From Flavobacteriales bacterium (lineage in GTDB: Bacteria; Bacteroidota; Bacteroidia; Flavobacteriales; Flavobacteriaceae), in contig JALVST010000013.1 of NCBI GenBank assembly GCA_027024205.1, positions 1-53,108 of the forward strand: a stretch of 53,108 nucleotides of DNA, in the 5' to 3' direction. The translations under genes and the position numbers were made by a program. Within the stretch, counting starts at the first letter, position 1. Every line of letters starts with the position of its first letter. Positions 1-53,108 of this stretch are shown here, piece after piece. A model generated the notes under the pieces. That model did no database searches and was not told where the DNA came from. It saw only the letters and a program-made list of their open reading frames with translations.

Positions 1-48
1 AAAGGTTCGGGTAAAGGTAAGAAATCCGGTCAAAGTGGTAAGAAATAA
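1..48 (+). CDS. C-terminal end of an unknown phage protein (partial)
   Basis: An open frame enters from the left edge and stops at TAA 46-48. The fifteen visible residues consist of Lys, Gly, Ser and one Gln, a basic flexible tail. The stop is 11 nt before the sheath gene, so it is very likely the preceding gene of the same late operon. Too little remains to name it. Confidence 0.6.
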   Translation, partial: KGSGKGKKSGQSGKK

Positions 49-59
49 AAACGTGTATT

Positions 60-1229
60 ATGAATGAATTAATTATACAAAAGACAAATGGCGGTTTGGG
101 ACGTCGTATGCCTACTGAGGACGGTGTCAGCGGTTTGCTGGTTCAGGGTGTTGCTGTTTCTGGCGGTGTTCAATTGTACACGACATATAGATTGGAATCT
201 ATTGATGACTCTATTTCTATTGGCATCACGTCGGATTATGATACTAATAACGATATTATTGTTTATGAGCATATCAAAGAATTTTTCCGGTTAAATCCTG
301 ACGGTACATTGTATTTGATGTTGGTACCACGTGATAAATCAATCAGTGATATATTTCATCAAAATGACGGTAATATATATGGATTAGTTAGAGATGCTGA
401 AGGCAAGATAAAACAATTGGCGATAGCTTTTAATCCTACAAATCCTATAGGTAATGGAGAAGTTCAGACAGCAATAGGGCAATTACAAAGTTTTGCCGAT
501 TGGGCAGCACAAACACAAAAACCATTAGTTGTTCTGGTGGAAGGAAGAAATGTAGATACAAAGCAGGATTTGCATACCAAAAATGCGCCTTCAGTAAGTG
601 TTGTTGTCGGTCAAAATTTGGCAATTGCCAATTCATTTAGCAGTGAGTATGCCGCTGTTGGAACGGTATTGGGTGTTGTGAGTAAAGCCCGTGTAAACGA
701 GTCAATCGGTTGGGTTGAGAAATTTAATTTAACCGGAGACAATTTGGAAGTTCCCGGTTTGTTTGGTCAAGGTTTGAATACACATTCTTCCGGCAGCCTG
801 TCGCAATTTGATGATAAAGGTTATTTGTTTTTTAAGACCTATCCGGGTTATGCCGGTATCTACATGAACGACAGCTATACGGCGACTGTTCTCACGGATG
901 ATTTTGCTTATATAGAGTCGAACCGGACGATAAACAAGGCTATCCGTTTGGTTCGTTCGGCATTGTTGCCAAAATTGGCATCACCGGTTCAGGTTGATGT
1001 TAAGACGGGTCGTTTATCACCGGAAGTTATCAAACAATTTGAGATGACGGGTAAACGGGCTTTGGAAGTTATGTTGTCGGAAGATGAAATATCGGGTATG
1101 GATATTTTTGTAGATCCGTTGCAAGATATTATCGGGACGAGTGAATTGAAGATTCAATTCAGTTTGATACCTACCGGTACAGCAAGGAAAATCAGTGTAA
1201 CAATCGGATTTAAAAATCCGGGCTTATAA
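60..1229 (+). CDS. Phage tail sheath protein (DUF2586-like)
   Basis: This 389-residue protein resembles the DUF2586 family, the tail-sheath proteins of contractile phages in Bacteroidota. The sheath would polymerise around the tail tube and contract to drive it through the envelope. The visible support is the order of parts: the next gene looks like a tube protein, followed by chaperones and a tape measure, which is the standard order. The C-terminal region (about residues 310-385, with TGKRALEVML and a beta-rich end) fits a sheath C-terminal domain. No signal peptide or membrane segment is seen. The family name is from recognition of sequence and context; the sheath role is a strong inference. 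Confidence 0.8.
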   Translation: MNELIIQKTNGGLGRRMPTEDGVSGLLVQGVAVSGGVQLYTTYRLESIDDSISIGITSDYDTNNDIIVYEHIKEFFRLNPDGTLYLMLVPRDKSISDIFHQNDGNIYGLVRDAEGKIKQLAIAFNPTNPIGNGEVQTAIGQLQSFADWAAQTQKPLVVLVEGRNVDTKQDLHTKNAPSVSVVVGQNLAIANSFSSEYAAVGTVLGVVSKARVNESIGWVEKFNLTGDNLEVPGLFGQGLNTHSSGSLSQFDDKGYLFFKTYPGYAGIYMNDSYTATVLTDDFAYIESNRTINKAIRLVRSALLPKLASPVQVDVKTGRLSPEVIKQFEMTGKRALEVMLSEDEISGMDIFVDPLQDIIGTSELKIQFSLIPTGTARKISVTIGFKNPGL

Positions 1230-1243
1230 AAAAACGAGGAACT

Positions 1244-1663
1244 ATGCAACCATTAATAAACGGAAAACGCTACGACTGGGGAAATATTAAAGCCAATATG
1301 CTTGGCAGGACCGTAACCGGTATAACGGCTATCAATTACGAAGAGAAGGTCGAAAAGAAGAATTATTATGGTGCCGGCCGTTATCCTGTTCACAGAGGTT
1401 ATGGCAATTATGAGGCATCGGCGAAAGTTACCTTATACGATTATGAGGTTGAAGCGATACAACGGGCTTTGGGTCCGGGCAAACGATTGACAGATGTTCC
1501 GGCTTTTGATATTGTTGTCAGTTTTATGGATAATTCGGGTCAGGTAGTTACACATGTCATCCGTAATGCTGAATTTACCGGTAATAAACGTGAATTGAAA
1601 CAAGGAGACAGCACGTTTGAGATTGAATTGGAATTGATTGTTTCACATATAGAATGGAGTTGA
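1244..1663 (+). CDS. Phage tail tube protein
   Basis: This 139-residue protein has the size and beta-rich composition of contractile-tail tube proteins, which stack as hexamers inside the sheath. It follows the sheath gene by 14 nt and has a GAGGA-like ribosome site just upstream, uncommon in Bacteroidota and suited to a highly made structural protein. Its C-terminal part (FEIELELIVSHIEWS) has the alternating pattern of a closing beta-strand. The call rests on size, position and pattern, with no catalytic motif to check. Confidence 0.75.
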   Translation: MQPLINGKRYDWGNIKANMLGRTVTGITAINYEEKVEKKNYYGAGRYPVHRGYGNYEASAKVTLYDYEVEAIQRALGPGKRLTDVPAFDIVVSFMDNSGQVVTHVIRNAEFTGNKRELKQGDSTFEIELELIVSHIEWS

Positions 1664-1664
1664 T

Positions 1665-1979
1665 ATGAAACAGGTCAGTCAAGCACAAATAAAACGTTGG
1701 AAGTCACAATACGGTGATGTGTATGCCATTGAGGTCAAATTGGACGATAAGGGGAAGCAAAAAGCCGTTGGTTATTTTCGCAAGCCCGATTTGAACATTA
1801 TAGCGGCGGCGAGCCGTTTTGCCGATACGGATCCGATTAAGAGCGGAGAGGTATTGTTGGAGAATTGCTGGCTTGACGGCGACGATGTCATTAAAACCGA
1901 CGATGAAGCCAAAATGGGTGTTCTCACGCAATTGGGCAAATTGTTTAAGATAAAAGAAGCGGAAGTAAAAAAGCTTTAA
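1665..1979 (+). CDS. Tail assembly chaperone, 0-frame product (gpG-like)
   Basis: This 104-residue acidic/basic protein sits between the tube and tape-measure genes, the position of tail assembly chaperones that coat the tape measure before tube polymerisation. Its last sense codons form the slippery string A_AAA_AAG (1967-1973), two codons before the TAA stop. A -1 slip there continues into the next frame with no intervening stop and gives a fusion of about 176 residues. This is the G/GT arrangement known from lambda and many tailed phages. The function is inferred from position and from the frameshift signal rather than strong family similarity. Confidence 0.8.
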   Translation: MKQVSQAQIKRWKSQYGDVYAIEVKLDDKGKQKAVGYFRKPDLNIIAAASRFADTDPIKSGEVLLENCWLDGDDVIKTDDEAKMGVLTQLGKLFKIKEAEVKKL

Positions 1980-2009
1980 GCTCGGGTTCGATAGACTTGG
2001 AATCCGGGC
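1967..2009 (+). promoter_or_regulatory. Programmed -1 ribosomal frameshift signal
   Basis: The slippery heptamer A_AAA_AAG (1967-1973) is in the correct phase for the 0-frame codons AAA AAG. A 6-nt spacer (1974-1979) contains most of the 0-frame stop. A 10-bp stem follows: 1980-1989 (GCTCGGGTTC) pairs with 2000-2009 (GAATCCGGGC), with two G-T wobbles and a 10-nt loop. The same heptamer drives dnaX frameshifting in E. coli. Heptamer, spacing and stem are all read directly from the sequence. Confidence 0.88.
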
Positions 2010-2194
2010 ATTTGTCTTGGGCAAAAGCTTATGCTTTGATACGCTATCATTACGGCAAAGATCCGGAGCGGATGACCGAGGATGAAATCATACGATTGCT
2101 TGGCGAATTGCCGTTTATCCGGGAATATCAAGTAAACATTATGGAAGAGGCATTGGGCAGAATTGTCAGCCGGATGTTTGGAGAAGGGGATTAA
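1973..2194 (+). CDS. Tail assembly chaperone, -1 frame extension (gpT-like)
   Basis: The -1 frame is open from the slip site at 1973 to the stop at 2194 and adds 73 residues to the preceding chaperone. The only independent start would be a TTG at 1997, with no convincing ribosome site, so synthesis by frameshifting is more likely than separate initiation. In lambda the T domain recruits the tube protein to the tape measure; the same role is inferred here. The stop is followed at once by a minus-strand gene, then by the tape measure at 2380. Confidence 0.75.
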   Translation, partial: ALSSGSIDLESGHLSWAKAYALIRYHYGKDPERMTEDEIIRLLGELPFIREYQVNIMEEALGRIVSRMFGEGD

Positions 2195-2361
2195 AAAGCA
2201 TTACGAAAAAGCCAACTGAAAAATTTAAAGAATAGAATGCTAAAAAGTAAAATAAGAATATGATCTCTCAACGATAAGTCCTCAGGGCTAAAAGCTGAAT
2301 AATAGAAATAGATAGCCAGCCCTATAATGATCAAAGCTAATATGTTGTAAGCCTTAAACAT
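2191..2361 (-). CDS. Small membrane protein, antisense in the tail operon (possible moron)
   Basis: A minus-strand ORF of 56 residues starts at ATG 2361; an in-frame extension to 2409 would overlap the tape-measure gene and is less likely. It has two hydrophobic stretches, around NILALIIIGLAIYFYY and ILILLFSILFFKFF, so a two-helix membrane protein is predicted. It fills the only gap between the chaperone and tape-measure genes and points against every other phage gene. A TATTTTTG string matching the Bacteroidota -7 element lies just upstream on the minus strand, close to the start codon. No family was recognised; a lysogenically expressed moron is a guess. Confidence 0.45.
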   Translation of the reverse strand: MFKAYNILALIIIGLAIYFYYSAFSPEDLSLRDHILILLFSILFFKFFSWLFRNAF

Positions 2362-2379
2362 GCTACAAAAATACAAAAA

Positions 2380-4227
2380 ATGAGCGATAAAATCAATATA
2401 GATATTCATGTTTTGGGGGATATTTTCATCCAGCTTAAAAAATTACAGACTGAATTTTTGGAAATCAACCAGTCTGTTCAGGCATTACAACAAAACGCAA
2501 CTAATACTTTCCAAAAAATTGCTGATAGAGTTAATGTTATTCATTTTACAGCAATTACTGATGCTGTTCGTAATACGGTAGATGCTTTTCGTGATATAAC
2601 CCAACCCGGTGTTGTATTTCAAAAATCTATTGCGGATCTATCGTCCATTACGGGTATTGCCGGCAAGGATTTGGAAGAATTGAGTCAAACGGCTCGTGAT
2701 GTTGGTAAATCGTCCGGTTTGGGTGCTTCCAAGGCGGCGGAAGCCTTTAAATATTTGGCGTCGCAAATTCAGGTGGATAAGATTGGTATTGCCGGGTTGA
2801 AAATATTGCAGCAGGAAACCATCAAATTGGCGCAAGCGTCAGGATTAGACTTGCCTACGGCGGCCAATGCCATGGCCGGAGCTATTAACCAATTCGGACT
2901 GGAAGCCAAGGAAGCTTCCCGTGTAATCAATGTATTGGCAGCTGGTTCCAAATACGGTGCGGCGGAGATACCGGAATTGGCGCAAGCTTTCAAACAAGCC
3001 GGTTCGGCGGCAGCCGTTGCCGGATTGGATATTGAACAATTGACCGGCGGCTTGGAAGTATTGAGTAAGAACTCAATCAAAGGTGCCGAAGCCGGAACGG
3101 CCATGCGTAACATTATTTTGCGAATGCAAACGGTGCTGGGTATTGATTTTAGTAAAACATCTTTGTCCGAGGCTTTGGAGTCATTAAAGCCCAAACTTAA
3201 CGACGCTACCTATATGTTCAAGGTTTTTGGCGTTGAAAACGTAACGGCAGCGCAGTTTCTGATTAAGAATGCATCGGCGGTGGATGAAATGACCAGGAAA
3301 GTAACCGGGACAAAAGTGGCTTATGAGCAAGCGGCTATCAATACGGATACCTATGCGCATAAGATGCAAGTGATGAAAGCCCGAATCGATGACTTTAAAA
3401 TAAGCCTAACGAATGCAACCGGAATGCTTGTGCCTTATATGGAAGCACTTTCCGGGACGGCGGTTACCATATCACAATTATTGCCGTTGATGTCTGCATT
3501 GAGCAAAGCACAGATTTTGTTCAGATTGGAGACTTATAAATCGATAGGAGCAATGTTGAAAGATATAGCATTGAAAATACGCACCGGAGTTGTAACAGCC
3601 GTTATGACGGTTCGTCAGTGGGCTTTGAATATTGCCATGTCGGCCAATCCGATAGGTTTGATAATATTGGGTATTTCGGCATTGATAGGAGTTATCGTTT
3701 TGGCGGTAAAATACTGGGATAAGATAATAGCGGCTATTATGCGGTTTAATATGTGGATATTGGATTTGGTTGACAAAGTTTTTCCGGGAGCAAAAGAAAG
3801 TATCATCGGTTTTTTTAAGAATGTTTGGAACTGGATAGACAAGAATTTTATTCAACCGTTGGTTAAAGCTTGGAAATGGTTAAAGGGTATTTTAGGTTTT
3901 GGCGATGAAAAAGCGGAGGCGGAGATAACCGTCACACATAAACAGGAAGAGCAAACCAATACGGGTACCGTAACTACCGGCGGTAAACCGGTATTGCAAT
4001 TTAATAATCAAGGTAAACAAGGTTTGTCGGTTCATACGGGAAAAAGTCAAGGTGGTAGCGGATTTTCGTCGGCGGCCAAAAAGGAGGTAAACGTGCATAT
4101 TGAACGGTTGGTGGATAAAATCATTGTGCAGGTAACACACCTGCAAGAAAGCACCGGAAAAATCAAAGAAAAGGTAAGCGAAGCGCTTGTATCTGCGGTT
4201 CGTGATACGGAAGTTGCATTGAGTTGA
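2380..4227 (+). CDS. Phage tail tape measure protein (TP901 family)
   Basis: This 615-residue protein sets tail length and is thought to be ejected ahead of the DNA. The TP901-type core is visible at about residues 80-250, with SITGIAGKDLEELSQTARD, KSSGLGASKAAEAFKYLA and KGAEAGTAMRNIILRMQ. A hydrophobic region at about residues 395-455 (ANPIGLIILGISALIGVIVL) is the membrane-interacting part usual in the family. The C-terminal end is charged and helical. At about 1.5 A per residue, 615 residues suggest a tail near 90 nm, short for a myovirus. It follows the chaperones as expected. Confidence 0.92.
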   Translation: MSDKINIDIHVLGDIFIQLKKLQTEFLEINQSVQALQQNATNTFQKIADRVNVIHFTAITDAVRNTVDAFRDITQPGVVFQKSIADLSSITGIAGKDLEELSQTARDVGKSSGLGASKAAEAFKYLASQIQVDKIGIAGLKILQQETIKLAQASGLDLPTAANAMAGAINQFGLEAKEASRVINVLAAGSKYGAAEIPELAQAFKQAGSAAAVAGLDIEQLTGGLEVLSKNSIKGAEAGTAMRNIILRMQTVLGIDFSKTSLSEALESLKPKLNDATYMFKVFGVENVTAAQFLIKNASAVDEMTRKVTGTKVAYEQAAINTDTYAHKMQVMKARIDDFKISLTNATGMLVPYMEALSGTAVTISQLLPLMSALSKAQILFRLETYKSIGAMLKDIALKIRTGVVTAVMTVRQWALNIAMSANPIGLIILGISALIGVIVLAVKYWDKIIAAIMRFNMWILDLVDKVFPGAKESIIGFFKNVWNWIDKNFIQPLVKAWKWLKGILGFGDEKAEAEITVTHKQEEQTNTGTVTTGGKPVLQFNNQGKQGLSVHTGKSQGGSGFSSAAKKEVNVHIERLVDKIIVQVTHLQESTGKIKEKVSEALVSAVRDTEVALS

Positions 4228-4231
4228 TGTT

Positions 4232-4855
4232 ATGGAATATACGATACCGGAATTGTTAAAATTATATGGTTTGCGTGGTTATACGCCACAATTGGCCGGT
4301 GTTGTAAACCGGTTGTTGCGTCCGGAAAACGAATTGTCATACCGGGAAGCCAAGCGTGAAGTGACGCGTCAATTGATGGGTTATGAGCAAATACAAGTGC
4401 GTGATATTGATGAGACGTATAAAGGCGATTTGTTCGGATTGCCGTTGTTTATGCCTTTGATATTGGAAGGTTATGATGAAGGTGTCGAAGATTTGTTGTT
4501 GGATAGTGCGATAGTTGAAATATCGCGACAAAAAAATATTGTTGTAACGGTCGTGCAAGGTCGTGATACAAGTGTCAAGGAGTTTGTCAATAATGGTGAT
4601 TTTCAGATAAAGATAAGCGGTATATTGTCGAGCGACAGTGTGTATTATCCAAAAGATGAATTGAGTAATTTGCACGATTTTTTGACACACAAAGGTTCGA
4701 TAAAAGTGGTCAATGAGAAGCTGAACGAATTGGGCATTTACGAGATAGTTGTCACGGATTATGCTTTTCCGCCGGTTGCATTTGAGAATATCCAACCATA
4801 TACGATAAGTGCCGTAAGTGATGAACCTGTTGAATTGATTATAGACGGTTTATGA
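4232..4855 (+). CDS. Tail/baseplate protein, DUF6046-like
   Basis: This 207-residue protein lies between the tape measure and the baseplate hub and overlaps the hub start by 4 nt (ATGA), implying translational coupling. It resembles DUF6046 proteins of Bacteroidota phages, named from memory. Its second half (about residues 95-190, with VQGRDTSVKEFVNNGDFQIKI cut short here as VQGRDTSVKEFV) is beta-rich and could pack at the tube end. A tail-terminator or hub-connecting role fits its position, but nothing in the sequence proves it. Confidence 0.6.
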   Translation: MEYTIPELLKLYGLRGYTPQLAGVVNRLLRPENELSYREAKREVTRQLMGYEQIQVRDIDETYKGDLFGLPLFMPLILEGYDEGVEDLLLDSAIVEISRQKNIVVTVVQGRDTSVKEFVNNGDFQIKISGILSSDSVYYPKDELSNLHDFLTHKGSIKVVNEKLNELGIYEIVVTDYAFPPVAFENIQPYTISAVSDEPVELIIDGL

Positions 4856-5787
4856 GAGTTTTGAGCAGTCATATTGTCATCGGTCAGTTGGAATTTGATT
4901 GGGTTGGATCGGTAGAGATTGTATCGTCGTGGCAAATGTTTACTGATACTGCTGATATAAGATTGCCGTCACATTTGAAAATCAATAAGGACGAATTGTT
5001 GGATTATATCAAATTCGGAGATAAAACGGTTATCAAATTGGGATATGATGGCGAATTGGATACGGTCTTTGAAGGTTATGTCACTGATATACATCCGGGT
5101 GTTCCGGTCAGTATCAAATGTGAAGACGAGATGTGGCGTTTGAAACAGGAAAGTATTACGGCTTCGGAACGTCAAATGAGTGTTAAAAAGCTGTTGAACC
5201 GTTATTTTAAAAGCTATAAACATGCGTTTATAGATGTTTCGTTGGGGACTATGGTTATTGACAATTTGAATAAGGTTAAGGTTTTGGAGCAGTTGAAAGG
5301 GAGTTTCGGTTTGTATGCTTTTTTTAGGGGCGATATTTTGTATGTAGGTAAACAGTATGATGTATCGACAGCCCGGAAACATACTTTTATATTGGATTAT
5401 AATATTGCGGACGATGAATTGTCATATAAACGCAAGGATCAGGTTAAGATAAAGGTAAAAGCCATATCAAACAATGCTGACGGCAGTAAATTGGAATTGG
5501 AATTGGGAGATGATGAAGGAGATGTAAGGACATTGAATTTTTATAATTTATCGAAAGTTGCATTGCAAGAAGCGGCCAAGCGTGAATTGTCGCGGTTGAA
5601 ATATGACGGTTGGCGTGGTGATTTTACGGCCTTCGGCACGCCGCTTGTCAGACACGGCGACATAGTATCGTTGCATAAACAAACCGGTGAATCGGACAAA
5701 ACGGGTTCGTATTGGGTTGATAAGGTTGTTTATAATTTCGGTAAAGACGGATTTAGACAAAAAATCAGTTTAGGGCCAAGGTCATGA
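4852..5787 (+). CDS. Baseplate hub protein (gpD / gp27-like)
   Basis: This 311-residue protein resembles late-control gpD-type hub proteins, which form the trimeric socket between the tail tube and the spike. Visible features are an N-terminal beta-rich domain (about 1-100, with GYDGELDTVFEGYVTDIHPG), a middle domain with CEDEMWRLKQ, and a C-terminal domain with GTPLVRHGDIVSL and GSYWVDKVVYNFG, typical of hub proteins that position a ligand on a beta-barrel. It overlaps both neighbours by 4 nt. The following OB-fold-like spike gene supports the call. Confidence 0.82.
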   Translation: MRVLSSHIVIGQLEFDWVGSVEIVSSWQMFTDTADIRLPSHLKINKDELLDYIKFGDKTVIKLGYDGELDTVFEGYVTDIHPGVPVSIKCEDEMWRLKQESITASERQMSVKKLLNRYFKSYKHAFIDVSLGTMVIDNLNKVKVLEQLKGSFGLYAFFRGDILYVGKQYDVSTARKHTFILDYNIADDELSYKRKDQVKIKVKAISNNADGSKLELELGDDEGDVRTLNFYNLSKVALQEAAKRELSRLKYDGWRGDFTAFGTPLVRHGDIVSLHKQTGESDKTGSYWVDKVVYNFGKDGFRQKISLGPRS

Positions 5788-6320
5788 ATTTGAAAGATGT
5801 TATACATAAGATAATCGATGAACGGCAACCGGTTCAGATATTAGCCGGTAAAGTGTTATCGGTCAATGAAAATGATATGACGGTAGATGTGTCAATTGCC
5901 GGTCGTGCCGACCGGTTGGATGTGCGTTTGCGTTCGGTGATCGACGGTCAGGAAACTGGCATTTTGATTTATCCCAAAATAGGAAGCTATGTTTTGGTGG
6001 GATTGATTGACAACCGGCCCGAAAGCTCTTTTGTGGTGGCTTATTCGGAGATAGATAAAATACGTTTGTTGGATTTGAATCTATTGGAATTGAACGGTAA
6101 TAATAAAGGTGGTTTGGTTATCAGTGAAGAAGTTGCCAATGAATTGAATGCCATAAAACAAGACATCAACAATCTGAAACAGATATTTTCGGGTTGGACT
6201 GTTGCCGGCGGTGACGGTGGCAGTGCATTAAAATTGGCGGCAAGCACTTGGATGACATCGATGTTGTCAAATACGGTTAAAACGGATTTGGAAAATCAAA
6301 AAGTAACACATGGCGATTGA
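5784..6320 (+). CDS. Baseplate spike protein (gp45 / gpV-like OB-fold)
   Basis: This 178-residue protein would form the central spike that pierces the outer membrane. Residues about 18-90 (VQILAGKVLSVNENDMTVDV, then IYPKIGSYVLVGLI) have the short-strand pattern of the OB-fold that anchors gpV and Mu gp45 spikes to the hub. A helical linker and the ending ENQKVTHGD follow; a similar K/H-containing end is common in Bacteroidota phage spikes. It overlaps the hub by 4 nt and the wedge gene by 11 nt. No His-x-His iron-binding tip is evident. Confidence 0.75.
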   Translation: MNLKDVIHKIIDERQPVQILAGKVLSVNENDMTVDVSIAGRADRLDVRLRSVIDGQETGILIYPKIGSYVLVGLIDNRPESSFVVAYSEIDKIRLLDLNLLELNGNNKGGLVISEEVANELNAIKQDINNLKQIFSGWTVAGGDGGSALKLAASTWMTSMLSNTVKTDLENQKVTHGD

Positions 6321-6606
6321 TTATTTACATACCGACGAACATGATTTGATGATAAAAAACGGCGACTTTGTTGCCGGTTATTCGGATGAGCAACATGTTG
6401 AAACCTTGCTATTGGCACAAAAAGGAGAGATAAAGGCGTTTCCGTTAGCCGGTATCGGTATCCGTTCTTACGGTTTGTCGCCGTGGCATTACAAGGTTAT
6501 GAAAAAACTTGAAAAACATATCAAATTACAATTGAAATACGACGGTGTCGTCAAACCGGCAGTAAAAGTGTCCAAAGATAAGATTAAAATAGATGCGCAA
6601 TATTAG
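6310..6606 (+). CDS. Baseplate wedge protein, gp25 / gpW-like
   Basis: This 98-residue protein has the size and patterning of the gp25/GPW family, which links baseplate wedges to the first sheath ring. Visible features are an opening aspartate-rich segment, then DFVAGYSDEQHVETLLLAQKG, with the loop and helix that place the EPR-like region, here replaced by FPLAGIGIRSYG. It overlaps the spike gene by 11 nt and the next gene by 14 nt. It is the third baseplate component in a row, which strengthens the call. Confidence 0.78.
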   Translation: MAIDYLHTDEHDLMIKNGDFVAGYSDEQHVETLLLAQKGEIKAFPLAGIGIRSYGLSPWHYKVMKKLEKHIKLQLKYDGVVKPAVKVSKDKIKIDAQY

Positions 6607-7009
6607 TTTATACATATTATTAATAGTATCATTGACATCGTGCGGTGTTGTCAAAAATTTAAAAAAAACAAAGCTTATGAGGCAGGAGCGTGGGATACGG
6701 ATTATTGATATTCCGAAAGATAGTGTTGTTTACCGCCCGCATGTTATTTACAAGGATACTACTATTGTGGTCGAGAATAAACAAGTATTGCTCAAAACCA
6801 AATATTTACAAGGCAAAATTATCAAAGTGGTATGCGAACAAAAACCGCAACATATAACGGAGACTTATGAAAAAAAAGAAGCGGTTAACATTAAAGAAAA
6901 AGACAAACAGCGAAATGGATTTGTTTGGCGTGATGTTTATTTGTTGTGGTCGGGCTTGTTTATATTGGTTTTAATGATTGTTCAAAAATTGTTAAATAAA
7001 TTGTTATGA
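6593..7009 (+). CDS. Putative unimolecular spanin (lipoprotein with C-terminal membrane helix)
   Basis: This 138-residue protein has a lipoprotein signal at its N terminus, with hydrophobic YILLIVSLTSC and a lipobox Cys at residue 17. It has a periplasmic middle of about 95 mostly charged residues and one hydrophobic helix near the C terminus (LLWSGLFILVLMIVQ). Being anchored at one end in the outer membrane by lipid and at the other in the inner membrane is the architecture of u-spanins such as T1 gp11, which fuse the two membranes in the last step of lysis. The role is inferred from architecture only. The next gene could be a partner. It lies inside the tail operon, overlapping its neighbours by 14 and 4 nt. 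Confidence 0.6.
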   Translation: MRNISLYILLIVSLTSCGVVKNLKKTKLMRQERGIRIIDIPKDSVVYRPHVIYKDTTIVVENKQVLLKTKYLQGKIIKVVCEQKPQHITETYEKKEAVNIKEKDKQRNGFVWRDVYLLWSGLFILVLMIVQKLLNKLL

Positions 7010-7401
7010 ATTATTACGAATTGTTCCGGGATCATATCAGTGAGTTGATAGCAATCGTTTCGGGGTTGATAGGTGGCAGTTTGATAGAGCGTAAGCGTAA
7101 AAAAATAGCCGTGAAACAAGCGGACGCCGATGCGACGGGGAAGTTAATGGACTTGTATCAGGAAGCCCTTGACGATTTGAAAAAACGCTATGAGGAGCGT
7201 ATTGCCGAATTGCAAACGCAACACGATAATAAATTGGTTGAATTGGAAAAAAAGTGGAATGATAAATTTAATGAATTGGAAGATGAAATCAACCGGTTGC
7301 GGACGAATTTGGAGTTGTGGAAAACGAAATACCGGAAGTTGAAAGATGAATTTTCGGCTTATAAAAAGAGTATGCATGAGAAAAGTAAAAGTACAAAATA
7401 A
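7006..7401 (+). CDS. Membrane-anchored coiled-coil protein (i-spanin- or holin-like)
   Basis: This 131-residue protein has one N-terminal hydrophobic segment (about residues 12-27, LIAIVSGLIGGSLI) followed by a basic patch (RKRKK) and about 90 residues of heptad-patterned helix (KRYEERIAELQTQHDNKLVE onward). An N-terminal membrane helix plus a long coiled coil is the usual form of inner-membrane spanins of the Rz type. However, the positive patch just after the helix suggests the coiled coil may be cytoplasmic, which would argue against Rz. It directly follows the putative spanin and overlaps it by 4 nt, so a lysis role is plausible. Confidence 0.5.
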   Translation: MNYYELFRDHISELIAIVSGLIGGSLIERKRKKIAVKQADADATGKLMDLYQEALDDLKKRYEERIAELQTQHDNKLVELEKKWNDKFNELEDEINRLRTNLELWKTKYRKLKDEFSAYKKSMHEKSKSTK

Positions 7402-7627
7402 CCAATCTCTTTGGGACATATCCATACAAGAGTATGGCACCGTTGAGGCGGTATTTGAATTGGCAATGGCCAACGATATGGGTGTGACGGATTTGCTCAC
7501 CGCCGGTCAGGAATTGGTATTACCGGAAGCGGATAAGAAAATAATAAAGCCCGAAGTGGTTGAATATTACCGGCGGAACGGTTTGCATCCGGTTACGGGT
7601 GAGACGGAAGTGGTTGAGACTTTTTGA
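7376..7627 (+). CDS. LysM-domain tail protein (gpX-like)
   Basis: This 83-residue protein starts at ATG 7376, inside the end of the previous gene. An upstream in-frame codon at 7346 would add ten unlikely residues. It is essentially one LysM repeat: NNQSLWDISIQEYGTVEAV, then ANDMGVTDLLTAGQEL and a closing VLPE strand. Short LysM proteins of this type (P2 gpX, T4 gp53 region) bind peptidoglycan or stabilise the baseplate. Its position after lysis-like genes and before the gpJ-like wedge is unusual but still within the baseplate cluster. Confidence 0.78.
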   Translation: MRKVKVQNNQSLWDISIQEYGTVEAVFELAMANDMGVTDLLTAGQELVLPEADKKIIKPEVVEYYRRNGLHPVTGETEVVETF

Positions 7628-7655
7628 AAAGTATCATATCATAAAAAATTAAAAA

Positions 7656-8531
7656 ATGGCAAGAACAATTAACGAGATACAAACAGAGATTCTAAATGCT
7701 AAGGCATCGGCACAGGAGTTGGACGCTTTGAGTATTTTGACACAAGCCGAAAGTTCCGGTGTGGATAGTGGTAGTAAAGTAAGCGAGTGGCGTTCGTGGG
7801 TTTGGGTAGTAGCCGTGGCTATTTGGACGTTAGAAAAATTGTTTGATGTTTTTAAAATAGAGATTGAAGAGCGTATTGCTGCTACGCATGTGCATACACG
7901 CCGTTGGTATCGCGAGAAAGCATTGGCTTATCAATACGGCGATACGCTGAATGAAAGTGATGTGTATGATGTGATTGATACGGATAAACAAATAGTGAAA
8001 TATGCCAGTGTTCGTAAAATCATTTTATCCGGACACGGGGCGCTACGCGTAAAAGTGTGTAAAGATAATAACGGAGATTTGGAAGTTTTAACTCAAACGG
8101 AGTTGGACGGCTTTACCGATTATATGAACCAAATTACCGACGCCGGGACAATGGTAATGCCTACATCGACACCAGCGGATCAATTGAAGCTGGAATTGGA
8201 TATTTATTATAATAGGCAACTCATTGACAATACCGGTGCGGATATTGAAACGGGTGAAAACGTTGTTTTAAATGCCATTAAAAGCTATTTAAAACAAATG
8301 GATTTTGACGGGCGTTTGATACTTACAAAGTTGGTTGATGCTCTGCAAGAGGCAAAGGGCGTGGAGCTGCCGGTATTGAAATATGCGGCGGCACGTACAG
8401 ATACCGGCACTTATGAGGATTTGTTTAATATGACTACCGGCGTAAGAGAAGAGTTTTACAATCCGGATGCGGGTTGGTTGCAGTTGGATGAAGCGAATAC
8501 GGTCATTAATTATATTCCTTATGACGAGTAA
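7656..8531 (+). CDS. Baseplate J-like wedge protein
   Basis: This 291-residue protein resembles baseplate assembly proteins of the gpJ / Mu gp47 group, which dimerise to form the wedges around the hub. Visible features include an N-terminal helical region with LDALSILTQAESSG, a central part with VRKIILSGHGALRVKV, and a C-terminal part with GENVVLNAIKSYLKQMDFDG and LVDALQEAKGV, the helix-strand arrangement by which these proteins fix to gpI-like partners. A Trp-rich hydrophobic stretch at about 49-58 (WVWVVAVAIW) is notable. It lies 28 nt after the LysM gene. Confidence 0.75.
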   Translation: MARTINEIQTEILNAKASAQELDALSILTQAESSGVDSGSKVSEWRSWVWVVAVAIWTLEKLFDVFKIEIEERIAATHVHTRRWYREKALAYQYGDTLNESDVYDVIDTDKQIVKYASVRKIILSGHGALRVKVCKDNNGDLEVLTQTELDGFTDYMNQITDAGTMVMPTSTPADQLKLELDIYYNRQLIDNTGADIETGENVVLNAIKSYLKQMDFDGRLILTKLVDALQEAKGVELPVLKYAAARTDTGTYEDLFNMTTGVREEFYNPDAGWLQLDEANTVINYIPYDE

Positions 8532-8560
8532 TAAATATCTTTAATATTGAATATGACCGG

Positions 8561-9037
8561 TTGGTTATTTGGAATTTGGCAACTTTTTTGCGCCGGACGG
8601 TGCGGGTGGTTTGGCTGGGCGTTATTATGGTTCCGGTGCGTCAAATCTATACACGGTTATTGGCATTTCGTGAAAAGTCGTTATATAAAATGTCGCATAA
8701 CTCTCAAATAGTCTATTTACAAAAGGTTTTGAATGATAAGTTTGACGAGAACGACAGGCGGATAAAAGTCAGGAATAGTGAGATATTAGAACCCGTGTGG
8801 CATTATGACGCACAGGAGCAAAATCCGGTGTACTATTATGATACGGCTGATGATGTTCCGGTCTATTTTCGTTCGCCTACGGACTTTAACGAACTTAATG
8901 CAGATTTTGAAGTGGTTATGCCGTTGGGTTTAAAACCGGCAACGCAGCCGGAAATTGAAGCGTTTGAACTTCAGGTAAGTTTGTTGGTTGATTATTATAA
9001 ACTTTACTCAAAAAAATACATTATCAAATATGAATAA
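8561..9037 (+). CDS. Baseplate/tail protein (gpI-like position), non-ATG start
   Basis: This frame has no ATG near its beginning. The earliest conventional start is TTG 8561, but it is open back to 8525 and the extra residues (INIFNIEYDRL) look like real protein, so initiation at an ATA/ATT codon near 8531-8546 is possible. The protein contains a basic membrane-proximal-looking segment (FLRRTVRVVWLGVIMVPV), then a soluble region with HNSQIVYLQKVLNDKFD and DRRIKV, which I associate with conserved Bacteroidota phage tail proteins. Its position between the J-like wedge and the fibre is that of gpI. The next gene starts 8 nt inside it. Confidence 0.6.
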   Translation: MVIWNLATFLRRTVRVVWLGVIMVPVRQIYTRLLAFREKSLYKMSHNSQIVYLQKVLNDKFDENDRRIKVRNSEILEPVWHYDAQEQNPVYYYDTADDVPVYFRSPTDFNELNADFEVVMPLGLKPATQPEIEAFELQVSLLVDYYKLYSKKYIIKYE

Positions 9038-9968
9038 GTTAAACATTGCAAGTACCGGCTATCCGGGTACTACAGAGAGTTGGAAATTTATCAAAGACAG
9101 CTATGAGATGATTGCTAATGCCCTAGGCAAAATCATTGAAACAAATGATGCCGTTATTTTGACCGGTATGGAAATTGACATAAACAATAGAATTTCAGAT
9201 GGATATTTAATTTATCAAGGTGAAATATTTACGTTTAATGGTGGTATTCATACGGGTACAATTGTTTTGGTAGAGGAAGTAACGGATGTTGAGTATAATA
9301 CCGATCCGTCAAATTCAGGACAGTTACAATCATTACCTACATATTATAAACGATACGCCAAACCGGGCAACCCGGGGGAAGGCTTTCAAGATATTCCTTT
9401 TAGTGATTTTATCCGTTTAGATGCGCTAATTACCATTAGCGAGAGAACTAAACAAGCGACCGAATTGAAAATGGGTATTGCAAAGATTGCAACCCAAATG
9501 CAAGCAAATAGTGATTCTGATGATGCTTGTATTATTACCCCAAAAAAACTATCCGGTCGCACAGCTAACGAAAACAGAAATGGACTTGCAAAGATTGCAA
9601 CTCAAATAGAAACTATTGAAGGAGTAGATGATTCTAAAATTGTAACTCCTGCTAAGTTGCAATACAAACTTGATAATATGCCATTAAAGATTTTTAAAAA
9701 ATTTAAAATTGATAACATTTCTTGTGATGCAGGATCAAGAAATTCAGGTTACCAGTTATTTAATTTAGGAATAAATATTGGGAAGGAAAATTATATGATA
9801 ATAGGGTCATTTAATGGGGACCAAACTGTTGGTGTAGAGTTATTATTTTCATTAACAATGAAAAAAAATGATCAAGAATTTATAGCTAACTGGACACTTG
9901 ATGCTACAAATATCTCAGGCGGAGGAACAATTTCCGGCTATATCGATTTAATAGTTGTTCGGTTTTAA
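9030..9968 (+). CDS. Tail fibre protein
   Basis: This 312-residue protein starts at ATG 9030; the in-frame upstream codon at 8988 lies well inside the previous gene. The N-terminal part (about 1-125) would attach to the baseplate. Two imperfect copies of a phage fibre repeat follow at about residues 150-215: GIAKIATQMQANSDSDDA then IITPKKL, and GLAKIATQIETIEGVDDS then IVTPAKL. The last 95 residues are beta-rich and encoded by distinctly more A+T-rich DNA than the tail genes before, as expected of an exchangeable receptor-binding tip. No fibre chaperone is obvious downstream. Confidence 0.82.
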   Translation: MNKLNIASTGYPGTTESWKFIKDSYEMIANALGKIIETNDAVILTGMEIDINNRISDGYLIYQGEIFTFNGGIHTGTIVLVEEVTDVEYNTDPSNSGQLQSLPTYYKRYAKPGNPGEGFQDIPFSDFIRLDALITISERTKQATELKMGIAKIATQMQANSDSDDACIITPKKLSGRTANENRNGLAKIATQIETIEGVDDSKIVTPAKLQYKLDNMPLKIFKKFKIDNISCDAGSRNSGYQLFNLGINIGKENYMIIGSFNGDQTVGVELLFSLTMKKNDQEFIANWTLDATNISGGGTISGYIDLIVVRF

Positions 9969-10030
9969 TGAATGAAATCATTACTTTATATCTCATTATC
10001 ATTTTTTTAATAATACAAAAACTTTATTGA
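9968..10030 (+). CDS. Possible 20-residue hydrophobic peptide
   Basis: An ATG at 9968 overlaps the fibre stop codon (TAATG) and opens a 20-codon frame ending at TGA 10030. The peptide MNEIITLYLIIIFLIIQKLY is almost a single membrane helix. The overlap would allow coupled translation. In such A+T-rich DNA this could be chance, and I do not recognise it. Confidence 0.2.
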   Translation: MNEIITLYLIIIFLIIQKLY

Positions 10031-10071
10031 ATTACAATAAAGAAGAACTCTGTAATAATTTTTCTTACAGA
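10022..10071 (+). other. Two tandem hairpins after the fibre gene
   Basis: CTTTATTG (10022-10029) and CAATAAAG (10035-10042) form a perfect 8-bp hairpin with a 5-nt loop. TCTGTAA (10049-10055) and TTACAGA (10065-10071) form a second one. Neither is followed by a long T-run, so they are not clear intrinsic terminators. They could protect the 3' end of the late transcript or mark the phage boundary. Confidence 0.35.
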
Positions 10072-10122
10072 ACCTACTTTCAGAATGTTGGTATTTGGTT
10101 TTAGGGATTATACAAGCATATA

Positions 10123-10371
10123 ATGTCTGAAAAGTTGAAGTTATTTTTGTTGAGAACAAAGCATAAAATTTTCAGCATAGCTGAAGCTATGGTTAAAATT
10201 TTTAATGCAGTTATCGGCAAAAAGAACTTAACTTGGTTGGATAATTATATGCTTGATGCGACGCTTTGTTTTTTGTTACTTTTTTGGGCGATGCAAAAAA
10301 GTAATGATAAAAAACTAATTAATATTGGGTGTCCCAGTGGCGAAAACAGGAAAAAAGCTACCCGGTTTTGA
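10123..10371 (+). CDS. Small hypothetical protein at the prophage edge
   Basis: This 82-residue ORF has a basic N terminus and one hydrophobic segment (MLDATLCFLLLFWAM, about residues 45-59). The last ten or so codons run into a terminator hairpin and the stop lies in its loop, so either the frame is fortuitous or its 3' end was altered. It lies between the fibre and the convergent secDF gene, where phage host-modification or lysis genes often sit. I do not recognise a family. Confidence 0.35.
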   Translation: MSEKLKLFLLRTKHKIFSIAEAMVKIFNAVIGKKNLTWLDNYMLDATLCFLLLFWAMQKSNDKKLINIGCPSGENRKKATRF

Positions 10372-10383
10372 GTAGCTTTTTTT
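10351..10383. terminator. Bidirectional intrinsic terminator
   Basis: AAAAAAGCTAC (10351-10361) pairs with GTAGCTTTTTT (10372-10382) around a 10-nt loop. The stem has a T-run on the + strand and an equivalent one on the - strand, so it can stop both the phage late transcript and the converging secDF transcript, whose stop codon is 17 nt away. Confidence 0.8.
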
Positions 10384-10399
10384 AGTGTGTTTTAAAATC

Positions 10400-13318
10400 T
10401 TACTTCTTTTTCTTATTAGACTTTTTTTCAACCAAATCATACATGATAGGGGTTGCAACAAATAAAGATGAATAAGTACCGACAATTACCCCGACAATCA
10501 AAGCGAAAACAAAACCTCTGATACTTTCGCCACCGAAAATAAAGATGGCTATCAAAGTGATTAAGGTAGTCAATGAGGTGTTTAAGGTACGGGATAACGT
10601 CGTATCCAAAGCTTTATTGATTTTTTTATTCATCGGCCAAGACGGATGTTCTTTAAAATATTCCCGGATACGGTCAAAAATAACTACCGTATCGTTCAAT
10701 GAATACCCGATTACTGTCAATATAGCAGCTATAAATGCTTGGTCAATTTCCATATTGAAAGGCGCAAAACGCCAAGTCAATGAGAAAACACCCAATACAA
10801 TCAATACGTCGTGGAATACGGCGATAACAGCACCGGCACTGAATTGCCATTTTTTAAAGCGGTACAGGATATACATAAAGACGACAAACAAAGAGCCTAA
10901 AACTGCATATACCGAACTCTTTTTTATATCGTCGGCTATGGTAGGACCGACTTTTATAGATTGCATACGGCCTATTTTCTTATGTTCGTCACTACTGATA
11001 AAATCTTCATATGTATAGCCTTTCGGGAAAAACGGTTTTAAGCCTTCAAACAAACGTTTTTGAACTTCGTTATCGACTTCTTCACCTTCTTTGTCTATTA
11101 AAAATTTAGTAGTAATTTTCAACTGGTTGTCACCGCCGTATTTTTTAACATCCGGGGCAAATTTATTACCTTTTTCATCAACAAATTGATCCGTGAGAGA
11201 TTTCCGGGCTTCTTCCACATTGATTTTTTTGTCAAAAGCTACAATATAAGTACGGCCTCCAACAAAATCAACCCCCGGGTTCAATCCGTTTGTAAAGATG
11301 GATATCAATCCGATTAAAATTATAGTACTAGATAAAATATAAGCTTTTTTTCTTTTGCCGAGAAAATCAATGTTGATATTGGTAAACCAATTGCGGGTTA
11401 ATTTGGTGTCAAAAGTGAGCGTTTTGCCTTTACCCATATACCATTCTACCAAAATACGGGTAATAAAAATAGCGGTAAACAAGGAAGTACCTATACCGAT
11501 TAACAGGGTAGTAGCAAAACCTTTGATAGGACCGGTTCCAAAGAATAAGAGAATCAATCCGGTTAAAGCTGTTGTAAAATTAGCGTCGATAATAGACGAT
11601 AAAGCGTTTCGGAATCCGTCGTCAACAGCATCGCGTAAGGTTTTACCGCGACGCATTTCTTCCCTGACACGTTCAAAAATAAGCACGTTAGCATCAACCG
11701 CCATACCGATAGTTAATACGATACCGGCCAAACCGGGCAATGTCAAAACGGCATTCAAACTGGCCAAAATACCGAAAATAAATAGAATATTTAAAACCAA
11801 AGCGATATCGGAGAATAAACCGACTTTGCCGTAATATCCAAACATCCAGATAAATATAAAGAGGAATGCAAAGATAAAGGACAATTTTCCGCCTTCAATG
11901 GCTTTGTGTCCCAAGGAAGGACCGACAATTTCAGATTGTACAATATCAGCTTTGGCAGGTAATTTACCGGCTCTCAGCACGTTGGCTAAGTCTTTTGCTT
12001 CTTCCAAGGTAAAGTCTCCGGTAATTTCAGAACGGCCTCCTGTAATCGGTCCGTTGTGTACGCCGGGAGCCGAATAAACAATATTATCCAATACAATAGC
12101 AATACCGGTTTTATCATTAAAGGCTTGTGTGGTCATTTCTTTCCACTTCTTGGCGCCGGCACCGTTCATTTGCATGGTAACGGCCGGTTTGCCGAATTGG
12201 TCGTAGGATGACTGGGCATCAACAATAACATCACCGCTGATGGGAGGTTTATTGTCGCGGTTGCCTTTGATAGCGTATAAATAGACCGTACCTCTTTTTT
12301 TATCCGGTTTACCCCATAAAAATTTAACGTCTTTTAACTCAGTTGGCAATAATTTTTTAGCTTCTGGGCTGTTGAGCATTTGTGCTACACGGCGTTTATC
12401 TTTTAAATTTACGATACCGATTCTGGCATAACTTCCGGATGTTAAATATTTAAATAAAGTTTCTTTTTGTTGCTCATCAACCAGTAAAGTATCGACGTCT
12501 TTTTTAGCCGTATCTTTTTTTACTTGTTGATTTTGAGCGTAATACCTGTCTAATTGTTTCAAATAGGGTAAAACATCTTGTGCATTATAGGCATGCCAAA
12601 ATTCCAATTGTGCCGTACTTTGCAAGAGTTTCTTTACCCGTTCGATATCTTTGGCACCGGCCAATTCAACCAGGATACGTCCAGATTTGCCCAAACGTTG
12701 GATATTGGGTTGTGTTACACCGAATTTATCTATCCGCTTACGTAAGACTTCAAAGGCACTGACCATGGCGTCATCCACTTTTTTGCGGATGATTTTCTTA
12801 ACTTCATCATCGGACATATTAAATTTGATTTCATCGGATAAATTGCGATTACCGAAAATTTCGGGTGAACTTAATTTTACCGGTTTGTCAGCTTGACTGT
12901 TTATTTTATCAAAAGCTTCAAAAAACAAATCAATGTAAGGCTTGTCGCTGTTTTTTTGCATTTTACTGGCTTCGGCAAGCGCTTGGTTAAAGATAGGATT
13001 TTTGGTATTGTTAGCCAGATTTTTCAAGATGTCTTTAACCGAGATTTGCAAGATTACGTTGATTCCGCCTCTTAAATCCAGACCGAGGTTCATCTCACGG
13101 TTTTTGATATCGTTGTAAGTAAAGTCGGAACCTAAGATACTGAATACCGGTTTGTTTGCCAAGGAGTCCAAATATTGTTTTTCTTTGTTGTAGTCGCCTT
13201 TGGCAAAAGCTTTGGCTTCTTTTCTGATTTGGTTTGCTTTGAATGTAAATGATAATGTATAAATACTTATCAATCCTAAAATAATAGCAAATACTATAAC
13301 AAGTCCTTTATTTCGCAT
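10400..13318 (-). CDS. secDF: SecDF fused protein translocase subunit
   Basis: This 972-residue inner-membrane protein uses the proton gradient to help pull proteins through SecYEG. The SecD half begins with one membrane helix and shows GLDLRGGINVIL, a long periplasmic domain, and the helix block with IGMAVDANVLIFERVREE. The SecF half begins near residue 670 with GLNPGVDFVGGRTYIV and ends with VIGYSLNDTVVIFDRIRE. The single-chain fusion is normal in Bacteroidota. The basic C-terminal tail (EKKSNKKKK) is cytoplasmic. A well-formed promoter lies 40 nt upstream, so it is probably transcribed alone. Confidence 0.97.
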   Translation of the reverse strand: MRNKGLVIVFAIILGLISIYTLSFTFKANQIRKEAKAFAKGDYNKEKQYLDSLANKPVFSILGSDFTYNDIKNREMNLGLDLRGGINVILQISVKDILKNLANNTKNPIFNQALAEASKMQKNSDKPYIDLFFEAFDKINSQADKPVKLSSPEIFGNRNLSDEIKFNMSDDEVKKIIRKKVDDAMVSAFEVLRKRIDKFGVTQPNIQRLGKSGRILVELAGAKDIERVKKLLQSTAQLEFWHAYNAQDVLPYLKQLDRYYAQNQQVKKDTAKKDVDTLLVDEQQKETLFKYLTSGSYARIGIVNLKDKRRVAQMLNSPEAKKLLPTELKDVKFLWGKPDKKRGTVYLYAIKGNRDNKPPISGDVIVDAQSSYDQFGKPAVTMQMNGAGAKKWKEMTTQAFNDKTGIAIVLDNIVYSAPGVHNGPITGGRSEITGDFTLEEAKDLANVLRAGKLPAKADIVQSEIVGPSLGHKAIEGGKLSFIFAFLFIFIWMFGYYGKVGLFSDIALVLNILFIFGILASLNAVLTLPGLAGIVLTIGMAVDANVLIFERVREEMRRGKTLRDAVDDGFRNALSSIIDANFTTALTGLILLFFGTGPIKGFATTLLIGIGTSLFTAIFITRILVEWYMGKGKTLTFDTKLTRNWFTNINIDFLGKRKKAYILSSTIILIGLISIFTNGLNPGVDFVGGRTYIVAFDKKINVEEARKSLTDQFVDEKGNKFAPDVKKYGGDNQLKITTKFLIDKEGEEVDNEVQKRLFEGLKPFFPKGYTYEDFISSDEHKKIGRMQSIKVGPTIADDIKKSSVYAVLGSLFVVFMYILYRFKKWQFSAGAVIAVFHDVLIVLGVFSLTWRFAPFNMEIDQAFIAAILTVIGYSLNDTVVIFDRIREYFKEHPSWPMNKKINKALDTTLSRTLNTSLTTLITLIAIFIFGGESIRGFVFALIVGVIVGTYSSLFVATPIMYDLVEKKSNKKKK

Positions 13319-13357
13319 TCTCTTCTGTTTTTTTCAGTTCATTATAATTTTGACGGG

Positions 13358-13389
13358 CAAAGATAATTTTTTTAGCCTGTATTTTCAAA
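13358..13389 (-). promoter_or_regulatory. Promoter of secDF (Bacteroidota sigma-ABfr type)
   Basis: On the minus strand, TTTG at 13389-13386 (-33 element) is followed after 20 nt by TATCTTTG at 13365-13358 (-7 element, consensus TAnnTTTG). The predicted transcription start is roughly 33 nt before the secDF ATG at 13318. Confidence 0.7.
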
Positions 13390-13411
13390 TTTTTTGTCTA
13401 TTTTGTTTTAT

Positions 13412-13975
13412 TTAAAAATTGAATGTAAGTTGTAATCCCGGATATTGATAACCGGGTGTTTTGATAATATTCATCCCAAATTGTAATTTTTTCCGTGCAT
13501 ATTTATATCTGATTCTGTTTTGTTTGTCATCTAAGACGTACCGGCCGTGAATCCAATCATACAAATAACTACCGATAATCAAAACAACAGAGCCGTAAGC
13601 AACAATTACATCTTGTGTATTTAAGGTTTTGTCCAATCCGGCATTGTCCAACAAAATAATACGGGTTAAGGATTTATTGGAAACCGATAAGTAAATCCAG
13701 CTCAAATAACCGATAGAACGGGCGCCTAAAATATAATAGCCTTTCTTTTTTTCTCCGATTTTAAAATGTATATGACCGGGCAGTATCGTGGCTATCATCA
13801 TATCTTGCATCCGTAAATCCGTGCTTAGAATTTTAAATTCTTCGTAAGTCATATCTTTAGGGATGGCAGGAAGTTCGAAATTGGAATTTTTTTGATGTTT
13901 GTAAATATCCAAATCTTGCCCGGAAATAATACCGGATACCGAAAAAATCAGTAAAAAAAAGATAAAATATTTCAC
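13412..13975 (-). CDS. Exported or membrane hypothetical protein
   Basis: This 187-residue protein has a cleavable-looking signal peptide (FIFFLLIFSVSGIISGQ, about residues 4-20) and two further hydrophobic stretches (YYILGARSIGYLSWIYL and VIVAYGSVVLIIGSYLY). The pattern MIATILPGHIHFKIGEKKKGYY loosely recalls DUF5683-type small membrane proteins (PGLGQ...W), of which a clear example is at 50414, but the motif is not conserved enough to assign it. It stands between secDF and the DUF349 gene, 41 nt downstream of the latter, so the two may be cotranscribed. Confidence 0.6.
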   Translation of the reverse strand: MKYFIFFLLIFSVSGIISGQDLDIYKHQKNSNFELPAIPKDMTYEEFKILSTDLRMQDMMIATILPGHIHFKIGEKKKGYYILGARSIGYLSWIYLSVSNKSLTRIILLDNAGLDKTLNTQDVIVAYGSVVLIIGSYLYDWIHGRYVLDDKQNRIRYKYARKKLQFGMNIIKTPGYQYPGLQLTFNF

Positions 13976-14016
13976 TGTTGATTGTTTTATTTATAAGTAT
14001 TTTTGAGTCAGCCGTA

Positions 14017-16005
14017 TTAGTATTCCAATGCATTCAAATATTGTAATTTCTTTTTCCAAAACTCCAATATCTCTTTGTTTTTGGCAATGTTTTTTTCTAC
14101 TTCTTTTTTTATCGGGTTATTATCGTCGTCCGATTTGATAAACATCATATTGTTTTCCAATTGTTCTACTTCCTTTAAAATATTTTCGATTTTTTGACGA
14201 ACAAAACGCTTTTCTGAATCCAATTTACGGTAATTCCCTTCTTCGTAATATTGGTCAACAATGTTTTTGAATTTTAAAAACGACAGTTCACGTTTATCAA
14301 TGTGTAATTTGTCGTAAAGCGAATTGATAAATTTGTTGAATTTGACATTAATATAATGCTTGTTGTCAGGGACATAGCCGAGTTCTTTCCATTCGTTGAT
14401 AATTTTTTTTATATCGTCTATGGTATAACCGGCCGAATTGTCCACATCTTTAAATTGTTCTTTGAGTTTGTTTAAATACTCTTTTTTCTTGATAAAATTG
14501 TTGTATTCTTCATCTTTTTCGGAGCGGATATGCGCGTGATAACGGTCAAAGTAATGGTTACAGGCATTACGGAATTGTTGCCAAATTTTTTCAGAATATT
14601 TACGAGGAACGTGCCCTATTTTTTTCCATTCTTCTTGGATATCTTTAAATTTTTGCGTGGCCGTTTCCCATTCTTCACTGTCTTTAAGTTCTTCGGCAAT
14701 TTTTATCAAAGTTAATTTTTTTTCCAAGTTTTCTTTTTGCAGTTCCTTTAAAGATTTGTAAAAATTATTTTTATGCCTGTTGAAATTTTTGATTACCGTT
14801 TTGAAATTTTCCCAGATTTCTTCCCTGTTTTTTCGTGGTACAAATCCTATTTTATAAAACTGTTCCCGCAATTCTTCCACTTGTTTGATTTTTTCTTGCC
14901 ATTCTTTGTGTGTTTCCGGTATTTCGGCAGTCAGTTCTTTGAGTTTTTCTATGATTTCTTGTTTTTTAACCAAATTTCCGGCAAACTCTTCTTTGAGTTT
15001 TTTATAAAAATCACGTCTTTTATCGTGAATTTGTTTGGTTATGGCTTTAAACTCTTCCCATATTTTTTCGCGAAGCTCACGTGCTACGGGGCCGGTTTCT
15101 TCTTTCCATTTTTTGTGCAGTTTTTGTAACTCTTTAAAAGCCCTGTGCACATCGTCGTAGTCTAGGAGTTTTTTGGCTTCTTCTATGATGCCTTGTTTTT
15201 GTTCAAGATTTTCTTTGAAAACTTTATCTCGATAATCACGGTCTAAATCCAATAAATCGTGAAAACGCTCTTCGTGGTGTTTAAATGTTTCCCAAATATC
15301 AGTGTACCGTGAACGGGGAATACTACCGGCCGTTCGCCATTGTTTTTTTATTTCCTTATACTTTTTGATGCGTTCATCAAAGTTGTATTCCGGCGAATCT
15401 ATGATGTGTTTCAGTTCTTCAATTAAGGCTTGGCGTTTTTTTAAATTTTCTTCTAAACGGGCTTGAATTTCTTTACGGTATGCGTGAAGTTTATCTTTGT
15501 AGTCTTTAATAACGTATTTTAAATCTTTGATTTCGGGAATATCCAAATCAACTCTTTCGATATCGGGATGCGATTCTTTATATTGCTGTGTTAATTCATT
15601 TACTTTATCTTCAAAAGCCGTTTTAATGGCCTCAAAATGTTTTTTGATTTTTTGAACGGGATGTGTTTCCAACAGTTTTTTAGCTTCGTTCAAAAGTGTA
15701 GGGATATCAAAATCCTTATATGACAAAAACGGTACATGTTCATCGTGTTGTTCTTTATCTTGTTCCGATTCTACAGCCATATTTTGTTCAATCTCATCGA
15801 CAATTTCATCGACGGACTTTTCGGATAAAAGTTTGTGACTTTCAGAACCTGTTTCCGTGTCTGCTGCTGTCTCCGTTTTTGCTGTGTTTTCGTCTGTTGT
15901 AAGAACATTATCGGCCCGTTCGGTTTGTGCGGAATCGGTTTGAGTTTCCGCCGACTCGTTCATTCCATCTGCGGGTTGCAGGTTTTCGTCTCTTTCTTCT
16001 ACCAT
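14017..16005 (-). CDS. DUF349 domain-containing helical protein
   Basis: This 662-residue protein begins with about 80 low-complexity acidic residues (many Glu, Thr, Ala) and then has several DUF349 repeats of about 70 residues, each with a W-x-x-x-G-x-(I/V)-P-R core: WRTAGSIPRSRYTDIWETF, FYKIGFVPRKNREEIWENF, WKKIGHVPRKYSEKIWQQF and WKELGYVPDNKHYINVKF. DUF349 proteins are cytoplasmic, almost wholly helical, and common in Bacteroidota. Their molecular role is not established, although a nucleic-acid or ribosome-linked role has been suggested for the domain. It is among the most conserved genes of this stretch. Confidence 0.92.
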   Translation of the reverse strand: MVEERDENLQPADGMNESAETQTDSAQTERADNVLTTDENTAKTETAADTETGSESHKLLSEKSVDEIVDEIEQNMAVESEQDKEQHDEHVPFLSYKDFDIPTLLNEAKKLLETHPVQKIKKHFEAIKTAFEDKVNELTQQYKESHPDIERVDLDIPEIKDLKYVIKDYKDKLHAYRKEIQARLEENLKKRQALIEELKHIIDSPEYNFDERIKKYKEIKKQWRTAGSIPRSRYTDIWETFKHHEERFHDLLDLDRDYRDKVFKENLEQKQGIIEEAKKLLDYDDVHRAFKELQKLHKKWKEETGPVARELREKIWEEFKAITKQIHDKRRDFYKKLKEEFAGNLVKKQEIIEKLKELTAEIPETHKEWQEKIKQVEELREQFYKIGFVPRKNREEIWENFKTVIKNFNRHKNNFYKSLKELQKENLEKKLTLIKIAEELKDSEEWETATQKFKDIQEEWKKIGHVPRKYSEKIWQQFRNACNHYFDRYHAHIRSEKDEEYNNFIKKKEYLNKLKEQFKDVDNSAGYTIDDIKKIINEWKELGYVPDNKHYINVKFNKFINSLYDKLHIDKRELSFLKFKNIVDQYYEEGNYRKLDSEKRFVRQKIENILKEVEQLENNMMFIKSDDDNNPIKKEVEKNIAKNKEILEFWKKKLQYLNALEY

Positions 16006-16072
16006 AATAGTAAATTTACCGGTTATTTTTTAGAAGCGAAATTTAACATTTTTTTTTGAATTACAAGGCAAC

Positions 16073-16819
16073 TTATTTGGTCCAAATTTTCCAGGATCTT
16101 TCTGCTTGTAAGTGTAACATTTTCAATCCGTTACAAGTAACAGCCCCTCTTTTTCGGGCCATATACAGAAACTTTGTCTCGGGCGGATTATAGATTAAAT
16201 CGTAAAAAAAGTGACGGACGGTAATAAAATCGTAAGGAAAGAACGGACTTTTTTCTGTATCGGGAAATTGTCCTACCGGTGTCGTATTTATCACTAATAA
16301 ATGCATTTTAACGATTTGCTCTGTTAAATCATCGTATGTTATTTGCCGTTCATTTTCAGGTTGTCTTGATACCATGAGCGTTTCAATTCCCATTTGTTGT
16401 AGCGTGTAGTCAATCGCTTTGGCAGCACCACCCGTGCCGAGTATCAAGGCTTTACGATGCCAAGGTTTTAAGAAAGCTAGGAGACTTTGTCTAAAACCGT
16501 AAATATCCGTATTGTAGGCACTTATTTTTTTTGAAACAGGGTGGATAACCAGTGTATTTGCCGCTCCTACGGCTGCTACTTCCGGTGAGACTTCATCAAC
16601 ATATGTCAATACTTTTTCTTTGTAGGGAATAGTCACGTTTAAACCGGTCAAATTTGGGGTGTTTTGTATCAAATACGGCAATTCTTTAAGGTCCGGTAAT
16701 TCGAAATTGCGGTAAATGTAATCCGTAATCTTTTCTTTTTCAAACTTTTGTTTAAAATAACTTTTTGAAAATGAATGTGTTAAAGGGTATCCGATTAGGC
16801 CGAGAATTTTTGGCGTCAT
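16073..16819 (-). CDS. aroE: Shikimate dehydrogenase
   Basis: AroE reduces 3-dehydroshikimate to shikimate with NADPH in aromatic amino-acid synthesis. The shikimate-binding S-x-S is at residues 16-18 (PLTHSFSKSYF), the catalytic Lys is K67 (NVTIPYKEKV) and the Asp is D105 (NTDIYGF). The NADP-binding GTGGAAKAI and NTTPVGQFPD motifs follow. At 248 residues it is slightly shorter than the E. coli enzyme, mainly at the C terminus. The start codon lies 3 nt after the stop of the DUF368 gene, so the two are a tight operon. Confidence 0.95.
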   Translation of the reverse strand: MTPKILGLIGYPLTHSFSKSYFKQKFEKEKITDYIYRNFELPDLKELPYLIQNTPNLTGLNVTIPYKEKVLTYVDEVSPEVAAVGAANTLVIHPVSKKISAYNTDIYGFRQSLLAFLKPWHRKALILGTGGAAKAIDYTLQQMGIETLMVSRQPENERQITYDDLTEQIVKMHLLVINTTPVGQFPDTEKSPFFPYDFITVRHFFYDLIYNPPETKFLYMARKRGAVTCNGLKMLHLQAERSWKIWTK

Positions 16820-16822
16820 GTG

Positions 16823-17758
16823 TTATATTGCTTCTTTGTCTGATGCTTTTTCAATCCAAATGATACTGATGATGCCGGTAATTATCAATAAAATTGCCAA
16901 CCAAAAATTACCGTCAAAATGTGCTGGTAAAATTTGCTTGTAATAAGAAACAACGGGTTTACCGTGTTTGAGGACAATTTGGCCGTTGTGTTCCAGATAA
17001 ACGGCCTTTTTCCAGGGCCATAAAATACTTAACGAACCTAAAATAAATCCGGTCAACAAAGCCAAGGTTTGATACCTGTATCGTTTAAAAAGCCATGATA
17101 GAACATGTGAAAATCCTATCAAACCGGCAATGGCTCCCGCTACAAAAGGTAAAAGGACCTTCAAATTGAAATGATTGATGGCATCTATGGTAACGAGTTG
17201 GTAGTTGCCGAGCAAAATCAGGACAAAAGAACCCGACAGACCGGGTAAAATCATACTCACAATGGCTATGATACCGTTGAGAAACAGGTACCAGGGATTA
17301 TCATTTTCGACAGCCGGATGTAAAGTGGTTACCGCTATGGCAATTAATGTTCCTATGATAAAACTCAAATAGGTGGTCCAATGCCGTTTTTTAACATTTT
17401 TTCCGATAAAATAGACTGATGCCAAGACTAATCCGAAAAAGTATGCCCAAATGAATACGGGATAATCACGAAACAAGAAAGAAAACAACTTGGCAAGAGA
17501 TAAAACAGCGGCAATTATTCCCAATCCTATGGAAAATAAAAAGTAAAAATTTATATGTTGTGCCAATTGTCGCCAGCGAAATTTGATAAACAACCGCAGT
17601 GCTGTCATATCAAATGATTTTATGGCGTTTATCAAACGTTCGTATATCCCTGTGATAAGTGCCATAGTACCGCCTGAAACGCCGGGTATAACGTTTGCCG
17701 CTCCCACTGCCATGCCTTTAAAAAATAAAACGAGATTGAAAGGGTTGGGAGATTTCAT
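16823..17758 (-). CDS. DUF368 undecaprenyl-phosphate translocase (PopT family)
   Basis: This 311-residue polytopic membrane protein has about eight helices. It contains the two DUF368 signatures in inverted-repeat positions: GAANVIPGVSGGTMALITGI near residue 20 and SMILPGLSGSFVLILLGNY near residue 170. DUF368 proteins were recently shown to flip the lipid carrier undecaprenyl phosphate back to the cytoplasmic face, feeding wall, O-antigen and capsule synthesis. It lies directly upstream of aroE and 12 nt downstream of the TPR gene, so three genes likely share a transcript. Function is by family membership. Confidence 0.9.
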   Translation of the reverse strand: MKSPNPFNLVLFFKGMAVGAANVIPGVSGGTMALITGIYERLINAIKSFDMTALRLFIKFRWRQLAQHINFYFLFSIGLGIIAAVLSLAKLFSFLFRDYPVFIWAYFFGLVLASVYFIGKNVKKRHWTTYLSFIIGTLIAIAVTTLHPAVENDNPWYLFLNGIIAIVSMILPGLSGSFVLILLGNYQLVTIDAINHFNLKVLLPFVAGAIAGLIGFSHVLSWLFKRYRYQTLALLTGFILGSLSILWPWKKAVYLEHNGQIVLKHGKPVVSYYKQILPAHFDGNFWLAILLIITGIISIIWIEKASDKEAI

Positions 17759-17769
17759 ACAAATGATTT

Positions 17770-19005
17770 TTATGAGCCTGACATCAGACTTTGAATTTCT
17801 TTGGAATTGGGAAATTGTTGTTTGGCTTTGAGTAGTAAATTTCTAAATTTTTCAATTTGTTGTGTGCGTTTGTATAAACCTGATAATTTGATGATGTCAG
17901 GTAAATTAGCTTCTCCCAATTTTAAACTCATTTCCAGGGCTGCAATGGCTTTATCCCAATTTTTGAAATGAATATAAATATCTCCCAACAGTTCGAATAA
18001 TTCTTGATGATTGACTATTTCCGAAGCTCTTTCGGCAATATCCAACGCAGCATGCCAATCGTTAGTATTCATTTTAAGTTCTACCAGTTTGATCCAGGAT
18101 TTGAAATGGCCGGGATCTTCATTGATAGCTTTTAAAAAATATTCGGTTGCATGGTTTGCGTCGTTCATACGTTGATAAATACGGGCAATATGATAGTAAG
18201 TGAAAGCCGTCGGATCGGCAATATCCAAAGTTATTTTATAGAATATCAAGGCTTCTTCGTAACGTCTTAATTTTGAAAAGATATAAGCTTTATCATAGTA
18301 TGCCGCTAAAAATTTATCATCGATAGCAATGGCAAAATCAATAGCTTCCAAGGCTTTGTTGTATTGCCCTTTATCGATATATTTTTTGGCGAGCAAACTC
18401 CAACCGACTTCACTAAAAGGATTGTTGTTGAGAAAATTTTCCAGGAAAAAAATAGCATCGTCCGAACGGTCACTTAAATCGTAACAAGATACGGCGTTGA
18501 ATAATGACATGGAACTTTCGGGGTCGTATTTAAGGGCTTGAATAGCCATTTCAAGTGCCTCGTTGTATTTATCCATGTATAAATACTCAACTGTCATCAT
18601 TTCATAAATTTCAGCCGGGTCGGCTCCCGATAAATTCAGTGCATAGCGTAAAGAGTTTATGGCTTTTTCGTGCAAATGTTTTCTAGAATAAATTTCTGCT
18701 TCCAACATGGGAATTTCCAAACGCTCCGGATCCAGATCACTTAAATAGGCCAAAAGTTCTTCGGCGTTTTCCAGTTGGTCGTTAAGAGAATAAAGTTCGG
18801 CCCGGTAAAGGAGAATATCGATATTGTTATGATGTTGGTATAAACCTGCTTTGATGGCTTTTCGGGCTAAATCGTAATCACCGGAATTGATATAATGTTC
18901 TATAATGGTTAAAAAATCTTCCAAATCGAAAAAATATATTTCGTTTGTTTGCATCATGGTTTCAAAACGGCGAATGAGTTCTTCATAATTATTTGCGTTC
19001 GACAT
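17770..19005 (-). CDS. Tetratricopeptide repeat protein (soluble)
   Basis: This 411-residue protein is built of about eleven TPR units of 34 residues, for example NEALEMAIQALKYDPESSM, KALEAIDFAIAIDDKFLAAY and ATEYFLKAINEDPGHFKSW. It has no signal peptide or membrane helix, so it is cytoplasmic and probably a protein-binding scaffold. Proteins of this sort are common beside housekeeping genes of Bacteroidota, and no specific partner can be named. It heads the TPR-DUF368-aroE transcript, and a TAATTTTG string at 19035-19028 resembles the -7 promoter element. Confidence 0.88.
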   Translation of the reverse strand: MSNANNYEELIRRFETMMQTNEIYFFDLEDFLTIIEHYINSGDYDLARKAIKAGLYQHHNNIDILLYRAELYSLNDQLENAEELLAYLSDLDPERLEIPMLEAEIYSRKHLHEKAINSLRYALNLSGADPAEIYEMMTVEYLYMDKYNEALEMAIQALKYDPESSMSLFNAVSCYDLSDRSDDAIFFLENFLNNNPFSEVGWSLLAKKYIDKGQYNKALEAIDFAIAIDDKFLAAYYDKAYIFSKLRRYEEALIFYKITLDIADPTAFTYYHIARIYQRMNDANHATEYFLKAINEDPGHFKSWIKLVELKMNTNDWHAALDIAERASEIVNHQELFELLGDIYIHFKNWDKAIAALEMSLKLGEANLPDIIKLSGLYKRTQQIEKFRNLLLKAKQQFPNSKEIQSLMSGS

Positions 19006-19132
19006 AATTGAATTATTTGTGGTTAAGCAAAATTACGTTATTAAATGTTAAAAAATCACGTTATTATGCAAAAGTTATTAACAGAGTTATTAATAATAAG
19101 TTGTTTAAAGTTGACAAAAATATATAAAAACA

Positions 19133-19504
19133 TCAATTGTCGAATACGGCTTTAAATAATAAATTTGCCGTAGCGGGATTGGTTGCCAACGGGACGTTGT
19201 GGACGTCACAAAGTCGCATCAACATGGATATGTCGGGTTCATGCGGATGTTTGTCGAGCGGGTCGCGAAAGAATACAACCATTTTGGTTTTTCCTTCTGC
19301 TACACGGGCGCCTATTTGTGCGTCGCCACCTAATGGGCCTGACAACATACGGTTGACTTTTAAGCCGGTTTCTTGTATGTATTTTCCGGTAGTGCCGGTT
19401 GCTACGATTTTGACATTTTTTTGCAATAAATCGTTTTTGTGTTCCATTATAAACCGGACCATTTCGGGTTTCTTACCATCGTGTGATATTAGGGCTATTT
19501 CCAT
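19133..19504 (-). CDS. mgsA: Methylglyoxal synthase
   Basis: MgsA converts dihydroxyacetone phosphate to methylglyoxal and phosphate, a bypass used when sugar phosphates pile up. The family motifs are clear: ALISHDGKK at the start, VATGTTG (phosphate-binding loop), [11 protein letters not shown] with the catalytic Asp at residue 61, [15 protein letters not shown] and PLATNPATA. At 123 residues it lacks the C-terminal extension of the 152-residue E. coli enzyme but keeps all core motifs. It is a single-gene unit, and TAATTTTG at 19531-19524 could be its -7 element. Confidence 0.95.
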
Positions 19505-19539
19505 TTAGTTATTTTTTGAAAGGCAAAATTACGTAAAAA

Positions 19540-19672
19540 TATTAAGGAATTGAGGAATTGAGATTTTGTATTTGGTGCCATTTCGAACGTAGTGAGAAAT
19601 CTTACTAATAATTCTCAATTCATTCCACTTTGTCAGCGAGAGGTCGCTTCACTCCGCTGCTACTAATAATTT
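19540..19672. repeat. Degenerate intergenic repeat overlapping the 3' end of the S41 gene
   Basis: The segment holds TTTCGAACGTAGTGAGAAATC (cited as TTTCGAACGTAGTGAG then AAATC) and GCGAGAGGTCGCTTCACTCC, with short direct repeats of TACTAATAATT on both sides. Such strings are typical of REP-like intergenic elements of this phylum. The last dozen codons of the S41 peptidase read into it. Confidence 0.4.
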
Positions 19673-21095
19673 TGATTAAAACATCGCTATCGAGATACAT
19701 TTCATCGGAAAAAGGTTGACCTGTATAGTAAATTTCGTTTAAGACCGGCTTGTTTTGACGAGAAACATTTGTAGTGTTGTTACTGATATAATTCAAGGCC
19801 GTTTGCAATAGCGGTTCGTTAATGTCGCCTAATGTGCCTAAATTAAAATAGTCTTCCGGTTGATAAATATCAGGTGTCAGACCGTTGACAAAATCACTTT
19901 CACCATTGGCATTGCTGACTTTTGTTACAATAGGTTGGATAGCCCACATGTGCGTTTGATTGACATTATTGCCCGAAAAATCAGGCGAATCGAACATTGT
20001 AATTGATGCGGTATATTTGCCGTGGGTAGCTGTTCCTATTTGGGTTATATTGATATATGGACGTAAACAATTTATCAATGATTCACTGGCTGAAGCACTA
20101 TTTTTAGTAGCGATAAATACGATATCATTTAACATCAAATGGTTGATATTTTCGCCGTTAATCATTTGAGTGACAAATTGCCGGGTTAGATATTGCGGAT
20201 AATTTTCTTGCATCCATTGTTGCATGGCCGGATGCCATTGGTATTTTAAGTAGGTTTGTCCTGTAAATTGTCCGGTAATCATACTGCCCAAATACGTCAT
20301 TGTCTGTACACTGCCTCCCGGATTGTAACGTAAATCCACTATCAGTTTGTCTATATTTTGTGATTTGAAATAGTTAAAAATCGCATTGAGCCGGCTGTCG
20401 TAATCGGATATAAATCCGTTATATATCAAATATCCGGTTTTGTGAGTTCCTGTGTTATATACATTATAATAATAAACCGGATTTTCACTGACAACGGTTT
20501 TGTTGAGCAATAGAGTGTTACCGGTATCCACCAATTGGGTACCGTCCCAAGTAGCCCATTCTATGTTTAATTGTTCCCGGCTTAACAGATCTTGATAATT
20601 GTTAACGGTTAATTGTTGGCTGTCTATTTTACGGAATAAAAATCCTCGTTGTACTCCGTTGAGAGCCGCTTCCGAACCGGGAACAACATATTTGACATAA
20701 GCAAAAATATTTGTCGAACTACCGGGTTCATATACTAAACCTATACGCATGCCGGTTGTTTTACGGATACCTTGAAACATTTGTATTAGAGCCATATAAT
20801 CATCAACAATCCACGACCAATGATCTATTTCATTACGCTTGTAAATCAAATGTTCAAATAAATCATCGGGATGTTCGTAATCTTGTAAATACCGGTTTAA
20901 TTCCGTTTGATTTTTGAATTTTGTATCGGCCAAATCCGGCACTTTGTTTTTCCATAAATACAACGCATTCATAGCTTTCCAAACAAAATCGTTGATTTCC
21001 AATGTTTGTTTGTCTATTTGATATGTTTCCTCTTTTTTACAACGGATAAGGGTTAAACTCCATAAACTGACGAAGATGTATAATAATTTTTTCAT
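19620..21095 (-). CDS. S41-family peptidase, probable lipoprotein
   Basis: This 491-residue exported protease is of the C-terminal-processing (tail-specific) type. It has an N-terminal hydrophobic signal and a Cys at residue 19 in LTLIRCKKEE; Arg before the Cys is atypical for a lipobox, so lipidation is likely but not certain. A PDZ-like region is at about 125-200, and the S41 core includes VDLRYNPGGSVQTM, ATKNSASASESLINCL (catalytic Ser) and GTATHGKYTASI (catalytic Lys region). The final residues (SSSGVKRPLADKVE) are coded by repeat sequence and are probably a recent C-terminal replacement. It appears monocistronic. Confidence 0.88.
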   Translation of the reverse strand: MKKLLYIFVSLWSLTLIRCKKEETYQIDKQTLEINDFVWKAMNALYLWKNKVPDLADTKFKNQTELNRYLQDYEHPDDLFEHLIYKRNEIDHWSWIVDDYMALIQMFQGIRKTTGMRIGLVYEPGSSTNIFAYVKYVVPGSEAALNGVQRGFLFRKIDSQQLTVNNYQDLLSREQLNIEWATWDGTQLVDTGNTLLLNKTVVSENPVYYYNVYNTGTHKTGYLIYNGFISDYDSRLNAIFNYFKSQNIDKLIVDLRYNPGGSVQTMTYLGSMITGQFTGQTYLKYQWHPAMQQWMQENYPQYLTRQFVTQMINGENINHLMLNDIVFIATKNSASASESLINCLRPYINITQIGTATHGKYTASITMFDSPDFSGNNVNQTHMWAIQPIVTKVSNANGESDFVNGLTPDIYQPEDYFNLGTLGDINEPLLQTALNYISNNTTNVSRQNKPVLNEIYYTGQPFSDEMYLDSDVLIKIISSSGVKRPLADKVE

Positions 21096-21214
21096 TTATA
21101 TGGATTAAATAATTATCTTTTTTATTAGGTTTGGATATTGATAAAAGTCGAGAGCGTAGTCTTAATTATCAATTTTCAATTTTTCATTCTCAATTAATTT
21201 TTTCTCACTCTTCA

Positions 21215-22024
21215 CTACTCATTTCGTAATTTATTAACAATCCGGCGGGTTTCAACAGCCGGTTTGACATCGTGTACACGTAAAATTTTGGCCCCGTTCA
21301 GTAAAGCGATTGTATTGACCACCGTCGTTGCATTGAGTGCGTCTTCCGGTGTAATATCCAATAATTTATACAACATGGATTTGCGTGACATCCCTGCCAA
21401 GAGGGGATAATTTAAATCTGAAAATTCTCTAAGCCTGTTTAGTATTTTATAGTTTTGTTCCAAGGTTTTACCAAATCCGAAACCGGGGTCTAAAATTATT
21501 TTATCAAATCCCGAATTGTTCAATTGTTTGATTTTTGAAATAAAAAAATCTTTAATTTCATTGACAACATCAATATAATCGGTTTGCTTTTGCATGTTTT
21601 CGGGTTTGCCTTTCATGTGCATCAAAACATAAGGTACTTGTAAGCGGGCTATGGTTTCAAACATTTTATTGTCTAAATTACCGCCTGAAATATCATTGAT
21701 AATTTGTGCGCCTTTTTCAACAACTTCTTCGGCAATTTTATGCCGGTAAGTATCGATGGAAATTACGGTTTTGGGAAAATGTTTTATGATGGTTTCTAAT
21801 ACGGGCATTAAACGTTGGCGTTCTTCATCATAAGATACCAATTTGGCTCCCGGGCGTGACGAAAAAGCACCTATATCGATAATATCCGCTCCTTCTTCCA
21901 GCATTTGAGCTGTTCTCTCGAGAGCTGCCGTTTCCTTATTGTAACGATTACCGTCGTAAAAAGAGTCGGGGGTAAGATTTAATATCCCCATAATCAATGT
22001 ATTGTTCAAATCAAATCCGGACAT
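21215..22024 (-). CDS. folP: Dihydropteroate synthase
   Basis: FolP joins p-aminobenzoate to 6-hydroxymethyl-dihydropterin diphosphate in folate synthesis and is the sulfonamide target. Motifs are MGILNLTPDSFYDG, IDIGAFSSRPGA, VISIDTYRHKIAEE, INDISGG, ILDPGFGFGKT and RVHDV at the C terminus. The ATG at 22024 gives 269 residues and is preferred over an in-frame TTG at 22045 that would overlap the LOG gene. It lies 8 nt after that gene's stop and is likely cotranscribed with it. Confidence 0.95.
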   Translation of the reverse strand: MSGFDLNNTLIMGILNLTPDSFYDGNRYNKETAALERTAQMLEEGADIIDIGAFSSRPGAKLVSYDEERQRLMPVLETIIKHFPKTVISIDTYRHKIAEEVVEKGAQIINDISGGNLDNKMFETIARLQVPYVLMHMKGKPENMQKQTDYIDVVNEIKDFFISKIKQLNNSGFDKIILDPGFGFGKTLEQNYKILNRLREFSDLNYPLLAGMSRKSMLYKLLDITPEDALNATTVVNTIALLNGAKILRVHDVKPAVETRRIVNKLRNE

Positions 22025-22031
22025 ATTTTTT

Positions 22032-22616
22032 TTATTTTGAAGCAACTGTATGTACCACTTTTGATACTTTGGGGGCTTCGTAATTTTGCATCATTTCAAA
22101 AAGTTTTTCAATCCGTTCATTGACCAGAATCATATTTCGGTTTTCGAGTTTTAAAAAACCTTCTTTGACCATTAAATCGAATTGGGCTATCAGAGGGTTG
22201 TAAAAGCCGTTGGTATTTAAGATGCCGATAGGTTTGTGCTCAATTTGCAGTTGTCCCAGGGTTAGTGCTTCCATCAGTTCGTCCAAGGTGCCGAAGCCAC
22301 CGGGTAAAGCGATATATCCATCAACTATTTTACTAATAGTCATTTTTCTTTCGGCCATATTTTTACTGGTAATCATTTTTTGCACCCCTGTGTGTTCAAT
22401 TTCTTCGAGTTTTAAAAAATCCGGAATAACGCCGGTAACCGTTCCACCTTCTTGTAAAGCTGCATCGGCAATGGTCCCCATCATGCCGAATTTACCACCA
22501 CCGAAAATTATTTCAATATTTTTCCGGGCTAAAAATTTGCCCAAATCATGGGCGGCATTGGCATAAACCGGATTAAAACCTATACTGGCTCCACAAAAAA
22601 TGGCAATCTTTTTCAT
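22032..22616 (-). CDS. LOG-family protein (nucleoside 5'-monophosphate phosphoribohydrolase)
   Basis: This 194-residue protein starts at ATG 22616 (MKKIAIFCGASIG); the frame extends upstream to 22685, but those residues lack family character. The signature of LOG proteins (TIGR00730 group) is complete: GGGKFGMMG, MAERKMTI and PGGFGTLDELMEA, which carry the catalytic Arg and Glu of AMP and cytokinin-nucleotide hydrolysis. Bacterial members release free bases from nucleotides, and their physiological role is often unclear. It is followed by folP. Confidence 0.92.
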   Translation of the reverse strand: MKKIAIFCGASIGFNPVYANAAHDLGKFLARKNIEIIFGGGKFGMMGTIADAALQEGGTVTGVIPDFLKLEEIEHTGVQKMITSKNMAERKMTISKIVDGYIALPGGFGTLDELMEALTLGQLQIEHKPIGILNTNGFYNPLIAQFDLMVKEGFLKLENRNMILVNERIEKLFEMMQNYEAPKVSKVVHTVASK

Positions 22617-22706
22617 ATTGAAATATTTTGAACTTACCGGGTCATTAATTTCCCGGGTCTGTTTTGATTGGAAATAAAAAAACAAATATAAAAAAAATCA
22701 AAAATG

Positions 22707-24245
22707 TTATTTCGGTTGTAATTGAACAAACGGCACTAACATTTCTTGCATGGAAACACCACCGTGTTGTAACGTATTGGTAAAGTATTCAACATAATGA
22801 TTATAGTTGTTGGGATAAACAAAAAAATAGTCTTCTTTGGCAAAAATAAACGGACTATTGATAGCAATGGGCGGCAATTTGATTTGTTCGGGTTTTTCAA
22901 CGGCATACACATTTTTTTTCTCATAAGTCAAACTTTTACCGGTTTTGTATCGCAAATTCAAACTGGTTTCTTTCGGCCCGATAACTTTGGTCGGTCTTTT
23001 AACATTAATAGTACCGTGGTCGGTAGTGATAAAAAGTTTCATCTTGTTGGCCGATGCCAGTTTGATGATTTCAAATAAAGGGGAATTATCAAACCATGAT
23101 TTGGTCAATGAACGGTAGGCTTTATCATCCGGAGCGAGTTCTTTAATCAAATCCAAATCGGTTTTGGCATGTGACAACATATCGACGAAATTGTAAACAA
23201 CCACGTTTAAATCGTAATTTTTAAATTGGCTGAATTGACTGATAATCTTTTGTCCGAAATTGTAATTCAATATTTTGATATAATTTGTTTTTAAATTTAA
23301 GTTCAAGCGTTGGATATGGGCTTCCAAAAATTTTTTTTCATACAGGTTTTTACCGCCTTCATCCGTGTCGTCTTTCCACCATTGTGGATAGTGTTTTTTT
23401 AAATCCAAAGGTAACAAACCGCCGAAAATACTATTGCGGGCATATTGTGTTGCAGTGGGGAGAATAGCATAGTAGAGTTCTTCCTTGACCGGTTTGTAAT
23501 AATCTTTAATCATCGGGGCTATGGCTAACCACTGGTCGTAGCGTAAGTTGTCTATTACGATTAAAAGTGTGTTCTCTTCAACTTCCGGAAAAACATATTT
23601 TTTTAAAATTTGATGAGACATGACTGGTGCATCATTACCGTTGACCCAATCTTCGTAATTGTCTTTGACAAACCTGAAAAAAGCCCGGTTGGCTTCTTGA
23701 AATTGCCCTTTGAGAATTTCACTCATCTGACTGTCTTGAATGGCATCCATTTTCAATTCCCATTTGACCAATTTTTCGTAGAGTTGTGCCCATTCGTCAA
23801 AAGTATCTATCATGTTGATATCCATCGAAATGCGTTGAAAATCTTGTTGATAAGACAGATTGGTTTTTTCGGATACCAGTTCTTTTTGATTGAGAATTTT
23901 CTTTAAAGTCAACAAGACTTGTTTGGGATTGACCGGCTTGATAATATAGTCTGTAATTTGTTGACCTATAGCTTCTTCCATGATGTTTTCTTCTTCACTT
24001 TTGGTGATCATGACGACCGGTAAGTGCGGAAAACGGGTTTTAATACGGCTCAATGTTTCCAAACCGTCAATACCGGGCATTTGTTCATCCAGAAAAACGA
24101 TATCAACATCTTGCCGTTTCAATTCATCCAAAGCTTCCAAACCGCTTTGAGCCGTTACAACTTCATAATTTTTTGATTCCAAAAAGATGATATGGGGTTT
24201 TAACAAGCCGATTTCATCATCGACCCAAAGAATTTTTTTCGACAT
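22707..24245 (-). CDS. porX: PorX-type response regulator with PglZ phosphatase domain
   Basis: This 512-residue protein has a CheY-like receiver (residues 1-120, phosphoacceptor Asp53 in FLDEQMPG, KPVN loop at about 103), a helical linker, and a PglZ alkaline-phosphatase-superfamily domain. The latter shows IVIDNLRYDQW (metal ligand D232), PTATQYARN (nucleophile Thr at 264-266), NFVDMLSHAKTD and TTDHGTINV. This domain order is that of PorX, which regulates the type IX secretion system with PorY. The partner histidine kinase is not in the window. No porin or gliding genes are adjacent. Confidence 0.95.
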   Translation of the reverse strand: MSKKILWVDDEIGLLKPHIIFLESKNYEVVTAQSGLEALDELKRQDVDIVFLDEQMPGIDGLETLSRIKTRFPHLPVVMITKSEEENIMEEAIGQQITDYIIKPVNPKQVLLTLKKILNQKELVSEKTNLSYQQDFQRISMDINMIDTFDEWAQLYEKLVKWELKMDAIQDSQMSEILKGQFQEANRAFFRFVKDNYEDWVNGNDAPVMSHQILKKYVFPEVEENTLLIVIDNLRYDQWLAIAPMIKDYYKPVKEELYYAILPTATQYARNSIFGGLLPLDLKKHYPQWWKDDTDEGGKNLYEKKFLEAHIQRLNLNLKTNYIKILNYNFGQKIISQFSQFKNYDLNVVVYNFVDMLSHAKTDLDLIKELAPDDKAYRSLTKSWFDNSPLFEIIKLASANKMKLFITTDHGTINVKRPTKVIGPKETSLNLRYKTGKSLTYEKKNVYAVEKPEQIKLPPIAINSPFIFAKEDYFFVYPNNYNHYVEYFTNTLQHGGVSMQEMLVPFVQLQPK

Positions 24246-24766
24246 AATTTGATTTTCTTATAATAACGTTATTTGTAGGGAATAAGTATTTGATGAATTG
24301 ATGATTTGAGAAGTAGGTCGCTGAGTGGTTTTGCGAGGAAACGAGCAAAATTGTACCGAAGCGCCGGTTCATAGCTTATTTTGTACTTTGATGTTTGTTT
24401 ATTACTTCATATCTTATGTTCGTCTTGGGAATTGATAAATTGATGATTTATTGTGCTTCATTGGATATTCCGTTGTTTAATGAATGTTTTTTGTTTCATA
24501 CCATATTTTAGTCTTATAAATTGATGAATTATGATTTGTTCCGGTTTATTGAATATTTTGTTTTTTAATGAATGTTTTCTGTTCAAACTGTAATTACGTT
24601 TTATAAATTATTGAGTATCTTTTTATAACTTGTATATTTTTCCTCATTCCTCACTCCTCAATTGCTCAACTCATCAATTCATTAATTCATCAAAAAAAAA
24701 CTTACAACTTGCCATCCCGTTTACTTCGTTAACGGGACGTCGCTACGTTCCGCATGATACTGTTTT
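24246..24766. repeat. Repeat-rich intergenic region between POT transporter and porX
   Basis: About 520 bases without a gene. It contains a palindromic repeat copy (24316-24367, with GGTCGCTGAGTGG at one end and GAAGCGCCGG at the other), two diverged copies of a roughly 100-bp module (near 24384-24490 and 24500-24585), a run of CTCATTCC/CTCAATTC-like heptads (about 24640-24690) and a hairpin CCCGTTTACTTCGTTAACGGG-type stem at 24716-24736. I see no conserved ORF. porX promoter elements must lie at the right part of the neighbouring segment near 24250-24290, but none is convincing. Confidence 0.6.
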
Positions 24767-26554
24767 TTATTCAATTCCGTGCATCCATTTTTTTAGAAAC
24801 GGATTGAGCAACAAAATCAGCACGCCGGCTATAAACGGTATAATTGTAAAAATCAAGAAAAAGCTTGAAATACCAAATTTGTCAGCAATACCTTCGGAAG
24901 CTTCCGCCATCAAACCTGAAAGTTTGTTGGCCAAACCGGTAAAAATATACCAGATACCGAACATAAATCCGGTCATTCGCAATGGTGCCAGTTTGCTAAC
25001 GTATGATAATCCGACCGGAGAAATAGCCAATTCACCCATGGTATGTAACAGATATGCCAAAATAAGCCAAATCATACTGACTGCGGCAGTTTCCGCTCCG
25101 GCGGGAATACCTGCTGCACCGTAAGCCAACATTCCGAAACCAGAACCGAGAAATAAAAAGCCGATAAAAAATTTTTGTGCTGCCGATAGCTTATATCGTT
25201 GCCATATTTTGGAATACAAAGGCGCCAAAGTGATGATAAAAACCGGATTTAATATTTGAAACCAGGTGGTATCGACTATGGGAGTTTCGGCATAAATTTT
25301 ATCATATACACGGGCGATAACCAATCCCCATATAATGGTAAAAGACAGTGCGGTAAACAAAACAGTCAAAGGGTATTTGTTGATAATGGCTTTAGCTAAA
25401 CTGTAAATCACATAAGTTAAAACCAACATCGGAACCACTGAAATGACCGTATCGACTATTTTGTAAATCATTGCCCAATTGCCGGATAAGACACGTGACG
25501 TATAATCACGGGCAAAAATATTCATAGTAGTACCGGCTTGTTCAAAACTGGCCCAAAAAGCAATCACAAAAAAAGCTATGATAAAAATAACTTTTAAACG
25601 GTCCCGTTCAACGCGTTCAAATTTAGGCAGACGTTCAAGTCCTAAAATGATTAAAATTAACAATGATAAAGGAAAGAAAATATCAGCCAATCCCAAATTA
25701 AAGTTTTCTTTAAACAAATGTAGGGTATAAATGTTTTCCGGCAGGAAATGACTGCCTCTTGTGATAACCTTGTAAATGCCGTGTACGACCCAAATTAAAG
25801 CCAATACAATACCGGTAGCAGCCAGGATTTGTTCCAATTTGGTAAAAGGTACGCGTTTTTGGCGTTCTTCTTCGGGTAAATCAATAATTTTAGGTTGCGG
25901 GTTGTTAGCTTCGTCACCAAAAATTCGACGGGCAAAATAAAACTGTAACAATCCGAACAGCATAAAAACCCCGGCCAATCCGAATCCGAATTTCCATCCG
26001 TAATGTTCGCCTATCCAACCGACCAACAACGTGCCGATAAATGCGCCGGAATTGACCCCCATATAAAATATAGTGTAAGCCCCGTCTTTTTTTGGACTGT
26101 GTGGCGGATACATTTTTCCAACTATTGACGACATATTAGGCTTGAATAAACCGGTTCCGATAACCAGAAGTAATAAGCCGATATAGAATACAAAACTCAG
26201 ATCGAATCCCAAATCCATATCGGCAATCGCCAAAGCGGCATGTCCTGCCGTGATAATCGAAGCACCTATGACAACCGTTTTGACATGCCCCCATTTGTTA
26301 TCAGCCAGCCAACCGCCGATCATAGGTAAGAAATATACCAGCATTACATACCAACCGTACAGGGCATAAGCTTCTTTTTTATCCCATTCCCAACCACCTT
26401 CTACAAGTTTGGCAGTAAGAAAAAGTATTAATAATGCTTTCATCCCGTAGTAGCTGAACCGTTCCCACATTTCGGTAAAAAACAAAACGAACAAACCCAC
26501 CGGATGACCGAGTAATTGCGGTTGATTTTGACTGGAAAATTCTTTTTGCACCAT
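24767..26554 (-). CDS. POT-family proton-coupled oligopeptide transporter
   Basis: This 595-residue inner-membrane transporter of the major facilitator superfamily imports di- and tripeptides with protons. The E-x-x-E-R motif is EMWERFSYYGMKALL at residues 28-42, and the second POT signature is in the segment FKPNMSSIVGKMYPP. Fourteen helices are predicted, with a long loop containing the RRIFGDEANNPQP region. The C-terminal half includes GELAISPVGLSYVSKLAP, a motif of POT proteins. It seems monocistronic. Confidence 0.94.
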   Translation of the reverse strand: MVQKEFSSQNQPQLLGHPVGLFVLFFTEMWERFSYYGMKALLILFLTAKLVEGGWEWDKKEAYALYGWYVMLVYFLPMIGGWLADNKWGHVKTVVIGASIITAGHAALAIADMDLGFDLSFVFYIGLLLLVIGTGLFKPNMSSIVGKMYPPHSPKKDGAYTIFYMGVNSGAFIGTLLVGWIGEHYGWKFGFGLAGVFMLFGLLQFYFARRIFGDEANNPQPKIIDLPEEERQKRVPFTKLEQILAATGIVLALIWVVHGIYKVITRGSHFLPENIYTLHLFKENFNLGLADIFFPLSLLILIILGLERLPKFERVERDRLKVIFIIAFFVIAFWASFEQAGTTMNIFARDYTSRVLSGNWAMIYKIVDTVISVVPMLVLTYVIYSLAKAIINKYPLTVLFTALSFTIIWGLVIARVYDKIYAETPIVDTTWFQILNPVFIITLAPLYSKIWQRYKLSAAQKFFIGFLFLGSGFGMLAYGAAGIPAGAETAAVSMIWLILAYLLHTMGELAISPVGLSYVSKLAPLRMTGFMFGIWYIFTGLANKLSGLMAEASEGIADKFGISSFFLIFTIIPFIAGVLILLLNPFLKKWMHGIE

Positions 26555-26730
26555 ATAATTTAAGTTTGCCGGCTAAATTACGTTTTTTAACTGAAATAGA
26601 AAAACCGGCGGAGAAGGATAAAAATTTGGATTTAGATGAATAGTTGTGTATCTTTCTTGGATGAAAAGAATAAAATCATCAATCAATTCATATTTTTTTT
26701 CTAACTTTAATCGATTTAAATTTACTTACA

Positions 26731-29700
26731 ATGACAAATTTACAAAGATTAATAATTTTGCTACTAATAACCGTTTCTCTTCCGGCTACGGCTCAAAAAA
26801 AACGTCATAAAAAAACAAAAGACAGCTTGCTTGCCGGAGCGATAAGCGGTTTAAAATTTCGCAGTATCGGACCGGCTTTTTCATCCGGGCGGATTGCCGA
26901 TTTTGCCGTTAATCCGGAAAATCCGGTGGAATATTATGTCGCGACAGCTGCCGGACACGTTTGGAAAACCGAAAACAACGGTATCAGTTTCAAACCTGTT
27001 TTTGATAAATACGGGGCCTATGCAACCGGTTGTATCACTATCTCGCCACATAATCACAATATAGTATGGCTCGGTACCGGCGAAAATAATCATCAGCGCG
27101 ATTTGGGTTACGGTAATGGTGTTTATAAATCTGTCGATGGCGGTATGTCTTGGAAAAATATGGGCTTGAAAAAATCTTTCCATATCGGGATGATAGATAT
27201 TGATCCGCGTGATGATAATACCGTATTGGTAGCTGCCGAAGGTTCTATTTGGGGGGGCGGAGGAGACCGCGGTTTATACAAAACAACCGACGGCGGCAAA
27301 ACATGGAAAAGAGTTTTGTATATCAGCGAAAATACCGGTGTTAACAATGTCGTCAGAGACCCGCAAAACCCCGATATTTTGTATGCCACTTCCGAACAAC
27401 GCCGGCGACACGTTTTTACACATATCAGTGGCGGCCCCGAATCAAAAGTGTATAAATCCGAAGATGGCGGCGAAACCTGGCGTAAGATTATGAAAGGTTT
27501 ACCCAATGTCGATATCGGAGGAATGGGTATTGCCGTTTCTCCGGTTGACCCGAATGTTGTCTATCTGATTATGGAGGCTGCCGAAGGTAAAAGCGGTTTT
27601 TTCCGTTCGACTGACAAAGGAGAGTCATGGCAAAAAATGAGTAATTACCATACCAGCGGACAATATTTTAATGAAATTTTTTGTGACCCGGAGGATGTAG
27701 ATAAAGTTTATTCGCCCCAAACTTATACACAATATACGGAAGACGGTGGTAAAACTTGGAAAAAATTCGGTATTAAAAACCGGCATGTTGATGACCATGC
27801 CATGTGGATTGATCCGGATAATACCAAACATATTTTAATCGGCGGTGATGGTGGTGTATATGTCACTTATGACGGCGGACAGACGTTCCGGCATATTTCC
27901 AATTTACCCGTTGTGCAATTTTACCGCGTATATTTGGATAATGCTATGCCTTTCTACAATGTTTATGGTGGTACACAAGACAATAACAGCTATGGCGGTC
28001 CGTCACGGAGCATCAGTGCGGAAGGGGTTAATAAGTGCGATTGGGTAGTGACAGTCGGTGGAGACGGATTTTGGGGTGCCGTTGATCCGACAAATCCGGA
28101 TATTGTTTATTCCGAATACCAATATGGCAACCTGTACCGCTATGATAAAAAAAGCGGACAAAACTTGAAAATCAAACCAATACCAGCTAAAGATGAAAAA
28201 ACATTCCGGTGGAATTGGAGCGCCCCGTTTATTATTAGTCCGCACAATCACAAGCGATTGTATCTGGCTGCCGAACGTTTGTTTAAAAGTGAAGATATGG
28301 GCAATTCATGGCAGGAAATCAGTCCCGATTTAACAGCCCATATCGACCGCAACACTTGGAAAGTGATGGGTAAGTATTGGCCGGTTGAGGCCGTTGGCAA
28401 AGATGTATCTACATCTTTATACGGGACATTGGTATCGTTGGACGAATCGCCCGTGCAAGAAGGTTTGATTTACACAGGGTCGGATGACGGGGTGATACAA
28501 GTCACTGAAAACGGTGGCAAATCTTGGCGAAAAATGGACAAATTTCCGGGTGTACCACAGTACACTTATGTCAGTGATGTTTTTGCCGACCGTTTTGATG
28601 CCAACACGGTTTATGCCAGTTTTGACAACCGCAAACGTAATGATTTTAAACCTTACTTGCTCAAAAGTAACGACAAAGGCAGAACTTGGAAAAGTATAGC
28701 CGGTAATTTACCGGACAATCAAGTGGTTCATACTATTTCGCAAGACACGAAAAACAAAAATTTACTCTTTGCCGGTACGGAATTGGGAATTTATTTCTCT
28801 GTAAATGGCGGTCAAACCTGGACACAACTCAAAAATGGCATTCCCGATGTCGCCGTCCGTGATATCGCTATTCAAGCACGTGAAAATGATTTGGTTTTGG
28901 CGACTTTCGGACGTGGCTTTTATATCTTGGATGATATCAGTCCGTTGCGGCAAATCTCCAATGAATTTTTAAAAGATCACAACAGTTTTTTGTTCCCGGT
29001 TAAAGATGCTTTGCAATACGTCCAAACCCATAAAAAATACGGACAAGGCGAAACGGATTTTTATGCACCCAATCCACCTTATGGTGCTATTTTTACCTAT
29101 TATTTAAAAGAAGCGCCATTATCGACCACAGAAGCCCGTCGAAAAAAAGAGAAGAAATTGTTTAAAAAAGGAGAAAAAATTAAACAGCCGACTTGGAAAG
29201 AATTACACGATGAAAAATTGGAAGAACCGTCGTATTTGTTATTTACCATTACCGACGATGAAAACAATGTCGTCAAAAAAGTGGTAGCCAAACCGCAAAA
29301 AGGGATTCAGCGTATTAGTTGGAATTTGAAATACGACAATCCTTTTCCGGTCAATGAAGATTTGAAAAAGTTCAACCCTTTTGAAAAAGATGATTTCGGA
29401 ATCCCCGTTTTACCTGGCATATACTATGTCAAAATGGATTTGTATGACAAAGGGCAATTAAAAGCATTGACTGGTCCTGTTCATTTTCAAGTCAAACGAC
29501 TGAATAACACTACTTTACCGCCAGCAGATGATAAGGAATTTAAAGCTTATTTCTCTGATTTGCAACATACGATGAAGCAACTGCACAAACTGGATCATCA
29601 AGTGGCTAAAATGAAAAAAACTATCATTTTGATGAAACAAACCGCTTTAAAATCCGCCAAAGCTGGGTCCGGTTTGATGTCGGAAATTCAAAAAGCGGAA

Positions 29701-29991
29701 AAAACCGTTAATAAGTTGGTTTTTGCATTGCATGGCGTACAGCCAAAAGCCAGTTACGAAGAAATTCCACCGCACAAATTGCCATTAGTTGAACGTTTTT
29801 CACGTTTGGCATGGATACATATCAATTCTACCGACCCGGTAACGGAAACGGAAAAAACACAATTGAAAATCGTCAAAGAACAGATACAAGAATTGAAACC
29901 AAAAGCGGATAAAATTCAAACAGAACAACTTGACAAGATTGCGAAAAAATTGGATGATATTGACGCCCCTTGGAGTCCCGGACGGGAGTAA
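26731..29991 (+). CDS. Exported BNR/sortilin-type beta-propeller protein
   Basis: This 1086-residue protein carries a signal peptide (LIILLLITVSLPATAQ, residues 7-22). From about residue 35 to 740 it has many BNR-type S-x-D-G-G-x-T-W repeats: SVDGGMSWKNM, TTDGGKTWKRV, SEDGGETWRKI, STDKGESWQKM, TEDGGKTWKKF and SNDKGRTWKSI. These build one or two large beta-propellers resembling VPS10/sortilin and are often annotated as glycosyl hydrolase-like without proof. The last 300 residues are helical and contain a coiled-coil region (LHKLDHQVAKMKKTIILM). No type IX C-terminal sorting domain is evident, so the periplasm or cell surface by another route is likely. Confidence 0.88.
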   Translation: MTNLQRLIILLLITVSLPATAQKKRHKKTKDSLLAGAISGLKFRSIGPAFSSGRIADFAVNPENPVEYYVATAAGHVWKTENNGISFKPVFDKYGAYATGCITISPHNHNIVWLGTGENNHQRDLGYGNGVYKSVDGGMSWKNMGLKKSFHIGMIDIDPRDDNTVLVAAEGSIWGGGGDRGLYKTTDGGKTWKRVLYISENTGVNNVVRDPQNPDILYATSEQRRRHVFTHISGGPESKVYKSEDGGETWRKIMKGLPNVDIGGMGIAVSPVDPNVVYLIMEAAEGKSGFFRSTDKGESWQKMSNYHTSGQYFNEIFCDPEDVDKVYSPQTYTQYTEDGGKTWKKFGIKNRHVDDHAMWIDPDNTKHILIGGDGGVYVTYDGGQTFRHISNLPVVQFYRVYLDNAMPFYNVYGGTQDNNSYGGPSRSISAEGVNKCDWVVTVGGDGFWGAVDPTNPDIVYSEYQYGNLYRYDKKSGQNLKIKPIPAKDEKTFRWNWSAPFIISPHNHKRLYLAAERLFKSEDMGNSWQEISPDLTAHIDRNTWKVMGKYWPVEAVGKDVSTSLYGTLVSLDESPVQEGLIYTGSDDGVIQVTENGGKSWRKMDKFPGVPQYTYVSDVFADRFDANTVYASFDNRKRNDFKPYLLKSNDKGRTWKSIAGNLPDNQVVHTISQDTKNKNLLFAGTELGIYFSVNGGQTWTQLKNGIPDVAVRDIAIQARENDLVLATFGRGFYILDDISPLRQISNEFLKDHNSFLFPVKDALQYVQTHKKYGQGETDFYAPNPPYGAIFTYYLKEAPLSTTEARRKKEKKLFKKGEKIKQPTWKELHDEKLEEPSYLLFTITDDENNVVKKVVAKPQKGIQRISWNLKYDNPFPVNEDLKKFNPFEKDDFGIPVLPGIYYVKMDLYDKGQLKALTGPVHFQVKRLNNTTLPPADDKEFKAYFSDLQHTMKQLHKLDHQVAKMKKTIILMKQTALKSAKAGSGLMSEIQKAEKTVNKLVFALHGVQPKASYEEIPPHKLPLVERFSRLAWIHINSTDPVTETEKTQLKIVKEQIQELKPKADKIQTEQLDKIAKKLDDIDAPWSPGRE

Positions 29992-30021
29992 ATTTTAGAT
30001 TTTAGGAATTAGATTTTAGGT

Positions 30022-30126
30022 ATGAGGCTGTCTCAAAAGGGTTTTCATATTCGAGTAGGTATCCGGAATTTTTTTTCAAATATTCAATTTTCATAGACCA
30101 ATCTGATACTTTTGAGACAGTCTCAT
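30022..30126. mobile_element. MITE-like element with 18-bp terminal inverted repeats
   Basis: A 105-bp segment is bounded by ATGAGGCTGTCTCAAAAG (30022-30039) and CTTTTGAGACAGTCTCAT (30109-30126), which are inverted repeats with one mismatch. It has no coding capacity. It looks like a MITE mobilised in trans by an IS with GAGGCTGTCTC-type ends. No target duplication longer than 2-3 bp is visible. It could also be a large hairpin terminator between the convergent BNR and rfbB genes. Confidence 0.55.
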
Positions 30127-30183
30127 CATTTTAAAAACATTTTTTTTTGTATTTAGTAATACTTCTGGATAATCAAATTTATC

Positions 30184-31242
30184 CTATCTGTTTCCATACA
30201 TTTCTTCATAATATTTCTGATAATCACCGGAAGTCACATTATCAAGCCAGATTTCATTTTCCAAGTACCAGTCAATGGTTTTTGACAAGCCTTCTGAGAA
30301 ATTTACGGAAGGCTTCCAACCGAGTTCGCGGTTGATTTTGGTAGCGTCAATAGCATAACGTTTGTCGTGTCCAGGGCGGTCTTTGACAAAAGTAATCAGT
30401 TTTCGTGAAGTACCTGTGGGACGTCCCAGTTTTTCATCCATCAAATCACAAAGCAAGTGAATCAAATCGATATTTGTATATTCGTTAAAACCACCGACAT
30501 TGTAGGTTTCTCCCGGTTTACCTTTGGTAAAAATCATATCGATGGCACGGGCATGGTCAATGACATACAACCAGTCACGTGTATATTGACCGTCACCGTA
30601 AACCGGTAGCGGTTTGTTGTGTTTGATATTGTTGATAAACAGCGGGATTAATTTTTCGGGGAACTGATTAGGACCATAATTGTTAGAGCAATTGGAAATG
30701 ACCGTCGGCATACCGTAGGTGTCGTGGTAACTGCGGACAAAATGGTCGGAAGCCGCTTTGGATGCCGAATAGGGTGAATGCGGGTCGTATGGCGTTTCTT
30801 CGGTAAACAAACCGGTTTTACCCAGTGAGCCGTAAACTTCATCGGTTGAAATATGGTAAAACAATTTATCCTCAAAATTACCTTGCCACAGGTTTCTGGC
30901 GACATTGAGCAAATTAACCGTTCCAATGACATTGGTTTCTACAAATGCCAAAGGATTTTCAATAGACCGGTCCACATGTGATTCCGCCGCCAAGTGAATG
31001 ACCCCGTCAAAGCGATATTTTTCAAATAAATCTTTGAGAAAATCGGCATTGCGAATATCCCCGCGAACAAAAGTATAATTCGGTTTGTCTGCCACATCCA
31101 CCACGTTTTCCAAATTACCGGCATAGGTCAATAAGTCAAGATTGACAAATTGCGTATCAGGATATTTATTGACCATTAACCGGACGACGTGTGAGCCGAT
31201 AAATCCAGCGCCGCCTGTGATTAATATGTTTTTTTGTTTCAT
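30184..31242 (-). CDS. rfbB: dTDP-glucose 4,6-dehydratase
   Basis: RfbB converts dTDP-glucose to dTDP-4-keto-6-deoxyglucose, the branch point to rhamnose and other surface sugars. Motifs are GGAGFIGSHVVR (Rossmann NAD site), VDRSIENPLAF, HISTDEVYG, YSASKAASDHF (catalytic Tyr and Lys), NNYGPNQFPEK and RDWLYVIDHARA. At 352 residues it is full length. The usual rfbA, rfbC and rfbD partners are not next to it, so it stands apart from a sugar cluster; it ends near a MITE-like element. Confidence 0.95.
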   Translation of the reverse strand: MKQKNILITGGAGFIGSHVVRLMVNKYPDTQFVNLDLLTYAGNLENVVDVADKPNYTFVRGDIRNADFLKDLFEKYRFDGVIHLAAESHVDRSIENPLAFVETNVIGTVNLLNVARNLWQGNFEDKLFYHISTDEVYGSLGKTGLFTEETPYDPHSPYSASKAASDHFVRSYHDTYGMPTVISNCSNNYGPNQFPEKLIPLFINNIKHNKPLPVYGDGQYTRDWLYVIDHARAIDMIFTKGKPGETYNVGGFNEYTNIDLIHLLCDLMDEKLGRPTGTSRKLITFVKDRPGHDKRYAIDATKINRELGWKPSVNFSEGLSKTIDWYLENEIWLDNVTSGDYQKYYEEMYGNR

Positions 31243-31283
31243 TTTTACTGAGTTAAAAATTAAAAGTTGTAGCGATGCAGTCG

Positions 31284-32147
31284 CTAAATTGCGATAGCTT
31301 TTAAGCTTATATCCATATTACTTACCGAATGCGTTAAAGCTCCCGATGATATAAAATCCACACCGCATTCGGCATATTGTCGCAAGGTTTTCTCGGTGAT
31401 ACCGCCCGAAGCTTCGGTTTCAAAATGTCCGTCGATTAATTTAATGGCTGTTCGCAAGTCATCAAAACTGAAATTATCCAACATAATTCTGTCCACATTG
31501 CCGACTCGCAATACTTCTTTTACTTCTTCCAAATTCCGGGTTTCTATTTCTATTTTTAAATCTAAACCTTTCTTTTTCAGGTAATTGTTTGTTTTTAAAA
31601 TAGCTTGTTCTATTCCGCCGGCAAAATCGATATGATTGTCTTTCAGCATCACCATATCGTAGAGGCCAAAGCGGTGATTGGTGCCGCCACCGATTCTCAC
31701 TGCCCATTTTTCCAAGACTCTGATGCAAGGCGTGGTCTTCCGCGTATCGAGAATTTTAGTTTTATAACCGGCCAAAATTTCTACATACCGGTGGGTTTTG
31801 GTAGCAATGGCACTCATGCGTTGCATGGCGTTGAGCACCAGCCTTTCGGCTTTCAGTATGGACAGTGACCGTCCACTGATTTTAAAGGCTATATCGCCGA
31901 AATTTACAAGACTGCCATCTGGAATTAAAACATCCATTTCCAATTCTGCATCTACTTTTTTAAATACCCGCCGGGCAAATTCTACACCAGCCAAAACACC
32001 TTCATCTTTGACCAACAATTGAGCCATTCCCGTAGCATTCGCCGGAATACACGCCAACGAACTGTGGTCACCGTCGCCTATATCTTCCTGCAAGGCATTG
32101 GTAATGATGAAGTCTAGTTCTTTTTCAAATTGTTCTTTGGATATCAT
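31284..32147 (-). CDS. nadC: Nicotinate-nucleotide pyrophosphorylase (carboxylating)
   Basis: NadC makes nicotinate mononucleotide from quinolinate and PRPP in de novo NAD synthesis. Starting at ATG 32147 (MISKEQFEKELDF) gives 287 residues; the upstream extension to 32204 reads into the GC-rich intergenic block and is rejected. Motifs are LNAMQRMSAIATKTHRYV, ILDTRKTTPCIRVLEKWAV (cut within the limit here), GGTNHRFGLYDMVMLKDNH, EIETRNLEEV and SGGITEKTLRQYAECGVDFI. The gene may be cotranscribed with rfbB, 41 nt downstream. Confidence 0.95.
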   Translation of the reverse strand: MISKEQFEKELDFIITNALQEDIGDGDHSSLACIPANATGMAQLLVKDEGVLAGVEFARRVFKKVDAELEMDVLIPDGSLVNFGDIAFKISGRSLSILKAERLVLNAMQRMSAIATKTHRYVEILAGYKTKILDTRKTTPCIRVLEKWAVRIGGGTNHRFGLYDMVMLKDNHIDFAGGIEQAILKTNNYLKKKGLDLKIEIETRNLEEVKEVLRVGNVDRIMLDNFSFDDLRTAIKLIDGHFETEASGGITEKTLRQYAECGVDFISSGALTHSVSNMDISLKAIAI

Positions 32148-32180
32148 CGGACAAATATACGGGAAATTTTTGTATTTATT

Positions 32181-32340
32181 AGAGCGTCCGGGCGGGCTTT
32201 CCACTTCTAGCCGGTTTGTTCCGCACTGTTGTTTTCAGGACGGTGCGGGGGCTTCCTGCGGTCGCCGCCACCCGCCCTGAAACAATCAGACGTAACGGCA
32301 ACGGGCTTATACATTTCAATCCCTGACGCAGGCCGACAGT
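32181..32340. repeat. GC-rich, strongly foldable intergenic block
   Basis: This 160-bp patch is far more G+C-rich than everything around it. GGGCGGG (32190-32196) can pair with CCCGCCC (32271-32277), enclosing a 9-bp hairpin in which CCGCACTGT (32221-32229) pairs with ACGGTGCGG (32240-32248). It resembles GC-rich dispersed repeats I recall from many Flavobacteriia genomes near the ends of inserted segments. It could be a small RNA, a folded terminator or a recombination relic. It fills most of the 332-bp nadC-mcrB gap. Confidence 0.5.
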
Positions 32341-32479
32341 AGAGATAAAAAATGACCGTTAGTTTCTGTACTTCATTTTTTTAAGTTGGTATTAAAAAAC
32401 TTTTTATTTTTGACAATGTTGTATAAACAATATGATTTTCTGAATTAAACCGTAATCAAAACTTAAACAAGCAACTAAT

Positions 32480-35068
32480 ATGAATTATTACCACATGCAA
32501 TTACATCCGGCTGATTTACAGAATTATTCGGTGCAGAATATTTTGGAAATAATTGAGAAAGGATTTATCGGTATTGACGTAAACAAGGATGATGCAAAAA
32601 AAATAAATTGTCATAACAAACCGTTTGATCAATGGACAGAAGAAGAATTAGATAAATATTCCCAAGATGAACATACTAAATGGAAATCTCTGATAAAAAG
32701 TTTTTTATCTCTCAAAAAAGGAGATTATGTTGTTGTTAGGCATGGAAATCAATTTGTCGCACTAACCGAAATAACCGGCAATTATATTTTTAAAGATGAT
32801 AACTTGGTTTGGTTTAGACACAGGTATCCGGTAAAAATTTTATTTACTTATAAAGATACTAAAAAAAAATATGTTTTTACCAAATACCAAGGAACTTTTG
32901 AAGTATCAAAATCAGGAGAAACCTATAAAATCATTTCCGAAATCGTCAATGATTATAAGTATCAACAAATCATAAATAAATACATTGATTTTTGTAACTC
33001 AGGCGAAGATTGGGACGAAGGCTATAAATGGGAGACCGTTTCTCATTTTCAAAAGCATTGGAATGTGGATGCCAGTGATTTTGGTGCGATGTTTAAAGAA
33101 GCAGTCAAAAAAAGAGAGAATTTGGTTCATCAATATTCTATTGGAACATTGATTGACAGTGCAAATCTTTTTCCTGAAACGGTTAAAAACATATTAAAAT
33201 ACATTTTCAACGAGGGATATCCGGTAAATCAACGATATGAATATTTTAAAACGGAAACCGGTAAACTAGCAAAAAAGATCAAAGAAGTCAAAAACCTTGA
33301 CAAACTACCGGCTCAACCCAGAGAAACTGTGTTTGCCTTTCTTTTAACTTGTCGCTACCCTCATACGCATTATTTTTATAATTATAGTTATTATGAAAAA
33401 TTTACAAAATTTGTCGGTCAAAAATCTAAAAAATACGGAGAAAACTATTCTCATTATTTTGAATTGATGAATTTTTTTAGAGATAATTATGTAAAAAAAA
33501 CGCCCGAAGTAATAAACTTAACCGTTCAAAAACTACCTGAAAATGAACCGGATAAAGAAAATCTTTCTCTAATAACTCAATCTGTAATTTATATTGCATT
33601 TAAAGATGAAAAAGATTTATTATCAGCGCTTAAAGAGATAGGTTATGAGAATGCAAAAAATTTATACATTCTAATTGATAAATTGATTTCCGAATTGAAT
33701 ATTGAAAAAGACGATGAAAGAATACATTATTATTCCAGTCCGAAAAATAATTTAAACATAACTATTGGTCAAAGATATGCCATCCGCCTTGATACTAAAA
33801 AACTATACTGGGATATCCTTATACCAAAAGAAACAAATATAGAAGAAGATAAAACAGGATTTGAATTTGAAGGTAATTCGGAACCTGTTACATTTAGAAC
33901 TTATGATTTTGATGAAATTAAATTTTATGAAAAAGATTTTTTTAAAGCTTCAAAGTTTGAGTTGGATAGAACAAAAAAATCAGGTTACAGAGGCTATACC
34001 AACGTTGCTTTTGAAAACTCTGTATTTGATTTTAATTACAGAAACAAACTTTTTAACCGGGTTTTCGGACAACCATTTAACAATGAAAATGCCATGTCAA
34101 AAAAAATGAACATACCTCTCAATCAAATTTTATTCGGTCCTCCCGGTACCGGAAAAACGTATAACACCATTGACAGAGCTGTTGAAATAGCTGATAATGA
34201 GTTTTACAAGCTAAACAAACATAATAGGGGAGCGTTAAAAAAACGCTTTAAAAAACTCAATGAAAGCAGACAAATAGTTTTTACTACTTTCCATCAATCT
34301 ATGAGCTATGAAGAATTTGTTGAAGGTTTGAAACCTTATGAAGAAAACAAGCAAGTTTACTACAAAATCGAAGATGGAATTTTTAAGACGATTTGTAAAA
34401 ATGCAGAAAATTATCCCGGTAATAATTATGTATTAATCATAGATGAAATCAATCGCGGTAATATTGCCGGTATTTTCGGCGAATTGATTACGCTGATTGA
34501 ACCGGATAAAAGAAAAGGCAATGACGAAGAACTGTTTGTTACGTTGCCTTATTCCCAAAAAACATTTTCCGTTCCGCCAAACTTGTATATTATCGGTACG
34601 ATGAATACAGCAGACCGGAGTGTGGAAGCGCTTGACAGTGCTTTGCGAAGAAGGTTTGTTTTTGCCGAAATGCCACCGGATGAAAAACTTTTAAAAGATG
34701 ATTTTTACGGAATTAATTTACAAAAAGTATTGAGCAAAATCAATCTTCGAATTGAAAAGCTCATTGACAAAGATCATAAAATCGGTCACTCGTATTTTAT
34801 GAACTTAACTTCTGTAACCGATTTGCAAAATGTCTTTCTAAATAAGATTATTCCTTTACTCGAAGAGTATTTTTACGGCGATTTTGCAAAAATAGGATTG
34901 ATTTTAGGTGCTGATTTTATTGTTGTAAATGATTCTGAAGAAAATATTTTCAAAAATATTGATGAATTAGAGGATTACTCTGATTTTGAAAACAGAATTA
35001 TTTATAAAACTGCCGTTCCTGAAAACATCGATGATTTTATAACGGCAGTAAAAAAGATTTATCAGTAA
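32480..35068 (+). CDS. mcrB: McrB-family restriction NTPase
   Basis: This 862-residue protein is the motor and specificity subunit of an McrBC-type modification-dependent (type IV) restriction system. The N-terminal 550 residues are a recognition region; residues about 60-140 (KKGDYVVVRHGNQFVALTEI) look like a PUA/EVE-type base-reading fold. The AAA+ GTPase core has Walker A GPPGTGKT at 553-560, Walker B VLIIDEINRGN near 650 and the McrB signature NTADRS at 709-714, followed by ALRRRF. A TATTTTTG promoter-like string is at 32405-32412. Its codons are A+T-rich compared with nadC, consistent with transfer. mcrC overlaps its stop codon (TAATG). Confidence 0.92.
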   Translation: MNYYHMQLHPADLQNYSVQNILEIIEKGFIGIDVNKDDAKKINCHNKPFDQWTEEELDKYSQDEHTKWKSLIKSFLSLKKGDYVVVRHGNQFVALTEITGNYIFKDDNLVWFRHRYPVKILFTYKDTKKKYVFTKYQGTFEVSKSGETYKIISEIVNDYKYQQIINKYIDFCNSGEDWDEGYKWETVSHFQKHWNVDASDFGAMFKEAVKKRENLVHQYSIGTLIDSANLFPETVKNILKYIFNEGYPVNQRYEYFKTETGKLAKKIKEVKNLDKLPAQPRETVFAFLLTCRYPHTHYFYNYSYYEKFTKFVGQKSKKYGENYSHYFELMNFFRDNYVKKTPEVINLTVQKLPENEPDKENLSLITQSVIYIAFKDEKDLLSALKEIGYENAKNLYILIDKLISELNIEKDDERIHYYSSPKNNLNITIGQRYAIRLDTKKLYWDILIPKETNIEEDKTGFEFEGNSEPVTFRTYDFDEIKFYEKDFFKASKFELDRTKKSGYRGYTNVAFENSVFDFNYRNKLFNRVFGQPFNNENAMSKKMNIPLNQILFGPPGTGKTYNTIDRAVEIADNEFYKLNKHNRGALKKRFKKLNESRQIVFTTFHQSMSYEEFVEGLKPYEENKQVYYKIEDGIFKTICKNAENYPGNNYVLIIDEINRGNIAGIFGELITLIEPDKRKGNDEELFVTLPYSQKTFSVPPNLYIIGTMNTADRSVEALDSALRRRFVFAEMPPDEKLLKDDFYGINLQKVLSKINLRIEKLIDKDHKIGHSYFMNLTSVTDLQNVFLNKIIPLLEEYFYGDFAKIGLILGADFIVVNDSEENIFKNIDELEDYSDFENRIIYKTAVPENIDDFITAVKKIYQ

Positions 35069-36280
35069 TGAGATGCCGGACTATTCAAATATTTGAACAT
35101 CAAAAATTAAGGGTAGGACAATTTGATTGTTTTACAGAAAAACATTTTGATTTGCTCGTAAAATATAATGAAAAAAATGCTAACAAATATTTTGAAGTAG
35201 GACATAAAAGTATCATTTTTAAAGAATATGTGGGTGTTATTCAAATAGCGGGAACTACCATTGAAATTTTACCCAAAGCAGATAAGGGAAATGATAAAAG
35301 AAAATGGCAAGCTATCTTGATTAACATGTTAAAAGAATGCCGGTTATTGAAAACGGATAGTATCAGTTCGGCGGATTTAAAATTAAAATCCAATTCCATA
35401 CTTGATTTGTATTTTGAATTGTTTTTAAAAGAAGTCGAATATTTGCTCTATACGGGTTTGGTAAAAAGATATCGTAAAACCTGTAATAATATCTATGTTT
35501 TAAAAGGGCAGCTAAATGTTTCAAAACAAATAGTAAAAAAACTTAATTCACAAAGAACGCTTTTACACAAATTATACGGTTTACGATTACAATCATCTTT
35601 TGCACAAAATTATTTACAAAACGCTGAAAACTATTGATAAAATTAACTATTCGTCATATCTTAAAGACAGTTTGAACAGACTTTTACTTATTTTTCCGTC
35701 AATGGAAAATATAAAAGTAAATACCAAAACTTTTGAAAATATTTATTTTGACCGTAAGACCAAACACTATGAAAATGCTATAAATATAGCCAAATTGATT
35801 TTATTGAATTTCAGTCCGGATATCGTTTCAGGCACAAATCATGTTTTGGCTATTTTATTCAATATGAATGATCTTTGGGAACAATATGTGTTGGTTAAAT
35901 TAAAAAAATATGCTCGTAAACATAATTTAAAAGTTTATGGACAAACTGTAAAACGCTTTTGGAATCACAGACTTTTAAAACCGGATATTCTTTTGGAAAA
36001 AGATGATGAAAAATTTATCATCGATACAAAATGGAAAAATGTCAGAAACAAAGAAGTTTCTATGGAAGATTTACGACAAATTTTTGCATACAACGAATTT
36101 TGGAATGCCAAAAAAGGCATGCTTTTGTATCCTGACATCAATGACATTCCTGATTTTGAAGGCGAATATAAAAACAAAAAAGACAATCATGCTTGTAAAA
36201 TCGGTTTTATAAAAGTTGAAGAAAACAATGACAAATTTGCCGAGATGATAGTTGATAAAATATTTAATTCCTCCAATTAA
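35068..36280 (+). pseudogene. mcrC: mcrC, disrupted by a +1 frameshift in an A7 tract
   Basis: McrC is the nuclease partner of McrB. The first frame is family-like to about residue 157, reaching the A7 run at 35535-35541, then becomes nonsense and stops at 35637. From that run onward the family sequence continues in the other frame: KNLIHKERFYTNYTVYDYNHLLHK, split here as NLIHKERFYTN and YTVYDYNHLL, then on to the stop at 36280. Removing one A restores a 403-residue protein with the PD-(D/E)xK nuclease residues in KPDILLEKDDE and FIIDTKWK. The lesion is a single base in a homopolymer, so it could be a sequencing error, a recent mutation, slipped-strand phase variation or a site of transcriptional slippage. 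Confidence 0.85.
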
Positions 36281-36688
36281 ATGGTGCGTTAATTTTTTGA
36301 ACCGGTAAATAATCATCAAAAAATGAGATAATCATTAAAACGAAGTTCTTTCTCATTTTTCAATTCTTCAATTTCAAATCCGGTCACTTTGATACATCCC
36401 ACTTCTTTTGGAAGTGGAACACTCAGTAACCTTGTTTTCTTTTTTCATTACCTCAATTCCTCATTTCCTCAAATTTAATAAAGATATCATTGTATGTAAC
36501 TGTGAGCAAGCATTTAAGAATAGAAAATAATTAATAAAACGAAATAAATTCTCACTTCTCAATTCAAAAGACGCAATTTCGGTATGAAGTAAAAGTCAAT
36601 CACCAGTGCAAAGAATAACCCGTGAAATGAAAAAAACTCAATTCCTCAATATTCACTAACTTTGCATCAAACCAAAAAATAAAATTCC
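36281..36688. repeat. Repeat-bearing intergenic region between mcrC and yciO
   Basis: About 408 bases with no gene. It contains a copy of the dispersed palindromic repeat (36380-36431): CCGGTCACTTTGATACA at one end, a central hairpin CCACTTC-TTTT-GGAAGTGG, and ACTCAGTAACC at the other. CTCAATTC/CTCATTTC heptads at about 36450-36475 follow. The string TAACTTTG at 36657-36664 matches the -7 promoter element and probably belongs to the next gene, 25 nt away. Confidence 0.6.
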
Positions 36689-37312
36689 ATGGCAAAATTT
36701 ATCAAATTGTACAACGACTATACTGACCAAATTCTCATAGATGAAGTGGTTGAAACACTTCGCAACGGCGGATTGGTTATCTATCCCACTGATACGGTTT
36801 ACGGTTTGGGCGCTTCTATCAATAGTAATAAAGCCATTGAACGCTTGGCGCAACTTAAAGGGACAAAAGTAGATAAAGCGAATTTTACCTTTTTGTTTTC
36901 AGATTTGAGTAAACTTTCGGAATACACAAAACAAATAGATACCCCTAAATTTAAGATTTTAAAAAAAGTTTTTCCGGGACCATATACGATGATTTTACCG
37001 GCTAACAACAAACTACCGAAAGTTTTTAAAAAACGTAAAACTATCGGCATTCGCATTCCTGACAACCCTATTTTACTTAAAATTATTGAAAAACTGGGGC
37101 ATCCTATCGTCAATATTTCTATCAAAGATGATGATGAAGTTATCGAATATACCACGGATCCGGAATTGATTTATGAGAAATGGCACAAATTGGTAGATGT
37201 CATCATTGATGCCGGTTATGGTGATAATCATCCGTCCACAGTTATCGACCTTACTGACGATGAACCGGAGATTATCCGTGAAGGAAAGGGGGATTTAGAC
37301 AGGCTTTTTTAA
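36689..37312 (+). CDS. YciO/YrdC/Sua5-family protein (threonylcarbamoyl-AMP synthase-like)
   Basis: This 207-residue protein shows the YrdC fold: NGGLVIYPTDTVYGLGAS (threonine/bicarbonate site), AIERLAQLKGTK with the basic nucleotide loop, FPGPYTMILPAN, TIGIRIPDNP and STVIDLTDDEPEIIREGKG. TsaC/Sua5 enzymes make threonylcarbamoyl-AMP for the t6A modification of tRNAs. The length and sequence resemble the E. coli paralogue YciO more than TsaC, so it may not be the main t6A enzyme. It is cotranscribed with nothing obvious. Confidence 0.88.
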   Translation: MAKFIKLYNDYTDQILIDEVVETLRNGGLVIYPTDTVYGLGASINSNKAIERLAQLKGTKVDKANFTFLFSDLSKLSEYTKQIDTPKFKILKKVFPGPYTMILPANNKLPKVFKKRKTIGIRIPDNPILLKIIEKLGHPIVNISIKDDDEVIEYTTDPELIYEKWHKLVDVIIDAGYGDNHPSTVIDLTDDEPEIIREGKGDLDRLF

Positions 37313-37570
37313 ATTAATGATGAACTGATAATATGATGAATTGATGATGTGATGAGTTAAGCAATATTTTAGTAAAATCCGGTCACTTCGATACAATTTG
37401 CTCCTTCGCCTCGGCATATGTCGGGACCACTCGGTGACCTGCCGCCTGCACTTGGCACTTTTCACTAAAATAATCCTCAATTCATCAATTTCAAAACCGG
37501 ATATATAAGGTAAAATAATAAACAATCATCAAAGCTCAAAGGATTCTATTAACCGTAACTTTCAACTTAA
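37313..37570. repeat. Repeat copy between yciO and mpl
   Basis: This 258-base gap contains the best-preserved copy of the dispersed palindromic repeat (37379-37439): CCGGTCACTTCGATACAATT at its left end and CCACTCGGTGACC at its right, flanked by TGATGAATTGATGATGTGA on one side and CTCAATTCATCAATTTC on the other. A module with ATCAAAGCTCAAAGGATTC matches, on the opposite strand, the repeat module near 50155. No ORF is seen. Confidence 0.65.
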
Positions 37571-38950
37571 ATGAACATACATTTTATTGCCATTGGCGGT
37601 GCCGCCATGCACAATTTGGCTATTGCACTTCACAAAAAAGGTTATCACGTGACGGGTAGCGACGACGAAATCTTTGACCCGTCCAAATCGCGGCTGGAAA
37701 AATACGGTCTGTTGCCGGAAAAATTCGGTTGGTTTCCCGAAAAAATTACACACGGTTTGGATGCTATTATCTTGGGGATGCACGCCAAACCGGACAATTC
37801 CGAACTTCACAAAGCGCAGGAATTAGGATTAAATATTTATTCCTATCCGGAATACCTTTATTTGCAAAGTCAGAACCAAAAGCGTGTGGTAGTAGCCGGT
37901 TCGCACGGTAAAACGACTATTACCTCTATGATTTTACACGTTTTGACTGCTCAAAATAAAGATGTTAATTATATGGTAGGTTCGCAACTTAAAGGGTTTG
38001 ACACTATGGTCAAACTCGACGATAATCTCGATACGATAATATTGGAAGGCGATGAATATCTGTCATCTCCTATCGACCCGCGACCAAAATTTTTATGGTA
38101 TCATCCGCATTTGACAGTCATTAGCGGTATTGCTTGGGATCACATGAACAAATTTCCCGATAAACAAGATTATATCGAGCAGTTTGCCAAATATATCGAT
38201 ACCATTGAACCAGGCGGTACGCTGATTTATAATGAAGAAGATGCTGTCCTTACGGGTTTGGTCAATCAAAACAAAAAGCATATCAAAATCATTGCATACC
38301 GGACACCTGCTTATGAAAAAGACGGTAACCGGTTTTATCTTTTAAACGGAAACGAGAAAGTGCCTTTACAAATCTTAGGCGCTCACAATATGCAAAATAC
38401 CGAAGCCGCCCGGTTGATTTGCAACGAACTCGGTATCTCAAATAAAGATTTTTATAAAGCGATTCAAAGTTTTAAAGGGGCTGACAAACGCCTTGAAAAA
38501 CTGGCTGAAAACGACAAAAGTGTTATTTTTAAAGATTTTGCACATGCCCCGTCCAAAGTGGCGGCCAGTGTTAAAGCAGTCAAAGAGAGTTATCCCGGAA
38601 AAAAATTGATTGCCGTATTGGAATTGCACACATACAGCAGTTTGAACCAAAAATTCTTACCCGAATACAAAGATAAACTCAATGCCGCCGATGAAGCTAT
38701 CGTTTTTTATTCGCCTAAGGCGGTCGCTTTAAAAGGTTTGGATCCGATTCCTCCTGAATTGATAGTTAAGGAATTTAATTATCCGGAACTGAAAGTTTTT
38801 ACCGAACCGGAAAAATTACATAGGTATTTATATAATTTGGATTTGCAAAATACCGTATTGCTTCTGATGAGTAGTGGTAATTACGGTGGGTTGGATTTTG
38901 AGAAAATTGTAGATAAAGCAAAAAAAATCAACTCACAGGTTGATTGTTGA
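37571..38950 (+). CDS. mpl: UDP-N-acetylmuramate--L-alanyl-gamma-D-glutamyl-meso-diaminopimelate ligase
   Basis: Mpl attaches the tripeptide recovered from old peptidoglycan to UDP-MurNAc, a recycling short-cut. At 459 residues it is full length. Its N terminus, NIHFIAIGGAAMHNLAIAL, is diagnostic of Mpl within the Mur ligases; the ATP loop is VVVAGSHGKTTITSMIL near residue 112, and EGDEYLSSPIDPRPKF and KDFAHAPSKVAAS follow. Together with the dipeptide epimerase at 46854 it shows a peptidoglycan-recycling route and implies meso-diaminopimelate in the wall. It is directly followed, 12 nt on, by a toxin-antitoxin-type operon. Confidence 0.95.
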   Translation: MNIHFIAIGGAAMHNLAIALHKKGYHVTGSDDEIFDPSKSRLEKYGLLPEKFGWFPEKITHGLDAIILGMHAKPDNSELHKAQELGLNIYSYPEYLYLQSQNQKRVVVAGSHGKTTITSMILHVLTAQNKDVNYMVGSQLKGFDTMVKLDDNLDTIILEGDEYLSSPIDPRPKFLWYHPHLTVISGIAWDHMNKFPDKQDYIEQFAKYIDTIEPGGTLIYNEEDAVLTGLVNQNKKHIKIIAYRTPAYEKDGNRFYLLNGNEKVPLQILGAHNMQNTEAARLICNELGISNKDFYKAIQSFKGADKRLEKLAENDKSVIFKDFAHAPSKVAASVKAVKESYPGKKLIAVLELHTYSSLNQKFLPEYKDKLNAADEAIVFYSPKAVALKGLDPIPPELIVKEFNYPELKVFTEPEKLHRYLYNLDLQNTVLLLMSSGNYGGLDFEKIVDKAKKINSQVDC

Positions 38951-38962
38951 AAAAAATGTCGT

Positions 38963-39574
38963 ATGTTTGCAATTGAAATCATCATTAAGGATAGTTTATA
39001 CGCTGTTAAATACAATAATATTGATGACAGGTTTGAAAATAATTTATTTATAGATGATTATAAGGTTAAAAATGAATTTGTTAGAAATTTTAATAATTGG
39101 CAAGATCCTGAATATTTAGACCGATTTTTTAGCAAACACCAAGCCGATTTACAGAGCGGTTTTTACAATTTTACAATTGAACAAGCGATTGAAAAGACCA
39201 TTGAAGATGCATACAATTTTCAGCAAAAGTTATTGATTTTGGCGGAAAAAGGTAAGGAAAATATTTCCGAGAATTTACAAACATTGTTTGTTCCTTTAAA
39301 TAATTACGAAAAATCAATTTATCCCATTCCTGGTCATCAAGAAAGTAAAGCCTATGGAACAAATCATAAAAGTTGGTTGAGAATATATGCGATACGAATG
39401 GAAGAAAATGTTTTCATAATTACAGGTGGCGCTATTAAATTGACGAGGACAATGAATGAACGTGAACATTTACAAAAAGAGTTGAAGAAGTTAAAAGAAG
39501 TTAAGGACTTTTTAATTTTACAAGGTATTATAGATAATGACAGTATTGTCGATTTTTTAGAATTAGAATTTTAA
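38963..39574 (+). CDS. Putative HigB/RelE-like toxin of a TAC system
   Basis: This 203-residue protein is followed at once (4 nt) by an XRE antitoxin and then a SecB-like chaperone. Its C-terminal third, KSWLRIYAIRMEENVFIITG then GAIKLTRTMNEREHLQKEL, has the strand-strand-helix pattern of RelE/HigB ribonuclease toxins. The N-terminal 120 residues, with mixed helices and the PIPGHQESKAYG loop, are extra; typical HigB toxins are about 100 residues. The family is not certain. If it is a HigB homologue, it would cut mRNA on ribosomes. It lies 12 nt after mpl but is probably separately acquired. Confidence 0.6.
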   Translation: MFAIEIIIKDSLYAVKYNNIDDRFENNLFIDDYKVKNEFVRNFNNWQDPEYLDRFFSKHQADLQSGFYNFTIEQAIEKTIEDAYNFQQKLLILAEKGKENISENLQTLFVPLNNYEKSIYPIPGHQESKAYGTNHKSWLRIYAIRMEENVFIITGGAIKLTRTMNEREHLQKELKKLKEVKDFLILQGIIDNDSIVDFLELEF

Positions 39575-39578
39575 CATT

Positions 39579-40028
39579 ATGGTAAATTTAGATAAGTTGA
39601 ACAAGATTGCTTCAACAAGTTCCACATGGAAAGAAGAGGCAATAAAAAGAAGAGAAAACAGGGCTTGGCAAAAACATTCGCAAAGAATCGCCATTAAAGT
39701 TTTAAAAGCTCTCAGAGAACAAAATTTAAAGCAGAAACAATTGGCTGAAATGATTGGTGTTTCGCCACAACAAATCAATAAAATTGTGAAAGGTAATGAA
39801 AATCTAACCTTGCAAACAATTGCCAAATTAGAGGAAGCTTTAAATATTGATTTGATTTTTAATGAAAAGAATAATCAGAAAATTATAGTAAAGGATTTTG
39901 ACAGAAAACCTGTAATTTTTATTACCCCTTACAAAAACCGGAAAGAAGTCGTCCGGCGTCAATTATCATATTCTGTTAAAGAAGAATTTGTCTGTAATAA
40001 TGATTTAATGTCAGAAAACTATGGATAA
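39579..40028 (+). CDS. XRE-family antitoxin with chaperone-addiction-like tail
   Basis: This 149-residue DNA-binding protein has a helix-turn-helix domain at about residues 45-95 (QNLKQKQLAEMIGVSPQQIN then KIVKGNENLTLQTIAKLEEAL). The N terminus (LNKIASTSSTWKEEAIKRRE) matches the lead-in of Bacteroidota antitoxins. About 50 residues follow, ending PVIFITPYKNRKEVVRR and QLSYSVKEEFVCN, which would be the exposed chaperone-addiction region recognised by a SecB-like chaperone in known TAC systems. It overlaps the chaperone start by 8 nt. It is expected to repress its own promoter and neutralise the upstream toxin. Confidence 0.75.
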   Translation: MVNLDKLNKIASTSSTWKEEAIKRRENRAWQKHSQRIAIKVLKALREQNLKQKQLAEMIGVSPQQINKIVKGNENLTLQTIAKLEEALNIDLIFNEKNNQKIIVKDFDRKPVIFITPYKNRKEVVRRQLSYSVKEEFVCNNDLMSENYG

Positions 40029-40458
40029 TAAATATTCTAGCAAAATTGGTTTTCAATTAAGTAAAATCACAACAGAACAATTTGCAATTATTCCGGATGC
40101 ATATAATAAAGATAATCCCAAGATAGAAATGTCTATTGGGCTTAAATTTGGACTTAATAGATCGGAAAGAATGCTTGCGTCTTTTGTTATGGTTAGATTT
40201 GAGCAAAGAAATAAAGCTTTTATAATCATTGAAATTGGTAATCATTTTAAAATTGAAGAAAATTCTTGGAACAACTTTAAAAAATCAAATGATGAAGTTA
40301 TTGTACCGAAAGGTTTTGCAACTCATTTGGTTATGCTGACTGTCGGGACATTAAGAGGAACATTGCATTGTAAAACCGAAAACACAGAATTTAACAGCTT
40401 TATATTACCTACTATTAATGTTACCGAACTGGTTAAAGATGATATTGTTTTAAATTGA
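40021..40458 (+). CDS. SecB-like chaperone (TAC system)
   Basis: This 145-residue protein has the SecB layout: an N-terminal beta-strand region (SKIGFQLSKITTEQF), a central hydrophobic strand pair (AFIIIEIGNHFKIEE), and a C-terminal segment (VPKGFATHLVMLTVGTLRGT then HCKTENTEF, FILPTINVTEL). The last aligns with the E. coli SecB region LFPYARECI, SMVSRG and LAPVNF. In Bacteroidota, which often lack a general SecB, such proteins are usually the dedicated chaperone of a toxin-antitoxin pair. The 8-nt overlap with the antitoxin implies coupled synthesis. Confidence 0.75.
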   Translation: MDNKYSSKIGFQLSKITTEQFAIIPDAYNKDNPKIEMSIGLKFGLNRSERMLASFVMVRFEQRNKAFIIIEIGNHFKIEENSWNNFKKSNDEVIVPKGFATHLVMLTVGTLRGTLHCKTENTEFNSFILPTINVTELVKDDIVLN

Positions 40459-40731
40459 CATTTTTCAATATTGTAATCTAAAAAAAGTTTATACTAAAAT
40501 CCAGTTTCTACAAGCGATTGTTAATTTTTCAATTTTTTTCAATTTTTTTGATGTTTTTACAATATTGTTTAAGCAAATAGTCATAATAAAAAAAAATTCT
40601 TAATATATAAAGCGTCAAAAATAGTATTTTTAATAAAAAAACATCTATTTTATTCCCATATTATCAATATTTTTTCAAAAATTTTTTCAAAAAATATTGT
40701 TAAAAAAAATTTTTTCGTATATTTGCTTTAT
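40459..40731. other. A+T-rich gap between TAC operon and sigma-factor promoter
   Basis: No ORF is supported here. The sequence is highly A+T-rich with repeated TTTTTCAATTTTTTTC-like strings (about 40525-40555) and TTTTTTCAAAAA-type palindromes around 40670-40690. A clear intrinsic terminator for the TAC operon is not seen. Confidence 0.4.
40697..40725 (+). promoter_or_regulatory. Promoter of the ECF sigma-factor gene
   Basis: TTG at 40697-40699 is followed after 18 nt by TATATTTG at 40718-40725, a perfect match to TAnnTTTG. Transcription would begin near 40731 and give a leader of about 100 nt before the sigma-factor ATG at 40832. Confidence 0.65.
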
Positions 40732-40758
40732 TAAATCAAAACAAAACTGCCTATAAGT

Positions 40759-40835
40759 CCATATTTACGCTGTTTTTAACGAGGTTAACAACTCAGATGA
40801 AATGTAATTTCATCCAAATAAAGTCGTAAATATGG
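40759..40835 (+). promoter_or_regulatory. Structured leader locking the sigma-factor start codon
   Basis: CCATATTTACG (40759-40769) is a perfect 11-bp inverted repeat of CGTAAATATGG (40825-40835), and the latter contains the ATG start codon (40832-40834). The 55-nt interior holds two smaller hairpins: TTAAC-GAG-GTTAA (40776-40788) and GATGAAAT-GTA-ATTTCATC (40796-40814). The result is a three-way junction that would hide the initiation region. It could be a thermometer, a ligand-, small-RNA- or protein-controlled switch. Alternatively, as DNA, it could be a pair of operator half-sites. Confidence 0.6.
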
Positions 40836-41419
40836 GAAAAGCTAAATTTTACTCCGATTCCGAATTGATTGCCATGTATATCAATGGCAATGAGAATGTC
40901 TTAGAACAATTGATTAATCGTCACAGGGACAAGATTTTCGGTTTTATCTATTCCAAAGTTCGCAATCAGGAATTATCGGAAGATTTGTTTCAAGATACGC
41001 TTTTTAAAGTCGTAAGGACACTAAAAAAAGGAAAGTATCTTGAAGAAGGGAAGTTCTTGTCTTGGGTCATCCGTATTGCTCACAATATTATCATTGACTA
41101 TTTCCGTAAACAAAACAAAATGAAAAATGTTTACGAGACGGAAGATTTTTCAATGTTTGATATCCTCCACGATACGGGTCTTGATGCTGAAAAACAAATG
41201 ATACGGCAACAAATGATTAACAAAATACGGATTTTGATTGAACAATTGCCAAAAGACCAAAAAATTGTTTTGAAAATGCGGATGTATGAAGAGTTGTCTT
41301 TTCAGGAAATTGCCGAGCAAACCAATGTCAGTATCAATACGGCTTTGGGAAGGATGCGTTATGCTTTAATTAACTTGCGTAAGATCATCGAAGAAAATCA
41401 AATTAATTTAGCTGAATAA
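40832..41419 (+). CDS. ECF-type RNA polymerase sigma factor
   Basis: This 195-residue protein has sigma region 2 at about residues 25-95 (LINRHRDKIFGFIYSKV, LSEDLFQDTLFKVVRTL, FLSWVIRIAHNIIIDYFRK) and region 4 at about 135-190 (LPKDQKIVLKMRMYEELSFQ, EIAEQTNVSINTALGRMRYA). It lacks regions 1 and 3, as in extracytoplasmic-function factors, and no anti-sigma gene follows. Its leader folds over the start codon, which may replace anti-sigma control. Because porX lies in the same window and PorX of Porphyromonas acts through the ECF factor SigP, orthology to SigP is possible but not demonstrated. Confidence 0.93.
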   Translation: MGKAKFYSDSELIAMYINGNENVLEQLINRHRDKIFGFIYSKVRNQELSEDLFQDTLFKVVRTLKKGKYLEEGKFLSWVIRIAHNIIIDYFRKQNKMKNVYETEDFSMFDILHDTGLDAEKQMIRQQMINKIRILIEQLPKDQKIVLKMRMYEELSFQEIAEQTNVSINTALGRMRYALINLRKIIEENQINLAE

Positions 41420-41475
41420 AAATTTTTAACAATATTTTCCATTTTCTTGCGTTATATTTATAAATAAAAAAATAC

Positions 41476-41604
41476 ATGCAAGAAAATTACACAATTGAAC
41501 AACGTATTAATTATAGGGTTTCCATGGCATTGGCTTATAGTAAAGCTATGCAAGTGGTAAAAAGTAAAATGTTAAAAAAGAAGATAGTTCTAATTAATAA
41601 TTAA
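41476..41604 (+). CDS. Short 42-residue ORF after the sigma factor
   Basis: ATG 41476 to TAA 41604 encodes a basic peptide beginning MQENYTIEQRINYRVSMALA and ending KKKIVLINN. The central part is amphipathic and helical. It lies 56 nt after the sigma-factor stop and ends 19 nt before an intrinsic terminator, so it is the last gene of the same transcript. Its size would hide it from most gene callers. I do not recognise it; a sigma-factor modulator is a guess. Confidence 0.45.
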   Translation: MQENYTIEQRINYRVSMALAYSKAMQVVKSKMLKKKIVLINN

Positions 41605-41623
41605 TTAGTTTGTGTGTCGTGCT

Positions 41624-41655
41624 AAAAGCTGTCCCGGAACGGACAGCTTTTTTTA
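41624..41655 (+). terminator. Intrinsic terminator of the sigma-factor transcript
   Basis: AAAAGCTGTCC (41624-41634) and GGACAGCTTTT (41641-41651) form an 11-bp perfect stem with loop CGGAAC, and the T-run extends to 41654. It ends the sigma factor plus short-ORF transcript and separates it from the convergent DUF2892 gene. Confidence 0.88.
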
Positions 41656-41670
41656 TGCCAAATAAATAGG

Positions 41671-41880
41671 TTATGAACTTTTTTTACAAGTATTGATTTT
41701 TAAAAGAGAATAAAGTGGACAATAATTCAGCAAAGAGGTAATGGCCGCCACTAAGGCTACAATCAATAAGACATATTCCAAAGTCGGGTTATGAATTTTT
41801 TCGGTATAAACTAATAGAAAAAGCACTACGGCAACGATTAGACGGATGAGTTTATCAGTATTTCCAACATTTTTTTTCAT
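41671..41880 (-). CDS. DUF2892 small membrane protein
   Basis: This 69-residue protein has the DUF2892 pattern: MKKNVGNTDKLIRLIVAVVL at the start, two hydrophobic helices, and an ending NYCPLYSLLKINTC with paired Cys residues. The domain also forms the membrane anchor of YgaP-type rhodanese proteins. Free-standing copies are common in Bacteroidota and of unknown role. It converges with the sigma-factor transcript. Confidence 0.85.
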   Translation of the reverse strand: MKKNVGNTDKLIRLIVAVVLFLLVYTEKIHNPTLEYVLLIVALVAAITSLLNYCPLYSLLKINTCKKSS

Positions 41881-41936
41881 AATATTAAAATTTTAAAATT
41901 AGTATTGTAAAGATACAAATTTTTAGGAAAAAAATA

Positions 41937-43610
41937 CTAATTTTTAGGGATATCAAATCTATAAGCCATTCCGGCTGTAAGTTGTAATGATTGAACTGGA
42001 TAATTGTAATAAATTTGATAATTCTGATTGAGCATGTTATAAGCTTCAACAAAACCTGTAATCTGCTTGTTGATGTTGTAGCGGATGCCCAAATTCAAAT
42101 CATTAAAAGCTTTTAAAACATCATTGGGGCCTGTGCTGTATTTTCGTTTGCTGACACTGTGAAAAGTCGCGTTTATATTTAATTTGTCATTGGGTCTGAA
42201 AATTAAAATGGCTTTAAAGTCAAAGCCGGGAATAAACAAAGCTTTACTCAAATTTTCCGGGTTGTTTTGGAGGTAAGTCATATTGAGTTTCATATCCAAT
42301 TTTTTTCCTACGCCGACATTAATTTTTGTCATAAAATATGATTGTGTCATATCGTCATAAACAATATTATACCCTCCTAGTGCTGACGATCCGGTATAAT
42401 TAAAAAATCCGTAGTTTTTCATCTTTTTTACACCCAATCGCACTTCATAGGCAAATGATGAAGAAAAAGCCCCGTCAAAACCGCCGAAAATATTATAGGG
42501 AGTCAGGGTTGGAATGATATTTTGTTTTAGTTGTAGATAGGGATTTTTTTGAAAAAATGCCGTTTGGGAATTTTGTTGAAAATCTCCCGTGAACCCGCCA
42601 AAAACCGATAATTTTTCATAGATTAAATTCAAATGTACTTTTATGTCGGGGATAAATTGTATTTTTTTGTAAATAGTATCGTTTTGATAGAAAATTTTGG
42701 TACCTAAATTGGCCACTAAATTATCGTTCTCAATGGTTATAGCTGGCACGATGCCTGCATCAAAATGATTGTAAGTCAAGTTTGAGTCGGTAGCCGGGTT
42801 GAGATGTATATCTTTACCGGCTTGTCCTGAAACGATATCCGTTTGAATTTTTGTTCTGATATCAATATCTCCGATAGGAAAGACCAAATTCGTTTGTAAT
42901 CCTGCCAGATGTTCGTTATTGTTCGATATATCCCAAAAACGGTTGTAACGGACAGATAAGTTTTTAATAGATAGTTCTTTAAAACGGCTATTGATATCCA
43001 GATGGAAATTATTGTAATTATTGAGATAAGTTATGACCTCGGCAGGAACAATGGTATTATAATCGGGATTGTAGTTTAACCGGTTAATATGCCCGTCGTA
43101 GCCCAAATCGAATTTCCAATCGCTACTATCTGATTTATAATCGATTAACCCCCCGGCTACTGTATGATAGAAAGGGTCGAAAATCAAAGTTTTATGTATG
43201 CCTCCTTGTGACGAATAATGGGAAAAAACCAATGCCGTTTCCAATTGTCCGGATAAAGGGTAAGATACAAAAGCATCTGCTTGGAGTTGTGCATAATTTC
43301 CGCCTGCTACCGAAACATAACTACCGAAAGATTTTTGAATCATACTACCCGGATTGAAATTGGCCATACTGCCTTTTTCAGGTTGAAATGTGGAAGCAAC
43401 CGGCACAGATTGAATGTGAAATTTAACTGGAATTTTAGCTTCCGGCGTAGCATTGATTTCGGGATTGACATCCAGTTTGTAAGCATCTTGCACTTTCGGT
43501 TCAAATGACCTCGTTACTTCAATAACTTCCGTTTTGACACTATCTTTTATTTGTTGGGCCATGACCGTGAAATTACTGATGATGAATATTAAAAAACTTA
43601 TTTTTCTCAT
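41937..43610 (-). CDS. Outer-membrane beta-barrel protein (TonB-receptor-like)
   Basis: Starting at ATG 43610 gives 557 residues with a clear signal peptide (ISFLIFIISNFTVMAQQ); an in-frame start at 43655 adds a basic lead and is less likely. The mature protein opens with DSVKTEVIEVTRSFEPKVQD, then shows alternating beta-strand patterning to the C terminus, which ends AGMAYRFDIPKN, as barrel proteins do. It has no plug domain or carboxypeptidase-like domain, so it is shorter than SusC-type receptors. It sits after a 1000-residue TPR protein on the same strand, and the two may work together at the outer membrane. Confidence 0.75.
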   Translation of the reverse strand: MRKISFLIFIISNFTVMAQQIKDSVKTEVIEVTRSFEPKVQDAYKLDVNPEINATPEAKIPVKFHIQSVPVASTFQPEKGSMANFNPGSMIQKSFGSYVSVAGGNYAQLQADAFVSYPLSGQLETALVFSHYSSQGGIHKTLIFDPFYHTVAGGLIDYKSDSSDWKFDLGYDGHINRLNYNPDYNTIVPAEVITYLNNYNNFHLDINSRFKELSIKNLSVRYNRFWDISNNNEHLAGLQTNLVFPIGDIDIRTKIQTDIVSGQAGKDIHLNPATDSNLTYNHFDAGIVPAITIENDNLVANLGTKIFYQNDTIYKKIQFIPDIKVHLNLIYEKLSVFGGFTGDFQQNSQTAFFQKNPYLQLKQNIIPTLTPYNIFGGFDGAFSSSFAYEVRLGVKKMKNYGFFNYTGSSALGGYNIVYDDMTQSYFMTKINVGVGKKLDMKLNMTYLQNNPENLSKALFIPGFDFKAILIFRPNDKLNINATFHSVSKRKYSTGPNDVLKAFNDLNLGIRYNINKQITGFVEAYNMLNQNYQIYYNYPVQSLQLTAGMAYRFDIPKN

Positions 43611-43776
43611 TTGATTATTTTTTTTTGAGGAATTGCGGATTTTTATTTGCTTCATTGATTAATATAAACCGAAAATGATGTAGCGCAAAAATTGTGTTGT
43701 CAGCTTCTTTGTATTTTATAATTGATATACGACCGGCATTTAACATTATAAGTTTTATGAACATTAAAACTTTTTA

Positions 43777-46700
43777 CTAATCCACATCCGAATTATTTTT
43801 TCCTTCTTTTTGTTTGATTTCTTTTAATAAATCTTGTGCTTCTTTGACCACATCGGGATATTGTTTAAAATTTTTAATAACGCTTTCCAAAATATATGTT
43901 GCGTTGAAAGCATCTCCTTTGGCATATGTATTTCGTGCCATCAGTACCAGCGCTTTGGAAGCCCAATATTTGTATTTTGCATATTTTTTGGTCAGTTTGG
44001 CAATGGTTTTATTGGATTGGTCGAATTTTTGTTCTTTATTTTGGAAATAGGCGACGTAATATAAAGCTTCAGCAGCAATCTTACCGCTGGCACGTTTACT
44101 CAATTTTTCATAATAAAGCCGTGCTTTTGCTTCGTCTCCGGTTTCCATAGATACACGGGCCATGATAACTTGAGCATCATGTTTCATTTGCTTGTTGCTC
44201 TTGGTATTGTTCAAAACTTTTTCTGCATATGCAAGGGCACTATTCATCTGTTTGGCATTGTAGTAGGCTTTCATCAAATTTGATTGTGCAAAAATCAAAT
44301 CATCGGGAGAGTTGCTCAACAATTCCAAACGTTCCAAATACGGAATGGCTTTTGTCCATTGGTTATTTTGAAGTTGAAAATCAGCCAACTCCCGTATCGC
44401 TTCCAACGAGTAATCATTTTGTGGTTGTGCGGCGATAAATTCGTAATGCAATACTGCTTTTCCTTTTTTAACTTTTTTCTTGTACAAGCGTGCTAAATAA
44501 TAATGTGCCTTTAAGTTGTGTAATCCGCCGGGATATTGTTGTAAATATTTTTCCAATTCCGATATTGCTACCGGATTGCCTTCGAAATATTTCTCTTCGG
44601 CAGATGTAAATACGGCGTCATCCAATTCCGTATTACTGACACTGATCCAGGGATATTTTTTTGCCCATTCGCCGTATGCCGATGCTTGACCGTTTTCTAT
44701 ATATATATTTTTAATGTTCTCAGCCGCTTGGAAAGCTACCGGGGTATTGGGGAATTTTTTGACGACTTCATTAAATTTTTTGAGTGCCAAATCATTTTTA
44801 TTATTGTTATAGTATATCAAGCCTTGTTTGAGCAAGACAACCGGCACATATTTGCTCTTAGGATATTTTGATAAAAGACGGTCAAAGGTTGACAGTGCTT
44901 TGGTTTCATTATTTAATATCAAATATGTACTTCCCAGTTGGTACAAGGCATCCGGTAGTAATTTGGATTGAGGAAATTGTCGAATAAATTGGTTGAGTTC
45001 ATCAATTTTTTTGCGGTTTTTACCTACAAATCCATAGCTGATGGCTTTTTGGTAAAATGCGTAATCGGCATCGGCGCCTTTCATGGCAATGGATTTGTTA
45101 TATGCTTCCATGGCCGGCCAGTATTTTCTTGTGGCAAAATAACTGTCTCCTAACCGTAAATAGCTGTCTTTCAGTAATTTTATATCCGGCTTGGTACGAA
45201 TGAATTTGTCGAAAAATTCTGCGGCTTTCCGGTAATTTTTCAATTTGAAATATGTATAGGCCAAATTGTAATAGACCAATTTGCTTTCTTTGCTGTATTT
45301 GTCATTATTACCCGTTAAAAAATCTTCAAAACCGGTACGGGCCGCTTCATAATCATGCAAACGGTAATCCATTTCGGCTTTCCAAAATTTTGCCAACAAG
45401 CGGTAATACGGATCAAAACCGCTGGATAAAATTTTGTTAAACATGTTTTTAGCTTCCAAGTATTTGCCTTCATTGATCAATTCCAATCCACGATAATAGG
45501 CGGCTTTTTGATATGTTTTGGTATGGGTTTGTTTGTTTTTTTCCAAAATTTTGAGGGCTTCCTCGTAATTGTTGGATGTCAAGTAGGAATTGACCAGCAG
45601 ATCTTCCAATTCTTTGCGATAAGGCGTACGGGGATATTGTTTTAAATAGCGTAAAATTACTGTTGAGTTGTTTTCGAACGGATTGCCCAATTCATATCCC
45701 AGTTTGGCGTAATTATAAAATGCATCTTCTTGCATTTTTTTGTCAAACGACATTTCTGAGACTTTTTTAAAAGCATTCAATGCTTTCATTTTTTGTCCTG
45801 TTGCCAGGTAAGCATCGGCCAAATGATAATATGCATTTTGAGCGATAGCATCATTACCACTTATGATTTTATTGAAGTTTTTAATGGCTTTATCATAATC
45901 GCCGGTTTTGTAATAGGCATAGCCCAATTGGTAATAATCTACATTACGCCAACGCCCTTTGACGCCTTTGTAAGCTTTCAGATACGGAATGGCTTTGTTA
46001 TACTGTCCCAAATTAAAATAACTTTCGCCAATGATTTTGGATAACTGTGATTTTTCTTTCCGCTTGGCCGTATTATAGATTTTTGAAGCTTCTTCAATAG
46101 CTTTATCAAACTTCTGCAACTTAAAATACATATCGGCCCTGTAATACGGCAGTTTGTTACCGAAATCACTTTCGTTCGCTACCATGTCGAAATATTTTTT
46201 GGCTTTGGCAAAATTATCTTGCTTATAGGCCAAATAACCGTAATAGTAACGTGCTTGCGTACCGTAACGTTTTGAATTCAATAGCTTTTCAAACAAGCGT
46301 TCGGCTTTTTTGTATTCGTTTTGTTTTAGATATGTGTAACCTAAATAAAAATTATATTTTTCATATTCCTCCGGTGATAAACTTCCGGGGTCAACTTTCA
46401 AAATATATTCTTGTGCTTGTTTTAAATCACCGTGAGAAAAATAGTAATCGGCGGCATCAAAATAGACGACAGTCCGTTTTGGATGTGTTGGAAAATGCCG
46501 GGTAAAATAAGTTAACAAATCGCCGGCATTGTCAGCACCTGTGCGCACGGCAATACTTGCCAGATAAAAATAGACATCTCCCAATTTTTGGCGGTCGGTA
46601 ATTTGATATTTCAGTTTTTCAAAGGCATATTCGGCGGCTTTGTAAGCTTTGTCCGAATACAAATTGACCGCTTTGATATACTGTGTATCGGGATTAAAAT

Positions 46701-46779
46701 ATTGTTCGGAGGCTTGTCCGTAAACAGACAATACATTGATTAATAATAAAATAATTAAAACACGTCTTTTTAACATCAT
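43777..46779 (-). CDS. Large periplasmic TPR protein
   Basis: This 1000-residue protein has a signal peptide (RVLIILLLINVLSVYGQ) and then about 25 tetratricopeptide-like units, for example KAERLFEKLLNSKRYGTQAR, KAIPYLKAYKGVKG, KAIKNFNKIISGNDAIAQNA and KALSTFDRLLSKYPKSKYV. It would form a long superhelical binding surface in the periplasm or on the outer membrane. Large TPR proteins next to a barrel gene occur repeatedly in Bacteroidota. No enzyme motif is visible. It ends with a charged tail (KQKEGKNNSDVD). Confidence 0.88.
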   Translation of the reverse strand: MMLKRRVLIILLLINVLSVYGQASEQYFNPDTQYIKAVNLYSDKAYKAAEYAFEKLKYQITDRQKLGDVYFYLASIAVRTGADNAGDLLTYFTRHFPTHPKRTVVYFDAADYYFSHGDLKQAQEYILKVDPGSLSPEEYEKYNFYLGYTYLKQNEYKKAERLFEKLLNSKRYGTQARYYYGYLAYKQDNFAKAKKYFDMVANESDFGNKLPYYRADMYFKLQKFDKAIEEASKIYNTAKRKEKSQLSKIIGESYFNLGQYNKAIPYLKAYKGVKGRWRNVDYYQLGYAYYKTGDYDKAIKNFNKIISGNDAIAQNAYYHLADAYLATGQKMKALNAFKKVSEMSFDKKMQEDAFYNYAKLGYELGNPFENNSTVILRYLKQYPRTPYRKELEDLLVNSYLTSNNYEEALKILEKNKQTHTKTYQKAAYYRGLELINEGKYLEAKNMFNKILSSGFDPYYRLLAKFWKAEMDYRLHDYEAARTGFEDFLTGNNDKYSKESKLVYYNLAYTYFKLKNYRKAAEFFDKFIRTKPDIKLLKDSYLRLGDSYFATRKYWPAMEAYNKSIAMKGADADYAFYQKAISYGFVGKNRKKIDELNQFIRQFPQSKLLPDALYQLGSTYLILNNETKALSTFDRLLSKYPKSKYVPVVLLKQGLIYYNNNKNDLALKKFNEVVKKFPNTPVAFQAAENIKNIYIENGQASAYGEWAKKYPWISVSNTELDDAVFTSAEEKYFEGNPVAISELEKYLQQYPGGLHNLKAHYYLARLYKKKVKKGKAVLHYEFIAAQPQNDYSLEAIRELADFQLQNNQWTKAIPYLERLELLSNSPDDLIFAQSNLMKAYYNAKQMNSALAYAEKVLNNTKSNKQMKHDAQVIMARVSMETGDEAKARLYYEKLSKRASGKIAAEALYYVAYFQNKEQKFDQSNKTIAKLTKKYAKYKYWASKALVLMARNTYAKGDAFNATYILESVIKNFKQYPDVVKEAQDLLKEIKQKEGKNNSDVD

Positions 46780-46853
46780 ATCGGGATTTACCTAATTAAT
46801 AACGCAAAACCGCGTCAAATATTCTATTGTGTAATTTTAAAAAAAAATAGTTG

Positions 46854-47873
46854 TTATAATGTCAACAATTTTGCCCCTGTACCAGCGGTTTGAGACAGGA
46901 TGATTTTGCCGTAGTCGAGGCTAATTCCTTCGGCAATATCATTTTTTAGCAAGATGGCACCGTCCAAATCGGCATAATCGCATAGGGGTAACAATTGAGC
47001 TGCCGCCGATATACCGACTGACGACTCCGTCATACAACCGATCATGGTTTGCATACCGAGCTGCCGGGCTTCGATCAGCATACGTTTGGCGGGTGTGATA
47101 CCACCGGCTTTGACCAGTTTGACATTAACTCCGTCAAAACTTTCCTGACATTTTTTAATATCCTTTTCCGTTCTGACGGATTCGTCTGCAATTACTGGTA
47201 AAACAATCTCTGACTTGACTTTTCGCATCTCGTCAAAATGGTCGTAGGGGAGGGGTTGTTCTATAAATTCAACATCCAAGTCTTTCAAAAGTTTGGCATT
47301 TTCAATCGTTTGCGTTGCAGTCCAAGCGGTATTGGCATCAATTCTGAACGGTTTATCCGTGATATTTCGCAAATTTTTGACGATTTCGATATCGTGACCG
47401 GTTCCTAATTTTATTTTGTAAACCGGCCAAGGTTTTTCAAGCAATTTCCGTTTCATAACCTCTATATCGTCAATGGCAATCGTATAAGTTGATAAAGGTA
47501 AGTTGTCAATATTATACCCCCAAATTTGCCATAAAGGTTTGCCCAGAAGTTTGCCGTATAAATCGTTTGCCGCTTCGTCAATAGCCGCCATCAAAAACCG
47601 GAAATTTTTTAGTCGTGGATATAAAAACCGGTCGTAAAAATCTTCAGGCGTTTTAAAAGGGTATGTTTCTATTTCGTGTTTGAGGGCTTCCAATCCGGCT
47701 TGTAAGTTTTCTGGCGTTACGCCGTAGTAACGGTTTTGGGTCGCTTCGCCGTAACCGGTTTGTCCGTCTTGTGTCAGGGCTACGATAAAAGTCGGTTGTA
47801 CCGTATGAACGGAACGGGAAATCCCGAACGGATAAGCCATTTCCAGATTAAAGTGGTAAAAAGAGACTTTCAT
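46854..47873 (-). CDS. Dipeptide epimerase (L-Ala-D/L-Glu epimerase, enolase superfamily)
   Basis: This 339-residue enzyme inverts the second residue of L-Ala-D-Glu released from peptidoglycan, so the dipeptide can be degraded. Enolase-superfamily features are the KxK pair (YKIKLGTG), the metal ligands in RIDANTAW, FIEQPLP and VIADESV, the opposite Lys in NVKLVKAGG and the specificity loop CMTESSVGI. It continues the lepB-wbqC direction, 13 nt after wbqC. With mpl it supports cell-wall recycling. Confidence 0.9.
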   Translation of the reverse strand: MKVSFYHFNLEMAYPFGISRSVHTVQPTFIVALTQDGQTGYGEATQNRYYGVTPENLQAGLEALKHEIETYPFKTPEDFYDRFLYPRLKNFRFLMAAIDEAANDLYGKLLGKPLWQIWGYNIDNLPLSTYTIAIDDIEVMKRKLLEKPWPVYKIKLGTGHDIEIVKNLRNITDKPFRIDANTAWTATQTIENAKLLKDLDVEFIEQPLPYDHFDEMRKVKSEIVLPVIADESVRTEKDIKKCQESFDGVNVKLVKAGGITPAKRMLIEARQLGMQTMIGCMTESSVGISAAAQLLPLCDYADLDGAILLKNDIAEGISLDYGKIILSQTAGTGAKLLTL

Positions 47874-47885
47874 TTTAATACGGTT

Positions 47886-48539
47886 TTACGAAGGGCTTTG
47901 TGCCGACTTTTGCCATAAGGTCCGGATTTGCTCTAAATAACTCACGGCATTGGGCCCTTCCATAAAAACTAAATCTAGGATGTTCAAATTGGGCATAAAA
48001 ACATGACGGTCGAGAAACATTTGTGTATAAGGTGGGAATTGTTTGACAACTGCCGGTTCTTTTTTAGCATTTTTTAAAAATCTTAAATCTGTAATATTAT
48101 CGTGGTATTTTTGGTAAGTTTTTGTCAGTTCATAAGACATTTCCAATTCCAATAAAGCATTGACAATTTGAATACTTTCTAAATTCAGTTCAACCAAAAA
48201 GCGGAATTTTTTTTCGAATAAAGGTCTTAAATCATCTTCATAAAATTCAAAATACGGGGAGGTACGGTAAGCGGTTTCCAAACTGCGCCAATGTTGCTTC
48301 TGCCAATCGAAATCATTGGATATTTGCACGTCACTATACAATTGTTTACCGTCCGTATGAGTGTGTTTGACCGGTACCGGTAGCATTTGTTTACCATTGG
48401 CACTTTGTATATACATCCGGTTACGATAAGTTTGTTTTTCGTAAAAATCGGATACTTCAAACAAAATTTTATCGCCCGAAGTCATCAAGCTATATGATAA
48501 TATGCTTGGAAAGTAAACCGGATGAATCAGTCGGCTCAT
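47886..48539 (-). CDS. WbqC-family protein
   Basis: This 217-residue protein has the WbqC pattern: an opening HPVYFPSILSYSLM, then YRNRMYIQSANGKQMLPVPV, QHWRSLETAYRTSPYFEFY and a C-terminal NLNILDLVFMEGP. WbqC proteins occur in O-antigen loci, but their chemical role is unsettled, and in Bacteroidota the gene is linked to lepB instead. Its start overlaps the lepB stop by 4 nt, indicating coupled translation. Confidence 0.9.
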   Translation of the reverse strand: MSRLIHPVYFPSILSYSLMTSGDKILFEVSDFYEKQTYRNRMYIQSANGKQMLPVPVKHTHTDGKQLYSDVQISNDFDWQKQHWRSLETAYRTSPYFEFYEDDLRPLFEKKFRFLVELNLESIQIVNALLELEMSYELTKTYQKYHDNITDLRFLKNAKKEPAVVKQFPPYTQMFLDRHVFMPNLNILDLVFMEGPNAVSYLEQIRTLWQKSAQSPS

Positions 48540-50101
48540 TGTTTATTTTTTTTCTTGTCTAGAATTTTTTTACCTGCATAATACAAAACGATTAAGGCAA
48601 TAAAAGGCCATAAATAGGACACACGTTTTCCCGAACCGCTGACGGTTGTAAAGACACGGTCCCAACGGATTTTATCCAGGAATTTTTTGTTAGGGTCGTT
48701 GTCGATACTCATAAAAATAAAGACCGGTTTGCCCACTACATGGTCAAACGGGACATAGCCCCAAAAACGTGAATCTTCCGAGCGACTGCGATTGTCTCCC
48801 ATCATCCAGTAGTAATCTTGTTTGACGGTATATTCTTTGGTCAGTTTATCATCGACATATACATCGTTGCCTTTAAGTGTCACTTTGTGTTTATCAATTT
48901 TGTGTCCGGCATCGTGATCGTCGTAGCGAGCAATAATCCATTTATATAACGGATATGTTTCTTTATTTAATTTTAGCACATCGCCTTTTTTGGGAATATA
49001 GATAGGACCGAAATTGTTAATATCCCAATCTTTATGTCCGCCGAACATTTCTCCTTTGCCAACATTGTAAAGTTCTACACTTTTTACATTTGACATATTT
49101 TTGATGACCTTGAGCTTGTCGTCGGTCAAGTTCATAATATAAGTGCCTTTTTTAGGTCCGTAACCAATTTCTTTGATATCATAATTTTTAACCAAGCGTA
49201 ACAAAGTTTGACGGGTAAAGTCCATACTGTCTTTGGTTTTGACCAAGTATAAATGTTGCAATTTGGTCCGGTCGGGATATTGGACTTTTTTACCGTTTAC
49301 ATATAAGATACCGTTTTTGATTTGAAGCGAATCACCGGCAATTCCGACACATCGTTTGACATAATGTGACTTTTTGTCAATGGGTTTGTATTGTGGTATG
49401 TCTTTTTGAAAGAAGTATTTTACCGTATCTGCCGGCCAATTAAAAACGACGATATCGTTGTTTTTAATTTTTTGAAATCCCGGTAAACGCATATAAGGCA
49501 ATTGTGGCCATTTGAGATACGAACGGGTCTTGATAAGCGGTATCGTATCATGAACCATAGGTAATGCCACAGTTGTCATAGGCGGACGGGCCCCATAGTG
49601 AAATTTACTGACAAACAGATAATCACCTACCAAAAGTGATTTTTCCAATGAAGGGGTCGGAATGGTATAAGGTTGGATAAAATATGTGTGAACGATAGTA
49701 GCGGCAATAACAGCAAAAACAATAGAACCGATAATGGTTTCCTTTTCGTCTTTATGTTCCGGCTTGTAAGTCAGTTTGTCAATTTCTGCAAAATTGATAT
49801 AAGCGAGATAAAGACCTAAGGTCAAAATGACCAGCCATATATCTTTTCTTTCTTTTTTACCGAAAACTTTGAGCAATTGGACCCATAAAACGGGAATCAT
49901 CAACAAATTGACAATAGGAATATAAACAAAAATCAACCACCATTTCGGCCGGTTGATGATGTCCATTAATTCGTAAATATTCAAAAACGGAATAAAAGTT
50001 TTCCAAACCGCTTTACCGGCTTTTTGATAAAATTTAAAAGTTGCCGCTCCGTGTAAAATGTTCAGTGCTATAAAAAAAATGAGCCATTGTATTAGAGTCA
50101 T
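48536..50101 (-). CDS. lepB: Signal peptidase I
   Basis: LepB cleaves signal peptides of exported proteins at the inner membrane. At 521 residues it is much larger than the E. coli enzyme. The first 115 residues contain three or four extra membrane helices (DUF5684-like, common in Bacteroidota), followed by the anchor helix and the catalytic core. The catalytic Ser is S151 in YTIPTPSLEKSL and the general-base Lys is K249 in HYVKRCVGIAGD; MMGDNRSRSEDSRFWGYVP is box E. A large insertion between the catalytic motifs accounts for the rest. The gene precedes wbqC with a 4-nt overlap. Confidence 0.95.
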   Translation of the reverse strand: MTLIQWLIFFIALNILHGAATFKFYQKAGKAVWKTFIPFLNIYELMDIINRPKWWLIFVYIPIVNLLMIPVLWVQLLKVFGKKERKDIWLVILTLGLYLAYINFAEIDKLTYKPEHKDEKETIIGSIVFAVIAATIVHTYFIQPYTIPTPSLEKSLLVGDYLFVSKFHYGARPPMTTVALPMVHDTIPLIKTRSYLKWPQLPYMRLPGFQKIKNNDIVVFNWPADTVKYFFQKDIPQYKPIDKKSHYVKRCVGIAGDSLQIKNGILYVNGKKVQYPDRTKLQHLYLVKTKDSMDFTRQTLLRLVKNYDIKEIGYGPKKGTYIMNLTDDKLKVIKNMSNVKSVELYNVGKGEMFGGHKDWDINNFGPIYIPKKGDVLKLNKETYPLYKWIIARYDDHDAGHKIDKHKVTLKGNDVYVDDKLTKEYTVKQDYYWMMGDNRSRSEDSRFWGYVPFDHVVGKPVFIFMSIDNDPNKKFLDKIRWDRVFTTVSGSGKRVSYLWPFIALIVLYYAGKKILDKKKNKQ

Positions 50102-50413
50102 ATTACTTGAGTTAAAAGTTGAAAGTTAAAAGTTTGAGTTCATAGAATATTTTGAGCTTTGTGTTTGTTTGTTACTTCAGACCATATTCTCGTCATTAAA
50201 TTTGAGGAATTGAGGATTTGCTGGGCTTCATTGAATAATCCGTTTTTTATTGATTGCTTAACACTTCTAATTTCTAATTTGAGTAATTGAGGAAGGGTCG
50301 CCGAGTGTCCTGTCACGACCCCGACGGTTGTTGGGGAGACGGGATGTATCGAGGCGTATTCCCCATTTCCTCATTTCCTCACTCTTCACTCCTCGTTCCT
50401 CATTTACTTGCTA
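50102..50413. repeat. Repeat-filled gap in the par-lepB cluster
   Basis: This 312-base gap contains a repeat module at about 50155-50262 that matches modules near 24384 and 24500, a palindromic repeat copy at 50296-50356 (GGTCGCCGAGTG at one end, GATGTATCGAGGCG at the other), and a CTCATTTCC/CTCACTCTT heptad tract (about 50368-50405). In several Bacteroidota I recall dapB between the DUF5683 gene and lepB; here there is none. No ORF is supported. Confidence 0.6.
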
Positions 50414-50977
50414 TTAGAAACTTATGTTCATCTGTAAACCGAAAGCCGGCTTTTCAAATACGGATAATTGCACGGGTTTAAAACTCAAATCGTCATTGAC
50501 ATTCCACTGTTTTAAATGCGCACTGACATTGGCATCGATAATATTGAGCACATATGCCAGAATGGTCAGTAGCATGGCGGTATCCCGTTGCCGACGATAA
50601 TATTCTTGTGCCTTTATCAAAACATTTTCCGTGTATTGCGGAAATTCGTCTTGCAAACCGTTCTGTCTGTCAAAATATGCTTGCCGGTAGCGTTTATATT
50701 CATTATTATAAAACATGTAAAAATAACCGCCTGTTCCGATGCCGGCATATACCAAAGGTATTTTCCAGTATTGTTTGTTATAAGCTTGTCCTAATCCCGG
50801 TAAAACAGCCGAATAAAATGCGGCTTTGGCGGGGGCTAAAATATTGATATTATTGTGATAAACAATCGTATCGGCTTTGATATTCAAACTGTCCCGTTGT
50901 TTTCCGGAGACATCATCCGATTGTGCTTGTATGTCACACAGTCCGGATATCCCGCCGAATAATAATATGAAAAACAA
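50414..50977 (-). CDS. DUF5683 membrane protein
   Basis: This 187-residue protein has an N-terminal signal-like segment (FFILLFGGISGLCDIQAQ), then the DUF5683 core AAFYSAVLPGLGQAYNKQYW, PLVYAGIGTGGYFYM and YYRRQRDTAMLLTILAYVLN. The last gives the third hydrophobic segment. It ends in beta-like FGLQMNISF. DUF5683 has no established function. It follows parB by 5 nt and precedes lepB, the usual place for this family in Bacteroidota. Confidence 0.88.
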   Translation of the reverse strand: MFFILLFGGISGLCDIQAQSDDVSGKQRDSLNIKADTIVYHNNINILAPAKAAFYSAVLPGLGQAYNKQYWKIPLVYAGIGTGGYFYMFYNNEYKRYRQAYFDRQNGLQDEFPQYTENVLIKAQEYYRRQRDTAMLLTILAYVLNIIDANVSAHLKQWNVNDDLSFKPVQLSVFEKPAFGLQMNISF

Positions 50978-50982
50978 TTTTT

Positions 50983-51867
50983 TTATGACAGGCGTTTTTT
51001 AATCTTTTCCAGTTCTTCTTCCGTATTAAAAGGAATGGATATTTTCCCTTTTCCCGTATCGTTGACGGTTATTTTGACTTTTTGCCCTAAAAGTTTGCTC
51101 AATTCTTTTTCAGTTTTTTTGATATTTTCGGGGATGACTTTTTTAGCCGGTTTTATAGACAAAATTTTTCCTTCTCTAAATTTTTTAACCAAATCTTCCG
51201 TTTGTCTGACTGACAGATTGTCTTTGATGATTTTTTCGTAAAACTCCAGTTGAACGGTATTATCTTCGATGTTAATCAAAGCCCGTCCGTGTCCCATACT
51301 GATAAAATTATCGCGGATACCGGTTTGGATAATCGGGTCGAGTTTGAGCAATCGCAGGTAATTGGTAATGGTAGAACGTTTTTTTCCCACACGTTTACTC
51401 ATTTCATCTTGGGTTAAATTAAGTTGGTCAATCATGGCTTGGAATGACAAAGCTATTTCTATCGGATCCAAATCTTCGCGTTGGATATTTTCTACCAGAG
51501 CCATTTCGAGCATATCGCGGTCATCGGCAAGACGTACATAGGCCGGAATAGTTTTTAAACCGGCAATTTTGGCTGCTCTTAACCGTCTTTCTCCCGAAAT
51601 CAAATCGAATTTTTTACCTTTTTTGCGAACGGTAATCGGTTGAATAACACCGAGTTGTTTGATAGATACGGCTAGTTCTTCGATAGCTTCTTTGTCAAAT
51701 TTGGTTCGTGGTTGCCGGGGATTGGCCACAATATCTTCCAAAGGGATTTCGATGATATTTCCAACAACGTTCTCGGCGCCTTTATCTGTTGCCGATTTGA
51801 TATTTTCGTTGTTTAAAATTGCGGATAATCCTCTTCCCAATCGTTGTTTTTTAGGAGTTTTTGCCAT
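50983..51867 (-). CDS. parB: ParB-family chromosome partition protein
   Basis: This 294-residue CTP-dependent DNA clamp has an opening RLGRGLSAILNNE, the N-terminal domain with NPRQPRTKFDKEAIEELA and the CTP-binding GERRLRAAKIAGL (GERR box), a helix-turn-helix near 160-185 (LTQDEMSKRVGKKRSTITNY), and a C-terminal dimerisation region. The last GKGKISIPFNTEEELEKI is typical of Bacteroidota ParB. It would load at parS and organise the origin with ParA. No convincing parS palindrome is seen in the window. Confidence 0.95.
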   Translation of the reverse strand: MAKTPKKQRLGRGLSAILNNENIKSATDKGAENVVGNIIEIPLEDIVANPRQPRTKFDKEAIEELAVSIKQLGVIQPITVRKKGKKFDLISGERRLRAAKIAGLKTIPAYVRLADDRDMLEMALVENIQREDLDPIEIALSFQAMIDQLNLTQDEMSKRVGKKRSTITNYLRLLKLDPIIQTGIRDNFISMGHGRALINIEDNTVQLEFYEKIIKDNLSVRQTEDLVKKFREGKILSIKPAKKVIPENIKKTEKELSKLLGQKVKITVNDTGKGKISIPFNTEEELEKIKKRLS

Positions 51868-51868
51868 A

Positions 51869-52654
51869 TTATTCTTCGTTTTCTTGCTTTTGTTGGTCCC
51901 TATTAATAAGTTCGTCGGCCAGATTCAGATAATTGACAGCCCCTTTGCTGGTAGCATCGTAATCCAAAATACTTTCGCCGAAACTGGGTGCTTCACTCAG
52001 ACGAACATTTCTTTGGATGACCGTATCGAACACCATATCACCAAAGTGTTTTTTGACTTCGTCCACTACTTGGTTAGATAATTTTAAGCGTGCGTCGTAC
52101 ATGGTCAAAAGTAAACCTTCTATATCCAAGTCCGGATTGTGAATTTGTTGCACATTTTTTATGGTATTGAGTAATTTACCCAAGCCTTCCAATGCAAAAT
52201 ATTCGCATTGAATAGGCACAATAACCGAGTCGGCGGCTGTCAAAGCATTAAGGGTTATCAATCCGAGTGATGGAGCACAGTCAATCAGGACATAGTCATA
52301 CTCATCTTTGATGTCTTTGATAGCTTCTCTGAGCATAAATTCACGGTTTGGTTTGTCAACCAATTCTATTTCGACCCCGACCAAATCGATATGTGAAGGA
52401 ATTAAGTCCAGATTGGGACTGTTGGTTTTGATAATGGTTTCTTTAGCATTCGCTTCGTGTTCCAAAAGTTCGTAAGTGCCGGCAGGCGCCGTTTCAATAT
52501 CGATACCCAAACCCGATGTCGCATTGGCTTGCGGGTCGGCGTCAATCAATAAAACTTTCTTCTCCAAAACCCCTAAGGCTGCTGCTAAATTAACAGCAGT
52601 CGTCGTTTTTCCGACCCCACCTTTTTGATTGGCTATTGCTATAACTTTACCCAT
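51869..52654 (-). CDS. parA: ParA-family ATPase (Soj)
   Basis: This 261-residue ATPase has a deviant Walker A KGGVGKTTTAVNLAAAL at residues 11-27, switch I DADPQANATSG and Walker B YVLIDCAPSLGL, with the basic DNA-binding surface in the C-terminal half. It partners ParB, whose start lies 1 nt after its stop. Chromosomal ParA of this size lacks the N-terminal regulatory domain of plasmid versions. The upstream 270 bp hold its promoter region and a degenerate repeat copy. Confidence 0.96.
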   Translation of the reverse strand: MGKVIAIANQKGGVGKTTTAVNLAAALGVLEKKVLLIDADPQANATSGLGIDIETAPAGTYELLEHEANAKETIIKTNSPNLDLIPSHIDLVGVEIELVDKPNREFMLREAIKDIKDEYDYVLIDCAPSLGLITLNALTAADSVIVPIQCEYFALEGLGKLLNTIKNVQQIHNPDLDIEGLLLTMYDARLKLSNQVVDEVKKHFGDMVFDTVIQRNVRLSEAPSFGESILDYDATSKGAVNYLNLADELINRDQQKQENEE

Positions 52655-52760
52655 TTTTTATGCTAATTTTTGGAATGTAAAAATACAAAATAAATCTGTA
52701 TCTAAAAATCTATGATTCCAATTTTTGTGGAATTGAGAAAATAAGGAATAGATAGTGATA

Positions 52761-52815
52761 GGTCAATGAGTGGTTCCACAGGGAGTGTTGTCGGGGAAGA
52801 TTGCATTGAAATGAG
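52761..52815. repeat. Degenerate copy of the dispersed palindromic repeat
   Basis: GGTCAATGAGTGG (52761-52773) and TTGCATTGAAATGA (52801-52814) match the two arms of the repeat copies at 24316, 36380, 37379 and 50296, with a different centre. It is the most diverged of the five. Confidence 0.45.
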
Positions 52816-52876
52816 TGGTTCTTGATTTTCTATTTTTGTATTCATAAAAAAGCGAAAAAATATTGTCGGAATATAT

Positions 52877-52904
52877 TTTGCATTTTAAAAATTTATTATC
52901 TTTG
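52877..52904 (+). promoter_or_regulatory. Promoter of the tRNA-Pro gene
   Basis: TTTG at 52877-52880 and TATCTTTG at 52897-52904 match the Bacteroidota -33 and -7 elements with a 16-nt spacing, slightly short. The tRNA begins 22 nt after the -7 element. Confidence 0.6.
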
Positions 52905-52926
52905 CCGTTACTTTTTAATAGGTAAA

Positions 52927-53000
<74 letters not shown>

Positions 53001-53007
53001 CCCATAC

Positions 53008-53050
53008 AAAAGAGGCTGTCTCAAAAGTAATAGAGACGGCCTCTTTTTTT
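53008..53050 (+). terminator. Intrinsic terminator after tRNA-Pro
   Basis: AAAAGAGGCTGTCTC (53008-53022) pairs with GAGACGGCCTCTTTT (53033-53047) with one G-T wobble and a 10-nt loop, followed by more T. Its left arm, GAGGCTGTCTCAAAAG, is the same 16-mer that ends the MITE-like element at 30024. Confidence 0.82.
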
Positions 53051-53108
53051 GTTTAATTTTTTTAATTTTCGGCATAAATTATTTTTTCATCAAATATTTT
53101 TTATAACA

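Follow-up and report, generated by a model that had tools for sequence, protein, structure and literature searches.

A conserved RNA structure over the start codon of an ECF sigma factor gene in Flavobacteriales: a probable translational control element

The leader of an ECF sigma factor gene from a Flavobacteriales bacterium can fold its own start codon into a stem, and comparison with orthologous leaders gives good support to the view that RNA structure over the start codon is under selection. The gene lies in a stretch of 53,108 nucleotides (assembly GCA_027024205.1, contig JALVST010000013.1), hereafter the window. The element is probably a cis-acting translational repressor in the sigma factor leader, opened by a factor acting in trans, perhaps at a conserved GCCUAUA. 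Below we set out the leader and its gene, the covariation among relatives, and the ways in which the start codon might be opened.

The leader, its promoter and the sigma factor gene

The predicted protein has sigma-70 regions 2 and 4 only and a length of about 200 aa, which places it among the ECF sigma factors, while the nearest NCBIfam model (PRK12513) stays below cut-off. An orthologue at E ≤2e-43 is present in 83/99 genomes, its own included, and a phylum sample gave a match at 1e-35 in 117 of 247 genomes. Within the genus, 4 of 12 further genomes (G003, G004, G005 and G010), some of them incomplete, are without it, their best matches having E values of 1e-16 to 8e-14; these lineages may be able to dispense with the gene, or it may lie outside what was assembled. 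No characterisation of this widespread sigma factor was found in the open-access literature searched. The features of the locus are collected in Table 1.

Table 1. Features of the sigma factor locus (positions in the window)
Feature	Position	Strand	Basis or remark
Putative -33 element, TTG	40697..40699	+	Sequence; 21 nt ahead of the -7 box TA
Putative -7 element TATATTTG, Bacteroidota sigma-A promoter	40718..40725	+	TTTG / TAnnTTTG consensus
Predicted leader RNA to stem end	40730..40835	+	Start near 40730 inferred from the -7 box
Conserved GCCTATA motif	40749..40755	+	Unpaired in the consensus structure
5' arm of stem, CCATATTTACG	40759..40769	+	Exact sequence, repeat search, covariation tests
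Inner inverted repeat 1, 5 bp, loop 3	40776..40788	+	Absent from the minimum-energy fold
Inner hairpin 2, 8 bp, loop 3	40796..40814	+	Present in the minimum-energy fold
3' arm of stem, CGTAAATATGG, start codon 40832-40834 within	40825..40835	+	Sequence, covariation tests
ECF sigma factor gene, 195 aa	40832..41419	+	Sigma70_r2 and Sigma70_r4_2 above cut-offs (Pfam)
Small gene, 42 aa	41476..41604	+	After the sigma gene; conserved in Flavobacteriales
Likely intrinsic terminator, GC-rich hairpin and T run	41624..41655	+	After the small gene; read from sequence

The arms CCATATTTACG and CGTAAATATGG are complementary at 11/11 positions across a spacing of 55 nt, and the ATG of the sigma gene sits within the second. 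The perfect 11-bp inverted repeat between the start of the leader and the ATG region, first described in a sequence-only reading of this DNA, is confirmed by this match and by shuffling of the gene's upstream region, where 11 bp was reached in 1/5000 shuffles. Among 51 ORF starts in the window (mechanical calls of at least 100 aa on both strands), the perfect repeat over the start is at most 6 bp in 49 and 7 bp in one, and reaches 11 bp at the sigma gene. For the RNA of positions 40750-40860 the folding energy is -23.1 kcal/mol (z -3.0; 1/200 shuffles equally stable), and the 11-bp stem is the backbone of its minimum-energy fold. Many other AT-rich inverted repeats occur in the region, as would suit a chance repeat in AT-rich DNA, but the rarity among shuffles and the covariation across 12 families described below make chance a practically negligible explanation. 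The same reading had placed two perfect inner hairpins within the stem. Both repeats exist, but only the 8-bp one appears in the minimum-energy fold, and in relatives its position is often conserved and its sequence is not. The interior is variable or very short in relatives. The conserved core is the outer stem together with GCCTATA, and not the two inner hairpins.

Promoters of Bacteroidota have the consensus TTTG / TAnnTTTG (PMC6847099). In a second source the -7 box occupies -12 to -5 relative to the RNA start (PMC9723704), and the start of the leader RNA is therefore predicted near 40730, which is 5' of the entire stem. Of 89 orthologue leaders, 63 have an exact TAnnTTTG no more than 60 nt 5' of GCCTATA (median distance 33 nt) vs 5.4 expected from shuffles. 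The TTG of relatives is mostly 21-24 nt before the -7 box, and among the 63 leaders that have such a box the distance is 24 nt in 28. The good promoter that had been proposed just before the leader would correspond to these putative Bacteroidota-type boxes, with a predicted start near 40730, and not to any site of a sigma-70 scan, which returned 6 sites vs 6.1 in shuffles, none of them just 5' of the leader, and whose scope does not extend to Bacteroidota promoters.

The small gene that follows is probably in the same operon as the sigma gene. A permissive pattern, used without a null control, picked up a related small ORF behind the sigma gene in 114 of the 128 rows with downstream sequence; the search covered 168 rows, 40 of them without downstream sequence, and counted second copies. 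In four comparisons within the genus, each over 32 codons, 9-12 of the codon differences were synonymous and 4-6 non-synonymous. The small proteins of relatives have 41-90 aa and end in a manner resembling ...FLLnYSKAL...LN. In other families there are forms of 88-90 aa (L028, L034, L079, L081, L083 and L085), the start of which, to the eye only, seems to recall a short anti-sigma domain. A Pfam search with five forms of the small protein, taken up to E 1, gave no anti-sigma family. The small protein is a candidate sigma partner, or may be an anti-sigma factor reduced in size. The earlier claim of a sigma factor with no anti-sigma gene in its vicinity accordingly needs a caveat, since a conserved small gene adjoins the sigma gene.

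Tandem sigma copies, each with its small gene, occur in some genomes (L058, L061, L062, L064, L066 and L069). The second copies are without the leader element and share an upstream CTAGTTTTAnnTCA(T/G)AATT-like stretch, which is perhaps their promoter. On the other side of the leader, a gene with an HTH_3 (XRE-type) domain (39579-40028, +) overlaps one of no known family (40021-40458, +). There is a weak NCBIfam resemblance to HigA/HipB-type antitoxins, and the two genes are possibly a two-gene module.

Covariation and distribution of the stem

The comparison rests on 89 leaders, obtained from 103 orthologue hits after removal of 8 exact duplicates (leaving 95) and 6 second-copy leaders. In an alignment-free arm test, the 32 nt from GCCTATA were paired with the 36 nt ending one base past the ATG, the motif positions of L045, L068, L073 and L075 being set by hand. 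The arms of one leader pair with each other at -12.7 kcal/mol vs -7.8 kcal/mol when arms are swapped between species, and none of 20,000 permutations (sd 0.27) fell below -8.9 kcal/mol; the 89 leaders are interrelated, so that the permutation figures are not strict probabilities. The difference persists in the 32 leaders less than 60% alike (own -12.6 vs swapped -7.4 kcal/mol) and in 13 leaders from 12 families, one per family except for two from the window's own (-11.9 vs -7.5; 0/50,000 permutations reach the own value). For 24 later leaders, none of which was in the first arm test and about 9 of which were already sources elsewhere in the analysis, the values were -12.9 vs -9.4, again with 0/50,000 permutations reaching the own value. 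The own partner is the best partner in only 12/89 rows, because arms are common to near relatives.

In the window's genus the stem is 3 nt closer to the ATG than in other groups, and a MAFFT alignment misplaced the 3' arms as a result; the arm test and a covariance-model alignment were used for this reason. The latter holds 36 leaders, one of them from the window's genus, and is biased towards structure, a bias from which the arm test is free. Both sides change in 10 of its 16 pairs (48 cells vs 17.9 shuffled, 0/500), and 87.7% of cells are paired vs 79.0% shuffled, falling to 44-54% when the partner is slid. The helix is kept in 78.5% of cells over the AUG vs 93.2% just 5' of it. A plain alignment of 12 leaders of the genus only has the stem paired in 97.7% of cells vs 91.4% shuffled (1/500 as high). 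Most pairs there are invariant and the 2 doubly changed pairs are not above shuffles (282/500), while the base after the ATG covaries with its partner (UA 5, CG 4, GU 1, unpaired 2). The covariation check of orthologue leaders proposed with the sequence-only reading was thus strongly positive, by arm swap and by 10/16 pairs, and weaker when the genus was taken by itself. Inverted repeats often serve as operators, and the dyad might on that ground be a DNA site for a dimeric transcription regulator, not an RNA structure; the arms, however, diverge between species yet match each other, their spacing varies widely and the second arm lies on the start codon, which leaves such a site barely credible.

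Pairing over the start region is conserved with compensatory change. In 85/89 leaders, 5 or more nt of the stretch -16..-1 are paired in a duplex that reaches -8 kcal/mol; the other four (L063, L075, L082 and L096) fall short of this value and have no good stem. At least 2 AUG bases are paired in 72/89. The 3' arm of relatives ends at the ATG or past it. Every one of the 89 leaders folds more stably than its shuffles do on average (mean z -3.4; 81% below -2). Between the arms lie 9 to 66 nt, in many cases with a hairpin (z < -1.5 in 55% of the 76 that are long enough). Of 24 leaders from orders of the class other than Flavobacteriales, 21 carry a recognisable relative of the 5' motif and 3 do not, and own arms pair at -9.8 vs -8.05 kcal/mol swapped (0.0008 of 50,000 permutations), in a test where the two segments overlap in some leaders (e.g. 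L147, L150-L152). Inspection by eye of 19 leaders further out (L156-L174) found no such element. These leaders, outside the class Bacteroidia, often have a CAATAA-like stretch far 5' of the start and no GCCTATA, again by eye.

Genome searches with covariance models place the element at this one gene. Model R2, which includes one member of the window's genus (L006), gave a single match in each of 33/41 family genomes under stricter filters, all beside the sigma gene (E ≤0.05). Six of the 8 family genomes without a match have the sigma gene, the window's genome included, and 2 are without it. Many of the matches are build sequences or near relatives and so form no independent test of the family; what the search shows is that no other genome place scores. 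Model R1, built without members of the window's genus, matched 19/60 genomes, 18 of them at the sigma gene, and its one match away from the gene (G063:C1:417129) has an E of 0.006, with about 0.4 expected over 60 genomes. Both models miss the window's own leader, whose stem is offset; among the 12 genus leaders, R1 taken up to E 1 found L006, L010 and L008. A pattern made from the window's leader, allowing at most 3 mismatches, found only the window's site in its genome. Rfam 15 gave no match to the leader: the window at gathering thresholds holds one tRNA only, and ten loci searched up to E 1 gave 5 sub-threshold matches, none at a leader. A metabolite riboswitch was considered and rejected, as there is one match per genome, at the same gene (33/33; 18/19 for R1), and no Rfam match; a riboswitch serving a single gene would still be compatible with these results.

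The GCCTATA motif and the opening of the start codon

GCCTATA adjoins the foot of the stem, which has the AUG at its base. All seven positions match in 61/89 leaders (0.3 expected) and at least six in 84/89 (9.8 expected). Its information content of 1.07-1.91 bits per position is an inflated figure, since the leaders were placed by the motif itself. Within the same mRNA, at least 6 consecutive downstream pairs with the motif occur in 35/89 leaders vs 40.4 expected, which gives no partner there. Neither TATAGG nor ATAGGC occurs inside the 16S rRNA gene of three genomes; a 23S rRNA was found in 1/3 genomes searched, and in that locus the sense strand carries TATAGGC solely where the match begins at its 5' edge. 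A search of the genome for exact ACTTATAGGC gave one further site and no clear small-RNA partner of GCCUAUA. A second unpaired-looking motif, ACCCCAA, was seen in 18/115 leaders (0.2 expected), with ACTCCAA in 7 others. Its carriers have it in the leader interior (L027, L031, L032, L035, L037-L042, L045 and others), and it could be a further contact site.

In the mechanism that we propose, a sigma-A promoter would start the RNA about 20 nt 5' of GCCUAUA, and the first part of the leader pairs just 5' of the AUG, usually with the AUG included, as the covariation shows. The stem would then block loading of the 30S subunit. A trans-acting protein or small RNA may use the unpaired GCCUAUA and relieve the repression, this being the weakest step of the scheme. 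The cell would in this way keep the sigma mRNA in store and translate it only when a signal arrives. Bacteroidota have no Shine-Dalgarno sequences, and in Flavobacterium johnsoniae initiation is reduced by structure around the start (PMC6847099); burying -16..+3 should on these grounds repress translation.

Folding predictions agree with a closed start codon. At 25 C the mean predicted probability of an open AUG is 0.13 with a leader's own arms, vs 0.32 with shuffled arms, 0.26 with another orthologue's arms and 0.38 at 35 other ORF starts. The share with a probability below 0.2 is 76% for own arms, 30% for shuffled arms, 48% for orthologue arms and 34% for ORF starts, which means that roughly one in three of the window's ordinary ORF starts is likewise predicted closed. 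The sequence-only reading had seen in the leader a translational switch. Of this, the selected RNA structure over the start codon is supported; its opening is a proposal.

The rpoH mRNA, a sigma factor message with a structured start codon, is an RNA thermometer, and the present leader resembles it in being a sigma factor mRNA whose start codon is structured. A thermometer of the rpoH or ROSE type would free the start codon as an AU-rich stem melts with temperature. In favour of this are the AU-rich stem over the start region, often bulged, its place at a sigma gene, and the analogy with such leaders itself. However, the leader differs from rpoH in its conserved unpaired motif and in that the AUG is predicted to stay closed to 55 C: over the 89 leaders, the median predicted probability of an unpaired AUG goes from 0.007 (25 C) through 0.013 (37 C) to 0.061 (55 C), and that of the window's leader is 0.01 at 55 C. 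A thermometer would moreover leave the conserved unpaired GCCTATA unexplained, and we regard it as quite unlikely. Plain heat melting as the sole mechanism was set aside as unlikely on this in-silico melting, in which the predicted stem does not open in the manner of a thermometer. With heat alone unlikely to suffice, we propose a trans factor at GCCUAUA.

Nothing need open the stem if it acts as a constitutive attenuator, which would fix sigma synthesis at a low rate or allow translation only before the nascent RNA folds. Covariation is evidence of selection for pairing and not for switching, and no partner of GCCUAUA was found, both of which such an attenuator would accommodate. A fixed low rate, however, needs no conserved unpaired GCCTATA, and the enrichment of the intact motif given above makes this reading unlikely. 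The structure might also aid translation, if the stem were a scaffold that sets GCCUAUA beside the AUG for a ribosome-recruiting factor. The position of the motif directly at the stem foot, with the AUG at the base and an interior of widely varying length, would suit such an arrangement. The nucleotides just 5' of the AUG nevertheless lie in the best-kept part of the helix, start-region structure lowers initiation in the F. johnsoniae data cited above (PMC6847099), and the complement of the motif is absent inside the 16S rRNA of the three genomes, so that we consider an activating scaffold very unlikely. The repressor opened in trans is the reading that we carry forward. It may be extended, tentatively and with doubt outweighing belief, to a switch of the class Bacteroidia as a whole, inherited vertically, in which a dedicated trans factor would read GCCUAUA next to the stem and switch on translation of one ECF sigma factor, the RNA would have replaced part of an anti-sigma role, and the co-transcribed small protein would be what is left, in shrunken form, of the anti-sigma partner.

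Relation to known regulators and significance

In function, the leaders of rpoS and rpoH come closest to the present one. The leader of E. coli rpoS is reportedly opened by the small RNAs DsrA, RprA and ArcZ. As in rpoS, the 5' part of the present leader pairs with the translation start region, and there may be a single-stranded site at which a trans factor docks. Unlike rpoS, it belongs to another sigma class and another phylum, no small RNA was found, and its start, like others in Bacteroidota, is without Shine-Dalgarno pairing. In Flavobacterium psychrophilum, of the same order, 64 structured 5' regions have been listed, some of them family-conserved and absent from Rfam; the section of that text describing them mentions other genes by name and not this one, and overlap with the list is possible (PMC9723704). 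With the ECF factors described in a review as having no anti-sigma factor, the present gene shares the trait that no recognised anti-sigma gene adjoins it (PMC8999054). The terms mRNA, untranslated, small RNA and post-transcriptional are absent from that review of unusual ECF factors, and no leader-RNA mechanism was seen in it (PMC8999054). The open-access literature, most subscription journals being outside its scope, gave no description of the leader element. The suggestion that no riboregulator of this form has been described agrees with the lack of an Rfam match to the leader and of any account in the literature searched, and the element is, as far as the searches go, an undescribed RNA family.

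Accounts of ECF sigma factors usually place their control with anti-sigma proteins or at transcription. A leader kept by compensatory mutation across 12 families of one order, at one sigma gene, suggests that translational control may be the standing mode of regulation for this factor, in a phylum which initiates translation without Shine-Dalgarno sequences.
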